Below the pieces are notes generated by a model. That model was not told the origin of the DNA. It ran no database searches and saw only the letters and a list, made by a program, of their open reading frames with translations. A program made the position numbers and the translations under genes. From positions 1-45,872 of the forward strand of contig JAMPGV010000014.1 of the NCBI GenBank assembly GCA_023663735.1: DNA of 45,872 bases, written 5' to 3'. Positions 1 through 45,872 of the stretch are shown here, in pieces; positions within the stretch are counted from its first letter, which is position 1; every line of letters begins with the position of its first letter. This stretch comes from Muribaculum sp. Its GTDB lineage: Bacteria > Bacillota > Clostridia > Lachnospirales > Lachnospiraceae.

Positions 1-59
1 CAACGTTGTCACTTGATGACTTGAAAAAAATTGAATCCGAGATTATGCAGTTGGCGTAA
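1..59 (+). CDS. C-terminal fragment of an unidentified protein
   Basis: An open frame enters from the left edge (first full codon at base 3) and ends with TAA at 57-59, giving only about 18 residues that end in SEIMQLA. A strong intrinsic terminator follows directly, which suits the last gene of a transcript. It lies next to a TnpW-like gene, so it probably belongs to the same mobile element. The fragment is too short to assign a family. Confidence 0.4.
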   Translation, partial: TLSLDDLKKIESEIMQLA

Positions 60-95
60 TCGGTGCAACAACTTAATATCAAAATAACAGCGTTA

Positions 96-132
96 GGGTG
101 CATAGAAAATAAAAAGTCTATGCACCCTTTTT
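96..132 (+). terminator. Intrinsic terminator in mobile element
   Basis: A perfect 10-bp stem, GGGTGCATAG (96-105) with CTATGCACCC (118-127), encloses a 12-nt A-rich loop and is followed by five T residues. It sits just after the stop codon of the fragment at the left edge and just before the TnpW-like gene. Confidence 0.85.
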
Positions 133-151
133 GTATGTAAAGGAGCAGAGA

Positions 152-328
152 ATGAAGAAAACAGACACCACCAAGAAGGTGCAGGAAAAGCGTAAAGGAT
201 TTATCAAGAAAATAGGCAATACCACCTATGACGTATCATTTCATTACAGTCGACAAAGCAGGGAAAGCATGAACGACAAAATTATCCGTTTGATAGAAAA
301 CGATATGCAGAGCATGAAAAAGAACTGA
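152..328 (+). CDS. tnpW: TnpW-like transposon-encoded small protein
   Basis: A 58-residue basic protein. It resembles the small TnpW proteins of Tn4451-type and related Firmicutes elements: a lysine-rich N-terminus, then the core KIGNTTYDVSFHYS and the helix SMNDKIIRLIEND. The function of TnpW is not established; it marks mobile elements carrying large serine recombinases. I chose the ATG at 152 because AAAGGAG lies 7 nt upstream; an in-frame TTG at 131 has no ribosome-binding site and overlaps the terminator tail. It appears to be the last gene of the element, whose right end I place near base 414. The identification rests on remembered family sequences. Confidence 0.72.
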   Translation: MKKTDTTKKVQEKRKGFIKKIGNTTYDVSFHYSRQSRESMNDKIIRLIENDMQSMKKN

Positions 329-351
329 ATATGTGTATTGTGTGAGTGCTT

Positions 352-379
352 GAAAATGCTGTATTTTCGGGCATTTTTT
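352..379 (+). terminator. Weak AT-rich hairpin with T-tract after tnpW
   Basis: AAAATGC (353-359) can pair with GCATTTT (371-377), and the T-tract runs to 379. The alternative pairing GAAAAT/ATTTTC is also possible. The stem is AT-rich, so this is a weak candidate terminator for the small gene upstream. Confidence 0.35.
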
Positions 380-414
380 AATATCTTTCATTATGTCCTT
401 GACAAATCGTTCTG

Positions 415-1929
415 AACGGAACCGTAAAAGCTGTTAATATCGGAACGGCAAAGATTACCGCCCTTGCAGGTGACTCGGGCGCAGTCAGAGCCGAGTGTGA
501 GATTGAGGTGGTACAGCAGGTGACTGGCATTCGTCTGGACAAGACTTCTCTTGTGATGGAGGGCGGAGATACCTATACGCTCACGGCGACTGTCAATCCC
601 GATACGGCTTATAACAAGGATGTGACTTGGTCTTCTTCAGATGAGAGTGTGGCCACTGTCTCAGAGACGGGCGTAGTGACTGCCTTGCAGAAGGGTACTG
701 CTACGATTGCGGCTACAGCGCAGGATGGGAGCGGCGTATCCGGAACCTGCAGGGTGACGGTGAACAGCACAATGCATTTGGTAAAGTCGCCGGAGGAGTT
801 ACAGAGCAAGCATCCTTATGAAAATAATACCAATGAAGTGTGGGTTTATACCTTAGCTGGAGTGGAAAGCTTGAAAGTCACATTCAGTTCCGATACGGCG
901 GTGGATGAGGACTATGATTTTATCTATCTCTATGACGGCGCCGGCAGGGAGATCGGCAAGTATACCGGCGGCGAGCTGGCGGGGAAGACGATCGAGATAC
1001 CCGGAGATACCGTCAGGATCAAGTTGGTAACTGACGAAGCGATCACGGGGTATGGATTTCAAGTAGACAGCGTGGTACCGGGCGGGACGCCGATAGAATT
1101 CCAGAGCATATCGTTGAATCACGAGACGCTTTCTTTGAGCGAGGGAGACAAGGCTGTTTTGCAGGTGGTTTTCCATCCGGAGAATACGACTGCGGATCGC
1201 AAAGTGACATGGAGCAGCAGCGACGAAACCGTCGCTATCGTCGAAAAGGACGGAACGGTCACAGCCGTAGGCGAAGGAAAATGCGCAATTACGGCAGAGG
1301 CGGCGGGCAAGACGGCTGTATGCCAGATGACGGTAGTGCGCAAGGCCGCGGAGGAGGTCGAGGAGAAGATTGTGCTGCACTATCAGGACGGCACAGGAAG
1401 AACGGAAGAGGTTTTTGCAGTACATGGAAAGCCCATGACCATTTTGAAGGATCAGGTTCCCATCAGGGAAGGCTGGCTTTTTGTGGGCTGGTACACACAG
1501 CCGGACGGACAGGGAGAGCATGTGACGCAGGATACGATCCTGACCGATCAGCGGGTATTGTATGCCTGTTGGAGACAGGTGAAGGAAGGCTTCTGGGTGC
1601 AGCCGGTGGGAGATCAGATGTACACCGGCAAGGCGCTCAAGCCGGAGGTCTTTGTTTATGACGGGGATACGCTGCTGCAGGAGAAGCAAGATTATACAAT
1701 CTCCTATAAGAATAACATCAAGGCAAACGATGCGTCCAACGCCCAAACGGCTCCTACGATCATCGTAAAGGGCAAAGGGAATTATTCCGGGAAGATGGAA
1801 GTTCCTTTTCGGATTCTGCCGCAGAATATAAAAGGAACCGATTTCACGATTGATCCCATGGCTGCGGTGTACAATGCCAAAAAGTGCAGAAACCGGTTCC
1901 GGCCGTGTTGTGGAAGGGCAAAAAACTGA
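415..1929 (+). pseudogene. Surface protein with Big2/CUB/InlB-B repeats, 5'-truncated first fragment
   Basis: The reading frame is open from base 403, but no credible start exists; a GTG at 508 falls inside a Big2 (bacterial Ig-like) domain. Domains in order: the end of one Big2 domain, a full Big2 domain (VTWSSSDESVATVSETG), a CUB-like beta domain, another Big2 (VTWSSSDETVAIVEKDG), an InlB-B/Listeria-Bacteroides repeat ending in LYACW, then YDG/MBG-like repeats with the signature ISYKNN. Such proteins are normally exported cell-surface adhesins or enzymes. The missing N-terminus, with any signal peptide, coincides with the mobile element end near 414. The frame is lost after GCC AAA AAG at 1876-1884 and stops at 1929, while homology continues in the frame starting at 1884. 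I read this as a gene broken twice. Confidence 0.75.
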
Positions 1930-3461
1930 AGAACAAAACGGATTTTGAGGTGAGCTACCCGGACCGCGCGGATGCGGCGGGGGCGGAAGCGTACAGAGAT
2001 CCCGGCGTCTATTCTGTCACGGTCAAAGGAACGGGAAATTTTGCCGGAGAACGCACAATCACGTTTACCATCACACGGGAGAATCTGATCAGCAAAGCCA
2101 GCGTGGTAAAGCCGGGCAATCAGACCTATGCGGGCGGGCTGCCGGGTACGCCGGATGTAACGGTCAAGATGAAAAAAGAGACTTTGACTAAGGGCGTTGA
2201 TTACGAACTTGCATATGAGAATAATCGCAAGATCGGTACTGCAACGGTGATTATTACGGGCAAAGGCAGTTATTGCGGCGTCAAGCGGGTCAATTTCAAA
2301 ATCGTGGGATCCTCTCTCGCCAAAGCGCAGATAACGGGAATCGAACCCCGGAACTATAACGGGAGCGCCCAGACGCAGAATATAACGGTCAGCCTGCAGG
2401 GCGTTGCATTGACGGAAGGTGTGGATTACGAGGTTGCATATAGCAATCATATAAATGCGGGAACTGCCAAATTGACGGTTAAAGGAATTGGGAAATACAC
2501 CGGAACCATTCAAAAATCCTTTAAAATCAAAGCCTTTGACATGAAAAATAATCTGCGGATGTTCAAGTTCGAGATTGACGGGCAGGTTGTTCCGGGAGAC
2601 CGTCTGGGCAGTACGGAACTTGGGGATCGCTATGCCAAAGGCGGCAGCAGACCTCCGGTCTCAGTGTATGTGGAAGATGGGAACAGGAAGCTGACAGAGG
2701 GAAAGGATTTCACAATCAGCTATTCTAATAACAAGGCGGTTACAACCGCTGAAACCAAGAAACTGCCGACGATTGTCATCAAGGGCAAGGGAAACTATGC
2801 TGGTGTGATTACTAAGACATTCACGATCCGGGCAAAGGCGCTGAATGATATGCAAGAGCCGGTATTGATGACGGCAGCCGATAAAGGAGTGAGTGAGAAG
2901 GCCGGCGGGTATCTCTCTAAACCTGTTTTGACAGATGTAGACGGCAAAGTCCTGAAGGAGGGAAAGGATTACAGCATTGACGAATACAGGGTTCGCTATC
3001 CCGACGGAGAAACCGGTGTTTTGGGCAGACAGGATGTCGTGTCAACAGTGGGGGCGGAAATTACGGTTTCCGTGAGCGGGAAAGGCGTATATGCGGGAAC
3101 GCAGGGGAGTCCGTCCGTGCTTTCGACAGTGTACCGCATTACCGAAAAGAGTTTGAGCGGCCTTAAGACAGCATCCATCACCAAGACATACAGCGGGGAG
3201 ATGATTACATTGGAGGCAGCGGATTTCTGCAAGGAAAACGGGGACAGCAAAGTCACAATCAAAGAAGGGGGAATTGTCAGGGAACTCTATTATGGGGAAG
3301 AGAAAGATTTTGTGATTGTCGAGGGCAGTTACAAGAATAATGTCAAAAAGGGAACTGCCAGTGTGACGATCAAAGGCTGTGGAAAATACGGAGGCACGGC
3401 GGTCATAAAATTTAAAGTAATGCAGAAGAAACGGTCTCTTTTGGATCTATTTGCGTTTTGA
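1884..3461 (+). pseudogene. Surface protein, frameshifted second fragment with YDG/MBG-like repeats
   Basis: This is the continuation of the preceding surface protein in the -1 frame. The join AAA AAG / GTG at 1879-1886 restores a continuous repeat. It holds about five more beta-repeat modules of roughly 80-100 residues, each with a version of 'D(Y/F)x(I/V)xYxNN...G.A...I.GKGxYxG', typical of extracellular repeat regions. The C-terminus is short and basic (KKRSLLDLFAF), with no LPxTG, SLH or other visible anchor, so attachment may have depended on the lost N-terminal part. An independent start at 1884 is possible but has no Shine-Dalgarno and begins mid-domain. Confidence is high that this was one gene with the upstream fragment, and lower on its original function. 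Confidence 0.7.
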
Positions 3462-3509
3462 GCGCAGGGCATAATCCGGAACTTTCCTTAGGGCAGACAT
3501 CAAAATCCT

Positions 3510-3561
3510 AGAACTCCCGCGGCGGATGCAGCAGGCAAAGCGCATCCGCCGTGGGAGTTCT
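3510..3561. terminator. Long stem-loop between convergent genes
   Basis: Arms 3510-3529 and 3542-3561 pair over 20 bp with a single G-T wobble around a 12-nt loop. It lies between the plus-strand surface protein remnant and the minus-strand SpoIID-like gene, as expected for a bidirectional terminator. A run of T is lacking on either side, so termination strength is uncertain. Confidence 0.65.
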
Positions 3562-3593
3562 GCCGTTTCGGCTCATTTCGTCGGGAGCCGTCC

Positions 3594-4862
3594 TCACGTC
3601 CCGGGTTCTGCAATTCTGGTCACGCCCACATAAATATCCGAAATTTCATACCATGTGGCATAGTCCGTCACGCCGGTCTGCGGGAGATTGAAAATGCGCT
3701 GGAAGATGCGCACGCTCTCGGCTGTGGCCGGACCGTAGATGCCGTCTGCGGTCAAGGTCGGGATCGCCGGATAGTTTCTGGCGATGCGGTTGAGCTGGGT
3801 CTGGAGCTGGCGCACCTTATCGCCGGAAGCGCCGATGGACAGATCATAGCCGGGGTAGGAGGAAGGCACGCCGGAGATGATGTCGGCTGTGGCGATATAC
3901 ATGTCGTTGCCGAAATAGTAGCGGATGATTTCGATGGCAGAGTACCCCTCGTCTGCCAGATATTTGGATCCCCATTGGCTTAAGCCCGAACAGGTCACCC
4001 GGTTGCCGTCGCAGTAGGAGGTGAAAATGGGCTGGCGCACGCCGGGACGAGCCAGATAATTGGCAAAAACCGTGTCCACCAGATAGTCGATATTGTCAAA
4101 AATATTGCGTCCGTAGATCCACTTCTGGTCATAGGCGGTGGAGGAGGTGATGGTGAAATTGTATCCCTGTCCCCGATACCACTCCGTGTAGACCCGGTTG
4201 AGCGTAAAGGACATGATCGCCAGAATATTCGCATAGAGTGCGGGTTCCGGCCAAGTGGAGTAGATTTCACAGGAAGCCACGTTTTTGATGTAGTCCTTAT
4301 AACGCACCCAGTAGTTGGAAGCCGTGGAGTCCGACGGCACGCCGTCGTGGACGATGACATACTCCGGGATGACCACCCGGCTCAAGACGATCTCGCCGCT
4401 CTCCGGCATAGGCTTGATCTCTTCCTCCGGAATCTTGGGAGGATAGTCGCCGAACAGCGTGTGAACCGGGATGATGACCCGCTTCTCCTCTTCTTCGGTG
4501 GTCTCCAGCGGATTCATGACGATGGGCTGGAGGGACAGGCGTTGTGCCAGAAGCTCCGACCCGGATACCAGCACGGGTTCATAACCTTGCGCCGTGACGG
4601 TGATATTATATTCCGAATAGGGCTGGACGGTGGAATCGGGATCCAGCGACAGGGCGATGGGCGGCGCGGGAAGCGTGACGGCAGGCGTCTGGCCGGAGCT
4701 GTCGGTGGTCAGCGTCTCAAGCGGCGCTTCGGGATCTCCCGTGTAGGATATGGTGACGGTGGCGTTCTCCACGGGGATCATTCCTAGAGAGGAGACCACA
4801 TTCACCTGCAGGGTGCCGAAATTCTCGGCGTTTTCGTTCGATGTGTCTGTGAGATTAGGCAT
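3594..4862 (-). CDS. SpoIID-like protein with C-terminal peptidoglycan-binding domain
   Basis: A 422-residue protein. Residues about 15-130 look like a carboxypeptidase-regulatory-type beta domain (TISYTGD, VTAQGYEPV). Residues about 170-335 resemble the SpoIID/LytB fold: YIKNVASCEIYSTWPEPAL, carrying the glutamate that matches the SpoIID catalytic residue, and SQWGSKYLADEGYS followed by RYYFG. Residues about 345-405 form a PG_binding_1 domain (GDKVRQLQTQLNRI, DGIYGPATAESV). The combination predicts a protein that binds and possibly cleaves glycan strands, perhaps in sporulation or wall remodelling. I chose the ATG at 4862 because AAGGTG lies 5 nt upstream; the ATG at 4877 has no ribosome-binding site. 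There is no signal peptide, which is odd for a wall enzyme. I have seen similar proteins described simply as peptidoglycan-binding proteins in Lachnospiraceae. Confidence 0.8.
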   Translation of the reverse strand: MPNLTDTSNENAENFGTLQVNVVSSLGMIPVENATVTISYTGDPEAPLETLTTDSSGQTPAVTLPAPPIALSLDPDSTVQPYSEYNITVTAQGYEPVLVSGSELLAQRLSLQPIVMNPLETTEEEEKRVIIPVHTLFGDYPPKIPEEEIKPMPESGEIVLSRVVIPEYVIVHDGVPSDSTASNYWVRYKDYIKNVASCEIYSTWPEPALYANILAIMSFTLNRVYTEWYRGQGYNFTITSSTAYDQKWIYGRNIFDNIDYLVDTVFANYLARPGVRQPIFTSYCDGNRVTCSGLSQWGSKYLADEGYSAIEIIRYYFGNDMYIATADIISGVPSSYPGYDLSIGASGDKVRQLQTQLNRIARNYPAIPTLTADGIYGPATAESVRIFQRIFNLPQTGVTDYATWYEISDIYVGVTRIAEPGT

Positions 4863-4920
4863 GGCAGCACCTTGCATTTTGTTTGTTGTCTTATCTTATG
4901 CGCCGTCCGGCAAAGCGTTA

Positions 4921-5010
4921 CGGAAAGATTTCCGAGAAATCTTTCCGGGAAAAATTTTCCGCTGCGGGAAGATCCGCCGCGGATTTTTTTCGCCGCGAAA
5001 AACTTTCGCG
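4921..5010. other. Cluster of hairpins in the divergent intergenic region
   Basis: Four inverted repeats follow one another: CGGAAAGATTT/AAATCTTTCCG (4921-4931 with 4937-4947), GGAAAA/TTTTCC within 4947-4960, ATCCGC/GCGGAT (4972-4984) followed by seven T residues, and CGCGAAA/TTTCGCG (4994-5010). They lie between the divergent starts at 4862 (minus) and 5102 (plus), upstream of the plus-strand promoter. They could act as terminators of stray transcripts or as leader structure of the minus-strand gene. Confidence 0.5.
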
Positions 5011-5027
5011 TTATTTCCAGAAAATGC

Positions 5028-5057
5028 TTGACGGGGGGGTAATTCATGGTGTATCAT
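5028..5057 (+). promoter_or_regulatory. Promoter of the GntR/ABC operon
   Basis: TTGACG at 5028-5033 and TATCAT at 5052-5057 are separated by 18 bp, 45 nt before the regulator's start codon. This is a reasonable sigma-A type promoter. The -10 box touches an inverted repeat that may be the operator. Confidence 0.6.
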
Positions 5058-5079
5058 TGTATTATGAAGTTGGTACAAT
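5056..5079. promoter_or_regulatory. Candidate GntR/YtrA-type operator
   Basis: ATTGTA (5056-5061) and TACAAT (5074-5079) form an inverted repeat with 12 bp between the arms. It overlaps the -10 box and the probable transcription start of an operon whose first gene is a GntR-family repressor. Autoregulation by binding here is an inference from position and symmetry. Confidence 0.45.
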
Positions 5080-5101
5080 AATACAGAAAGGATGTGAGTG
5101 G

Positions 5102-5458
5102 ATGGCATGGAAACTGGATTCTGACAGGCCGATCTATATACAGCTTGTGGAGCGTATCCAGACGCAGATCGTCTCCGGATACTATCCCGGCGGAGCCAAA
5201 CTGCCCAGCGTCAGGGAACTTGCCGCGGTGGCCGCGGTCAATCCCAACACGATGCAGAAGGCGTTTGCGGAGCTGGAGCGGAGCGGCCTGATCGTGACGC
5301 AGCGCACCAACGGCAGGAGCGTGACGGACGACGGCGCATTGATTGACAGAGTACGCCATGATATGGCAAAATCTCATATGGAGACTTTTGTCATGCAAAT
5401 GAAAGAATTGGGATACACGAAAGAGCAGGTGTTTGCTTTTTTGGAAGAAAATCTCTGA
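5102..5458 (+). CDS. GntR-family (YtrA subfamily) transcriptional regulator
   Basis: A 118-residue protein. Residues 1-75 form the winged helix of GntR regulators: RPIYIQLVERIQTQIVSG, then LPSVRELA and NPNTMQKAFAELERSGL, then a wing around TQRTNGRSVT. Only a short helical tail follows (about 40 residues), which defines the YtrA subfamily, where the tail serves for dimerisation. Such genes usually sit before ABC transporter genes and repress their own operon; the two genes downstream fit exactly. I chose the ATG at 5102 because AAAGGATG lies 7 nt upstream; longer in-frame versions run through the promoter region. An inverted repeat at 5056-5079 is the likely target. Confidence 0.88.
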   Translation: MAWKLDSDRPIYIQLVERIQTQIVSGYYPGGAKLPSVRELAAVAAVNPNTMQKAFAELERSGLIVTQRTNGRSVTDDGALIDRVRHDMAKSHMETFVMQMKELGYTKEQVFAFLEENL

Positions 5459-5482
5459 TAAGCAGAGGGAAAGAGGGAGTGT

Positions 5483-6220
5483 ATGAGCGAGTATATGCAG
5501 GCGGAGACCGGGCGCAATCCGTACAATCTGGTGGAGTTTAACGGCGTCACCAAGTCCTACGATATGCAGCGCGCCGCGGTGGACAATGTGAACCTGATCC
5601 TGCCCCGAGGCAAGATCATCGGGCTGTTAGGGCCGAACGGCAGCGGCAAGACGACGCTGATCAAAATGATCAACGGTCTTTTGACGCCTACTGCCGGGAG
5701 TATTCTGATCAACGGGAAGCCCGTTGGGCCGGAGTCCAAGGCGCGTGTGGCCTATCTGCCCGACAGAACCTATCTGACCGGAAACAGGACGATCACACAG
5801 ATCTTAGATTATTTCTGCGATTTTTATGAGGATTTTAACCGCGGGAAGGCGGTGGGAATGCTGGAGAACCTGAACATCGAACCTTCTGCGAGAATGAACA
5901 GCCTCTCCAAGGGAACCAAGGAGAAGGTGCAGCTGATTCTGGTGATGAGCCGCAATGCGGATCTGTATGTGCTGGACGAGCCGATCGCGGGCGTGGATCC
6001 CGCGGCCAGAGATTATATTCTGCGCACGATTATCAACAACTATAATCCGGAGGCCACCGTGCTGATCTCCACCCATCTGATCAGCGATATCGAGCAGGTT
6101 TTGGACGAGGTGGTTTTCATGCGCTATGGGAAGCTGGTACTCTATACTTCCGTAGACAATATCCGGGAGGAGAAGGGGAAGTCCGTGGACGCATATTTCA
6201 GGGAGGTGTTCGCATGTTAG
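5483..6220 (+). CDS. ABC transporter ATP-binding protein
   Basis: A 245-residue ABC ATPase. The Walker A motif GPNGSGKTT is near residue 50, the signature is the variant LSKGTKEK near 140, Walker B is LYVLDEPIAGVD near 160, and the H-loop is STH near 190. The form is that of a stand-alone nucleotide-binding subunit energising a separate membrane protein, here the product of the next gene, whose start overlaps this one. The start at 5483 has the strong site GAGGGAGTG upstream. By analogy with ytr-like operons the transporter may respond to cell-wall stress or peptide antibiotics, but no substrate can be read from the sequence. Confidence 0.9.
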   Translation: MSEYMQAETGRNPYNLVEFNGVTKSYDMQRAAVDNVNLILPRGKIIGLLGPNGSGKTTLIKMINGLLTPTAGSILINGKPVGPESKARVAYLPDRTYLTGNRTITQILDYFCDFYEDFNRGKAVGMLENLNIEPSARMNSLSKGTKEKVQLILVMSRNADLYVLDEPIAGVDPAARDYILRTIINNYNPEATVLISTHLISDIEQVLDEVVFMRYGKLVLYTSVDNIREEKGKSVDAYFREVFAC

Positions 6221-7080
6221 GGAAAATCATCAAATATGAGTGGAAAAGCACCTATAAACTTTGTGGGATGATGATTCTGGCCATCGCCGGAGTCACCCTG
6301 CTGGGCGTGCTGGGATTTATTCTGCCCTTCCGGCTGCTGATGGAGGATTCCAGTGCGTTTTCCGATTCCATGACGGGGGCGGTATGGACGATGATCATGG
6401 TGATGAGCCTGATGATCTATATCGTTATGCTGGTGGGCGTGTCCTACGGCATGATGATTTATCAGGGCGTACATTTTTATAAGACGATGTATTCCGACGA
6501 GGGATATCTGACCCAGACCCTGCCCGTGACGCCGAGACAGCTTCTGGTGGGCAAGACGTTTATGGCGGGAATCTGGCAGCTGCTGGTCGGTGTGAGCGTG
6601 ATGCTGTCCGTTTTCATCCTGATCGCCGCCATGTTCATGTCCCTGCTGGACGGAAGCGTCTGGCGGGAACTGGCTGAGATGCAGGATGAAATGCAAGATG
6701 CAATACAGGAACTGTACCCGGATATAGGGTTTCAGATCATCCACACCGGCTTGTCGTTTATTCTGGCGGTGCTGATCGCGCCGTTCAGCTCCATGCTGGT
6801 GTTGTTCGGCGCCCTCACCATCGGGCAGCTCTCCCGCAAATATAAGGCTCTGATGGGAATTTTGGCCTATTTTGGAGCCATGGCGGTCAACATGGTGGTG
6901 AACTACATTGTGCAGTTTATCTTGGCCTTTCGGGAGATTTTGTTCCATCTGGACAATCCGACGGGCATGAACGATCTGGCGAGCAATTATGACGGGACGC
7001 TGATCGTAAGTTTGATTATGGGCGTGGGCATGTACTTGATCGCGCACCACATTCTGACCAAGAAGCTCAATATGGATTAA
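6214..7080 (+). CDS. ABC transporter permease (YtrC/ABC-2 like membrane protein)
   Basis: A 288-residue protein with about six hydrophobic segments: an N-terminal one near residues 17-37, a pair around 50-85, one near 115-145, and two to three from 175 to the C-terminus. A charged, methionine-rich loop around 150-165 (EMQDEMQDAIQELYP) probably faces one side of the membrane. It overlaps the ATPase gene by 7 nt, so translation is probably coupled and the two form one transporter. There is no substrate-binding protein, which suits an exporter or a sensing/defence transporter rather than an importer. No family-specific motif can be named beyond the general ABC-2 type layout. Confidence 0.82.
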   Translation: MLGKIIKYEWKSTYKLCGMMILAIAGVTLLGVLGFILPFRLLMEDSSAFSDSMTGAVWTMIMVMSLMIYIVMLVGVSYGMMIYQGVHFYKTMYSDEGYLTQTLPVTPRQLLVGKTFMAGIWQLLVGVSVMLSVFILIAAMFMSLLDGSVWRELAEMQDEMQDAIQELYPDIGFQIIHTGLSFILAVLIAPFSSMLVLFGALTIGQLSRKYKALMGILAYFGAMAVNMVVNYIVQFILAFREILFHLDNPTGMNDLASNYDGTLIVSLIMGVGMYLIAHHILTKKLNMD

Positions 7081-7085
7081 GTTGT

Positions 7086-7121
7086 TGAAAAGCATTTGCC
7101 ATTTGCTGAAAAGCATTTGCC
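7086..7121. repeat. Direct repeat with 21-bp period upstream of the cassette
   Basis: A 15-bp sequence, TGAAAAGCATTTGCC, occurs at 7086-7100 and again at 7107-7121. The spacing of 21 bp is two helical turns, so both copies face the same side of the DNA. The second copy runs into the -35 box of the predicted promoter, as a regulator binding site would. Confidence 0.6.
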
Positions 7122-7145
7122 CTCCGGCGTGATTTTTGGTATACT
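7117..7145 (+). promoter_or_regulatory. Promoter of the four-gene cassette
   Basis: TTGCCC (7117-7122) and TATACT (7140-7145) are separated by exactly 17 bp, about 30 nt before the first start codon. The -35 box is the end of a direct repeat. The following genes are closely spaced without an obvious terminator, so this promoter could serve all four. Confidence 0.6.
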
Positions 7146-7175
7146 TATAAGAAGTATGGAAAACAGGACGGGTGA

Positions 7176-10100
7176 ATGGCAATGCAGGGAATCGTAGACG
7201 GGATTTTAGAGGGAAAATATGATTATGAGAACGGCTCTCTCGACTTTTCATGCACAAAGCTGGAGCTTACTATGTGCAAAGGGGAAGTACAGGAGGGCTG
7301 TTTTCATGTCTATTCCTCGGGAGACGGTTTCACGCAGGGCTATGTCATCACCACGGATATGCGGATGGAATGCCTGACGCCGCAGTTTGCGGGCAGCGGG
7401 GAGGAGATTTTCTATCGGTTCCACGGGGAGCATCTGGAAGAGGGCGATGTGGTAAAAGGGAATTTCTGCATAATCAGCAATCAGGGAGAGTATTATCTGC
7501 CCTTTGTGGTCACGGTGGAGCATCAGACGCCCGCCTCGTCTATCGGGAACGTGAAAAATCTGTTTCATTTTGCCAATCTGGCCAAGAGCAGCTGGCGCGA
7601 GGCGGTGGAACTCTTCTATTCGCCCGCCTTCGAGAAAGTATTTCAGGGGAGCGACAGGCAGTTTTACGATTGTTACAGAGGGCTGAGCGCCTGTCCCGGG
7701 AACGAGCAGAACATGGAGGAATTTCTCGTCCGCATCAACAAGAAACAGAAAGTGGAGTTTCTGGTGCGGGAGAGCGAAATCCGCGAGGAGCTTGCGGAGG
7801 CGGCCTATGGCGTGACGGAGGTTGAGCTGAATATTCTGCGGAACGGGTGGGGATATACCGGACTGCAGGTGGAGTGTGAAGGAGAGTTTGTCTTCACGGA
7901 GAAAGAATTTTTGAGCGACGATGATTTTCTGGGAAACCGCTGTATTCTTCCTGTGTTTATCGACACGCAGATGTGCCGCGGCGGCAGGAATTTCGGGCGG
8001 GTCTATCTGTATAATTCCCATACCTCCGTCACCATACCGGTGACGGTCAAGCGTGGCGGCGCGTGGGAGAGGGGCCGCGGGTATCTGGAGAGAAAACGGG
8101 AGATCGTGCGGCTGATGGAGCTGTATCAGGATTTCCGCCTGCGCAGAATCAGTCCTGTCTCCTGGCAGGAGGAGACGGGGGCTTTGGTGGAAGCGATGGC
8201 GGAGCGGGAGGACGGCAGCGTGGCGGCGCGGCTGTTTCAGGCGCAGCTTTTGGTTTCCGCGGAGCGCTATAACGAGGCGGACTGGATTTTGAATCAGGTG
8301 CAGGAGCGGGCGGAGGCGTCGGACGATACGCTGTATGCGTATTATCTCTATCTGACGACCTTGATTCACGGGGAGGAGTCCTATGTGGACGAGGCTGCCG
8401 CCAGAGTGGAACAGCTGTATGGCCGCGACCGCGGGAACTGGCGGATTGCATGGCTGCTCTTATATCTTTCGGAGAAATACAACAAGACGGCTGCGGCCAA
8501 ATGGGATTTTCTGGAGAAACAGTTCCGGCGCGGCTGCAGCAGCCCGGTACTCTATATCGAAGGTCTGCATCTGTTGAATGCGAATGAGACGCTTCTGCGC
8601 AAATTGGACGACTACGCTCTGCATGTGCTGTATTACGGCGCGAAAAAGGACAGCCTAAGCCCGGACGTGCTGGAACAGCTGCTCTATCTGGCGGGCAGGG
8701 GACGGGAGTATTCCGTGCTTTTGCTGAAACTGCTGCAGACGGTCTACAAGAGGAATCAGGATGTGCGGATTCTGCAGGAAATCTGTGCGCTTCTGGTGCG
8801 CGGCGGCTGTGTAGGACGGCGCTTTTTCACATGGTATGAGGCGGGCGTGGCGGCACAGCTGCGCATCACGAACCTGTATGAATACTATATGATGTCTCTG
8901 GATCTGCAGACGGCTCAGGAACTGCCCCGGATAGTGCTGATGTATTTTTCGTATCAGAGCAATCTGGATCTGGCGCACAGCGCTTTCCTGTACTGGTACG
9001 TGGTGCGGCACAAGGAGGAGCTGGGCGAACTCTATGAGAATTATCGGCCGCGCATGGAACATTTTGTGGTGGATCAGATTCTGAAAGAGCGCATCAACAG
9101 GCATCTGGCGGGACTGTATCAGGAACTGCTGGTTCCGGCCATGATTGACGAGCAGACCGCCGGACCGCTGTCCAGACTGCTGATGGCGCATCAGATCGTG
9201 GTGGAGGATCTTAGGCTGAAGAAGGTGATCGTCTACCAGCCCGGCAGCCTGTGCGAGAATGTGTATCCGCTGCAGGACGGCTGCGTCTGGGTGCCGCTTT
9301 ACGGCAACGATTCCACCGTTCTTTTTGAGGACGCCTATGGCAACCGCTTTGTAAAAGACGTGGAATATACGATGGAAAAGCTGATGCGTCCCGGCAAGTA
9401 CCTGCGGATGATCTCAGGGCTGGTGGCGGATTCGTTGGAACTGGATCTGTATTTGATGGATCGGGAGACGGATCTGTCTTCCGCGGAAGTCTGGGAGCGG
9501 ACGATCCGCCTGTCGCGGGACGAGCGGGTGGAGCCGCAGATCCGCAGGACGCTGTATCTGCGGCTTCTGGAACATTATTACGAGACAGACAATATGCGGG
9601 CGCTGGACGAGTGCCTTGAGGCGGTTCCCGTTGAATTGTTCACGCTCTCCGAGCGGGCGGAAGTGCTTCACTATATGGTTCTGCGCGGCAGGAACGAGGA
9701 GGCGTGGGGCTGGATTCTGGAATTCGGACCTTCTTTCGTGGAGCAGAAGACGCTGATGCGTCTGGTCAGCGAGCAGATTCTGGAGACGGACGGCAGAGAG
9801 GACGCACAGCTTGCGGAGGCCGCCCTGTATGCGTTCCGGCAGGGCAAGTACGACAGCCGCATGGTGCAGTATCTGGCGGAATATGCCCAAGGATCCACCA
9901 GAGATCTGCGGGATATTTGGAAGGCGGCGCGCTCTTTTGAGGTGGACGCCTACCGGCTCAGCGAGCGGATGCTGCTGCAAATGCTCTTCTCGGGCGCTTT
10001 CGTGGGGGAGAAGACGGAGATTTTTGAATATTATGTGTCCCGAGGAGCCAATGTCCGCATCGAGAAAGCCTTTCTGGCGCGCTGCGCCTATGGCTATCTG

Positions 10101-10748
10101 GTGCGGGAGAGGCTCACGGAGGCAGTCTTTTTCAAAGAGATCCGCCGATTATATCTACAGCAGGAAGAGATCCAGAAGGTATGCAAGCTGGCATTTTTGA
10201 AATACTATGCGGAGAATGCGGGGGAGCTGGCGGCGGAGGAGACGCCGGTTGTCAAGGCGTTTCTGCAGGAGATGCTGACGGAGAAAATTCATCTGAATTT
10301 CTTTAGGCGGTTTGCGGAGCGGAAGCTGATTTCGGAGAATATGCTTAGGGAGATGTTAGACAAAACGATTGTGGAATATCGGACACGCCCCGGGGCGAAG
10401 GTCTCCATCCATTATGTGGTTATGCGCGAGGACGGGGAGGCTTCGGAATATCTGACGGAGCCGATGCGGGAAGTCACGGGGGGATTGTGTTTTAAAGAAT
10501 TCGTGCTGTTTTTCGGAGAGAGTCTCCAATACTATATCACGGAGGAGCGGGACGGCGAGGAACAGCTCACCGAGAGCGGTAACCTGCAGAGAAGCGATAT
10601 CCGGGGGAACGATGCGGACTGGCGTTACGAGATGCTCAACGACATTTTGATCAGCCGGACGCTGGAGGATTACGATACGCTGGATGAATTGATGGAAGAG
10701 TACCGCCGCAGGGAATATCTGGGCGAGCATCTTTTTGCATTGCAGTAA
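7176..10748 (+). CDS. Large beta/helical-repeat protein, DUF5717-like
   Basis: A 1190-residue protein with no signal peptide and no membrane segment. Residues about 10-115 and 205-290 read as two beta-sandwich modules (alternating hydrophobic strands; LPFVVTV and TIPVTVKRG close each module), similar in character to Ig-like domains. Residues about 300-680 and 770-1080 are amphipathic helices in pairs, like TPR or HEAT-type repeats. A small beta module (VIVYQPGSLCENVYPL) lies between them, and a beta segment lies near 1070-1130. From memory it matches the Clostridia family DUF5717, function unknown. It begins a tight cluster with an Hsp70-like protein 13 nt downstream. A role as a large scaffold or client-binding protein for that partner is inference. 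The ATG at 7176 was taken because GGACGGGTG precedes it. Confidence 0.75.
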   Translation: MAMQGIVDGILEGKYDYENGSLDFSCTKLELTMCKGEVQEGCFHVYSSGDGFTQGYVITTDMRMECLTPQFAGSGEEIFYRFHGEHLEEGDVVKGNFCIISNQGEYYLPFVVTVEHQTPASSIGNVKNLFHFANLAKSSWREAVELFYSPAFEKVFQGSDRQFYDCYRGLSACPGNEQNMEEFLVRINKKQKVEFLVRESEIREELAEAAYGVTEVELNILRNGWGYTGLQVECEGEFVFTEKEFLSDDDFLGNRCILPVFIDTQMCRGGRNFGRVYLYNSHTSVTIPVTVKRGGAWERGRGYLERKREIVRLMELYQDFRLRRISPVSWQEETGALVEAMAEREDGSVAARLFQAQLLVSAERYNEADWILNQVQERAEASDDTLYAYYLYLTTLIHGEESYVDEAAARVEQLYGRDRGNWRIAWLLLYLSEKYNKTAAAKWDFLEKQFRRGCSSPVLYIEGLHLLNANETLLRKLDDYALHVLYYGAKKDSLSPDVLEQLLYLAGRGREYSVLLLKLLQTVYKRNQDVRILQEICALLVRGGCVGRRFFTWYEAGVAAQLRITNLYEYYMMSLDLQTAQELPRIVLMYFSYQSNLDLAHSAFLYWYVVRHKEELGELYENYRPRMEHFVVDQILKERINRHLAGLYQELLVPAMIDEQTAGPLSRLLMAHQIVVEDLRLKKVIVYQPGSLCENVYPLQDGCVWVPLYGNDSTVLFEDAYGNRFVKDVEYTMEKLMRPGKYLRMISGLVADSLELDLYLMDRETDLSSAEVWERTIRLSRDERVEPQIRRTLYLRLLEHYYETDNMRALDECLEAVPVELFTLSERAEVLHYMVLRGRNEEAWGWILEFGPSFVEQKTLMRLVSEQILETDGREDAQLAEAALYAFRQGKYDSRMVQYLAEYAQGSTRDLRDIWKAARSFEVDAYRLSERMLLQMLFSGAFVGEKTEIFEYYVSRGANVRIEKAFLARCAYGYLVRERLTEAVFFKEIRRLYLQQEEIQKVCKLAFLKYYAENAGELAAEETPVVKAFLQEMLTEKIHLNFFRRFAERKLISENMLREMLDKTIVEYRTRPGAKVSIHYVVMREDGEASEYLTEPMREVTGGLCFKEFVLFFGESLQYYITEERDGEEQLTESGNLQRSDIRGNDADWRYEMLNDILISRTLEDYDTLDELMEEYRRREYLGEHLFALQ

Positions 10749-10761
10749 GGGAGGTTGAACC

Positions 10762-12039
10762 ATGGGGTTTTTGCATCATGGGAAATTGATCGTGGGCTAT
10801 GATCTGGGCGAGCGCTATGCGCAGGTCAGTTACCGTCTCGGCGAGGATGAGGTGGAGACGTTGTCCGCCGTGGCGGGGGAAGAGCGCTATAATATTCCTG
10901 TGGCGCTCTGCAAGCGCACGGGGGTCAATCAGTGGTTTTACGGCAGGGAGGCGCTCCGCTGCGCGCAGGAGGAGCAGGGGATTCTGGTGGCGGATATTGT
11001 GCGGCTTGCCGTCGCGGGCGAACCGGTGCAGGTGGACGGGGTTGTATTTGATCCGGTGGCGCTTCTGGCGCTCTTTATGAAGCGCAGTCTGGGTGTGCTG
11101 TCTCAGGTCTCGTCGCCGGATAAGCTGGCCGCGATGACGATTACCTGCGGGCGTCTGGACGCCAGAATGATCGAGGTACTCGGCCGCGCGGTGGAAAATA
11201 TGCATCTGAAAACCGACAAGATTTTTTTTCAGAGCCATGCGGAGAGCTTTTATCATTACGTGATCCGGCAGCCGGAGGAACTATGGCGCTCACAGGCGCT
11301 TTTGCTCGAATACGCGGAGACTAAGGTCAAGGCATACTGCATGGACTGCAACCGGCGGACCACGCCCATGGTGTCGTTTATCGAGGAGTGGGAGTATGAT
11401 ATGCCGCCCTATGAGCCGATGCCGGAGGAAGCGGAGGCCAGAAGGGACAAAATGGAACAGCTGGACCGGGAGTTTGAGCAGATCGCGTCTCAGGTCTGCA
11501 CCAAGACGGCGGTCTCCTCGGTGTATCTGATTGGCGAGGAGTATTCCGAGGAATGGATGAAGGAATCGCTCCGCACGCTCTGCAAAGGGCGGCGTGTGTT
11601 TCAGGGCAATAATCTTTACAGCAAGGGCGCGTGTTATGCCATGGCGGAGCGGCTCTCGCCCAGCGAAGTGGGGAAATCTCATATTTTTCTGGGAGAGGAT
11701 AAACTCAAGTCCAATATCGGGATGAATATTCTGAACCGGGGACAGGAAGTCTATTATGCGCTGCTGGACGCGGGCGTCAACTGGTATGAGGCCAAGCATC
11801 GGTTTGAGTTCTACATTCGCGGCGGCAGCGAGTTGGAGCTGCAGATCATATCCCTGATCGGCGGAGAGCGCCGGACGGAGCGGATCACCTTGGAGGATCT
11901 GCTGCCGGGGATGAGCAGGATGCGGGCAAAGCTGTTTCTGGAGGGCGAGAAATCGCTGGTGGTGGAGATCGAGGATCTGGGGTTCGGGAATTTCCGACCC
12001 GCCACGAATCAGGTGTGGCGCAGGCAGATACAACTGTGA
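10762..12039 (+). CDS. Divergent Hsp70/actin-fold protein, DUF5716-like
   Basis: A 425-residue protein. The N-terminus has an actin-fold phosphate-1 strand pair (LIVGYDLGERYAQVSY), and the region AAMTITCGRLDARMIEVLGRA matches the part of Hsp70 proteins just before the second half of the nucleotide domain. Where Hsp70 has a DLGGGT phosphate-2 loop, this protein has LLLEYAETKVKAY, and the adenosine loop is the weak VYLIGEEYSEEW. The last 150 residues are beta-rich, ending in WRRQIQL. ATP binding is therefore plausible and hydrolysis doubtful. I recall the family as DUF5716. The start has GGGAGG 7 nt upstream. Its place between a giant repeat protein and a helical protein suggests a complex; no function has been shown to my knowledge. 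Confidence 0.72.
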   Translation: MGFLHHGKLIVGYDLGERYAQVSYRLGEDEVETLSAVAGEERYNIPVALCKRTGVNQWFYGREALRCAQEEQGILVADIVRLAVAGEPVQVDGVVFDPVALLALFMKRSLGVLSQVSSPDKLAAMTITCGRLDARMIEVLGRAVENMHLKTDKIFFQSHAESFYHYVIRQPEELWRSQALLLEYAETKVKAYCMDCNRRTTPMVSFIEEWEYDMPPYEPMPEEAEARRDKMEQLDREFEQIASQVCTKTAVSSVYLIGEEYSEEWMKESLRTLCKGRRVFQGNNLYSKGACYAMAERLSPSEVGKSHIFLGEDKLKSNIGMNILNRGQEVYYALLDAGVNWYEAKHRFEFYIRGGSELELQIISLIGGERRTERITLEDLLPGMSRMRAKLFLEGEKSLVVEIEDLGFGNFRPATNQVWRRQIQL

Positions 12040-12072
12040 GAAATGCAAAAGGACATTACGGGGAGAGATAAA

Positions 12073-12927
12073 ATGCGGGTCAGTTTATGCGTAGGAGAAT
12101 ATGCGGCGGCGCCATATTATATTGCGGGGCTGGAAGTGCCTGTCTGTTCCATGGAGGAACTTTCCTTCTGTCTGCGGGAAAACGCGTTTTTGCTGGACAT
12201 GACGTTAATGCGGGATGAGCTGGCGGAATGGATTGAAAGAGAGTGCGGTCTTAGCCAGCTTGCGGGGCAGCTGCATGATTTGATTCACAAACAGGGATCG
12301 CTCAGCGCCTTTGTGGCGGCGATTTTGAATTACACGGGATTCTATGACGCCGCGGAGATCGGCGAGGTGGAGCAGGTACTCAGACAGGGTGCGGGGCTGT
12401 CGAGCATCGAGAGGCGCAAGGGGCAGCTGGACTATCTGGTGCGCAAGAAGAAATTTACGGCGGCTCTCAGGGGCTATGACAGTCTTCTGGCGAAGTGGAG
12501 CGAGATGGAGCTTGCGGGCGGGGAACTTCCCGCGGCGAAGGTAAAGGCCGCCATCCTGCACAACAAAGGAGTGGCGATGGTCGGCATGATGCTCTACGGC
12601 TCCGCGGCGGCGTGTTTTCAAGAGGCCTACGAGACGGATGGGGAACTGCCCCATTACCGGGCGTATCTCGCGGCGAAGCGCATGGAGCTGGATGAGAGCG
12701 CGTATATCTCGTTTGCCGCGGAGCAGACGATCGGATATGAACATACGCTGGAACTGGAGAAACGGATGGAGCGGCTGACGGAGGACTGGCGGCTGCAGCC
12801 GGAATTTCAGGAACTGCTGACGATCCGAGAGTGCCGCGCGGGCGGGGACAGGCGGCGCTATTATGAAGGGATCGAGGAAGTGATCAGGACTTTGAAGAGC
12901 GGTTACCGCAGCAGCGTGGGCGAATAA
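12073..12927 (+). CDS. Helical (TPR-like) protein of the Hsp70-like cassette
   Basis: A 284-residue soluble protein, third in the cassette. It is almost wholly helical after a short beta start (MRVSLCVGEYAAAPYYI). Residues about 120-215 contain helix pairs of TPR character (FTAALRGYDSLLAKW, KAAILHNKGVAMVGMMLYGSAAACFQEAY), where the small-residue pattern of a TPR is visible. I chose the ATG at 12073, with GGGGAGAG 5 nt upstream, over the in-frame ATG at 12043, which follows the previous stop by 3 nt and has no ribosome-binding site. I do not recognise a named family. Adjacency to an Hsp70-like protein suggests a co-chaperone or adaptor; this is inference. Confidence 0.72.
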   Translation: MRVSLCVGEYAAAPYYIAGLEVPVCSMEELSFCLRENAFLLDMTLMRDELAEWIERECGLSQLAGQLHDLIHKQGSLSAFVAAILNYTGFYDAAEIGEVEQVLRQGAGLSSIERRKGQLDYLVRKKKFTAALRGYDSLLAKWSEMELAGGELPAAKVKAAILHNKGVAMVGMMLYGSAAACFQEAYETDGELPHYRAYLAAKRMELDESAYISFAAEQTIGYEHTLELEKRMERLTEDWRLQPEFQELLTIRECRAGGDRRRYYEGIEEVIRTLKSGYRSSVGE

Positions 12928-12979
12928 AGGACACAGGCGGCGCGTTCTCCATAAGGAACGGCAGCATGGGGGTATCGGT

Positions 12980-14155
12980 ATGGGATTTTGGAAAAAATTA
13001 TTCCGCTTCGGAGCCGGGCGGAATCAGGAGCAGCAGGAATCTGACTGGGAGGAGATCGTCTACGATCACACGGAGGTGGATTTCCACGATGAGGAACAGC
13101 GGAGCAGATATGTCACGAACTGTCTGGAACAGATTGCGGAGGCGGTCAAGGAGATCGGCTATCTAAACGGCGAGTACGGGCTTGTGACCGCCTATCTGAC
13201 GGATATGGAGGAGATCGAGGCGCTGCCGGAGGAACCCAGACAGGAGCTGAATCAGGTGGCGGGCAGGCTGATGGCGCTGGAGCAGGAGCGGCAGCAGTAT
13301 CTCGGCAGGAAGGATCGGATGCGCGACAGCGACTATTTCCGGATGCGCAAGCAGGAGAGCGAGGTAGAAGAGGGGATCGACAAGCTGAAGGAAGCCGAGA
13401 GGTACAACAAATTGGTGCGGTCGGATCTGCAGCGTCTGGACAGGGAGAGACATGCCTACGATTACAGGCGGACGGAGCTTTTCACGATGCAGGACAATCT
13501 CCGGGGAATGGCGGTGATCTTTATCTGCGCGCTGGCGGCCTGTCTGCTGATGCTGGCGGCTCTGCAGTTTGTGTTTGAGATGAATACTTATGTGGGCTAT
13601 TTTATCGCGGTGCTGGCGGCGGCGGTGGCCGTCACGGTGGTGTGCGTGAAATACATCGACGCCGACAAGGAGATCGGGGCGGTGGAGCGGGCCATCAGCA
13701 GGCTGATCCAGCTGCAGAACAAGGTCAAGATCCGGTATGTGAACAATGAGAAGCTTCTGGAATATCTCTGCATCAAATATGAGACCAAGAGCGCGGCCGA
13801 GCTGGAGAAATGCTGGAAGAGCTATCAGGAGGAGAAGGAGGAGCGCAAGCAGTTTGCGGAGGCGGAAGCCAAGACGGACTATTACCAGAAGGAGCTGACA
13901 AGGCAGCTTGCACAGTTTCGGGTCAGCGATCCCGACCGCTGGATCAATCAGGTACACGCGCTTCTGGATCCGCGGGAGATGGTGGAGATACGTCATGAAC
14001 TGATTGTGCGCAGACAGGCGCTCAGGCAGCAGCTCGACTATAACAACGGCGTGGCGCAGACCGCCCGCGACGAGATCATGAGCGTGGCGCGGGAGTATCC
14101 GCAGTACGGCATGGAGATCATGAACATGGTGGAGCGGTATGACAAAAATGTATAA
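12980..14155 (+). CDS. Coiled-coil membrane protein of the Hsp70-like cassette
   Basis: A 391-residue protein, fourth in the cassette. Residues 1-20 are basic and amphipathic (MGFWKKLFRFGAGRNQEQQ). Residues about 35-170 form a long charged coiled coil. Two adjacent transmembrane helices lie at about 178-196 and 204-222 with a very short loop. Residues about 235-385 form a second coiled coil, so both coils face the same, probably cytoplasmic, side. This hairpin-in-membrane design would fix the soluble partners of the cassette to the membrane. The ATG at 12980 has only a weak GGGGGT upstream; some dependence on the upstream gene is possible. I do not recognise a named family. Confidence 0.75.
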   Translation: MGFWKKLFRFGAGRNQEQQESDWEEIVYDHTEVDFHDEEQRSRYVTNCLEQIAEAVKEIGYLNGEYGLVTAYLTDMEEIEALPEEPRQELNQVAGRLMALEQERQQYLGRKDRMRDSDYFRMRKQESEVEEGIDKLKEAERYNKLVRSDLQRLDRERHAYDYRRTELFTMQDNLRGMAVIFICALAACLLMLAALQFVFEMNTYVGYFIAVLAAAVAVTVVCVKYIDADKEIGAVERAISRLIQLQNKVKIRYVNNEKLLEYLCIKYETKSAAELEKCWKSYQEEKEERKQFAEAEAKTDYYQKELTRQLAQFRVSDPDRWINQVHALLDPREMVEIRHELIVRRQALRQQLDYNNGVAQTARDEIMSVAREYPQYGMEIMNMVERYDKNV

Positions 14156-14163
14156 ATTGCCTA

Positions 14164-14192
14164 TTGAGTTTTGGGCGCAAATGTGCTATCAG
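14164..14192 (+). promoter_or_regulatory. Possible promoter of purC
   Basis: TTGAGT (14164-14169) and TATCAG (14187-14192) are 17 bp apart, each matching consensus at four of six bases, 61 nt before the purC start. This is a weak match, but it is the best in the gap. No PurR box or purine riboswitch could be recognised here. Confidence 0.35.
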
Positions 14193-14253
14193 TAAGAAGA
14201 GTTATCTAGCAATGATGCAGCCGCCTGCGCGGCAGAATGTGAGGAAAACGACT

Positions 14254-15126
14254 ATGCAGGAAATGAAGCCCGTCAAGGAGGGAAAAGTACGCGAGATTTA
14301 TGACAACAAAGACAGCCTGATTATGGTTGCAACAGACCGTATCAGCTGTTTTGACGTGATTCTCAACAATACCGTCACAAAGAAAGGAACCGTCCTCACC
14401 CAGATTTCCAAATTCTGGTTTGACATGACGGAGGATATCATTCCCAATCATATGCTGTCCGTAGACGTGGCGGATATGCCTGAATTTTTCAGGCAGCCGC
14501 GGTTTGACGGGAACAGCATGATGTGCAGGAAGCTGACTATGCTGCCCGTCGAGTGTATCGTGCGCGGTTATATCACCGGAAGCGGCTGGGCGAGCTATCA
14601 GGAGAACGGGACGGTGTGCGGCATCCGCCTCCCCGAGGGGTTGAGAGAGTCCGACAAACTGCCGGAGCCGATCTATACGCCCTCCACCAAGGCCGAGATC
14701 GGTGACCATGATGAGAATATTTCTTATGAGCAGAGCGTGGCGTATCTGGAGAAGCGTTTCCCGGGCAGGGGGGAGGCATATGCTTCCAAGCTTCGCGACT
14801 ATACCATTGCGCTGTATCAAAAGTGTGCGGATTATGCCTTGACCAAAGGCATTATCATCGCCGACACCAAGTTTGAGTTCGGGCTGGACGAGGAGGGCAA
14901 TATTGTGCTGGGTGACGAGATGCTCACGCCCGACAGCTCCCGGTTCTGGCCGGCCGAAGGGTATGAGCCGGGACACGGACAGCCTTCTTTTGACAAGCAG
15001 TTTGCCAGAGACTGGCTCAAGGCCAACGAAGGCCATCAGTGGACGCTGCCGCAGGAGATCGTGGACAAGACCATCGCCAAGTATTTGCAGGCGTATGAGC
15101 TGCTCACGGGGCGGCCGCTGAACTGA
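14254..15126 (+). CDS. purC: Phosphoribosylaminoimidazole-succinocarboxamide synthase
   Basis: SAICAR synthetase joins aspartate to CAIR with ATP in de novo purine synthesis in the cytosol. The 290-residue protein shows the N-terminal nucleotide loop (KEGKVREIYD), the ATDRISCFDV motif, the conserved VECIVRGYITGSGW segment and the C-terminal DEMLTPDSSRFW. Its length suits the longer (about 290 residue) family members. I chose the ATG at 14254, preceded by GAGG at 9 nt; the longer frame from 14164 would include the probable promoter. It opens a region with purF, purB, a purF paralogue and purA on the same strand, though trpF and a DNA glycosylase are mixed in. Confidence 0.95.
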   Translation: MQEMKPVKEGKVREIYDNKDSLIMVATDRISCFDVILNNTVTKKGTVLTQISKFWFDMTEDIIPNHMLSVDVADMPEFFRQPRFDGNSMMCRKLTMLPVECIVRGYITGSGWASYQENGTVCGIRLPEGLRESDKLPEPIYTPSTKAEIGDHDENISYEQSVAYLEKRFPGRGEAYASKLRDYTIALYQKCADYALTKGIIIADTKFEFGLDEEGNIVLGDEMLTPDSSRFWPAEGYEPGHGQPSFDKQFARDWLKANEGHQWTLPQEIVDKTIAKYLQAYELLTGRPLN

Positions 15127-15324
15127 GCGTAAACTTACGATCGAAATACCAAACAAAATCTGAAAAAGCTTTCCCGATACGGCAAAGGGGCTGTTACTGA
15201 GAGGTCAGTCTGCCCTGCTGTGGGTGGTTGGCCGGACGGTGGCGGCGCGATGCCGTGCGGGAGGACAATCACACCGGATGCGGCGCAGGAGGCACGCGTC
15301 CGGAACACGGGAAGGGATGAGAGG

Positions 15325-16773
15325 ATGAAGGACGGACTTTACATGCAGAGCGAGCCGGAGGAGAAACTGCGGGAGGAATGCGGTGTTTTCGGCGCTTATG
15401 ATTTTGAGGGCGGCGACGTGGCGTCCACGATATACTATGGCCTGCTTTCGCTGCAGCACAGGGGGCAGGAGAGCTGCGGCATCGCGGTCAGTGACACGGC
15501 GGGTCCTAAGGGAAAGGCGCTCTCCTCCAAGGATATGGGGCTTGTGAATGAGGCGTTCACACCGGAACATTTGGAGAAGCTGCGCGGGGACATCGGCGTT
15601 GGGCATGTGCGGTACTCCACGGCGGGAAGCTCCACGAGGGAGAATGCCCAGCCGCTGGTGTTAAATTATGTGAAGGGCGTCTTAGGGCTTGCCCACAACG
15701 GAAATCTTATCAACGCGCCGCAGCTTCGCAGAGAGCTGGAATACACCGGCGCAATCTTTCAGACCACCATCGATTCGGAGGTCATCGCCTATCATATCGC
15801 CAGAGAACGGCTTCACTCCCGATCGGTGGAGGAGGCGGTGGGGCGCGCCATGGGGAAGATTCAGGGCGCGTATTCTCTGGTCATCATGTCGCCCAGAAAG
15901 CTCATCGGCGCAAGGGATCCATTCGGTTTCAGGCCTTTATGCATCGGAAAACGCGGCAGCGTCTATCTGCTGGCCAGCGAGAGCTGCGCGCTGGACGCGG
16001 TGGGGGCTTCTTTTATACGGGATGTGCAGCCCGGGGAGATCGTGACCATTTCGCCGGAGAAGGGCATTGAGTCCGACACCTCTAGGATGCTTCCTAAGGC
16101 GCGCCACGCGCGATGTGTCTTTGAGTATATTTATTTTGCCAGACCGGACAGCGTTCTGGACGGAACGGGTGTGTATCATTCGCGGATCATGGCGGGGAAG
16201 TTTCTGGCCATGGATTCCCCGGCGGAGGCGGATCTTGTGGTGGGAGTGCCGGAGTCGGGCAACTGCGCGGCCATGGGATATTCCATGCAGTCCGGGATTC
16301 CCTACGGCATTGCGTTCATGAAAAATACCTATGTGGGGCGGACGTTTATAAAGCCCGGACAGAAAAGCCGGGAGAACAGCGTGCAGGTAAAGCTCAATCC
16401 CATCCGGGAGGCCGTGGAGGGAAAGCGGATTATCATGATCGACGACAGCATTGTGCGGGGTACCACTTCCGACCGTATCGTGGGGATGCTCCGGGAGGCG
16501 GGCGCGAGAGAGGTACATATGCGCGTCAGTTCGCCGCCTTTTCTCTGGCCCTGTTATTTCGGCACGGATGTGCCGGCGAGGGAGCAGCTGATCGCATACA
16601 ATCATACCGTGCCGCAGATTGCGGAGATGATCGGCGCGGACAGTCTGGATTACCTGCGCATAGAGCGCTTGGAGGAGATCGTGAACGGGCTGGGAATCTG
16701 CAAGGGATGTTTTACCGGGCGTTATCCCTTGGAGCCGCCCACGGAGGATATCCGTGGAGAATTTGACCAATAA
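15325..16773 (+). CDS. purF: Amidophosphoribosyltransferase
   Basis: This enzyme commits PRPP and glutamine to purine synthesis, making phosphoribosylamine. From the ATG at 15325 (AAGGG 8 nt upstream) it has 482 residues. The glutaminase nucleophile is Cys19 in EECGVFGAYD, so an 18-residue propeptide would be removed; a start at 15343 would give a 12-residue propeptide but lacks a ribosome-binding site. The oxyanion motif (AHNGNLIN) and the arginine motif (GHVRYST) are present. The PRPP loop is IIMIDDSIVRGTT. Cysteines in ARCVFEY, PCYFG and CKGCF match the four 4Fe-4S ligands of Bacillus-type PurF, so this is the oxygen-sensitive iron-sulfur form. It is followed at 20 nt by trpF. Confidence 0.95.
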   Translation: MKDGLYMQSEPEEKLREECGVFGAYDFEGGDVASTIYYGLLSLQHRGQESCGIAVSDTAGPKGKALSSKDMGLVNEAFTPEHLEKLRGDIGVGHVRYSTAGSSTRENAQPLVLNYVKGVLGLAHNGNLINAPQLRRELEYTGAIFQTTIDSEVIAYHIARERLHSRSVEEAVGRAMGKIQGAYSLVIMSPRKLIGARDPFGFRPLCIGKRGSVYLLASESCALDAVGASFIRDVQPGEIVTISPEKGIESDTSRMLPKARHARCVFEYIYFARPDSVLDGTGVYHSRIMAGKFLAMDSPAEADLVVGVPESGNCAAMGYSMQSGIPYGIAFMKNTYVGRTFIKPGQKSRENSVQVKLNPIREAVEGKRIIMIDDSIVRGTTSDRIVGMLREAGAREVHMRVSSPPFLWPCYFGTDVPAREQLIAYNHTVPQIAEMIGADSLDYLRIERLEEIVNGLGICKGCFTGRYPLEPPTEDIRGEFDQ

Positions 16774-16793
16774 GTCCGGCGGGAGGAAGCGGT

Positions 16794-17429
16794 ATGCAGA
16801 TTAAGATCTGTGGACTCACGGATGTGAGAGAGGCGGAATATTTGAATCAAAACCGCGTGGATTATGCGGGGATCGTACTCTTTTATGAAAAGAGCAGGCG
16901 CAATATGGAGATCGGGGCGGCAGAGCGGATTCTGGAGGCTCTCTCTCCCGCAATCGGGCGGGTAGCCGTCATGGTGTCGCCCACCGCGGAGCAGGTGCGG
17001 CAGGCGGCGGACGCGGGATTTAACTATGTGCAGATTCACGGGGAACTGCGCCCCCAAGCGGCCAAGATCCTGCCTGTGTGGAAAGCTTTTCATGTGGCGG
17101 AGCAGGAACGCTTCTCCGAGTACCGGAACCGCCCGGAGATTGCCGGGTATGTGTTCGACGCGCAGGAGCCGGGGAGCGGGCGATGCTTTGACTGGGAGCC
17201 GTTAAAGAACCTGCCAAGAGACGGGAAACGCCTGATCCTTGCAGGAGGGCTGCGCCCGGAGAATGTGGCGGAGGCCATCGCGCGGGTGAGGCCGGACGTG
17301 GTGGACGTCTCCTCCGGGGTGGAAGCGCCGGGCGGCGGAAAGGATGCGGCGCTCATCGAAGCGTTTGTAAAACAGGCGAGAGGATGCCGGATGCAGGGGA
17401 CGTCGCCGGAAGAGACGCGTCCGTTATGA
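16794..17429 (+). CDS. trpF: Phosphoribosylanthranilate isomerase
   Basis: TrpF converts phosphoribosylanthranilate to the carboxyphenylamino-deoxyribulose phosphate of tryptophan synthesis. The 211-residue protein is a (beta/alpha)8 barrel with both catalytic residues: Cys6 in KICGL and Asp122 in YVFDAQ. The phosphate-binding loops LAGGLRPENV and VDVSSGVEA are intact, so it should be active. Oddly it stands alone among purine genes rather than with trp genes. Its stop overlaps the start of the DNA glycosylase gene (ATGA), and GGGAGGAAG precedes its start. Either a trp operon elsewhere lacks this gene or this is a second copy; the window cannot tell. Confidence 0.92.
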   Translation: MQIKICGLTDVREAEYLNQNRVDYAGIVLFYEKSRRNMEIGAAERILEALSPAIGRVAVMVSPTAEQVRQAADAGFNYVQIHGELRPQAAKILPVWKAFHVAEQERFSEYRNRPEIAGYVFDAQEPGSGRCFDWEPLKNLPRDGKRLILAGGLRPENVAEAIARVRPDVVDVSSGVEAPGGGKDAALIEAFVKQARGCRMQGTSPEETRPL

Positions 17430-18250
17430 TGCGGGTGGCGGCGGAGCATTTTGATCTTGCGCAGATTTGTCAGTCCGGCCAGTGTTTTAGGATGAACCCA
17501 ACAGCGGATAGGTGTTACCGTTTGATTGCGGGGAGACGCTGTCTGGGGCTGGAACAGCGCGGGGCGGAATGTCTCTTGGATTGCGATGAGGCGGAGTTTC
17601 ATGCGTTTTGGGAGAATTATTTTGATCTGGCGGCGGACTACTGCGCTTATATCGCAGGAATCGCCCCGGAGGATGCGTATCTTCGGAAGGCGGCGGAATT
17701 TGGAGGGGGAATCCGGATTCTGCGGCAGGATTTGTGGGAGACGACAGTGTCTTTTCTGATTTCCCAGCAGAATCATATTGCGCGGATCCGCAGATGCATT
17801 GAAAATCTCTGCGGGAGTTACGGAGAGGCGTTAGAGGATAGAAGCGGCGGGAAGTATTATGCCTTTCCGGAGCCGGAGGCGCTGGCCGGTCTGGAGGAGG
17901 ATGCGCTGAAAGCGTGTAATCTGGGGTATCGCAGCAAATATGTCGTCCGCGCCGCAAGGAGCGTGGCGGGCGGGGAATGCGATCTGGAGGCGCTTAGGCT
18001 TCTCCCGTACAGGCGGGCAAGGGAGGAACTTTTGAAATTGTATGGCGTGGGGGAGAAGGTGGCGGATTGCATCTGCCTTTTCGGACTGCATCATCTGGAG
18101 GCGTTTCCTGTGGACACCCATATCAGTCAGGCGCTGCACAGGCATTACAGGCGCGGCTTTCCCATGGGGCGTTATCGGGGGTATCAAGGCGTATTACAGC
18201 AGTATATTTTTTATTATGAGCTGAAGGGGTGCGAAAAAGAGGACGATTGA
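17426..18250 (+). CDS. ogg: 8-oxoguanine DNA glycosylase (OGG1-type)
   Basis: A 274-residue bifunctional base-excision enzyme that removes 8-oxoguanine from DNA. The N-terminal OGG domain begins FDLAQICQSGQCFRM, as in OGG1. The helix-hairpin-helix is GVGEKVADC with catalytic Lys211, and the catalytic aspartate is Asp230 in FPVDTH. The segment SFLISQQNHIARI is the conserved core helix. I chose the ATG at 17426, which overlaps the trpF stop (ATGA coupling) and leaves a natural N-terminus; an in-frame ATG at 17384 would add 14 unconserved residues inside trpF. Its pairing with trpF is presumably an operon of convenience. Confidence 0.9.
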   Translation: MMRVAAEHFDLAQICQSGQCFRMNPTADRCYRLIAGRRCLGLEQRGAECLLDCDEAEFHAFWENYFDLAADYCAYIAGIAPEDAYLRKAAEFGGGIRILRQDLWETTVSFLISQQNHIARIRRCIENLCGSYGEALEDRSGGKYYAFPEPEALAGLEEDALKACNLGYRSKYVVRAARSVAGGECDLEALRLLPYRRAREELLKLYGVGEKVADCICLFGLHHLEAFPVDTHISQALHRHYRRGFPMGRYRGYQGVLQQYIFYYELKGCEKEDD

Positions 18251-18264
18251 CGCGGGCGGACAGC

Positions 18265-18293
18265 TTGACTATTTGGGCGACATACGATACCAT
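18265..18293 (+). promoter_or_regulatory. Possible promoter of purB
   Basis: TTGACT (18265-18270) and TACCAT (18288-18293) are 17 bp apart in the 164-nt gap before purB. The long leader that would result (about 115 nt) contains stem-loops. Confidence 0.45.
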
Positions 18294-18313
18294 AAATATG
18301 TATGCTACGCTAT

Positions 18314-18365
18314 GTCCCACCTGTGGGGACGGTTTGATGTTGCGGATGCAGGGATGCAGCCGCAA
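18314..18365 (+). promoter_or_regulatory. Structured leader of purB
   Basis: GTCCC (18314-18318) can pair with GGGAC (18326-18330), and TTGCGG (18340-18345) with CCGCAA (18360-18365), giving two adjacent hairpins. The loop of the second carries a tandem GATGCAG. The pattern does not match the purine riboswitch core I know. Its role, if any, is unknown. Confidence 0.35.
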
Positions 18366-18414
18366 GGGATATTATATATAAGATATATAAAAGATACATA
18401 AAAGGAGACGGAAA

Positions 18415-19866
18415 ATGAGTACAGACCGCTATCAAAGCCCTTTATCGGAGCGTTACGCCAGCAAGGAGATGCAGTATATTTTTTCTCCGGACATGAAATT
18501 CCGCACTTGGAGGAGGCTCTGGATTGCCCTTGCCGAGACACAGAAGGAGCTGGGACTGTCCCAGAACGGTAGGCCGGTGATCTCCGATGAGCAGATTGCG
18601 GAGCTGAAAGCCCATGCGGAGGATATCAATTACGAGGTGGCAAAGGCCAGAGAGAAAGAAGTGCGCCATGACGTCATGAGCCATGTGTATGCCTACGGGC
18701 AGCAATGTCCCAAGGCGGCGGGCATCATCCATCTGGGCGCAACTTCCTGCTATGTGGGGGACAATACGGACATCATCGTGATGACGGAAGCCCTGAAACT
18801 GGTGAAGAAAAAACTGGTGAACGTGATGAAGGAGCTGGCGGATTTTGCGGATCAATATAAGGCGCAGCCCACGCTGGCATTCACCCATTTCCAGCCGGCT
18901 CAGCCCACCACCGTGGGCAAGCGGGCGACTTTGTGGCTGCAGGAGTTTTGTCTGGATCTGGAGGATCTGGATCATGTACTCTCCGGCATGAAGCTGCTCG
19001 GCTCCAAGGGAACCACCGGCACACAGGCGTCGTTTCTGGAGCTTTTTGACGGCGATCACGAGCTGGTGGACAAAATAGATCCCATGATCGCGGCCAAGAT
19101 GGGCTTTCGGGAGTGTTATCCCGTGTCGGGACAGACTTATTCCAGAAAGGTGGACACCCGGGTGGCCAACGTGCTGGCGGGCATTGCGGCCAGCGCGCAC
19201 AAGATGAGCAACGACATCCGTCTGCTCCAGCATTTGAAGGAAGTGGAGGAGCCTTTTGAGAAGAGCCAGATCGGATCCTCCGCCATGGCATACAAGCGCA
19301 ATCCCATGAGAAGCGAGCGCATCGCTTCGCTGTCCAGATATGTGATGATTGACGCTCTAAACCCCGCAATTACCTCCGCGACCCAGTGGTTTGAGAGAAC
19401 CTTGGATGATTCCGCCAACAAGCGGCTGTCCATTCCAGAGGGCTTTCTGGCCATCGACGGGATTCTGGATCTGTGCCTGAATGTGGTGGACGGGCTGGTG
19501 GTGTATCCCAAAGTGATCGAGAAACGGCTGATGAGCGAGCTGCCCTTTATGGCGACGGAGAATATTATGATGGATGCGGTGAAGCGGGGCGGCAACCGGC
19601 AGGAGCTGCACGAGCGCATCCGGGAGCTGTCGATGGAGGCGGGACGCAATGTGAAGGCGGAGGGAAAGGACAACAATCTGCTGGAACTGATCGCCGCGGA
19701 TCCGGCCTTCAATATGACGCTGGAAGAGCTGCAGGAGTGCATGGAGCCTTCCCGGTATGTGGGACGTTCCCAAGAGCAGGTGAAGGCCTTTCTGGAGAAG
19801 GTCATCACCCCCATTTTGGAAGAAAATAAAGAGCTTTTGGGCGTGAAGGCGGAGATTACCGTGTAG
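18415..19866 (+). CDS. purB: Adenylosuccinate lyase
   Basis: PurB cleaves SAICAR to AICAR and adenylosuccinate to AMP, releasing fumarate in both. The 483-residue protein has the fumarase/aspartase superfamily signature GSSAMAYKRNPMRSERI near residues 287-303, a TSCYVGDNTDI segment near 115, and the catalytic histidine region LAFTHFQPAQPTTVGKR near 160. The length suits the longer, human-like PurB variant rather than the 430-residue Bacillus form. AAAGGAG lies 8 nt before the start. It is followed by the PurF paralogue and purA, so the AMP branch is complete here. Confidence 0.95.
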   Translation: MSTDRYQSPLSERYASKEMQYIFSPDMKFRTWRRLWIALAETQKELGLSQNGRPVISDEQIAELKAHAEDINYEVAKAREKEVRHDVMSHVYAYGQQCPKAAGIIHLGATSCYVGDNTDIIVMTEALKLVKKKLVNVMKELADFADQYKAQPTLAFTHFQPAQPTTVGKRATLWLQEFCLDLEDLDHVLSGMKLLGSKGTTGTQASFLELFDGDHELVDKIDPMIAAKMGFRECYPVSGQTYSRKVDTRVANVLAGIAASAHKMSNDIRLLQHLKEVEEPFEKSQIGSSAMAYKRNPMRSERIASLSRYVMIDALNPAITSATQWFERTLDDSANKRLSIPEGFLAIDGILDLCLNVVDGLVVYPKVIEKRLMSELPFMATENIMMDAVKRGGNRQELHERIRELSMEAGRNVKAEGKDNNLLELIAADPAFNMTLEELQECMEPSRYVGRSQEQVKAFLEKVITPILEENKELLGVKAEITV

Positions 19867-19982
19867 CGGATATCCTGCGGCGGATGGCCTGCCAAGGAGC
19901 AGAGGCGTCTGCAAAGAGGGCGGGATCAAAATTCACAAAAATAGGATCAGATAAACGAAATCGGAAAGGTACAGGTGACATC

Positions 19983-21389
19983 ATGGGAGGATTTTTTGGA
20001 GTTGCAGCCAAGGAAGACTGTGTCTTCGACCTGTTTTTTGGCACGGATTATCATTCGCATCTGGGGACGCGCCGGGCGGGAATGGCGGTCTATGACAGTG
20101 CCAAGGGATACGACAGGGCCATTCACAATATTGAGAACGCTCCGTTTCGGACCAAGTTTGACAAGGACGTCAATTCTATGAAAGGGCATCTGGGAATCGG
20201 CTGTATTTCCGACTATGAGCCGCAGCCTTTGATTGTGCGTTCCCATCACGGAACCTACGCCATCGCCACGGTGGGGAAGGTCAACAACACGGAGAAGATT
20301 CTGGAGGAGCTGTTCGCCAAGAGCCATTCCCATTTTCTGGAGATGAGCGGCGGGGACATCAACACCACGGAGCTTGTGGCCGCCATCGTCAACCAGCGGG
20401 ACAATCTGGTGGAGGGAATCCGGTACGCACAGGAACTGATAGAGGGTTCCATGACCATGCTGATCATGACGCCCAAGGGCATTTATGCGGCCAGAGACCG
20501 GCTGGGGCGGACGCCTGTCATCATCGGAAAGAAAGCGGACGCTTACTGCGTGTCCTTTGAAAGTTTTGCCTATCTGAATCTGGGCTATGCGGACGAGAGA
20601 GAGCTGGGACCCGGCGAGATTGCGGTAGTGACGCCGGAGGGCGTCAAGACGCTGGTCAATCCCGGCAAAGATATGAAGATCTGTACGTTTTTATGGGTCT
20701 ATTACGGCTATCCGTCTTCCTCCTACGAGGGAATCAGCGTGGAGAAGATGCGCTATAACTGCGGCGCGCTGCTGGCGAAGCGGGATACGGCGCAGCCGGA
20801 CATTGTGGCCGGCGTGCCGGATTCGGGAACGGCTCATGCCATCGGCTACGCGAATCAGTCCGGAATTCCTTTTTCCCGGCCTTTTATCAAATATACGCCC
20901 ACTTGGCCCCGTTCTTTCATGCCGACGATTCAGACGCAGCGCAATCTGATTGCCAAGATGAAACTGATTCCGGTACACGATTTGATTCAGGACAAGAGCC
21001 TGCTTTTGATAGACGATTCCATCGTGCGCGGCACACAGCTTAGGGAGACCACGGAATTCCTGTACCAGAGCGGCGCGAAGGAAGTCCATATCCGTCCGGC
21101 CTGTCCGCCGCTTTTGTACGGCTGCAAATATCTGAATTTCTCCCGGTCTTCCTCGGAGATGGATTTGATCGCCCGGAGGGTACTCAAGGAGATCGAGAAA
21201 GAGGACAAGACCATCGATCTGAAAGCCTATGTGGATCCGGATACGCCGGAGTACGGCGACATGGTGGAACGCATCGGCAGACAGTTGAATTTCACCAGCC
21301 TGCGGTTCAACCGGCTGGATGATATGATCGAGGCCGTGGGGCTTGGCAGGGAGAAACTCTGTACTTACTGCTGGGACGGCAGGGAATGA
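19983..21389 (+). CDS. PurF paralogue with inactive glutaminase domain
   Basis: A 468-residue homologue of amidophosphoribosyltransferase. The phosphoribosyltransferase half is intact, with LLLIDDSIVRGTQ at residues 340-352, and the cysteines matching the iron-sulfur ligands remain (KICTFLW, GCKYLNF, LCTYCW). The glutaminase half has lost its chemistry: the nucleophile cysteine position reads GGFFG (Cys to Gly2), the arginine motif HVRYST reads CISDYE, and the oxyanion AHNGN reads ATVGK. It should not use glutamine. It might use free ammonia, accept ammonia from a partner, or regulate the true PurF at 15325; these are guesses. I chose the ATG at 19983 because AGGTG precedes it and Gly2 then matches the mature N-terminus of PurF. 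Confidence 0.88.
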   Translation: MGGFFGVAAKEDCVFDLFFGTDYHSHLGTRRAGMAVYDSAKGYDRAIHNIENAPFRTKFDKDVNSMKGHLGIGCISDYEPQPLIVRSHHGTYAIATVGKVNNTEKILEELFAKSHSHFLEMSGGDINTTELVAAIVNQRDNLVEGIRYAQELIEGSMTMLIMTPKGIYAARDRLGRTPVIIGKKADAYCVSFESFAYLNLGYADERELGPGEIAVVTPEGVKTLVNPGKDMKICTFLWVYYGYPSSSYEGISVEKMRYNCGALLAKRDTAQPDIVAGVPDSGTAHAIGYANQSGIPFSRPFIKYTPTWPRSFMPTIQTQRNLIAKMKLIPVHDLIQDKSLLLIDDSIVRGTQLRETTEFLYQSGAKEVHIRPACPPLLYGCKYLNFSRSSSEMDLIARRVLKEIEKEDKTIDLKAYVDPDTPEYGDMVERIGRQLNFTSLRFNRLDDMIEAVGLGREKLCTYCWDGRE

Positions 21390-21463
21390 GGGGACGCGCT
21401 GTCGTCCGAGAAAAATGCTGCCGGGAGCGTCATAAATCGAGCTTATAATACACATAATACATA

Positions 21464-21497
21464 TTGATTTTACTTATGATGGCAAGTATGCTATGAT
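21464..21497 (+). promoter_or_regulatory. Promoter region of purA
   Basis: Two overlapping promoters are possible, each with a 17-bp spacer: TTGATT (21464-21469) with TATGCT (21487-21492), and TTTACT (21469-21474) with TATGAT (21492-21497). They lie about 90 nt before the purA start. Confidence 0.5.
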
Positions 21498-21586
21498 AGA
21501 TGACGGATCAATAGATGCCTGTCCCGCAGGGTGTGGCTGTTCGGCGGATGCCTGTGCGGGCGGGGCGGCAGGAAACGGAGGAGACC

Positions 21587-22879
21587 ATGGTTAAGGCAGT
21601 AGTGGGCGCCAATTGGGGCGACGAGGGAAAAGGCAAGATTACGGATATGATGGCGGAGAAGGCGGATATTGTCGTGCGCTTTCAGGGAGGCGCCAACGCG
21701 GGGCATACCATTGTGAACGATTACGGGAAGTTTGCGCTTCACACGCTGCCCTCGGGCGTGTTTTACGGCCATACCACCAGCGTCATCGGAAACGGCGTGG
21801 CACTGAATATTCCTATTTTGATGGACGAAATTAAGTCTATCACCGATCGGAACGTGCCGATGCCCAAGATTCTGGTGTCTGACCGGGCGCAGATCGTGAT
21901 GCCCTATCATATCTTGTTCGATCAGTATGAGGAGGAGCGGCTGGGCGGCAAGTCTTTCGGTTCCACGAAGTCCGGTATTGCGCCCTTTTATTCCGACAAA
22001 TACGCCAAGACCGGCTTTCAGGTCAGCGAGCTGTTTGACGAGGAGCGGCTGGCGGAAAAAGTGGAGCGCGTGTGCGAGACGAAGAACGTGCTTCTGGAGC
22101 ATCTCTATCACAAGCCTGCCGTCGATGCGAAGGAACTGCTGGATACCTTGAAAACATACCGGGAGATGATCGCGCCCTATGTGTGCGATGTGTCCTCGTT
22201 TCTGGATCGTGCGCTCAAGGAGGGCAAGACCATTCTGCTGGAGGGGCAGCTTGGAACGTTAAAGGATCCCGACCACGGAATCTATCCCATGGTGACGTCC
22301 TCCTCCACCTTGGCGGCCTACGGCGCTATCGGGGCGGGGCTGCCGCCCTATGAGATCAAGCAGATCGTCACGGTCTGCAAGGCTTACTCCTCCGCAGTGG
22401 GCGCGGGAGCATTCGTGTCCGAGATCTTTGGGGATGAGGCGGACGAACTCAGGCGCAGGGGCGGTGACGGCGGCGAATACGGCGCTACCACCGGAAGACC
22501 CCGAAGAATGGGCTGGTTTGACTGCGTGGCGTCCAAGTATGGCTGCCGTCTGCAGGGAACCACGGACGTGGCGTTCACGGTGCTGGACGTGCTGGGCTAT
22601 CTGGACGAGATTCCCGTGTGCGTGGGGTATGAGATCGACGGGGAAGTGACCAAAGAGTTCCCGGTGACGGCGAAGCTTGAGAAGGCAAAGCCCGTGCTGC
22701 AGGCGCTTCCCGGCTGGAAATGTGAGATCCGCGGCGTCAAAAAATATGAGGAGCTGCCGGAGAACTGCCGCCGCTATGTGGAGTTTATCGAGGAGCAGAT
22801 CGGATATCCCATCACCATGGTGAGCAACGGACCCGGCAGAAGCGATATCATCTACCGGGAGAGTCCGCTGGCCAAATAG
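21587..22879 (+). CDS. purA: Adenylosuccinate synthetase
   Basis: PurA joins IMP and aspartate with GTP to form adenylosuccinate. The 430-residue protein carries the GTP loop GDEGKGK at residues 11-17, catalytic Asp12, catalytic His40 in GGANAGHT, and the IMP/Mg region LEGQLGTLKDPDHGIYPMV; the usual LLEGAQGTLLD reads LLEGQLGTLKD here. GEYGATTGRPRRMGW is the conserved IMP-contacting segment. I chose the ATG at 21587, with GGAGG 5 nt upstream; the longer frame from 21515 crosses the leader. Its own promoter lies in the 197-nt gap after the PurF paralogue. A LysR gene follows at 15 nt. Confidence 0.95.
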   Translation: MVKAVVGANWGDEGKGKITDMMAEKADIVVRFQGGANAGHTIVNDYGKFALHTLPSGVFYGHTTSVIGNGVALNIPILMDEIKSITDRNVPMPKILVSDRAQIVMPYHILFDQYEEERLGGKSFGSTKSGIAPFYSDKYAKTGFQVSELFDEERLAEKVERVCETKNVLLEHLYHKPAVDAKELLDTLKTYREMIAPYVCDVSSFLDRALKEGKTILLEGQLGTLKDPDHGIYPMVTSSSTLAAYGAIGAGLPPYEIKQIVTVCKAYSSAVGAGAFVSEIFGDEADELRRRGGDGGEYGATTGRPRRMGWFDCVASKYGCRLQGTTDVAFTVLDVLGYLDEIPVCVGYEIDGEVTKEFPVTAKLEKAKPVLQALPGWKCEIRGVKKYEELPENCRRYVEFIEEQIGYPITMVSNGPGRSDIIYRESPLAK

Positions 22880-22894
22880 GGCGGACGGGAGCCT

Positions 22895-23803
22895 ATGATC
22901 GACAATCTGGAATATTTTAAAGTGTTTTATTATGTGGCGAAGGCCGGAAGCGTGACGGGAGCCGCAAGGGAACTTGCGGTCTCGCAGCCGGCCGTGAGCC
23001 AGGCCATCAGGCAGTTGGAATCACAGCTTGGCGCCAGCCTTTTCTGGCGGGCAGCCAAGGGCGTGCGGCTTACGCGGGAGGGACAACTGCTTTTTTCTTA
23101 TGTGGAAAAAGGATACGAGCAGATGGAGCTGGGATTGGAGAAGCTGCTTCGGCTCCAGAATATGGAGGGCGGGGAGATCCGCATCGGAGCCAGCGACATG
23201 ACCCTGCAATATTTTCTGCTCCCCTATCTGGAGCGTTTTCACGAGGCTTATCCGGACATTAAGATCGCGGTGACCAATGCGCCGACTCCGGAGACGCTGG
23301 CCTTTCTGGCGGAAGGGAAAATTGATTTCGGCGTGGTGAGTACGCCTTTCGGGGGAGAAAAGGGGCTGGAGGCCGTGCCTGTGCGGGAGATCGAGGATGT
23401 GTTCGTGGGGGGAAGGCGGTTTATCGCTTACAAGAACCGGACTTTGGACTTGCAGGAGCTGGAGCGTCTGCCCATGATCTGTCTGGAGAAAAATACCAGC
23501 ACGAGGAGCCGGATGGACGAGTTCCTTTTGCAAAACGGCGTGCGTATGCAGCCGGAGTTTGAGCTGGCCACCAGCGATATGATCGTGCAGTTTGCCCTGC
23601 GGAGTCTGGGCGTGGGATGTGTGGTGCGGGATTTTGCGGCAGAGTATCTGGAGTCGGGCGTGCTGTTCGCTCTGCGCTTTAACCAGATTCTTCCCAAGCG
23701 GGAGATCTGCGTGGTGCGTTCCGCCAGAATGCCGCTGTCCGTGGCGGCGGGCAGGTTGTGGGCGGATGTGACGGAGGGCGGTGGAATGGGAGGCGTCAAA
23801 TGA
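22895..23803 (+). CDS. LysR-family transcriptional regulator
   Basis: A 302-residue regulator. Residues 1-60 hold the winged helix-turn-helix (YVAKAGSVTGAARELAVSQPAVSQAIRQLE), broken here into the positions SVTGAARELA (helix 2) and SQPAVSQAIRQLE (recognition helix). A linker helix follows, then the two-lobed periplasmic-binding-like effector domain from about residue 90 (GEIRIGASDMTLQYFLLP). Its effector cannot be told. Its stop overlaps the start of the HAD phosphatase gene (ATGA), so the two are probably co-translated and functionally linked. It may be transcribed with purA, which ends 15 nt upstream; LysR regulators are more often divergent from their targets, so the arrangement is mildly unusual. 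Confidence 0.9.
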   Translation: MIDNLEYFKVFYYVAKAGSVTGAARELAVSQPAVSQAIRQLESQLGASLFWRAAKGVRLTREGQLLFSYVEKGYEQMELGLEKLLRLQNMEGGEIRIGASDMTLQYFLLPYLERFHEAYPDIKIAVTNAPTPETLAFLAEGKIDFGVVSTPFGGEKGLEAVPVREIEDVFVGGRRFIAYKNRTLDLQELERLPMICLEKNTSTRSRMDEFLLQNGVRMQPEFELATSDMIVQFALRSLGVGCVVRDFAAEYLESGVLFALRFNQILPKREICVVRSARMPLSVAAGRLWADVTEGGGMGGVK

Positions 23804-24408
23804 TTCGCAATATTGTTTTTGATATCGGCAATGTGCTGACGGATTTTTGCTGGAAGGAATTTCTGCGCGGAAAGGGATTCGACGACGAAATGATTCGGAG
23901 GATTGGGCGGGCCTCCGTGGAGAGTCCCGTCTGGAGGGAATTTGACCGGGGAACATGGTCCGAGGAGGAGCTGATGCGCGCCTTTGTGGCGAACGACCCG
24001 GAGATTGAGCGGGAACTTCACGAAGCCTACGACGACGTCCGGGGCATGGTGACGGCCAGAGCGTATGCAATTCCCTGGGTGCGGGAGCTGAAGGCGAGAG
24101 GATACCGGGTTTTTTACCTGTCCAATTTTGCGAAAAAGGCGGAGGAGGAATGTGCCGACGCGCTGGCGTTCCTGCCGGATATGGACGGCGGGATCCTCTC
24201 TTGGCGGGACGGGCTGATCAAGCCGGATCCGGAGATTTACCGTCTGCTGCTGAAACGGTATGGCCTGAAAGCGCAGGAGTGCGTGTTTGTGGACGATCTG
24301 CCCGAGAACGTGGCGGGCGCGGTGGCGCAGGGATTCCATGGGATTGTGTTTGAGAGCAGAGAGCAGACGGAGGAAGCGCTGAGAAAGCTCGCCCCGGAGA
24401 GAGCCTAA
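23800..24408 (+). CDS. HAD-family phosphatase (YihX-like)
   Basis: A 202-residue haloacid-dehalogenase superfamily protein. Motif I is VFDIGNVL with nucleophile Asp8; the second aspartate of the usual DxD is replaced (DIGN), as in YihX-type sugar-phosphate phosphatases. Motif II is YLSNFA, motif III includes the lysine of LIKPDPEIY, and motif IV is VFVDDLPENV. An alpha-helical cap of type I lies between motifs I and II (about residues 15-85). The substrate is unknown; glucose-1-phosphate would be the first guess by analogy. The ATG at 23800 overlaps the LysR stop codon. Confidence 0.88.
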   Translation: MIRNIVFDIGNVLTDFCWKEFLRGKGFDDEMIRRIGRASVESPVWREFDRGTWSEEELMRAFVANDPEIERELHEAYDDVRGMVTARAYAIPWVRELKARGYRVFYLSNFAKKAEEECADALAFLPDMDGGILSWRDGLIKPDPEIYRLLLKRYGLKAQECVFVDDLPENVAGAVAQGFHGIVFESREQTEEALRKLAPERA

Positions 24409-24427
24409 AATCCGTGAAGCGTTCCGG

Positions 24428-24754
24428 CTAGGATTGGGATTTTGTCCGGCCGGATGCGGCATCCTCTGCCCGGTCAGGGTCGCCGATGGTTTTCCCGCCC
24501 GTGATCCTGCCGTACATCCAGCTGTAGAGGAAGATGATGATCGGGATGACCAGCGTGCCGCACAGGCTCATGGCGAAGAACTTCCCGGAGGCCGAGTTGT
24601 CCGCCACCGCAAGAATGAGCGTCAGGACATATAAAAGAACCAGAAGGACGACGCCGGCCATGGCGACGATTTGTCTGGAAGTGATTTTGGATTTGGAATG
24701 TTTCTTGTTTTCTTTTTCGAGCTGTTCTTCAGGATGTTTTTCCGTGTTTGGCAT
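24428..24754 (-). CDS. Small two-helix membrane protein
   Basis: A 108-residue protein. Residues 1-28 are hydrophilic and lysine-rich, residues about 29-50 (IVAMAGVVLLVLLYVLTLIL) and 60-80 (FFAMSLCGTLVIPIIIFLY) are transmembrane helices, and the tail is charged. AAGGAG lies 6 nt before the ATG at 24754. I do not recognise a family. It is transcribed from a promoter whose -35 box overlaps that of the divergent SEC-C gene. The ends converge with the HAD gene with only 19 nt between, and no terminator is seen there. Confidence 0.7.
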   Translation of the reverse strand: MPNTEKHPEEQLEKENKKHSKSKITSRQIVAMAGVVLLVLLYVLTLILAVADNSASGKFFAMSLCGTLVIPIIIFLYSWMYGRITGGKTIGDPDRAEDAASGRTKSQS

Positions 24755-24809
24755 GAGAACTCCTTCATCCGCCTAAGAGGCGGTCTGCGTGGTTGGTGTT
24801 GTGTCATTC

Positions 24810-24838
24810 ATCATATCATTTTTTGGCAGGATTGACAA
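24810..24838 (-). promoter_or_regulatory. Promoter of the small membrane protein gene
   Basis: On the minus strand, TTGTCA (plus 24833-24838) and TATGAT (plus 24810-24815) are separated by exactly 17 bp, 56 nt before the start codon. The -35 box shares five bases with the -35 box of the divergent plus-strand promoter. Confidence 0.65.
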
Positions 24839-24860
24839 CAAAATCAGATCACAATATTGT
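24832..24860 (+). promoter_or_regulatory. Promoter of the SEC-C gene and downstream run
   Basis: TTGACA (24832-24837), a perfect -35 box, and TATTGT (24855-24860) are 17 bp apart. The -10 box is inside the palindrome ACAATATTGT (24851-24860), a possible operator. A second TTGACA at 24864 has no well-placed -10 box. Confidence 0.7.
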
Positions 24861-24933
24861 TTTTTGACAAAATCTGTTATATACTTAGCCTGTATCACTT
24901 TGTTGAAAATACAGAATAAGGACGGTATTGAGT

Positions 24934-25437
<504 letters not shown>

Positions 25438-25502
25438 CTGCCGCACCGCGCGGATCCGCAGGGAATCAGGACGCAAATGACAAAGCATAGAGGAGCAGAT
25501 CA

Positions 25503-25928
25503 GTGAATATAGCATCTTTCATAATGCCCAAGGCAGAAGTCTCTTATCTGCGCGATGGCATGACCCTCCGGCAGGGATTGGAAAGGCTCAAACACAGCGG
25601 CTTTACCGCGGTACCCGTAATTGATGCGGAGGACCGCTATGTGGGAGTGGTCAGCGAGGGAGATTTTCTCTGGAATATTCTGGCGCACAACGAGCAGCTG
25701 GAGAACGTGACCATGAAGCAGGTGGAGCATATGACGCTCCGGGAGATCATCCAGAGCGGCAAGGTGCGGCCGGTATGCATTGACACGAACATGGAGCAGC
25801 TTCTGGGGCAGGCGCAGCTGCAGAATTTCGTGCCTGTCGTGGATGACCGGAATGTGTTTATCGGCCTTGTCACCAGAAGCGAGATTATCAAATATGTGGT
25901 GAGGAAACAATTGGACGCCGCCAGATGA
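25503..25928 (+). CDS. CBS-domain protein
   Basis: A 141-residue protein made of two CBS domains and little else: residues about 5-65 (FTAVPVIDAEDRYVGVVSEGDF) and 75-135 (FVPVVDDRNVFIGLVTRSEI), shown here by their core strands AVPVIDAE and VPVVDDRN. A CBS pair binds adenosine nucleotides and acts as an energy or nucleotide sensor; with no catalytic domain attached, it may regulate a partner. It sits directly before apt (adenine salvage) and rel, which fits a nucleotide-sensing role, though this is inference. The start is GTG, with GAGGAG 7 nt upstream. Confidence 0.85.
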   Translation: MNIASFIMPKAEVSYLRDGMTLRQGLERLKHSGFTAVPVIDAEDRYVGVVSEGDFLWNILAHNEQLENVTMKQVEHMTLREIIQSGKVRPVCIDTNMEQLLGQAQLQNFVPVVDDRNVFIGLVTRSEIIKYVVRKQLDAAR

Positions 25929-25959
25929 CGGCTGCGCAAATCTATGAGAGGTATATTTT

Positions 25960-26484
25960 ATGAAAAAACTGGAAGAATATGTGAGAAGCATTCCGGATTT
26001 TCCGGAGAAGGGAATTATTTTCCGCGATGTGACAAGCGTCCTGCAGGACGCGGAGGGACTGCATCTGGCCATTGATACCATGCAGGAACTGGTGAAGGAT
26101 CTGGAGTATGACGTGGTGGCGGGGCCGGAATCCCGGGGATTTATCTTCGGAACGCCCATTGCATATAATAACAGAAAACCGTTCGTGCTGATCCGCAAGA
26201 AGGGAAAACTTCCCTGTGAGACGGTGGAGAAAACCTATGATCTGGAGTACGGACAGGCCACAATCGAGATGCACAAGGACAGTATCGTACCCGGGCAGAG
26301 AGTTCTGATCGTGGACGATCTGATCGCCACAGGGGGAACCACGGAGGCGATGGTTCAGCTGGTGGAATCTCTCGGCGGAGTCGTGGTGGGCGTGGTCGTG
26401 CTGATGGAGCTGGCGGGCTTGAAGGGCCGCGAGAGACTGAACGGATATCGTCTGGATTCTGCCATCTGCTATCCGGGAAAGTAG
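25960..26484 (+). CDS. apt: Adenine phosphoribosyltransferase
   Basis: Apt salvages adenine to AMP with PRPP. The 174-residue protein has the usual length, the N-terminal segment SIPDFPEKGIIFRDVTS typical of Apt, and the PRPP loop VLIVDDLIATGGTTEAM near residues 111-127. GPESRGFIFG carries the hood/base-binding region. AGAGG lies 11 nt before the ATG. The apt-rel order is well known in Bacillota and supports both assignments. Confidence 0.95.
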   Translation: MKKLEEYVRSIPDFPEKGIIFRDVTSVLQDAEGLHLAIDTMQELVKDLEYDVVAGPESRGFIFGTPIAYNNRKPFVLIRKKGKLPCETVEKTYDLEYGQATIEMHKDSIVPGQRVLIVDDLIATGGTTEAMVQLVESLGGVVVGVVVLMELAGLKGRERLNGYRLDSAICYPGK

Positions 26485-26532
26485 GAAATCCGACACAAAT
26501 TACAGGAGGGAATCAGTCAGCTGGGAGCCGTT

Positions 26533-28839
26533 ATGACAGAAGAAAAGAGCGCAGTGATTTTTGAGGATGGAAGACTGAATAAAGCGGAAGAATTTGTGAC
26601 CCCTGAGGCGCTGTACCAGAGGCTTATCAGTCATGTGCGCAAATACCACCCCAGCGACGATATCTCCATGATTGCCAAGGCTTACGAGACCGCCAGCGAG
26701 GCGCACAAAGACCAGCTGCGCAAATCGGGGGAGCCGTATATTATCCATCCGCTGAACGTGGCGATTATACTGGCGGATCTGGAGCTGGACAAAGAGACCA
26801 TCGTGGCGGGCATTCTCCATGACGTGGTGGAGGACACCGTGATGACGGAGGAGGATCTGGAGCGGGAGTTCGGCCACGACGTGGCGCTTCTGGTGGACGG
26901 CGTCACAAAGCTGGAGAAAATTCCGCTTTCCGCGGGGGAGAACCAGCCGGATATCAAGCTGGAACTACAGGCGGAGAACCTCCGCAAAATGTTCCTCGCC
27001 ATGGCAAAGGATATCCGCGTCATCCTGATCAAGCTGGCAGACAGACTGCACAATATGCGGACGCTGCGCTATCAGAAGCCCGAGAGCCAGAAGCGCATCG
27101 CCAGAGAGACGCTGGAGATCTACTGTCCCATCGCCCAAAGGCTGGGCATCAGCAAGATCAAGACGGAGCTGGACGATCTGTCCCTGAAATATCTGGAGCC
27201 GGAAGTCTATTATGATCTGGTGGACAAAATCGCCGTGCGCAAGAGCGTGCGGGAGTCCTATATTCAGAGCATTGTGGACGAGGTGGGCGAGCATGTCAAG
27301 CACGCCGGCATCCGAGCCAAGGTGGACGGCCGCGTCAAGCACTTTTTCAGTATTTATAAAAAGATGAAGAACCAGAATAAGACGCTGGATCAGATCTATG
27401 ATCTGTTCGCCGTGCGCATCATCGTGGACACGGTGAAGGACTGCTATGCGGCGCTGGGCGTGATTCATGAGATGTACAAGCCGATTCCCGGGCGTTTTAA
27501 GGACTATATCGCCATGCCCAAGGCGAATATGTACCAGTCTCTGCACACCACTTTGATCGGGAGCAACGGACAGCCCTTCGAGGTGCAGATCCGCACTTTT
27601 GAGATGCACAAGGCGGCCGAGTACGGAATTGCCGCCCATTGGAAATACAAAGAGGCGTCCGACGGCAAAAAGGTGGAGGGGCAGGAGGAGAAAAAGCTGG
27701 TCTGGCTCCGCCAGATTCTGGAATGGCAGCGGGATATGTCCGACAACAAGGAATTCCTGAATCTGTTGAAAAACGATCTGGATTTGTTCTCCGACAATGT
27801 GTATTGCTTTACGCCCACGGGCGAGGTGAAAAACCTTCCCGCCGGTTCCACCCCCATCGACTTTGCCTACAGCATCCATTCCGCGGTGGGAAACAAGATG
27901 GTGGGCGCCAGAGTGAACGGGAAGCTTGTGTCCATTGATTACGAGATTCACAACGGGGATCGTATCGAGGTCATCACCTCCCAGAATGCCAAAGGTCCCA
28001 GCAGAGACTGGCTGAACGTGGTCAAGAGTACACAGGCCAAGAATAAGATCAACCAGTGGTTCAAAAATGAGCTGAAAGAGGACAATGTGGCCAAGGGCAA
28101 AGAGCTTCTGGCCGCGTACTGCAAGACCAAGGGAGTCAACACCTCCAACATTATGAAGCAGGAATACATGGATGTGATTCTGCACAAATACGGTTTCAGG
28201 GATTGGGACAGCGTGCTGGCCGCCGTGGGACACGGCGCTCTGAAGGAAGGCCAGATCATCAATAAAATGCAGGAACTCTACGACCGGGAGCATAGGCGGA
28301 CGCTCACCAACGAGGAGGTGCTGCACAGCATTGCGGAGGTTGCGGCCGCAAGCGCCAACCGCCCTGCGCAGATGCGCTCCAAAGGCGGAATCGTGGTGCG
28401 GGGAATTGCAGATTTGTCCGTGCGGTTTTCCAAATGCTGTTCTCCCGTGCCGGGGGACGAGATTGTGGGATTTGTCACCAGAGGCCGGGGAATATCGGTT
28501 CACCGGACGGATTGTATCAATATTTTGAATCTTCCGGAGATTGAGCGGGCCAGACTCTTGGAGGCGGAGTGGCATATGCCCGATCATGCGGCGGCGGAGA
28601 AATTCGAGGCGGAGATCCGGATTTTTGCCAACGACCGGAGCGGACTGCTGGCGGATATCACCAAGGTCATGACGGAGAAAAACATCAATATTCTGTCGCT
28701 GAACACCCGCACCAGCAAGCAGGGGCAGGCCACGCTGCAGATTATGTTCGAGACCAGCGGCAGGGAGGAATTGAGCCGGATTATCGAGAAGATCCGGGCG
28801 ATCGAGAGTGTGATCGACATTGAGAGAACTTCGAGCTGA
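26533..28839 (+). CDS. rel: Bifunctional (p)ppGpp synthetase/hydrolase
   Basis: A long RelA/SpoT homologue of 768 residues, controlling the stringent response alarmone. In order: the HD hydrolase domain with His96-Asp97 in LHDVVEDT (active form), the synthetase domain with RFKD at 321-324 (the RXKD form found in bifunctional Rel) and KANMYQSLHTT, a TGS domain around 415-478, a helical region, a conserved-cysteine segment (FSKCCSPVPGD) and a C-terminal ACT domain from about 690 (NDRSGLLADITKVM). All regulatory and catalytic parts are present, so it should both make and degrade (p)ppGpp. It lies 48 nt after apt. Confidence 0.95.
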   Translation: MTEEKSAVIFEDGRLNKAEEFVTPEALYQRLISHVRKYHPSDDISMIAKAYETASEAHKDQLRKSGEPYIIHPLNVAIILADLELDKETIVAGILHDVVEDTVMTEEDLEREFGHDVALLVDGVTKLEKIPLSAGENQPDIKLELQAENLRKMFLAMAKDIRVILIKLADRLHNMRTLRYQKPESQKRIARETLEIYCPIAQRLGISKIKTELDDLSLKYLEPEVYYDLVDKIAVRKSVRESYIQSIVDEVGEHVKHAGIRAKVDGRVKHFFSIYKKMKNQNKTLDQIYDLFAVRIIVDTVKDCYAALGVIHEMYKPIPGRFKDYIAMPKANMYQSLHTTLIGSNGQPFEVQIRTFEMHKAAEYGIAAHWKYKEASDGKKVEGQEEKKLVWLRQILEWQRDMSDNKEFLNLLKNDLDLFSDNVYCFTPTGEVKNLPAGSTPIDFAYSIHSAVGNKMVGARVNGKLVSIDYEIHNGDRIEVITSQNAKGPSRDWLNVVKSTQAKNKINQWFKNELKEDNVAKGKELLAAYCKTKGVNTSNIMKQEYMDVILHKYGFRDWDSVLAAVGHGALKEGQIINKMQELYDREHRRTLTNEEVLHSIAEVAAASANRPAQMRSKGGIVVRGIADLSVRFSKCCSPVPGDEIVGFVTRGRGISVHRTDCINILNLPEIERARLLEAEWHMPDHAAAEKFEAEIRIFANDRSGLLADITKVMTEKNINILSLNTRTSKQGQATLQIMFETSGREELSRIIEKIRAIESVIDIERTSS

Positions 28840-28854
28840 CAGACAGGAGCGGAT

Positions 28855-29517
28855 ATGGGAGAGTTGAAGATCGGACGGATGGTGCTGGGCGTATGCGGCA
28901 CCAACACTTATTTTTTATACCGGGCGGGCGCGGAGGAATGTCTTGTGGTAGATCCCGCGGACTATGGCAGACAGATCTATGCGAATCTGCGCAAGAACGG
29001 ACTGCGGGTGGCGGGGATCCTGTTGACCCACGGGCATTTTGACCATATCTGGGGCGTGGAAGCGCTGAAGGCCGCGGCCAACGAGGTGGCGGAGCATCAC
29101 GGCTATGAGCCGGTGCTGGTCTATGCCTGTGAGGCGGAGCGGGCGCTTCTTGGGGATGTGCGGCTGAATGTGTCCGAGAGCGCGGGAAGAGCCTGTGCCG
29201 TGGAGGCGGACGTCTATGTGAAGGACGGCGATACCGTGGAGATCGCGGGCATTGGCTGTCAGGTGATCGCCACGCCCGGCCACACGGAGGGCGGGTGCTG
29301 TTATTATTTTGAGGAGGCGGGATTCTGCGTCTGCGGCGACACGATTTTTCAGGAGTCGGTGGGCAGAACCGATCTGCCAACGGGCAGTCTCTCCACGCTT
29401 GTGCGCTCCATCCGGGAGAAGCTGTTTGTCCTGCCTAAGGAGACGAAGCTCTATCCGGGACACGGGGATGACACCACCGTGGCGCATGAGAGACAATACA
29501 ATCCCTTCTTGGGGTAA
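28855..29517 (+). CDS. MBL-fold metallo-hydrolase (glyoxalase II-like)
   Basis: A 220-residue metallo-beta-lactamase fold protein. The metal motif is THGHFDH near residues 60-66, with further ligands in TPGHTEG and CGDTIF and the final YPGHGDD. It resembles the single-domain glyoxalase II-like hydrolases that stand beside rel in many Clostridia. The natural substrate is not known; a thioester is likely. The start lies 15 nt after the rel stop, with CAGGAG upstream, so it is probably in the same transcript. Confidence 0.88.
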   Translation: MGELKIGRMVLGVCGTNTYFLYRAGAEECLVVDPADYGRQIYANLRKNGLRVAGILLTHGHFDHIWGVEALKAAANEVAEHHGYEPVLVYACEAERALLGDVRLNVSESAGRACAVEADVYVKDGDTVEIAGIGCQVIATPGHTEGGCCYYFEEAGFCVCGDTIFQESVGRTDLPTGSLSTLVRSIREKLFVLPKETKLYPGHGDDTTVAHERQYNPFLG

Positions 29518-29559
29518 AATGACGCCTGAAAGGGGTTCGTCCGGAGAACAGGGTGGAAG

Positions 29560-31032
29560 ATGCTTGTCATTGAATTAAACAGAGCCAATTATGAATATGA
29601 CGTCAACGCCCTTGTGCGGGCGTTTTATCCCGGCGAGGCGGTGACAATCCTGACGCCCGAGAGTACGCCCGGGAGGAGGAGTCAGACCGCACAGGAGCGG
29701 GAGCGCCGCAGACAGGCGGAGGAGAGGATTCTGGAGCTGACGGTTGAACTGCAGGCGGCAGGCGCGCAGGTGTGCATAGGAGATCAGGCATACGGCTGGG
29801 AGAGTGCGTCCGGGGAGGAGTACAAGCACGGGTTCAAGCGTTTTCTGTATCGTACCTTGCGGGAATACACGGGACGCACACTGCCCTGGGGGAGCCTCAC
29901 GGGGATCCGTCCCACCAAGATTGCCTGCGGTATGCTGGAGGCTGGGCAGGACGAGCAGGAGGTGCTGCGTACCTTTACGGAAACCTATGAGGTGAGCCGG
30001 GAGAAAGCCATGCTTGGTCTGGAGATTGCCAAGCGGGAGCTTGAGATTTTAAAAGAGGTGCATTATGAACAGGGGTACAGTCTCTACATAGGGATTCCTT
30101 TCTGTCCGACTACCTGTCTGTACTGTTCGTTCACATCTTTCCCCATCGGAGGATACCGGAAGCAGGTGGACGCTTATATCGACTGCCTGATCCGGGAGAT
30201 GGATTTTGTGGCGGAGCAGATGTCCGGCAGGATTCTGGACAGCGTCTATATCGGCGGGGGAACGCCTACCACGCTGGAGCCGGAACAGCTTGACAGGCTG
30301 TTGGCGGCGCTGCGGGAGCGGTTTGATTTCTCGTCCGTCCAAGAATTTACGGTGGAGGCGGGGCGGGCGGACAGCATCACGGAGGAGAAACTGCGGGTGC
30401 TGTTCGGGCATCAAGTGGGCAGGATTTCCGTCAATCCCCAGACCATGAAGCAGGAGACTTTGGACATCATTGGCAGAAAGGCCACCGTGGAGCAGGTGGT
30501 CGAGGCGTTCCGGCTGGCCAGAACCGTGGGTTTCACCAATATCAACATGGATTTGATTCTGGGGCTTCCCGGCGAGTCGGAGGCGGATGTGCGGCACACC
30601 ATAGAGTCCGTCGCGGAGCTTGCGCCGGACAGCTTGACGGTGCATTCTCTGGCGGTGAAGCGGGCTTCCAGCTTGAGCCAATGGATTCGGGAGAACGGGG
30701 TGGATGCGCTCCGCAACACGGACGAAACCATGGCCGTCGCGGCGGAAGGGGCAAAGCGCATGGGCATGGCGCCGTATTATCTCTACAGGCAGAAGAACAT
30801 GTCCGGCAATTTTGAGAATGTGGGGTATGCGAAACCCGGGAAATACGGGCTGTATAATATTTTGATTATGGAGGAGAAGCAGACCATCGTGGCGTTAGGA
30901 GCGGGAAGCATCACCAAGGCGGTGTGGCCGGACGGGCGCATCGAGCGGTGCGAGAACGTGAAGGATGTTGCGGGGTATATTGCGAGGATTGAGGAAATGA
31001 TAGAAAGGAAACGCATGTTGCTGGGGGATTGA
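29560..31032 (+). CDS. hemZ: Radical SAM coproporphyrinogen dehydrogenase-like protein
   Basis: A 490-residue HemN/HemZ-family protein. An N-terminal extension of about 165 residues precedes the radical SAM domain, as in HemZ. The 4Fe-4S cysteines are Cys182, Cys186 and Cys189 in PFCPTTCLYCSF. SAM-binding glycines are in YIGGGTPTTL, and FTVEAGR and MDLILGLPGE follow as in the HemN family. HemZ is proposed to oxidise coproporphyrinogen III without oxygen, but in gut Clostridia lacking most haem genes the real substrate is uncertain. The rel, MBL-hydrolase, hemZ order is common in Lachnospiraceae, as I recall. The ATG at 29560 is preceded by GGTGGAAG at short spacing. Confidence 0.88.
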   Translation: MLVIELNRANYEYDVNALVRAFYPGEAVTILTPESTPGRRSQTAQERERRRQAEERILELTVELQAAGAQVCIGDQAYGWESASGEEYKHGFKRFLYRTLREYTGRTLPWGSLTGIRPTKIACGMLEAGQDEQEVLRTFTETYEVSREKAMLGLEIAKRELEILKEVHYEQGYSLYIGIPFCPTTCLYCSFTSFPIGGYRKQVDAYIDCLIREMDFVAEQMSGRILDSVYIGGGTPTTLEPEQLDRLLAALRERFDFSSVQEFTVEAGRADSITEEKLRVLFGHQVGRISVNPQTMKQETLDIIGRKATVEQVVEAFRLARTVGFTNINMDLILGLPGESEADVRHTIESVAELAPDSLTVHSLAVKRASSLSQWIRENGVDALRNTDETMAVAAEGAKRMGMAPYYLYRQKNMSGNFENVGYAKPGKYGLYNILIMEEKQTIVALGAGSITKAVWPDGRIERCENVKDVAGYIARIEEMIERKRMLLGD

Positions 31033-31088
31033 CCGTTGGTTTATCCATTCGGTAATGAAGCGTTAATCTATAAAAGGAGGACGATTTC

Positions 31089-31952
31089 ATGGAAAAGGCA
31101 AAGGTTTATTTTACGAAGGAGATTACCCCCGAGGCGGTGATCCGTCTGTATGAGGTTTTGAATGCGCCGCTCTCCGGCAGGGTGGCGGTAAAGGTACATT
31201 CCGGCGAGGTGGGCAATCAGAATTTTATCCGCCCCCCTTTCTGGAAGCCTGTGATCGACAAGGTGCAGGGTACCATCGTGGAGTGCAACACCGCCTATGA
31301 GGGCAAGCGCAACACCACCAAGGATCACTGGGAGACGATGAAGCTGCACGGCTGGACGGATGTGGCCAAAGTGGACATCATGGACGAGGACGGCGAGATG
31401 GAACTTGCGGTGGACGGAGGCCGGCAGCTTTCCGTCAATTATGTGGGGAGTCATCTTGCCAATTATGATTCCATGCTGGTACTCACTCATTTTAAGGGAC
31501 ATCCTATGGGGGGCTTTGGTGGCGCGCTGAAGAATATTTCCATCGGTATTGCATCTTCCCACGGCAAAGCCTATATCCACGGGGCGGGCGACGAGGAGAA
31601 AATCTGGTCCTCCAAGCAGGATGACTTTCTGGAGTCCATGGCGGATGCGGCGAAGTCCGTGGTAAAATACTTCGACGGCAGGATGGTCTTTATCAACGCT
31701 ATGTGCAATATGTCCGTGGACTGCGACTGCTGTGCGGTGGCGGAAGATCCCGAGATCGGAGATATCGGTCTGCTGGCCAGTCTGGATCCCGTTGCGCTGG
31801 ATCAGGCCTGCGTGGATTTGGTGTATGCGTCCAAAGATCCGGGCAAGGCGCATCTGATTGAGCGCATGGAGTCCAAAAACGGCATTCATATCGTGGAGAC
31901 TGCGGCGCAGCTGGGATTCGGCAGCAGGGAGTACGAGCTGATTGAGGCCTGA
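31089..31952 (+). CDS. DUF362 domain protein
   Basis: A 287-residue protein of the DUF362 family. Visible features are the segment RVAVKVHSGE near the N-terminus, VLTHFKGHPMGGFGGALKN in the middle and LASLDPVALDQACVDLVY near the end, all typical of the family. Unlike many relatives it has no C-terminal ferredoxin-like pair of CxxCxxCxxxC motifs; it does have a cysteine cluster CNMSVDCDCC that may hold a metal. The function is unknown. A strong AAAGGAGGA precedes the start, with a 56-nt gap after hemZ. Confidence 0.85.
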   Translation: MEKAKVYFTKEITPEAVIRLYEVLNAPLSGRVAVKVHSGEVGNQNFIRPPFWKPVIDKVQGTIVECNTAYEGKRNTTKDHWETMKLHGWTDVAKVDIMDEDGEMELAVDGGRQLSVNYVGSHLANYDSMLVLTHFKGHPMGGFGGALKNISIGIASSHGKAYIHGAGDEEKIWSSKQDDFLESMADAAKSVVKYFDGRMVFINAMCNMSVDCDCCAVAEDPEIGDIGLLASLDPVALDQACVDLVYASKDPGKAHLIERMESKNGIHIVETAAQLGFGSREYELIEA

Positions 31953-31985
31953 CAGACGGCGGTCTGACAGACTGAAGTCTGTCAG
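31949..31985 (+). repeat. CTGACAGAC repeat and hairpin before hisS
   Basis: CTGACAGAC occurs at 31949-31957 (across the stop codon of the DUF362 gene) and at 31964-31972; its reverse complement lies at 31977-31985. The second and third form a 10-bp hairpin with a 2-nt loop (31964-31985). There is no T-tract, so it is more likely an RNA-processing or stability element than a terminator. Confidence 0.5.
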
Positions 31986-32030
31986 AATGCGGAGGATTTC
32001 AGAAAATACGGCGGAAAGGTGAAAAGAGGA

Positions 32031-33293
32031 ATGGCATTGAGCAAAAAGCCCACAACGGGCATGAAGGATATTCTGCCGCAGGAGATGCGGATCAGGGATT
32101 ATGTCATGAGCGTCATCAAGGATACCTACGGCAGGTTTGGCTTTATTTCCATCGAGACGCCCTGTGTGGAGAATCTGGCCAATCTGACGAACAAGCAGGG
32201 CGGTGACAATGAAAAACTGATCTTCAAGATTTTAAAGCGGGGGGAGAAACTGAATTTGGATACGGCGGAGACGGAGGCGGACGTGGCGGATCTGGGGCTG
32301 CGGTATGACCTGACCGTGCCGCTGGTGCGCTTTTATTCCAACAATGCCTCCTCCCTTCCCGCGCCTTTCAAAGCGCTGCAGATGGGCAGCGTATGGCGGG
32401 CGGACAAGCCCCAGAGAGGGCGGTACCGCCAGTTTATGCAATGTGATATCGACATCTTGGGCGAGCCGTCCAATCTGGCGGAGATTGAGCTGATTCTGGC
32501 CACCAGCACCACGCTGACGCGGCTGGGCTTTCGGAATTTCAGGATCCGCATCAACGACAGGCGGATTCTGAAAGCCATGGCCGCCTATGCGGGATTTGAG
32601 GAGGAGAGCTATGACAGCGTGTTCATCACGCTGGATAAGATGGACAAGATTGGCAGGGACGGCGTGAAGGCGGAGCTTGTGCAGAACGGTTTCGGCGAGG
32701 AAGCGTGCGGGAAATATCTGGAACTCTTCGAGGCCGTGGAGGCGGCGCAGGACGGCGTGGCCTGTCTGATTGAGCGGCTGGGAGAACTGCTGGATGCGGA
32801 GGTCATGGATTCCTTTAGGGAGATCCTGTCCAGTGTGCGGGCCACGCAGTCAGACAGTTTTGAGCTGGTCTTTGACCCCACGCTGGTGCGGGGTATGAGC
32901 TATTACACGGGTACGATCTTCGAGGTGGCCATGCCGGAATTCGGCGGAAGCTGCGGCGGCGGCGGACGTTATGACAAGATGGTGGGGAAATTTACGGGCA
33001 GCGACGTTCCGGCCTGTGGATTTTCCATCGGGTTCGAGCGCATCGTCCTGCTTCTCATGGAGCGGGGATTTCAGGTGCCGGATCGCCCCAGACGGGTCGC
33101 TTATCTGGTGGAGAAGGGCGTGAGCGGAGAGGAATTGTGCAAAGTGATCGCTCAGGCGCAGAAGGCCAGAGAGGACGGCACACAGGTGCTGGTGGCTCGT
33201 ATGAACAAAAATAAGAAGTTTCAGAAGGAACAGCTGGGGCAGGAAGGCTATGAGGAATTTGCGGAGTTTTACAGAGAGCCGCTGAAAAAATAA
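32031..33293 (+). CDS. hisS: Histidyl-tRNA synthetase
   Basis: HisRS charges tRNA-His. The 420-residue class II enzyme shows motif 2 (WRADKPQRGRYRQF), the histidine-binding HisA motif (LVRGMSYYTGTIFEV) and motif 3 (GFSIGFERIVLL), with the glycine-rich loop FGGSCGGGGRYDKMV before it. The C-terminal anticodon-binding domain covers about residues 335-420. I chose the ATG at 32031, with GGAAAGG 11 nt upstream; a GTG at 32019 in the same frame is an alternative that would add four residues. It pairs with aspS 21 nt downstream, a common arrangement in Bacillota. No T-box leader fits in the 78-nt gap upstream. Confidence 0.95.
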   Translation: MALSKKPTTGMKDILPQEMRIRDYVMSVIKDTYGRFGFISIETPCVENLANLTNKQGGDNEKLIFKILKRGEKLNLDTAETEADVADLGLRYDLTVPLVRFYSNNASSLPAPFKALQMGSVWRADKPQRGRYRQFMQCDIDILGEPSNLAEIELILATSTTLTRLGFRNFRIRINDRRILKAMAAYAGFEEESYDSVFITLDKMDKIGRDGVKAELVQNGFGEEACGKYLELFEAVEAAQDGVACLIERLGELLDAEVMDSFREILSSVRATQSDSFELVFDPTLVRGMSYYTGTIFEVAMPEFGGSCGGGGRYDKMVGKFTGSDVPACGFSIGFERIVLLLMERGFQVPDRPRRVAYLVEKGVSGEELCKVIAQAQKAREDGTQVLVARMNKNKKFQKEQLGQEGYEEFAEFYREPLKK

Positions 33294-33314
33294 GCAGAAT
33301 CGAGGAGAAAGACA

Positions 33315-35111
33315 ATGGCTGAGTCAATGAAGGGATTAAAGCGCACGCACCGCTGCGGCGAGTTGAGCGCCGCCCATGCGGGCGAGACGGTCACCGTCAT
33401 GGGATGGGTGCAGAAGCAGAGAAACAAAGGCGGTATCATTTTTGTGGATCTGCGAGACAGGGCGGGAATCCTGCAGGTGATTTTTGAGGAGAGCGACTGC
33501 GGGGCGGACAATTTTGCCAAGGCAGAGAAGCTGCGCAGCGAATTTGTGGTGGCGGTCACCGGAAAAGTGGCGAAGCGTGCGGGTGCGGTGAATGAGAATC
33601 TGGCGACAGGGGAGATCGAAATCCGCGCCGAAGGGCTGAGGATTCTCTCCGAGGCGGAGACGCCGCCGTTCCCCATTGAGGCTGATTCCAAGACCAAGGA
33701 AGAGCTGCGCCTCAAATACCGCTATCTGGATTTGAGAAGGCCGGATCTGCAGCGCAATCTGATGCTTCGCAGCAGGATTGCCACCGCCATACGGACATTC
33801 TTAAGCGAGGAGGGATTTCTGGAAATAGAGACCCCTATTTTGAACAAATCCACGCCGGAGGGGGCGAGGGACTATCTGGTTCCCAGCCGGATTCATCCGG
33901 GCTGTTTTTATGCGCTGCCGCAGTCTCCTCAGATTTTTAAGCAGCTTCTCATGTGTTCCGGCTATGACCGGTATTTTCAGATTGCCAAATGTTTCCGGGA
34001 TGAGGATCTGCGCGCGGACAGGCAGCCTGAATTTACGCAGATCGATCTGGAGATGTCGTTTGTGGATGTGGACGACGTCATCGACGCCACCGAGCGCATG
34101 GTGGCGAAGGTGTGCAAAGACGCCATCGGGCTGGAGGTGGAGCTTCCCATGAAGCGGATGACTTGGCAGGAAGCCATGGATCGCTTTGGCTCCGACAAAC
34201 CCGACACGCGTTTCGGCATGGAGCTTCAGGACGTCTCGGACATCGTGAAGGACTGCGGGTTCGGTGTGTTTACGTCCGCGCTGGCGGCCGGAGGCAGCGT
34301 GCGGGGCGTCAATGCGAAGGGGCAGGCTGAGATGCCCCGGAAAAAGATCGACGCGCTGGTGGAATTTGCAAAGGGATACGGCGCAAAGGGGCTGGCGTAT
34401 CTGTCCGTGATGCCGGACGGAACCTACAAGTCCTCCTTTGCGAAATTTCTATCGGAGGAGGAGCTGAAAGCCCTTGTGGCGGCTATGGACGGAGAGCCGG
34501 GGGATCTGTTGTTCTTCGCGGCGGACAGATTAAAGATTGTGTATTCCGTGCTGGGAGCGCTCCGCTGTGAGCTGGCGCGCCAGCTGGAGTTGATTGACAA
34601 TGACCGATTCGATTTCCTGTGGGTGACGGAGTTCCCGCAGTTTGAATGGAGCGATGAGGAGGAGCGTTATGTGGCCATGCATCATCCGTTCACCATGCCG
34701 ATGGAGGAAGATCTTCCTATGCTTGATACCGATCCCGGCAGCGTGCGGGCGAAGGCCTACGATATCGTCTTAAACGGTGTGGAGCTGGGCGGCGGAAGCG
34801 TGAGAATCTTTCAGAGCGACGTGCAGGAGCGGATGTTTGAGGCATTGGGCTTTACGAAGGAGAAGGCGCATCAGCAGTTTGGATTCCTGCTGGACGCTTT
34901 CCGGTACGGTGTGCCGCCTCATGCGGGGCTGGCCATCGGACTGGACCGGTTTGTCATGCTGTTGGTCAAGGCGGACAATATCCGGGAGGTGATCGCGTTC
35001 CCCAAGGTGAAGGACGCTTCCTGTCTGATGTCGGAAGCGCCCGGCGAGGTCGATCCGGCGCAGCTTGAGGAGCTTTCGCTGGCCGTTGTCGGCGGGGAGC
35101 CGGAGGCGTAG
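33315..35111 (+). CDS. aspS: Aspartyl-tRNA synthetase
   Basis: AspRS charges tRNA-Asp. The 598-residue protein is of bacterial type: an N-terminal OB-fold anticodon domain (GWVQKQRNKGGIIFVDLRDR), the class II catalytic core with motif 2 (FRDEDLRADRQPEFTQID), the bacterial GAD insertion around residues 290-420, and motif 3 (GLAIGLDRFVMLL). QSPQIFKQLLM is the conserved aspartate-site segment. Length and domains are full. AGGAG lies 9 nt before the ATG. It is probably co-transcribed with hisS. Confidence 0.96.
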   Translation: MAESMKGLKRTHRCGELSAAHAGETVTVMGWVQKQRNKGGIIFVDLRDRAGILQVIFEESDCGADNFAKAEKLRSEFVVAVTGKVAKRAGAVNENLATGEIEIRAEGLRILSEAETPPFPIEADSKTKEELRLKYRYLDLRRPDLQRNLMLRSRIATAIRTFLSEEGFLEIETPILNKSTPEGARDYLVPSRIHPGCFYALPQSPQIFKQLLMCSGYDRYFQIAKCFRDEDLRADRQPEFTQIDLEMSFVDVDDVIDATERMVAKVCKDAIGLEVELPMKRMTWQEAMDRFGSDKPDTRFGMELQDVSDIVKDCGFGVFTSALAAGGSVRGVNAKGQAEMPRKKIDALVEFAKGYGAKGLAYLSVMPDGTYKSSFAKFLSEEELKALVAAMDGEPGDLLFFAADRLKIVYSVLGALRCELARQLELIDNDRFDFLWVTEFPQFEWSDEEERYVAMHHPFTMPMEEDLPMLDTDPGSVRAKAYDIVLNGVELGGGSVRIFQSDVQERMFEALGFTKEKAHQQFGFLLDAFRYGVPPHAGLAIGLDRFVMLLVKADNIREVIAFPKVKDASCLMSEAPGEVDPAQLEELSLAVVGGEPEA

Positions 35112-35160
35112 ACAGGAAGGCGCAGAGGGTCCTCAATAGAGATGAGATAGAGGTTGCAAT

Positions 35161-35916
35161 ATGAAGTGTTATCTGCTCTCGGTGGAGGAATTTGAGCAGG
35201 CTGTCGAGGCGGAGCGGCTCCGCGCGTCGGCGCTGGAGCGGCTGGACGCGCACCGTCTGGAGAAGGTCAGGCGGAGCCGGACGGGGACGGCGAGGAATCT
35301 TGCGCTGGGAGCGGGACTTGTGCTGCAGCTTGCGGTGCAGGAGGGGATGCGGCAGGAGCGGACGTCGGCTTGCGAAGTATCCCAATCCGCCAGAGGGTTC
35401 AAGGCTCCGGACGGCGCGGCCATACGGACGGCAAAGCTTCCGATCCTCACGGTGTCGGAGGCGCTGGAGCGGCTGGCCGGTCCCGTGCAGATTGCATACC
35501 GCTGCGGCGCGCAGGGGAAACCGGATTTTGCACAAGAAGATTGGCATTTTAATCTGTCTCATTCGGGGCGTTATGTCTGCTGTGTGCTGGATCGGGCGGA
35601 AGTGGGTGTGGATCTGCAGCAGATGCGGCCGTTTGCGGGCAGGAATCCCGGGGAGCGCTTTTTTGCGCCGAGGGAGCGGGAGCTGCTGGCCGCCTGTGAA
35701 GACGTGGCGGAGCGGGAGCTGCTCTTTTACCGGCTCTGGGTCAGGAAAGAGTCCTATGCCAAGCTCACGGGAGAAGGGATTGCGGCGGCGGTGGCGCGGG
35801 ATGTGGCGGAACTGGAACGGGATGTGGTCTGGCAGACCTATGATCTGCCAGAAGGGTACTGTATGGCGGTATGCCGATATCGAAAGGCGGAGCGGTGCGT
35901 GCCGCCGGAACAGTGA
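35161..35916 (+). CDS. Sfp-type 4'-phosphopantetheinyl transferase
   Basis: A 251-residue enzyme that would transfer phosphopantetheine from CoA to a carrier protein. Motifs present: HFNLSHSGRYV (about residues 129-139), the magnesium-binding VGVDLQQ (about 150) and WVRKESYAKLTGEG (about 195), the three hallmarks of Sfp/AcpT proteins. The N-terminal 60 residues form the usual first half of the pseudo-dimer. No carrier protein, NRPS or PKS gene is visible here; the neighbours are two exporter half-transporters. It may serve secondary metabolism elsewhere or fatty-acid ACP. The start at 35161 has GAGGTTG upstream, 49 nt after aspS. Confidence 0.88.
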   Translation: MKCYLLSVEEFEQAVEAERLRASALERLDAHRLEKVRRSRTGTARNLALGAGLVLQLAVQEGMRQERTSACEVSQSARGFKAPDGAAIRTAKLPILTVSEALERLAGPVQIAYRCGAQGKPDFAQEDWHFNLSHSGRYVCCVLDRAEVGVDLQQMRPFAGRNPGERFFAPRERELLAACEDVAERELLFYRLWVRKESYAKLTGEGIAAAVARDVAELERDVVWQTYDLPEGYCMAVCRYRKAERCVPPEQ

Positions 35917-35933
35917 GAACGGGGAAGCATCAT

Positions 35934-37703
35934 ATGTCCGGAATGAAGAAATTGTTGGTATATTTAAAAGACTATCGAAAAGAGTCCGTGCTGGCGCCGC
36001 TCTTTAAGCTCTTAGAGGCGTTCTTTGAACTGCTGGTTCCGCTGGTGATGGCGGGGATCATCGACAGGGGAATCGGGGAGACCGGAAGCGGGGACAGCGG
36101 CTATATTATCAAGATGGGACTCTGTCTGTTTGCGCTTGCGCTGGTGGGGCTTGCGGCTTCCGTCACGGCGCAGTTTTTTGCGGCCAAGGCGGCGGTGGGA
36201 TTTGCGGCCAGACTTAGGCAGGCGCTGTTTCGGTTTATGCAGGATCTGGAGTTTGCGGATATCGACCTGCTGGGTACTTCCACCATGATCACGCGGATGA
36301 CCAGCGACGTCAATCAGGTGCAGAACGGGGTGAATATGGTGCTGCGCCTGTTTCTGCGTTCGCCTATCATCGTCTTCGGGGCGATGATCATGGCGTTTAC
36401 CATCGATGTAAAATGCGCCTTGGTGTTCGTGGTGGCGATTCCGCTGCTGGCAGTGGTCGTCATGGGGATTACTTTTTTTACGATTCCTTTATACAAAAAA
36501 GTACAGGCGGGACTGGATAGGGTGCTTTCTACCACCAGAGAAAATCTGACCGGTGTGCGCATCATCCGCGCCTTCCACAGGGAGGAGCAGGAGGAGGCGC
36601 AGTTTCATGAGGAGAATACCGCGCTGCTGCGTCTGCAGCAGTATGTGGGGCGGATCAGCGCCTGTATGAACCCCGTGACCTATGTGATCGTAAACGGCGC
36701 GGTCATCGTGCTGATTTACACCGGCGCGGTGCAGGTGGATCTGGGCAATTTGAGCCGCGGCGAGGTAGTGGCGATCCTCAATTACATGTCGCAGATTCTG
36801 GTGGAACTGGTGAAGCTGGCCAACCTCATCATCACCATCACAAAGGCGCTGGCCTGTGCCGACCGCGTGGCGGCGGTGTTTGAAACGGGCCCCCGGGACG
36901 TGTATGCGCGGCCGCAGAGCGGGCGTTCGGCGGAGGCGGGCGGGGAGGTTCCCTATCTGGAATTCGACCACGTCTCCCTCACCTACCCGGGCGCGGGTGC
37001 GGAGACTTTAAAAGATATTCATTTTGCGGTTCGGCGGGGCGAGACGGTGGGCGTTATCGGCGGTACGGGTTCCGGCAAGTCTTCCCTTGTCAATCTGATT
37101 CCCGGGTTTTATCCTGTCACCGGGGGGAGCCTGCGGCTGGAAGGGCAGGAGATCGGTTCGATCCCCGTCGAACGCCTCCGCGCCCGGATCGGCGTGGTGC
37201 CTCAGAAAGCGGTTCTCTTTCAGGGGAGCGTCCGCAGCAATCTGCTGTGGGGCAGGCCGGACGCCGATGACGAGGAACTCTGGGACGCCCTCACGCTGGC
37301 GCAGGCCAGAGAGGTAGTGGAGCAGAAAGAGGGGAAGCTGGACGCACGGATTGCCCAGAACGGGCAGAATCTGTCCGGAGGACAGAGACAGCGCCTCACC
37401 ATTGCAAGGGCGCTTGTGAGGCGGCCTGAGATTCTGATTCTGGACGACAGCGCCTCGGCGCTCGACTATGCCACCGACGCCAAGCTCCGCAGCGCGCTGC
37501 GGAGTCTGGAGGGAGAAACCACGATCTTTATCGTCTCTCAGAGAGCTTCCTCCATCCGCCACGCGGATCGGATCGTCGTGCTGGACGACGGGGAGATGGC
37601 CGGTGTGGGAACCCATGAGGAACTGCTGGCACACTGTACGGTCTATCAGGAAATCTACTATTCCCAATATCCGGAGGAAAAGGGCAGAGCCGGAAATCCG
37701 TGA
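35934..37703 (+). CDS. Heterodimeric ABC exporter, half-transporter with degenerate ATPase site
   Basis: A 589-residue half-transporter: six transmembrane helices (residues about 15-310) followed by the nucleotide-binding domain. Walker A is GGTGSGKSS with Lys382, and the signature LSGGQ at 480 is canonical. Walker B ends LILDDSASALD, so the catalytic glutamate is Asp505, and the switch histidine is replaced by Gln536 (IVSQRAS). This is the pattern of the non-catalytic subunit in TM287/288- or BmrCD-type exporters. The next transporter gene has the complementary features. Substrates of this class include drugs, lipids and peptides; none can be chosen. I chose the ATG at 35934, with GGGGAAG 7 nt upstream; the longer frame overlaps the transferase gene. 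Confidence 0.92.
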   Translation: MSGMKKLLVYLKDYRKESVLAPLFKLLEAFFELLVPLVMAGIIDRGIGETGSGDSGYIIKMGLCLFALALVGLAASVTAQFFAAKAAVGFAARLRQALFRFMQDLEFADIDLLGTSTMITRMTSDVNQVQNGVNMVLRLFLRSPIIVFGAMIMAFTIDVKCALVFVVAIPLLAVVVMGITFFTIPLYKKVQAGLDRVLSTTRENLTGVRIIRAFHREEQEEAQFHEENTALLRLQQYVGRISACMNPVTYVIVNGAVIVLIYTGAVQVDLGNLSRGEVVAILNYMSQILVELVKLANLIITITKALACADRVAAVFETGPRDVYARPQSGRSAEAGGEVPYLEFDHVSLTYPGAGAETLKDIHFAVRRGETVGVIGGTGSGKSSLVNLIPGFYPVTGGSLRLEGQEIGSIPVERLRARIGVVPQKAVLFQGSVRSNLLWGRPDADDEELWDALTLAQAREVVEQKEGKLDARIAQNGQNLSGGQRQRLTIARALVRRPEILILDDSASALDYATDAKLRSALRSLEGETTIFIVSQRASSIRHADRIVVLDDGEMAGVGTHEELLAHCTVYQEIYYSQYPEEKGRAGNP

Positions 37704-37722
37704 AGCCGACGGAAATAACCCC

Positions 37723-37857
37723 AAATAACCGGGAAACAGTCGAATGACCGGGAAAGAATCAAATAACCGGGAAACAGTCGAATGACCGGGAAAGAATCAA
37801 ATAATCGGGAAACAGTCGAATGACCGGGAAAGAATCAAATAATCGGAAAACAGTCCA
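37723..37857. repeat. 38-bp tandem repeats between the two ABC genes
   Basis: Three full units of 38 bp (37723-37760, 37761-37798, 37799-37836) and a partial, more diverged fourth (37837-37857). Units one and two are identical; unit three differs at one position (AATAACC to AATAATC). Each unit is itself two related 19-bp halves beginning AATAACCGGGAAA and AATGACCGGGAAA. There are no unique spacers, so this is a minisatellite. It is noncoding in the frame of the next gene, where a stop lies at 37876. Confidence 0.85.
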
Positions 37858-37899
37858 AAACGATCAAAAATAATATGAAATAATAGGGAATCGCAGAAA

Positions 37900-39717
37900 A
37901 TGAACAGGAAAACCAATCGGAAAACGGATCCGCCAATCAATCGGGAGAGAAATCGCAAGAGGCCGGAAAAACAGGAAAAGTCCACCCAGACAGAGACTTT
38001 AAAGAAAGTCCTGTACTATATCCGCCGGTACTGGCCGGCGGTGGGCGCATCGCTGCTTCTGGCGGTCGTGGTGGTGGTGTTGACGCTCTCTATTCCCATT
38101 CTCACCGGAAATGCGGTCGATCTGCTGCTGGGAAAGGGTCTGGTGGATCTGGACGCAATTTTGACTATCGCGGTCAAAATCGGAGCCGCCATGATCGTTA
38201 CCGCCGCCGCCCAATGGGTGATGAACACCTGCAACAATTACATTACCTATCATGTGATCCGGGATATCAGGGAACACGCATTCCACAAATTGGAAATTCT
38301 TCCCCTGCAGTATCTGGACACCCATGCCTACGGGGATGTGGTGAGCCGTGTCATCGCCGATGTGGACACGTTTGCGGACGGGCTGCTCATGGGAGTCACC
38401 CAGTTGTTTACGGGGGTGTTGACCATCTTTGGCACGCTGGGCTTTATGATGTTCACGAATTTCCCGCTGACGCTGGTAGTGGTATGCATCACGCCGGTTT
38501 CTTTTCTGGTGGCTCGTTTTATCGCTACCAGAACCTACGATATGTTCAAAGAACAGTCCGAGATCCGGGGAGAGCAGACGGCGCTTGTGGAGGAGATGAT
38601 TGGGAATCTGAAAGTGGTCAAGACTTTTTCCAGAGAGGAGGCTGTGAAAGAGCAGTTCGACGAGACGAACGAGCGGCTGCAGAAGAGTTCGCTGCGGGCC
38701 ATCTTTTTTTCCTCCCTCACCAATCCGGCCACCCGGTTTGTCAACAGTCTGGTCTATGCGGGCGTGGGAGTGTTCGGCGCTCTGATTGCGCTGGGCGGCG
38801 GTATTACGGTGGGACAGCTGTCCTGTTTCCTCAGCTATGCCAATCAGTATACCAAGCCCTTTAACGAGATCTCCGGCGTGGTCGCCGAACTGCAGAACGC
38901 TCTCGCCTGTGCGGCGCGCATTTTTGCGTTGATCGAAGAGGAGCCGCAGACGCCGGAGGCGGCGGATGCGAAGACGCTTACGGATGTCCGGGGCGAAGTG
39001 GCTCTGCAGAACGTGTATTTTCAATATGTGCAGGACAAACCGCTGATCCGGGATTTTAACCTGCGGGTGCGTCCGGGGCAGCGTGTGGCCGTGGTGGGTC
39101 CGACGGGATGCGGCAAGACGACGGTGATCAATCTTCTCATGCGCTTCTATGACGTAAACGCGGGCTGTATCCAAGTGGACGGGACGGATATCCGTGATTA
39201 CACCAGAGGGAGCCTTCGGACGAACTACGGTATGGTGCTGCAGGAGACGTGGCTTAGGGCGGGAACGATCCGGGACAATATCCGGATGGGAAAACCGGAC
39301 GCCACAGCGGAGGAAGTGGAAGCGGCGGCGAAAGCGGCTCACGCCCACAGCTTTATCAAGCGGCTGCCCAAGGGATATGACACGGTCATCACGGAGGAGG
39401 GCGGAAGCCTTTCACAGGGGCAGAAACAGCTTTTGTGCATCGCGCGGGTGATGCTCTGTCTGCCGCCCATGCTCATATTGGACGAGGCCACCTCCTCCAT
39501 CGACACCAGAACGGAGCTGAAAATTCAGAATGCGTTTGCGAAGATGATGGAGGGGCGTACCAGTTTTATCGTGGCACACCGGTTGTCCACCATCAAGGAG
39601 GCGGATATCATTCTGGTGATGAAAGACGGCAATATCATCGAACAGGGGAATCATGAGGAACTGTTAAAACGGGAAGGATTTTATGCAAATCTATATAACA
39701 GCCAGTTTGCCGTCTGA
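37900..39717 (+). CDS. Heterodimeric ABC exporter, catalytic half-transporter
   Basis: A 605-residue half-transporter. Six transmembrane helices lie at about 40-330, then the nucleotide-binding domain: Walker A GPTGCGKTT with Lys406, the variant signature LSQGQ at 504-508, Walker B with catalytic Glu529 (LILDEATSS) and switch His560 (VAHRL). It complements the degenerate subunit upstream: this one supplies the working Walker B and histidine, and that one the intact LSGGQ. The first 35 residues are unusually rich in Asn, Arg and Lys (MNRKTNRKTDPP), and the DNA there resembles the decayed repeat array just upstream, so the N-terminus may have grown from repeats. The ribosome-binding site is weak (AGGG at 12 nt). 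Confidence 0.92.
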   Translation: MNRKTNRKTDPPINRERNRKRPEKQEKSTQTETLKKVLYYIRRYWPAVGASLLLAVVVVVLTLSIPILTGNAVDLLLGKGLVDLDAILTIAVKIGAAMIVTAAAQWVMNTCNNYITYHVIRDIREHAFHKLEILPLQYLDTHAYGDVVSRVIADVDTFADGLLMGVTQLFTGVLTIFGTLGFMMFTNFPLTLVVVCITPVSFLVARFIATRTYDMFKEQSEIRGEQTALVEEMIGNLKVVKTFSREEAVKEQFDETNERLQKSSLRAIFFSSLTNPATRFVNSLVYAGVGVFGALIALGGGITVGQLSCFLSYANQYTKPFNEISGVVAELQNALACAARIFALIEEEPQTPEAADAKTLTDVRGEVALQNVYFQYVQDKPLIRDFNLRVRPGQRVAVVGPTGCGKTTVINLLMRFYDVNAGCIQVDGTDIRDYTRGSLRTNYGMVLQETWLRAGTIRDNIRMGKPDATAEEVEAAAKAAHAHSFIKRLPKGYDTVITEEGGSLSQGQKQLLCIARVMLCLPPMLILDEATSSIDTRTELKIQNAFAKMMEGRTSFIVAHRLSTIKEADIILVMKDGNIIEQGNHEELLKREGFYANLYNSQFAV

Positions 39718-39851
39718 TGCGGAGAGACAAAAGTTTGGCCGGAGGGGTTTATAATTTACTTCTGTAATCCGATAAATATAGATAGATGCAGATAGAGTCC
39801 AATCGTTATAAATAAAAAAGCATCAGACTGCCATGACAAGGAGGGACGGGC

Positions 39852-40715
39852 ATGAAGATCAACCAGATGGACACACAACAGAATATCACAATGTATGTGG
39901 GCGCACAGTCTGTCGGCGCAAGCCCCATGGACGGGGAAGAGAGCAAGCAGGAGAACCGCAAGACCGTATTTGCGGGAAATTTGACGCAGGACATGACTTT
40001 GCAGGATCGGATCGAACAGAGAAAAGCACAGGCGAGAAAAGAGGCCATGAAGGTAGTGGGCGATGTGTTCGAGGCGGAGCGCAGCATCGACGAGGATTTG
40101 GAGAACCGCCGCACACATGTGCAGGAGCTTCTGGAGGAGAGGAAAGTCCTGAACGGGCAGAGAAGCGATCTGGAAGCGGAGAAAGAGGGATTGGAGAAAG
40201 CCTTGGAGGCCGGGGACGTCAGCGAGGAGACCTATGAGGAGATGCGTTCCGTGCTGACGGAGGCCGAGAAGGAGAGCAACCGCCAGCTGGCCGAGAACCG
40301 GGCGGAGTCGATGGCGGAGAATTCCGTCATAACGGGGACGCGGATGGAGCGTTTGAAGAAAGATCCCATGGTGAACGCCCAGAAAGAGGCCGAGGCGATC
40401 ATGGAGGCGGCCAGAGACGATATTCTGGGCATGGTGCAGGAGGCGGGCAAAGACCATATCGACGCGGAAGCCGAAGAGCGGGAAGAGCAGGCCGAGGAGA
40501 TCAAAGAAGAGAGAGAAGAACGGGAAGAACTCATCGAGAAACGGAAGGAGAAACGGGAGGAAGAGGAGGAACTTCTGGAACACCTGCCTATGCGGGAGAT
40601 GCTTGTGCTGGATCAGATGCAGACGGATGTGCAGCAGGAAGTACAGGACATTATCAACCGGATGAAGCTTGTGGCTGAGGACATCAAAGGCGCGGCGGTG
40701 GATACGAGTCTGTAG
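39852..40715 (+). CDS. Charged coiled-coil protein of unknown function
   Basis: A 287-residue soluble protein with no signal peptide. The first 45 residues are polar and probably disordered, and DRIEQRKAQARKEAMKVV begins a long helical part. Residues about 75-125 and 185-245 are strongly charged coiled coil; the second is almost pure Glu/Arg/Lys (KEEREEREELIEKRKEKREE). The last 40 residues form another helix. I do not recognise a named family, though I recall similar proteins in Lachnospiraceae. AAGGAGGGA precedes the start. A long hairpin that ends in a T-tract follows its stop, so it is probably a single-gene transcript from a promoter in the 134-nt gap upstream (TTTATAAT near 39750), which I could not define well. 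Confidence 0.65.
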   Translation: MKINQMDTQQNITMYVGAQSVGASPMDGEESKQENRKTVFAGNLTQDMTLQDRIEQRKAQARKEAMKVVGDVFEAERSIDEDLENRRTHVQELLEERKVLNGQRSDLEAEKEGLEKALEAGDVSEETYEEMRSVLTEAEKESNRQLAENRAESMAENSVITGTRMERLKKDPMVNAQKEAEAIMEAARDDILGMVQEAGKDHIDAEAEEREEQAEEIKEEREEREELIEKRKEKREEEEELLEHLPMREMLVLDQMQTDVQQEVQDIINRMKLVAEDIKGAAVDTSL

Positions 40716-40737
40716 CATCGGGGGGAACCTTTTTACG

Positions 40738-40802
40738 GCCTCCCACATATTCTGATAGAAACGGATCATGCGAGATCTATCAGGGCATGTGGGAGGCTTT
40801 TT
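40738..40802 (+). terminator. Terminator-like hairpin that contains the ribosome-binding site of the amidase
   Basis: GCCTCCCACAT (40738-40748) pairs perfectly with ATGTGGGAGGC (40787-40797). Inside, CTGATAG (40752-40758) pairs with CTATCAG (40777-40783), and a further GATC/GATC is possible. Five T residues follow (40798-40802), then the amidase ATG at 40803. The 3' arm contains GGGAGG (40791-40796), the only Shine-Dalgarno for that gene, 6 nt from the ATG. The structure thus could end the upstream transcript and also hide the ribosome-binding site. Confidence 0.8.
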
Positions 40803-41330
40803 ATGGCATTGGTGGTGCTGGACGCAGGACATGGAGGAACAAATCCCGGCGCGGTACACAACGGAAGACGGGAGAAGGACGACGCGCTTTCTCTGACATT
40901 GGCGGTGGGCAGGATTCTGGAGGCAAACGGGGTGGACGTATATTATACCCGCACCACGGACGTCTACGAATCTCCCTATCAGAAAGCGATGGAGGGCAAT
41001 GAGGTGGGGGCGGACTATTTTGTGTCCATCCACCGCAACGCCAGCCCCTATCCCAATCAATATACCGGAATCGAGTCGCTGGTCTACAACCGCTACAGCA
41101 GGGCGGCGCGGCTTGCCTATAACATCAATTCCCAGCTGGAACAGGCAGGATGGATCAATCAGGGAGTCAACGAAAGGCCCGATCTGGTGGTGTTGAACCG
41201 GACGTCCATGCCGGCGGTGCTGGTGGAGGTGGGATTCATCAATACAGACGCGGACAATGTGCTGTTTGACGAGCGGTTTCAGGAGACGGCGCAGGCGATT
41301 GCGGACGGCATTCTGCAGACGGTCGGGTAG
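40803..41330 (+). CDS. N-acetylmuramoyl-L-alanine amidase
   Basis: A 175-residue Amidase_3 domain and nothing else. Zinc ligands are His10 (LDAGHGG), Glu24 (REKDD) and His77 (SIHRNAS), and the catalytic glutamate is Glu142 (VLVEVGF). It would cut the bond between muramic acid and the stem peptide. It lacks a signal peptide and any wall-binding domain, so it acts after lysis, by non-classical export, or inside the mother cell; phage-type endolysins share this form, but no phage genes are near. Its ribosome-binding site lies within the hairpin that precedes it. The Na/Pi cotransporter-like gene starts 13 nt after its stop. Confidence 0.92.
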   Translation: MALVVLDAGHGGTNPGAVHNGRREKDDALSLTLAVGRILEANGVDVYYTRTTDVYESPYQKAMEGNEVGADYFVSIHRNASPYPNQYTGIESLVYNRYSRAARLAYNINSQLEQAGWINQGVNERPDLVVLNRTSMPAVLVEVGFINTDADNVLFDERFQETAQAIADGILQTVG

Positions 41331-41343
41331 AGGCGAAGTGGAT

Positions 41344-42357
41344 ATGCTGACGATGTTTGGGGGACTGGCGCTTTTTCTCTACGGAATGTATCTGCTGGAG
41401 GAAGGGCTTTCCCAGACGGCGGGAGGCCGTCTGGAACGGCTGCTGGGGAAAATGACCGACACTTCCTGGAAGGCGGCGCTCACGGGAGCGGGTGTGACGG
41501 CTCTTCTGCAATCCTCCTCCGCGGCCACGGTGATGGTGGTCGGGCTGGTGGATTCCGGGATGCTCGGGCTTTCTCAGGCGGCGGGGATTATCATAGGAGC
41601 CAATATCGGCACGACTGTTACCGCATGGATTTTGAGTCTGGCGGGGCTTGAGGGGAACGGTGTGCTTTTGTCCCTGCTGCAGCCCTCCGGCCTGTCCGCC
41701 CTGACGGCGGTGGCGGGCGTATGGCTCCTGTGGCATACAAAAGAAAAGGATGCCCGGGGAATGGGCGCAAAGGCAAAACGGCAGAGGAGCCGGGCGCCTG
41801 TGCTGATCGGCTTTTCCCAGCTGCTGTTCGGGATGGATACCATGACCAAGGCGGTGAAGCCGCTTGCGTCCATGCCGGGATTTGCGTCCCTGTTCACGGC
41901 CTTCGCCCATCCGCTCTGGGGTCTTCTGGCGGGGGGGATTGTGACGGCTCTGCTGCAGTCTTCCTCGGCTTCCGTGGGGATTTTGCAGGCTTTGTGTGCC
42001 ACGGGAACGATCAGCTATGGAACCGCCATACCGATCATCATGGGGCAGAATATCGGAACCTGCGCCACCGCCCTGCTCTCCGCCGCGGGGGCGGGGAAAA
42101 ATGCGAAGCGGGCGGCGCTCCTCCATCTTTATTTTAACGGAATCGGAAGCGCGCTGTTTCTGGCCGGATTCTATGCGCTTCATGCGGTGCGGCCATTCGA
42201 GTTCCTGAACCGGGCGGCGGACGGTGTGGGGATCGCAGCCATACATAGCGGCTTTAATCTTGCCGCCGCCGCATTGCTGCTTCCATGCTCCGGGCAGCTG
42301 GTGAGACTGGCCTGTCTTTCCGTGGGGTCTATTGACAAAGCGGAAGTTGTGAGATAG
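41344..42357 (+). CDS. Na/Pi-cotransporter family membrane protein
   Basis: A 337-residue protein with about eight hydrophobic segments. It carries the inverted duplicated core of the NptA/PNaS family: LLQSSSAATVMVVGL at about residue 55 and LLQSSSASVGIL at about 207, each followed by a GxNIGT motif (IIGANIGTTVTAW, MGQNIGTCATAL). It lacks the C-terminal PhoU-like domain found in longer homologues (about 540 residues). It probably moves phosphate with sodium across the membrane. I chose the ATG at 41344; a GTG at 41338 in frame is an alternative. It may depend on translation of the amidase gene just upstream. Confidence 0.88.
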   Translation: MLTMFGGLALFLYGMYLLEEGLSQTAGGRLERLLGKMTDTSWKAALTGAGVTALLQSSSAATVMVVGLVDSGMLGLSQAAGIIIGANIGTTVTAWILSLAGLEGNGVLLSLLQPSGLSALTAVAGVWLLWHTKEKDARGMGAKAKRQRSRAPVLIGFSQLLFGMDTMTKAVKPLASMPGFASLFTAFAHPLWGLLAGGIVTALLQSSSASVGILQALCATGTISYGTAIPIIMGQNIGTCATALLSAAGAGKNAKRAALLHLYFNGIGSALFLAGFYALHAVRPFEFLNRAADGVGIAAIHSGFNLAAAALLLPCSGQLVRLACLSVGSIDKAEVVR

Positions 42358-42448
42358 CATAGAAGTGAAATCGGGATGCCGTTAGGGCGGCGCGGAGACA
42401 GACGAGGAAGGTGCTGATGTATTCATGCACATTCAATACATTTAGACG

Positions 42449-42473
42449 TTTGCGAAACACTACGTTTCGTAAA
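42449..42473. repeat. Inverted repeat in noncoding region
   Basis: TTTGCGAAAC (42449-42458) and GTTTCGTAAA (42464-42473) pair over 10 bp with one G-T wobble around a 5-nt loop. It is the first of several inverted repeats in the 299-nt stretch 42358-42656, which holds no gene I can support. Confidence 0.6.
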
Positions 42474-42528
42474 GGGTCATTGTGCAAATTGTATACTCCA
42501 ACGCAGACGCGCTTTCGCTCCAACCTCA

Positions 42529-42595
42529 CCGCAACGGTACATAAGACGCTAAAGTACAGCGTCAATCGTAACGAAGTTACGTTGTGTACCGGCGG
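42529..42595. other. Cloverleaf-like noncoding element
   Basis: An outer stem, CGGTACA (42535-42541) with TGTACCG (42585-42591), extends by CCGC/GCGG (42529-42532 with 42592-42595) across a 2-nt bulge. It encloses two hairpins, GACGCT/AGCGTC (42545-42563) and CGTAAC/GTTACG (42567-42581). The whole fold is compact and made of perfect short stems, in a stretch with little coding character. It may be a structured RNA, a leader for the glycosyltransferase gene, or a palindromic mobile repeat. Confidence 0.55.
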
Positions 42596-42656
42596 TTCGC
42601 TAGGGTCTGCTTATGAATAACGAATTTTTCACAGGATGCGGAAAGGCACGGTTATT

Positions 42657-44444
42657 ATGATGCAGGATCATTTTCAAGAACAGATAAAAGAGCAAGTAAA
42701 AGAACAGATAAAAGAAAAAATAGAAAACGGCGATTTTGGCTCGGCAAGAGTCCTGCTCGAGGAGGAAAAGCGTCTGCGGGGAGACGGTCTTGACGATACG
42801 TTTGCGGTTCTGGACGCCAGCGTGTATGAGGCGGAAGCGGACAGAAGCGGTATGTTCGACGCCATTGCGGCGGGACTGCGTTTTAATCCGTTTAATTATG
42901 AACTGTATTATATGCTGGGGAGCTATTATCTGGAGGTGAATCCCTATCAGGCGTTTCTGTGTTTTGAGAATGCCGAATACTACTGCGGTCAGGAAGAGGA
43001 TCTGGAGTTGATTCTGGGGGAAAAGCAGCGTCTTTCGGACGCCGGGTTTTCCGTCCCGCCTCTGTCCATCATTATTTTGTCCTACAATGCCCGGGAAGAA
43101 ATGAGCATCTGTCTCGACAGCATCCGGCAATACGGGGGGGCGCCCGGTTCTTATGAAGTGATCGTCATAGACAACGCATCCACGGACGGCGTTGTGGAAA
43201 TGCTGAAAAGCCGGAAGGATATCCGGCTGTTCTGCAACGCGGAGAATGTGGGTTTTCCCGCAGGGTGCAACCAAGGAATCAAGATGGCGGATCCCTACAA
43301 TGACATCTTTCTTTTGAACAATGATACCGTCCTTGCGCCCAATTCCGTTTTCTGGCTGAGGATGGGGCTGTATGAGAGCGATTTCGTGGGGGGAACGGGC
43401 AGCGTCACGAATTATGCCTCCAACGGCCAGATCATTGAAGAGGCCTTTGGAACGGCGGAAGAGTATTTGCAGTATGCCGTGAGGCATAATATCCCCATGC
43501 GGGATCCCTATGAGAAAAAACTCTGTCTGACGGGGTTTGCGTTCTTGATCAAGAGGACGGCATTGGATAACGTCGGTCTCTTGGACGAGCGGTTTTCGCC
43601 CGGAAACTATGAGGATGACGATCTGTCGTATCGGCTGCTTCAGGCGGGGTATCAGCTCCTGCTGTGCCGCAATTCTTTTATCTATCACTTTGGCAGCCGC
43701 GGCTTTGCCAAGGACATGACACAGTACCGAAACCTCCTGCAGACCAATGCCGCCAAATTCAAAGCGAAGTGGGGAATCGACTACAGCTATTACAAACATG
43801 AGCGGCGGGATATCACCGGCTATATCGAGGACGACCGGACAAGCCCTCTGCATATTCTGGAAATCGGCTGCGGTATGGGGGCGACGCTGGGGTATCTGCA
43901 GAACAGATATCCCAACGCGGAAGTATACGGTATTGAGCTGGTAGGAGAGGTTGCAGAGACTGCGCAGAAATATATCCCCACTATCAGGCAGGGAAATATC
44001 GAAACCATGGCCTTGGAATATCCGGAGCATTTTTTCGACTATATTATCTTTGGGGACGTGCTGGAACATCTGCACGACCCGCAGAAGGTTCTGGCCGGGA
44101 TGCATCCCTATCTCAAGCCCTCGGGCGCCCTCCTTGCCAGCATCCCCAATGTGATGTATTATACGGTTATTTTGAATCTGTTACAGGGGAATTTCCGGTA
44201 TGAGGACGCGGGCATATTGGACAGAACCCATCTGCGCTTTTTTACCTACAACGAGATCATGCGCCTGTTTCAGGAAGCCGGTTTTACGGTTCAGAGCGTG
44301 CGGCAGAAACAGATCTCGGAGGGCGTAACCGCGGAGCAGAAAGAACTGTATGATGCGTTGCTGCAGCTTCCGCACATTGCCTCGGAGGACAATTTTAAGA
44401 CTTATCAGTATCTGGTGAAAGCAGCTCCCGCACAGAAACAATAG
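42657..44444 (+). CDS. Glycosyltransferase family 2 / SAM methyltransferase fusion
   Basis: A 595-residue protein. Residues 1-25 form a short heptad coiled coil (QIKEQVKEQIKEKIEN), residues about 30-125 a helical TPR-like part, residues about 135-390 a GT2 glycosyltransferase (LSIIILSYNAREE, VIDNASTDG, the metal-binding region LLNNDT, and the acceptor part GNYEDDDLSYRLL), and residues about 395-585 a class I methyltransferase (ILEIGCGMGATLGYL, then FGDVLEHLHDP). It probably adds a sugar to a surface glycan or protein and methylates a sugar or acceptor. No other glycan genes are near. The ATG at 42657 follows GGAAAGG at 10 nt; 42636 and 42660 are alternatives. Its 3' end overlaps the convergent gene by 50 bp. 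Confidence 0.88.
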   Translation: MMQDHFQEQIKEQVKEQIKEKIENGDFGSARVLLEEEKRLRGDGLDDTFAVLDASVYEAEADRSGMFDAIAAGLRFNPFNYELYYMLGSYYLEVNPYQAFLCFENAEYYCGQEEDLELILGEKQRLSDAGFSVPPLSIIILSYNAREEMSICLDSIRQYGGAPGSYEVIVIDNASTDGVVEMLKSRKDIRLFCNAENVGFPAGCNQGIKMADPYNDIFLLNNDTVLAPNSVFWLRMGLYESDFVGGTGSVTNYASNGQIIEEAFGTAEEYLQYAVRHNIPMRDPYEKKLCLTGFAFLIKRTALDNVGLLDERFSPGNYEDDDLSYRLLQAGYQLLLCRNSFIYHFGSRGFAKDMTQYRNLLQTNAAKFKAKWGIDYSYYKHERRDITGYIEDDRTSPLHILEIGCGMGATLGYLQNRYPNAEVYGIELVGEVAETAQKYIPTIRQGNIETMALEYPEHFFDYIIFGDVLEHLHDPQKVLAGMHPYLKPSGALLASIPNVMYYTVILNLLQGNFRYEDAGILDRTHLRFFTYNEIMRLFQEAGFTVQSVRQKQISEGVTAEQKELYDALLQLPHIASEDNFKTYQYLVKAAPAQKQ

Positions 44445-45795
44445 ACTTCGCGCCTGCAGATTCGGCATCCGGCTCCCGGGAATCCGCTTCCTCCCCGTCG
44501 TCTTCCTCGGCCTGTTCGGGGGGAAGCGTCAGAAGCACTTTGGAGATGCGGTTTTGTTCGATTCCCTGAACCTTTAACCGGATGCCGTTTTCCAGAAGCA
44601 CTTCCTCGTTGTCCTCGGGCAGACGGTCCAGATATTCGATCAAGATACCGCCGAGAGAGTCGTAGTCCTCGCTGTCCAGATCCGTATCCAGCGCGTCGTT
44701 GATATCGTCCAGCTTCATGCTGGCCTCCACCAGATAGGTGCGTTCGTCCACTTCCTGAATGAGTTTCTCCTCATCTTCGTCATATTCGTCGCGGATTTCC
44801 CCCACGATCTCCTCCAACAGATCCTCCAGTGTCAACATGCCCACCGTTGCGCCGTACTCGTTCAGCACGAAAGTCATATAGGTGGTCTTCTCCCGGATTT
44901 CCAGAAGCAGGTCGGCCACTTTCTTAAATTCATAAGTATAATGTGCGTCCCGCAGAATGTTCCGCACTTGAAATCCGTCGGCGTTCTCCGTGAGAATAAA
45001 GTCTTTGATATTGATCAGACCGATGATATTATCCTTGTCGTCTTGATAGACCGGCAGGCGGGTATACATGGATTCCCGGAAGACATTCAACACCTGCTCA
45101 TAGGAATCGTTCACACCCACGGTCACCATTTTGATGCGGGGAATCATGATGTCCTTCGCCACGGCGTCGGAGAAGTCAAACACGTTATAGATCATCTCCC
45201 GTTCTTCAGTTTCGATGACCCCGTCCTCATGGCTGACGTCCACATAGGTTTTCAACTCGTTCTCCGTCATGGTATTGACCTTCTTGTTCGGGTCAATATG
45301 TAGGAGTTTCATAATCAGCTGCGCCATTTTGTCCACCACGAAGATGACCGGCGTGAGAAACTGCATGAGTCCGTAAATGACGGCAGCGTATCCCAGAGCA
45401 AGTTTTTCGTTGTTGAGCATGGCCCATGTCTTGGGTACGATCTCGCCACAGAGCAGGACGACGATAGTCAAAAGCCCCGTGGCGATTCCCACGGCCAGAT
45501 TGATTTTCATGGCGAGGGTGGTAGCCAGCGAGGATGCAGACAGATTTACAACATTGTTGCCGATTAGGATGGCACTTAACATTTTGCTGTATTGATCCAG
45601 AATTTTGTTGACCGTGGCCGCCCGCTTATTGCCCTCCTCCGCAAGCGTGCGCATACGCACGCGGTTCGCCGTGGTGAGAGCGGTCTCCGCCGAGGAGAAA
45701 AAGCCGGACAGAAATACAAGAAAGACCAGAACGATAAACTGAAGAATATCGCCGGGTTGAAATACAGGATTGTTTTGTATGACGCTTGGATCCAA
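44395..45795 (-). CDS. CNNM/CorC (hemolysin C) family membrane protein
   Basis: A 466-residue protein of the UPF0053/HlyC-CorC group. Order: a DUF21/CNNM transmembrane domain with four hydrophobic segments (about residues 12-175; the SGFFSSAETALTTANR motif is hallmark), a pair of CBS domains (about 200-330; IMIPRIKMVTVG, TFVLNEYGATVGMLTLEDLL), and the C-terminal transporter-associated domain (about 345-430). Relatives export magnesium or sodium or protect from excess magnesium. The tail is acidic (PEQAEEDDGEEADSREPD). I chose TTG at 45795 as the start, with AAGGAG 10 nt upstream; a longer frame from an ATG at 45864 has no such site and adds an unlikely N-terminus. Confidence 0.9.
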   Translation of the reverse strand: MDPSVIQNNPVFQPGDILQFIVLVFLVFLSGFFSSAETALTTANRVRMRTLAEEGNKRAATVNKILDQYSKMLSAILIGNNVVNLSASSLATTLAMKINLAVGIATGLLTIVVLLCGEIVPKTWAMLNNEKLALGYAAVIYGLMQFLTPVIFVVDKMAQLIMKLLHIDPNKKVNTMTENELKTYVDVSHEDGVIETEEREMIYNVFDFSDAVAKDIMIPRIKMVTVGVNDSYEQVLNVFRESMYTRLPVYQDDKDNIIGLINIKDFILTENADGFQVRNILRDAHYTYEFKKVADLLLEIREKTTYMTFVLNEYGATVGMLTLEDLLEEIVGEIRDEYDEDEEKLIQEVDERTYLVEASMKLDDINDALDTDLDSEDYDSLGGILIEYLDRLPEDNEEVLLENGIRLKVQGIEQNRISKVLLTLPPEQAEEDDGEEADSREPDAESAGAKSIVSVRELLSPDTDKS

Positions 45796-45872
45796 GAAAA
45801 GTTCACTCCTTTTTGTAATTGATTCCCGCGAGCAATGAGCCAAGTGCCATGCTTGCATGAGCATTTGGCGAA

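What the first reader, a model, noticed from the sequence alone, without database searches (positions are those of the whole stretch)
7176..14155. Uncharacterised four-gene cassette: giant beta/helical scaffold, Hsp70-like protein, TPR-like protein and membrane coiled coil
Four genes in a row under one promoter, with gaps of 13, 33 and 52 nt, combine parts that look made for one another. They are a 1190-residue protein of beta sandwiches and helical repeats, an Hsp70/actin-fold protein, a helical adaptor, and a two-helix membrane hairpin with coiled coils on the same side. I know the first two only as domains of unknown function (DUF5717, DUF5716). A membrane-tethered chaperone-like or cytoskeletal complex is a reasonable hypothesis. 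This is the strongest candidate in the window for an undescribed system.
Basis: partly seen in the sequence, partly recalled or inferred. Interest (0 to 1): 0.85.

Follow-up and report, generated by a model that had tools for sequence, protein, structure and literature searches.

The report
Motorless Hsp70-derived chaperone scaffold operon
Four neighbouring genes in a gut-type bacterium encode what looks like the stripped-down remains of a multi-part protein-folding machine whose energy-using parts were lost, although nearly all sampled relatives in its family still carry it, and no study of it was found.

Summary
The four genes are real, co-directional and tightly packed. A (DUF5717) is modelled as ASH/PapD-like beta sandwiches plus TPR-like solenoids. 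B (DUF5716) folds as DnaK (nucleotide-binding domain plus substrate-binding beta domain, no lid) but its ATPase motifs are degenerate. C is a TPR protein; D has a two-helix membrane hairpin. A-B-C are linked in 40 of 40 family genomes examined (B and C fused in one); D is optional (16 of 40). A occurs in 195 of 200 family genomes and, outside the order, in no sampled genome above cut-off.

The main discovery lies outside the window. Other families of the order (Defluviitalea, Vallitaleaceae and others) carry an expanded operon in fixed order: A, Hsp70a, a GrpE-tailed protein, Hsp70b (B's orthologue), Hsp70c, an Hsp70-vWA fusion, C, sometimes D. Hsp70a, c and d keep ATPase motifs; Hsp70b does not. 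Trees place B inside Hsp70b, so the window operon is probably a reduction that lost the three motif-intact Hsp70s and the GrpE-tailed protein yet stayed near-universal. Best reading: a nucleotide-independent, Ssz1-like client-holding scaffold, membrane-tethered where D is present. The biochemistry is inferred, not shown.

The parts
7117..7145 (+). Promoter-like site TTGCCC-17-TATACT with TG before the -10
   Evidence: consensus scan; counterpart upstream of A in 6 of 6 same-genus genomes
7176..10748 (+). Gene A, DUF5717 scaffold, 1190 aa (likely true start 7182, 1188 aa)
7239..7520 (+). A residues 22-115: ASH/PapD-like beta sandwich 1
   Evidence: AlphaFold2 model and VIA-align rows FimC, HYDIN, CEP192, SCS2
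7755..8054 (+). A residues 194-293: beta sandwich 2
8064..9182 (+). A residues 297-669: TPR-like alpha solenoid 1
9186..9380 (+). A residues 671-735: beta domain 3
9393..10358 (+). A residues 740-1061: alpha solenoid 2
10362..10589 (+). A residues 1063-1138: C-terminal beta domain
10762..12039 (+). Gene B, DUF5716, Hsp70-derived protein with degenerate ATPase motifs, 425 aa
10786..11655 (+). B residues 9-298: nucleotide-binding-domain fold with degenerate motifs
11680..12033 (+). B residues 307-424: substrate-binding beta domain; the protein ends here, no lid
12073..12927 (+). Gene C, TPR protein, 284 aa (longest ORF starts at 12043)
12980..14155 (+). Gene D, protein with two hydrophobic helices in its middle and long flanks before and after them, 391 aa; optional member
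13508..13564 (+). D residues 177-195: hydrophobic helix 1
   Evidence: hydropathy
13592..13648 (+). D residues 205-223: hydrophobic helix 2
   Evidence: hydropathy

Best explanation
The operon encodes an Hsp70-derived chaperone scaffold that works without an ATPase of its own. A is the backbone, C the TPR adaptor, B an Ssz1-like Hsp70 that probably cannot hydrolyse ATP but keeps its peptide-binding beta domain, and D, where present, anchors the complex to the membrane. B would hold clients transiently (fast on, fast off, no lid) and A-C would hand them to the housekeeping DnaK or to a membrane-linked client pathway. It arose by loss of Hsp70a, the GrpE-tailed protein, Hsp70c and Hsp70-vWA from the expanded operon still found in sister families, where one degenerate Hsp70 and three with intact ATPase motifs are encoded beside the same scaffold. 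Shown by computation: folds, motif degeneration, linkage, distribution, and nesting of B within Hsp70b. Inferred: the physical complex, client binding, hand-off and membrane anchoring. About 0.9 for the anatomy and descent, about 0.4 for the holdase mechanism; the figure given is for the whole statement.
Against: No binding, expression or phenotype data. No J-domain match in A-D, so no known way to recruit DnaK. Motif loss speaks against hydrolysis, not against nucleotide binding; the first Asp is D or E in 34 of 34. The Glu loss depends on alignment: a Glu lies within six columns in 30 of 34 B proteins and could be a shifted equivalent. Peptide-groove residues of B were not tested. D, the proposed anchor, is missing in 24 of 40 genomes. 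B and C diverge fast (identity to the window 21-43% and 20-33%), which fits a scaffold as well as a chaperone. Trees have long branches, and the clade in the AU test was named after seeing a tree.
Confidence: 0.48

Rival explanations
1. Structural rather than chaperone role: A-B-C(-D) form a static membrane-associated scaffold, with B a dead Hsp70-fold brick used only for protein contacts.
For: ATPase motifs of B are degenerate; A resembles large ASH and TPR scaffolds such as ciliary central-apparatus and IFT-A proteins; D carries two hydrophobic helices.
Against: B keeps a complete substrate-binding beta domain and descends from an operon with a GrpE-tailed protein and three motif-intact Hsp70s, which points to client handling.
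Confidence: 0.25
2. B keeps regulated nucleotide binding and the complex is a co-chaperone of DnaK (as Ssz1 and Hsp110 act with other Hsp70s), for instance doing the job of the lost GrpE-tailed protein.
For: Ssz1 and Sse1 are among the closest structures; the first Asp column is D or E in 34 of 34 and a Glu near the catalytic column is present in 30 of 34.
Against: Thr pair, Lys and phosphate-2 GGGT are absent at their columns in 34 of 34 and part of the NBD is missing; no J-domain match in A-D.
Confidence: 0.12
3. Relict of a conflict (defence) system of the GAP1-N2 type, in which Hsp70, GrpE and an FNIII-TPR protein accompany GTPases.
For: Kaur et al. 2020 describe GAP1-N2 GTPase neighbourhoods in Firmicutes and actinobacteria with HSP70, GrpE, sometimes a second HSP70, and FNIII proteins fused to DnaJ or TPR (PMC7159879, section 29); the expanded operon has a similar parts list.
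Against: No GTPase among A-D or the seven L101 proteins scanned; no PADLOC hit for A-D and for the expanded set only matches up to 39 bits that look like shared Hsp70 or TPR domains; near-universal within one family and trees that fit descent, unlike patchy defence islands.
Confidence: 0.08
4. Sporulation or envelope-development machinery of Clostridia.
For: SpoIVA is present in 31 of the 40 A-B-C holders; a protein with a weak SpoIID match lies nearby in the window.
Against: 9 of 40 A-B-C holders have no SpoIVA match, and G029 and G098 have SpoIVA but no A match.
Confidence: 0.07

Closest known systems
DnaK/GrpE/DnaJ Hsp70 machine
   Same: B has the DnaK fold (NBD plus SBD-beta); the expanded operon has Hsp70s with intact motifs and a GrpE domain
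   Different: B has degenerate ATPase motifs and no lid; no J-domain match in the proteins scanned; giant scaffold A, TPR C and membrane D have no counterpart in DnaK/DnaJ/GrpE (recalled)
Yeast RAC (Ssz1-Zuo1)
   Same: Hsp70 without lid and without hydrolysis, with a beta domain that contacts clients, supported by a partner (PMC7083937 passages; structure rows)
   Different: No Zuo1-like J-domain partner found; bacterial; presumed partners are A, C and D; ribosome link not known
GAP1-N2 GTPase-centric systems with HSP70 and GrpE (Kaur et al. 2020)
   Same: HSP70, GrpE, a second HSP70 and a beta-repeat protein fused to TPR; vWA domains occur in related themes
   Different: No GTPase among the proteins scanned here; near-universal inheritance within a family; four Hsp70s and an Hsp70-vWA fusion in the expanded form
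Pfam DUF5717_N/DUF5717 and DUF5716_C
   Same: A and B are plain members
   Different: These labels carry no function; this work adds fold, order-wide context and descent

Membership tests
Hsp70 (for B) | NBD plus SBD-beta fold | tested here: met
Hsp70 (for B) | ATPase residues (phosphate 1 and 2 loops, Lys and Glu; roles recalled) | tested here: not met
   Lys, Thr pair, GGGT 0 of 34 each; Glu 0 of 34 at its column, but a Glu lies within six columns in 30 of 34
Hsp70 (for B) | SBD-alpha lid | tested here: not met
   B ends at residue 425 directly after the beta domain
Hsp70 (for B) | Match to PF00012 | tested here: not met
   none at E 1 or better for window B; no place on contig 5 among the PF00012 matches of G000; 13 of 19 expanded Hsp70b do match
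Ssz1-type non-hydrolysing Hsp70 | No lid, degenerate NBD, intact SBD-beta | tested here: met
   (prediction, not assay)
Ssz1-type non-hydrolysing Hsp70 | J-domain (Zuo1) partner | tested here: not met
   no DnaJ match in A-D nor in the seven L101 proteins
TPR protein (for C) | TPR repeats | tested here: met
   profile of 32 C proteins matches consensus TPR proteins, E down to 4e-41; C of L101 matches Pfam TPR families; window C alone has no Pfam hit
ASH/PapD-like domain (for A) | PapD/MSP-type beta sandwich | tested here: met
GAP1-N2 GTPase-centric conflict system | GTPase component | tested here: not met
   none among A-D or seven L101 proteins; flanking genes not all scanned
GAP1-N2 GTPase-centric conflict system | FNIII-repeat protein fused to TPR or DnaJ | tested here: inconclusive
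   A is beta-sandwich plus TPR-like; PapD/ASH-type domains are prominent in the list of structural matches
Anti-phage defence (PADLOC) | match to a PADLOC model | tested here: not met
   no hit for A-D at E 1
Sporulation system | confined to spore formers | tested here: not met
   9 of 40 A-B-C holders have no SpoIVA match

The most novel reading that the evidence does not exclude
A new class of Hsp70 machine: an ancestral complex in which one dead and three motif-intact Hsp70s (one fused to a vWA domain) plus a GrpE-tailed exchange factor assemble on an ASH-TPR scaffold, and a motorless descendant that became part of the near-universal gene set of a whole bacterial family, showing that the scaffold and the dead Hsp70, not the ATPases, carry the indispensable function.
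Probability: 0.35. Interest if true: 0.88.

Novelty: new variant of a known kind. Interest (0 to 1): 0.74.

Why it matters
The window's family (199 genera in the draw) is by inference Lachnospiraceae, recalled to be among the commonest bacteria of the mammalian gut; 195 of 200 of its genomes carry this set's marker A, and no functional study was found (searches; open-access library only). If the reading is right, it is a natural experiment on Hsp70: evolution discarded the motif-intact Hsp70s and the GrpE-tailed protein and kept the scaffold with the degenerate Hsp70. The contrast between expanded and reduced operons makes directly testable what a pseudo-Hsp70 is for.

Tried and rejected
Cytoskeletal polymer: no specific support; all 50 structure rows shown for B are Hsp70s or complexes that hold an Hsp70 or Hsp110 (absence of actin or MreB from that list is not proof). 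Defence: PADLOC negative for A-D. Sporulation. D as a SLATT-type pore: no SLATT model in the Pfam scans of window D (E up to 1) or of 17 D proteins (E up to 0.01); 12 other families hit 1 to 3 members weakly, taken as chance helix or membrane matches. A and D gave no PDB sequence match that I count (one at E 2.5; ten, best E 0.067). The A match in G226 (18.7 bits, below cut-off) was not counted; its best B-profile match lies in a 612-aa ORF and covers the N-terminal part only. Weak A8 matches in ORFs of 819-1832 aa (G509, G536, extra hits in G529, G688, G733; G351, G378, G403) and in two Planctomycetia contigs (L194, L195) were set aside as other vWA proteins; L194 and L195 were left out. Paper searches gave nothing relevant in their listings; 'DUF5716' occurs once in an unrelated paper (listing only).

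Selection. Alignments A1, A2, A3 hold 33, 34 and 31 of the 40 loci besides the window. The Hsp70 tree used 22 of 34 B sequences; the AU test 16 of 34 B and 8 of 18 Hsp70c.
Full report
Observation. The four ORFs exist as described. DUF5717_N and DUF5717 cover A nearly end to end and DUF5716_C covers B from residue 125; C has no Pfam or NCBIfam match, D only sub-threshold ones. The gaps of 13, 33 and 52 nt hold with C starting at 12073; the longest ORF starts at 12043, but five of six same-genus orthologues are called at 284 aa, the length from 12073. A promoter-like site at 7117-7145 has a counterpart upstream of A in six of six same-genus genomes. The scan shows no terminator-like match on the + strand between the end of D and purC, so read-through into purC is possible. 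dN/dS is about 0.11-0.16 for A, B, C and D against two same-genus genomes, with purC about 0.05 and the ABC permease about 0.27-0.42 (dS is near saturation).

Where it is found. PF18983 (the C-terminal part of A) is in 195 of 200 genomes of the window's family (161 of 164 of the good ones) and in 0 of 14 control genomes. In a phylum-wide draw of 299 it exceeds cut-off in 4, all of the window's family, own genome included; a fifth match is below cut-off. Of the five family genomes without an A match, G020 has a strong B match; G029 and G098 have only weak matches to the N-terminal part of the B profile; G091 and G128 have none. The family is coded f1, not named. Named holders of the related expanded operon include Defluviitalea phaphyphila, Petrocella, a Vallitaleaceae MAG and MAGs labelled Candidatus Epulonipiscium or Defluviitaleaceae. 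NCBI puts Defluviitalea and Petrocella in Lachnospirales, and contig lengths show that some of these records are the coded genomes of the window's order (for example 262,338 bases for G518:C34 and L118). So f1 is very probably Lachnospiraceae (inference).

In 40 family genomes, A, B and C follow one another on one strand in 40 of 40; median gaps are 15 nt (A-B) and 6 nt (B-C). Wider A-B gaps are L060 (926 nt) and L073 (100 nt), and in L072 B and C form one 709-aa ORF. D follows in 16 of 40 and is not found elsewhere in the other 24 genomes. Other neighbours vary, apart from a gene that I count upstream and antisense in 20 of the 40 rows; the one member scanned is a class I/II aminotransferase. 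Within the genus, ABC ATPase and permease genes lie upstream in six of six (GntR in five), purC or purF downstream in five of six (neither was seen in the 1.7 kb left after D in L201), and D is absent in one (L203).

The expanded operon. A search of 295 genomes of the order with the B profile showed that other families carry tandem Hsp70-like proteins. Of 20 loci fetched from such genomes, 19 have the expanded type and one (L112, from G653) the reduced type. Order: A (split in two, or one gene), Hsp70a of about 557 aa, a protein of 279-644 aa, Hsp70b of 456-542 aa, Hsp70c of about 546 aa, Hsp70d of about 690 aa, C of about 386 aa, and D in 4 of 19. Not all loci show every gene; L104, for example, shows only two, and in G674 Hsp70d lies on another contig. 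In the example L101, Pfam finds HSP70 in a, b, c and d, a VWA domain at the end of d, and GrpE at the end of the unnamed protein. GrpE is found in 18 of 19 of those proteins. DUF5716_C matches 17 of 19 Hsp70b and the Hsp70c of L101. No J-domain match was found in the seven proteins of L101. Among 78 named loci scanned (L116-L193), 26 hold the run from the C-terminal part of A through Hsp70a, GrpE-tailed, b, c and d to C, five of them with D; the others hold parts of the same order, many because the contig or the fetched stretch ends, some because the genes are apart (for example L141 and L193, 20 kb with Hsp70d alone); no other order was seen.

Mutual exclusion. The vWA tail of Hsp70d is found at E 1e-15 or better in 91 of 295 genomes of the order; by my count 89 of these are strong (E at or below 2e-80). 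All 91 are coded to other families; none of the window's family, of which one search lists 48 in a draw of the same size and handles, is among them. In 299 genomes across the phylum only three long proteins match, at E 1e-18 to 5e-17. The GrpE-tailed protein is in 6 of 6 expanded holders tested and 0 of 23 family genomes. Those 23 all have a strong ordinary Hsp70 match.

State of the motor. In a joint alignment of 103 Hsp70-like proteins, Hsp70a (17), c (18) and d (15) keep DLGTT, the Lys, the Glu and DLGGGT in every member scored. Hsp70b has the Lys in 0 of 19 and the Glu in 3 of 19. B has, at the aligned columns, the Lys in 0 of 34, the Glu in 0 of 34, both Thr in 0 of 34 and GGGT in 0 of 34, and the segment around GGD is gapped in 34 of 34. 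Two cautions: a Glu lies within six columns of the Glu site in 30 of 34 B proteins, so that loss rests on the alignment; and a Lys lies within six columns in 19 of 34. What stays conserved is the first Asp or Glu (28 D, 6 E), the Gly of the adenosine motif (33 of 34), and the C-terminal beta domain.

Descent. In the Hsp70 tree (91 rows), B is one clade (99 percent SH-aLRT) whose sister is the Hsp70b of L098 (joint clade 100), and the Hsp70b of L099, L106 and L109 come next (94). Holding Hsp70b as one clade is rejected, p-AU 0.01, though the group was named after seeing the tree. In the A tree, L098 again groups with the family (99) (the root there is only midpoint). So the reduced operon most likely arose once from an expanded one. 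L098 itself looks like a decaying or badly assembled expanded operon: its GrpE-tailed gene is short, and Hsp70d and C are each in two ORFs. Long branches are present, so exact branching should be taken with care.

Mechanism. The closest precedent is Ssz1 of yeast RAC, which lacks the lid, binds but does not hydrolyse ATP, and uses its beta domain for low-affinity contact with nascent chains, stabilised by its partner (PMC7083937, passages). B has no lid and an intact beta domain in the model and degenerate ATPase motifs. I therefore favour a nucleotide-independent client-holding platform of A, B and C, tethered to the membrane where D is present. The B-C fusion and the tight gene linkage support a complex; complex formation, client binding and hand-off are inference.

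Compared with what is known. Kaur et al. 2020 (PMC7159879; passages, section 29) describe GTPase-centred conflict systems, about 14 percent of whose GAP1-N2 type carry HSP70 and GrpE with FNIII-DnaJ or FNIII-TPR proteins. The parts list is similar, but no GTPase was found among the proteins scanned here, and the inheritance is that of a core gene set. No description of the DUF5716/DUF5717 operon or of the four-Hsp70 operon was found in the library searches (listings); subscription papers and preprints are not held there.

Noticed in passing
window 7085-7125: A direct repeat of about 15 nt (TGAAAAGCATTTGCC), its second copy overlapping the -35 region; by eye the upstream stretches of six same-genus genomes show no such second copy.
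   Followed up: partly
L072 8914-11043 (- strand): B and C are one 709-aa open reading frame, a natural fusion or a lost stop.
   Followed up: partly
L098 4207-16928: The sister lineage's expanded operon has a short GrpE-tailed gene, and Hsp70d and C each in two ORFs; decay in progress or assembly errors.
   Followed up: partly
L112 (G653:C40:1-12000): A genome coded to another family carries the reduced A-B-C type on a 15-kb contig; transfer or a misplaced contig.
   Followed up: no
L036 5174-6274, L101 18567-19712: Class I/II aminotransferase genes lie upstream of A on the opposite strand in many loci of both operon types; one protein of each type was scanned.
   Followed up: no
window 4883-7080: GntR-type regulator and ABC ATPase genes (Pfam) and a membrane-protein ORF like a permease directly upstream of A; kept in five (GntR) or six of six same-genus genomes.
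   Followed up: no
L194, L195: Two Planctomycetia contigs encode a vWA domain 35 and 39 percent identical to that of the Hsp70-vWA fusion.
   Followed up: no
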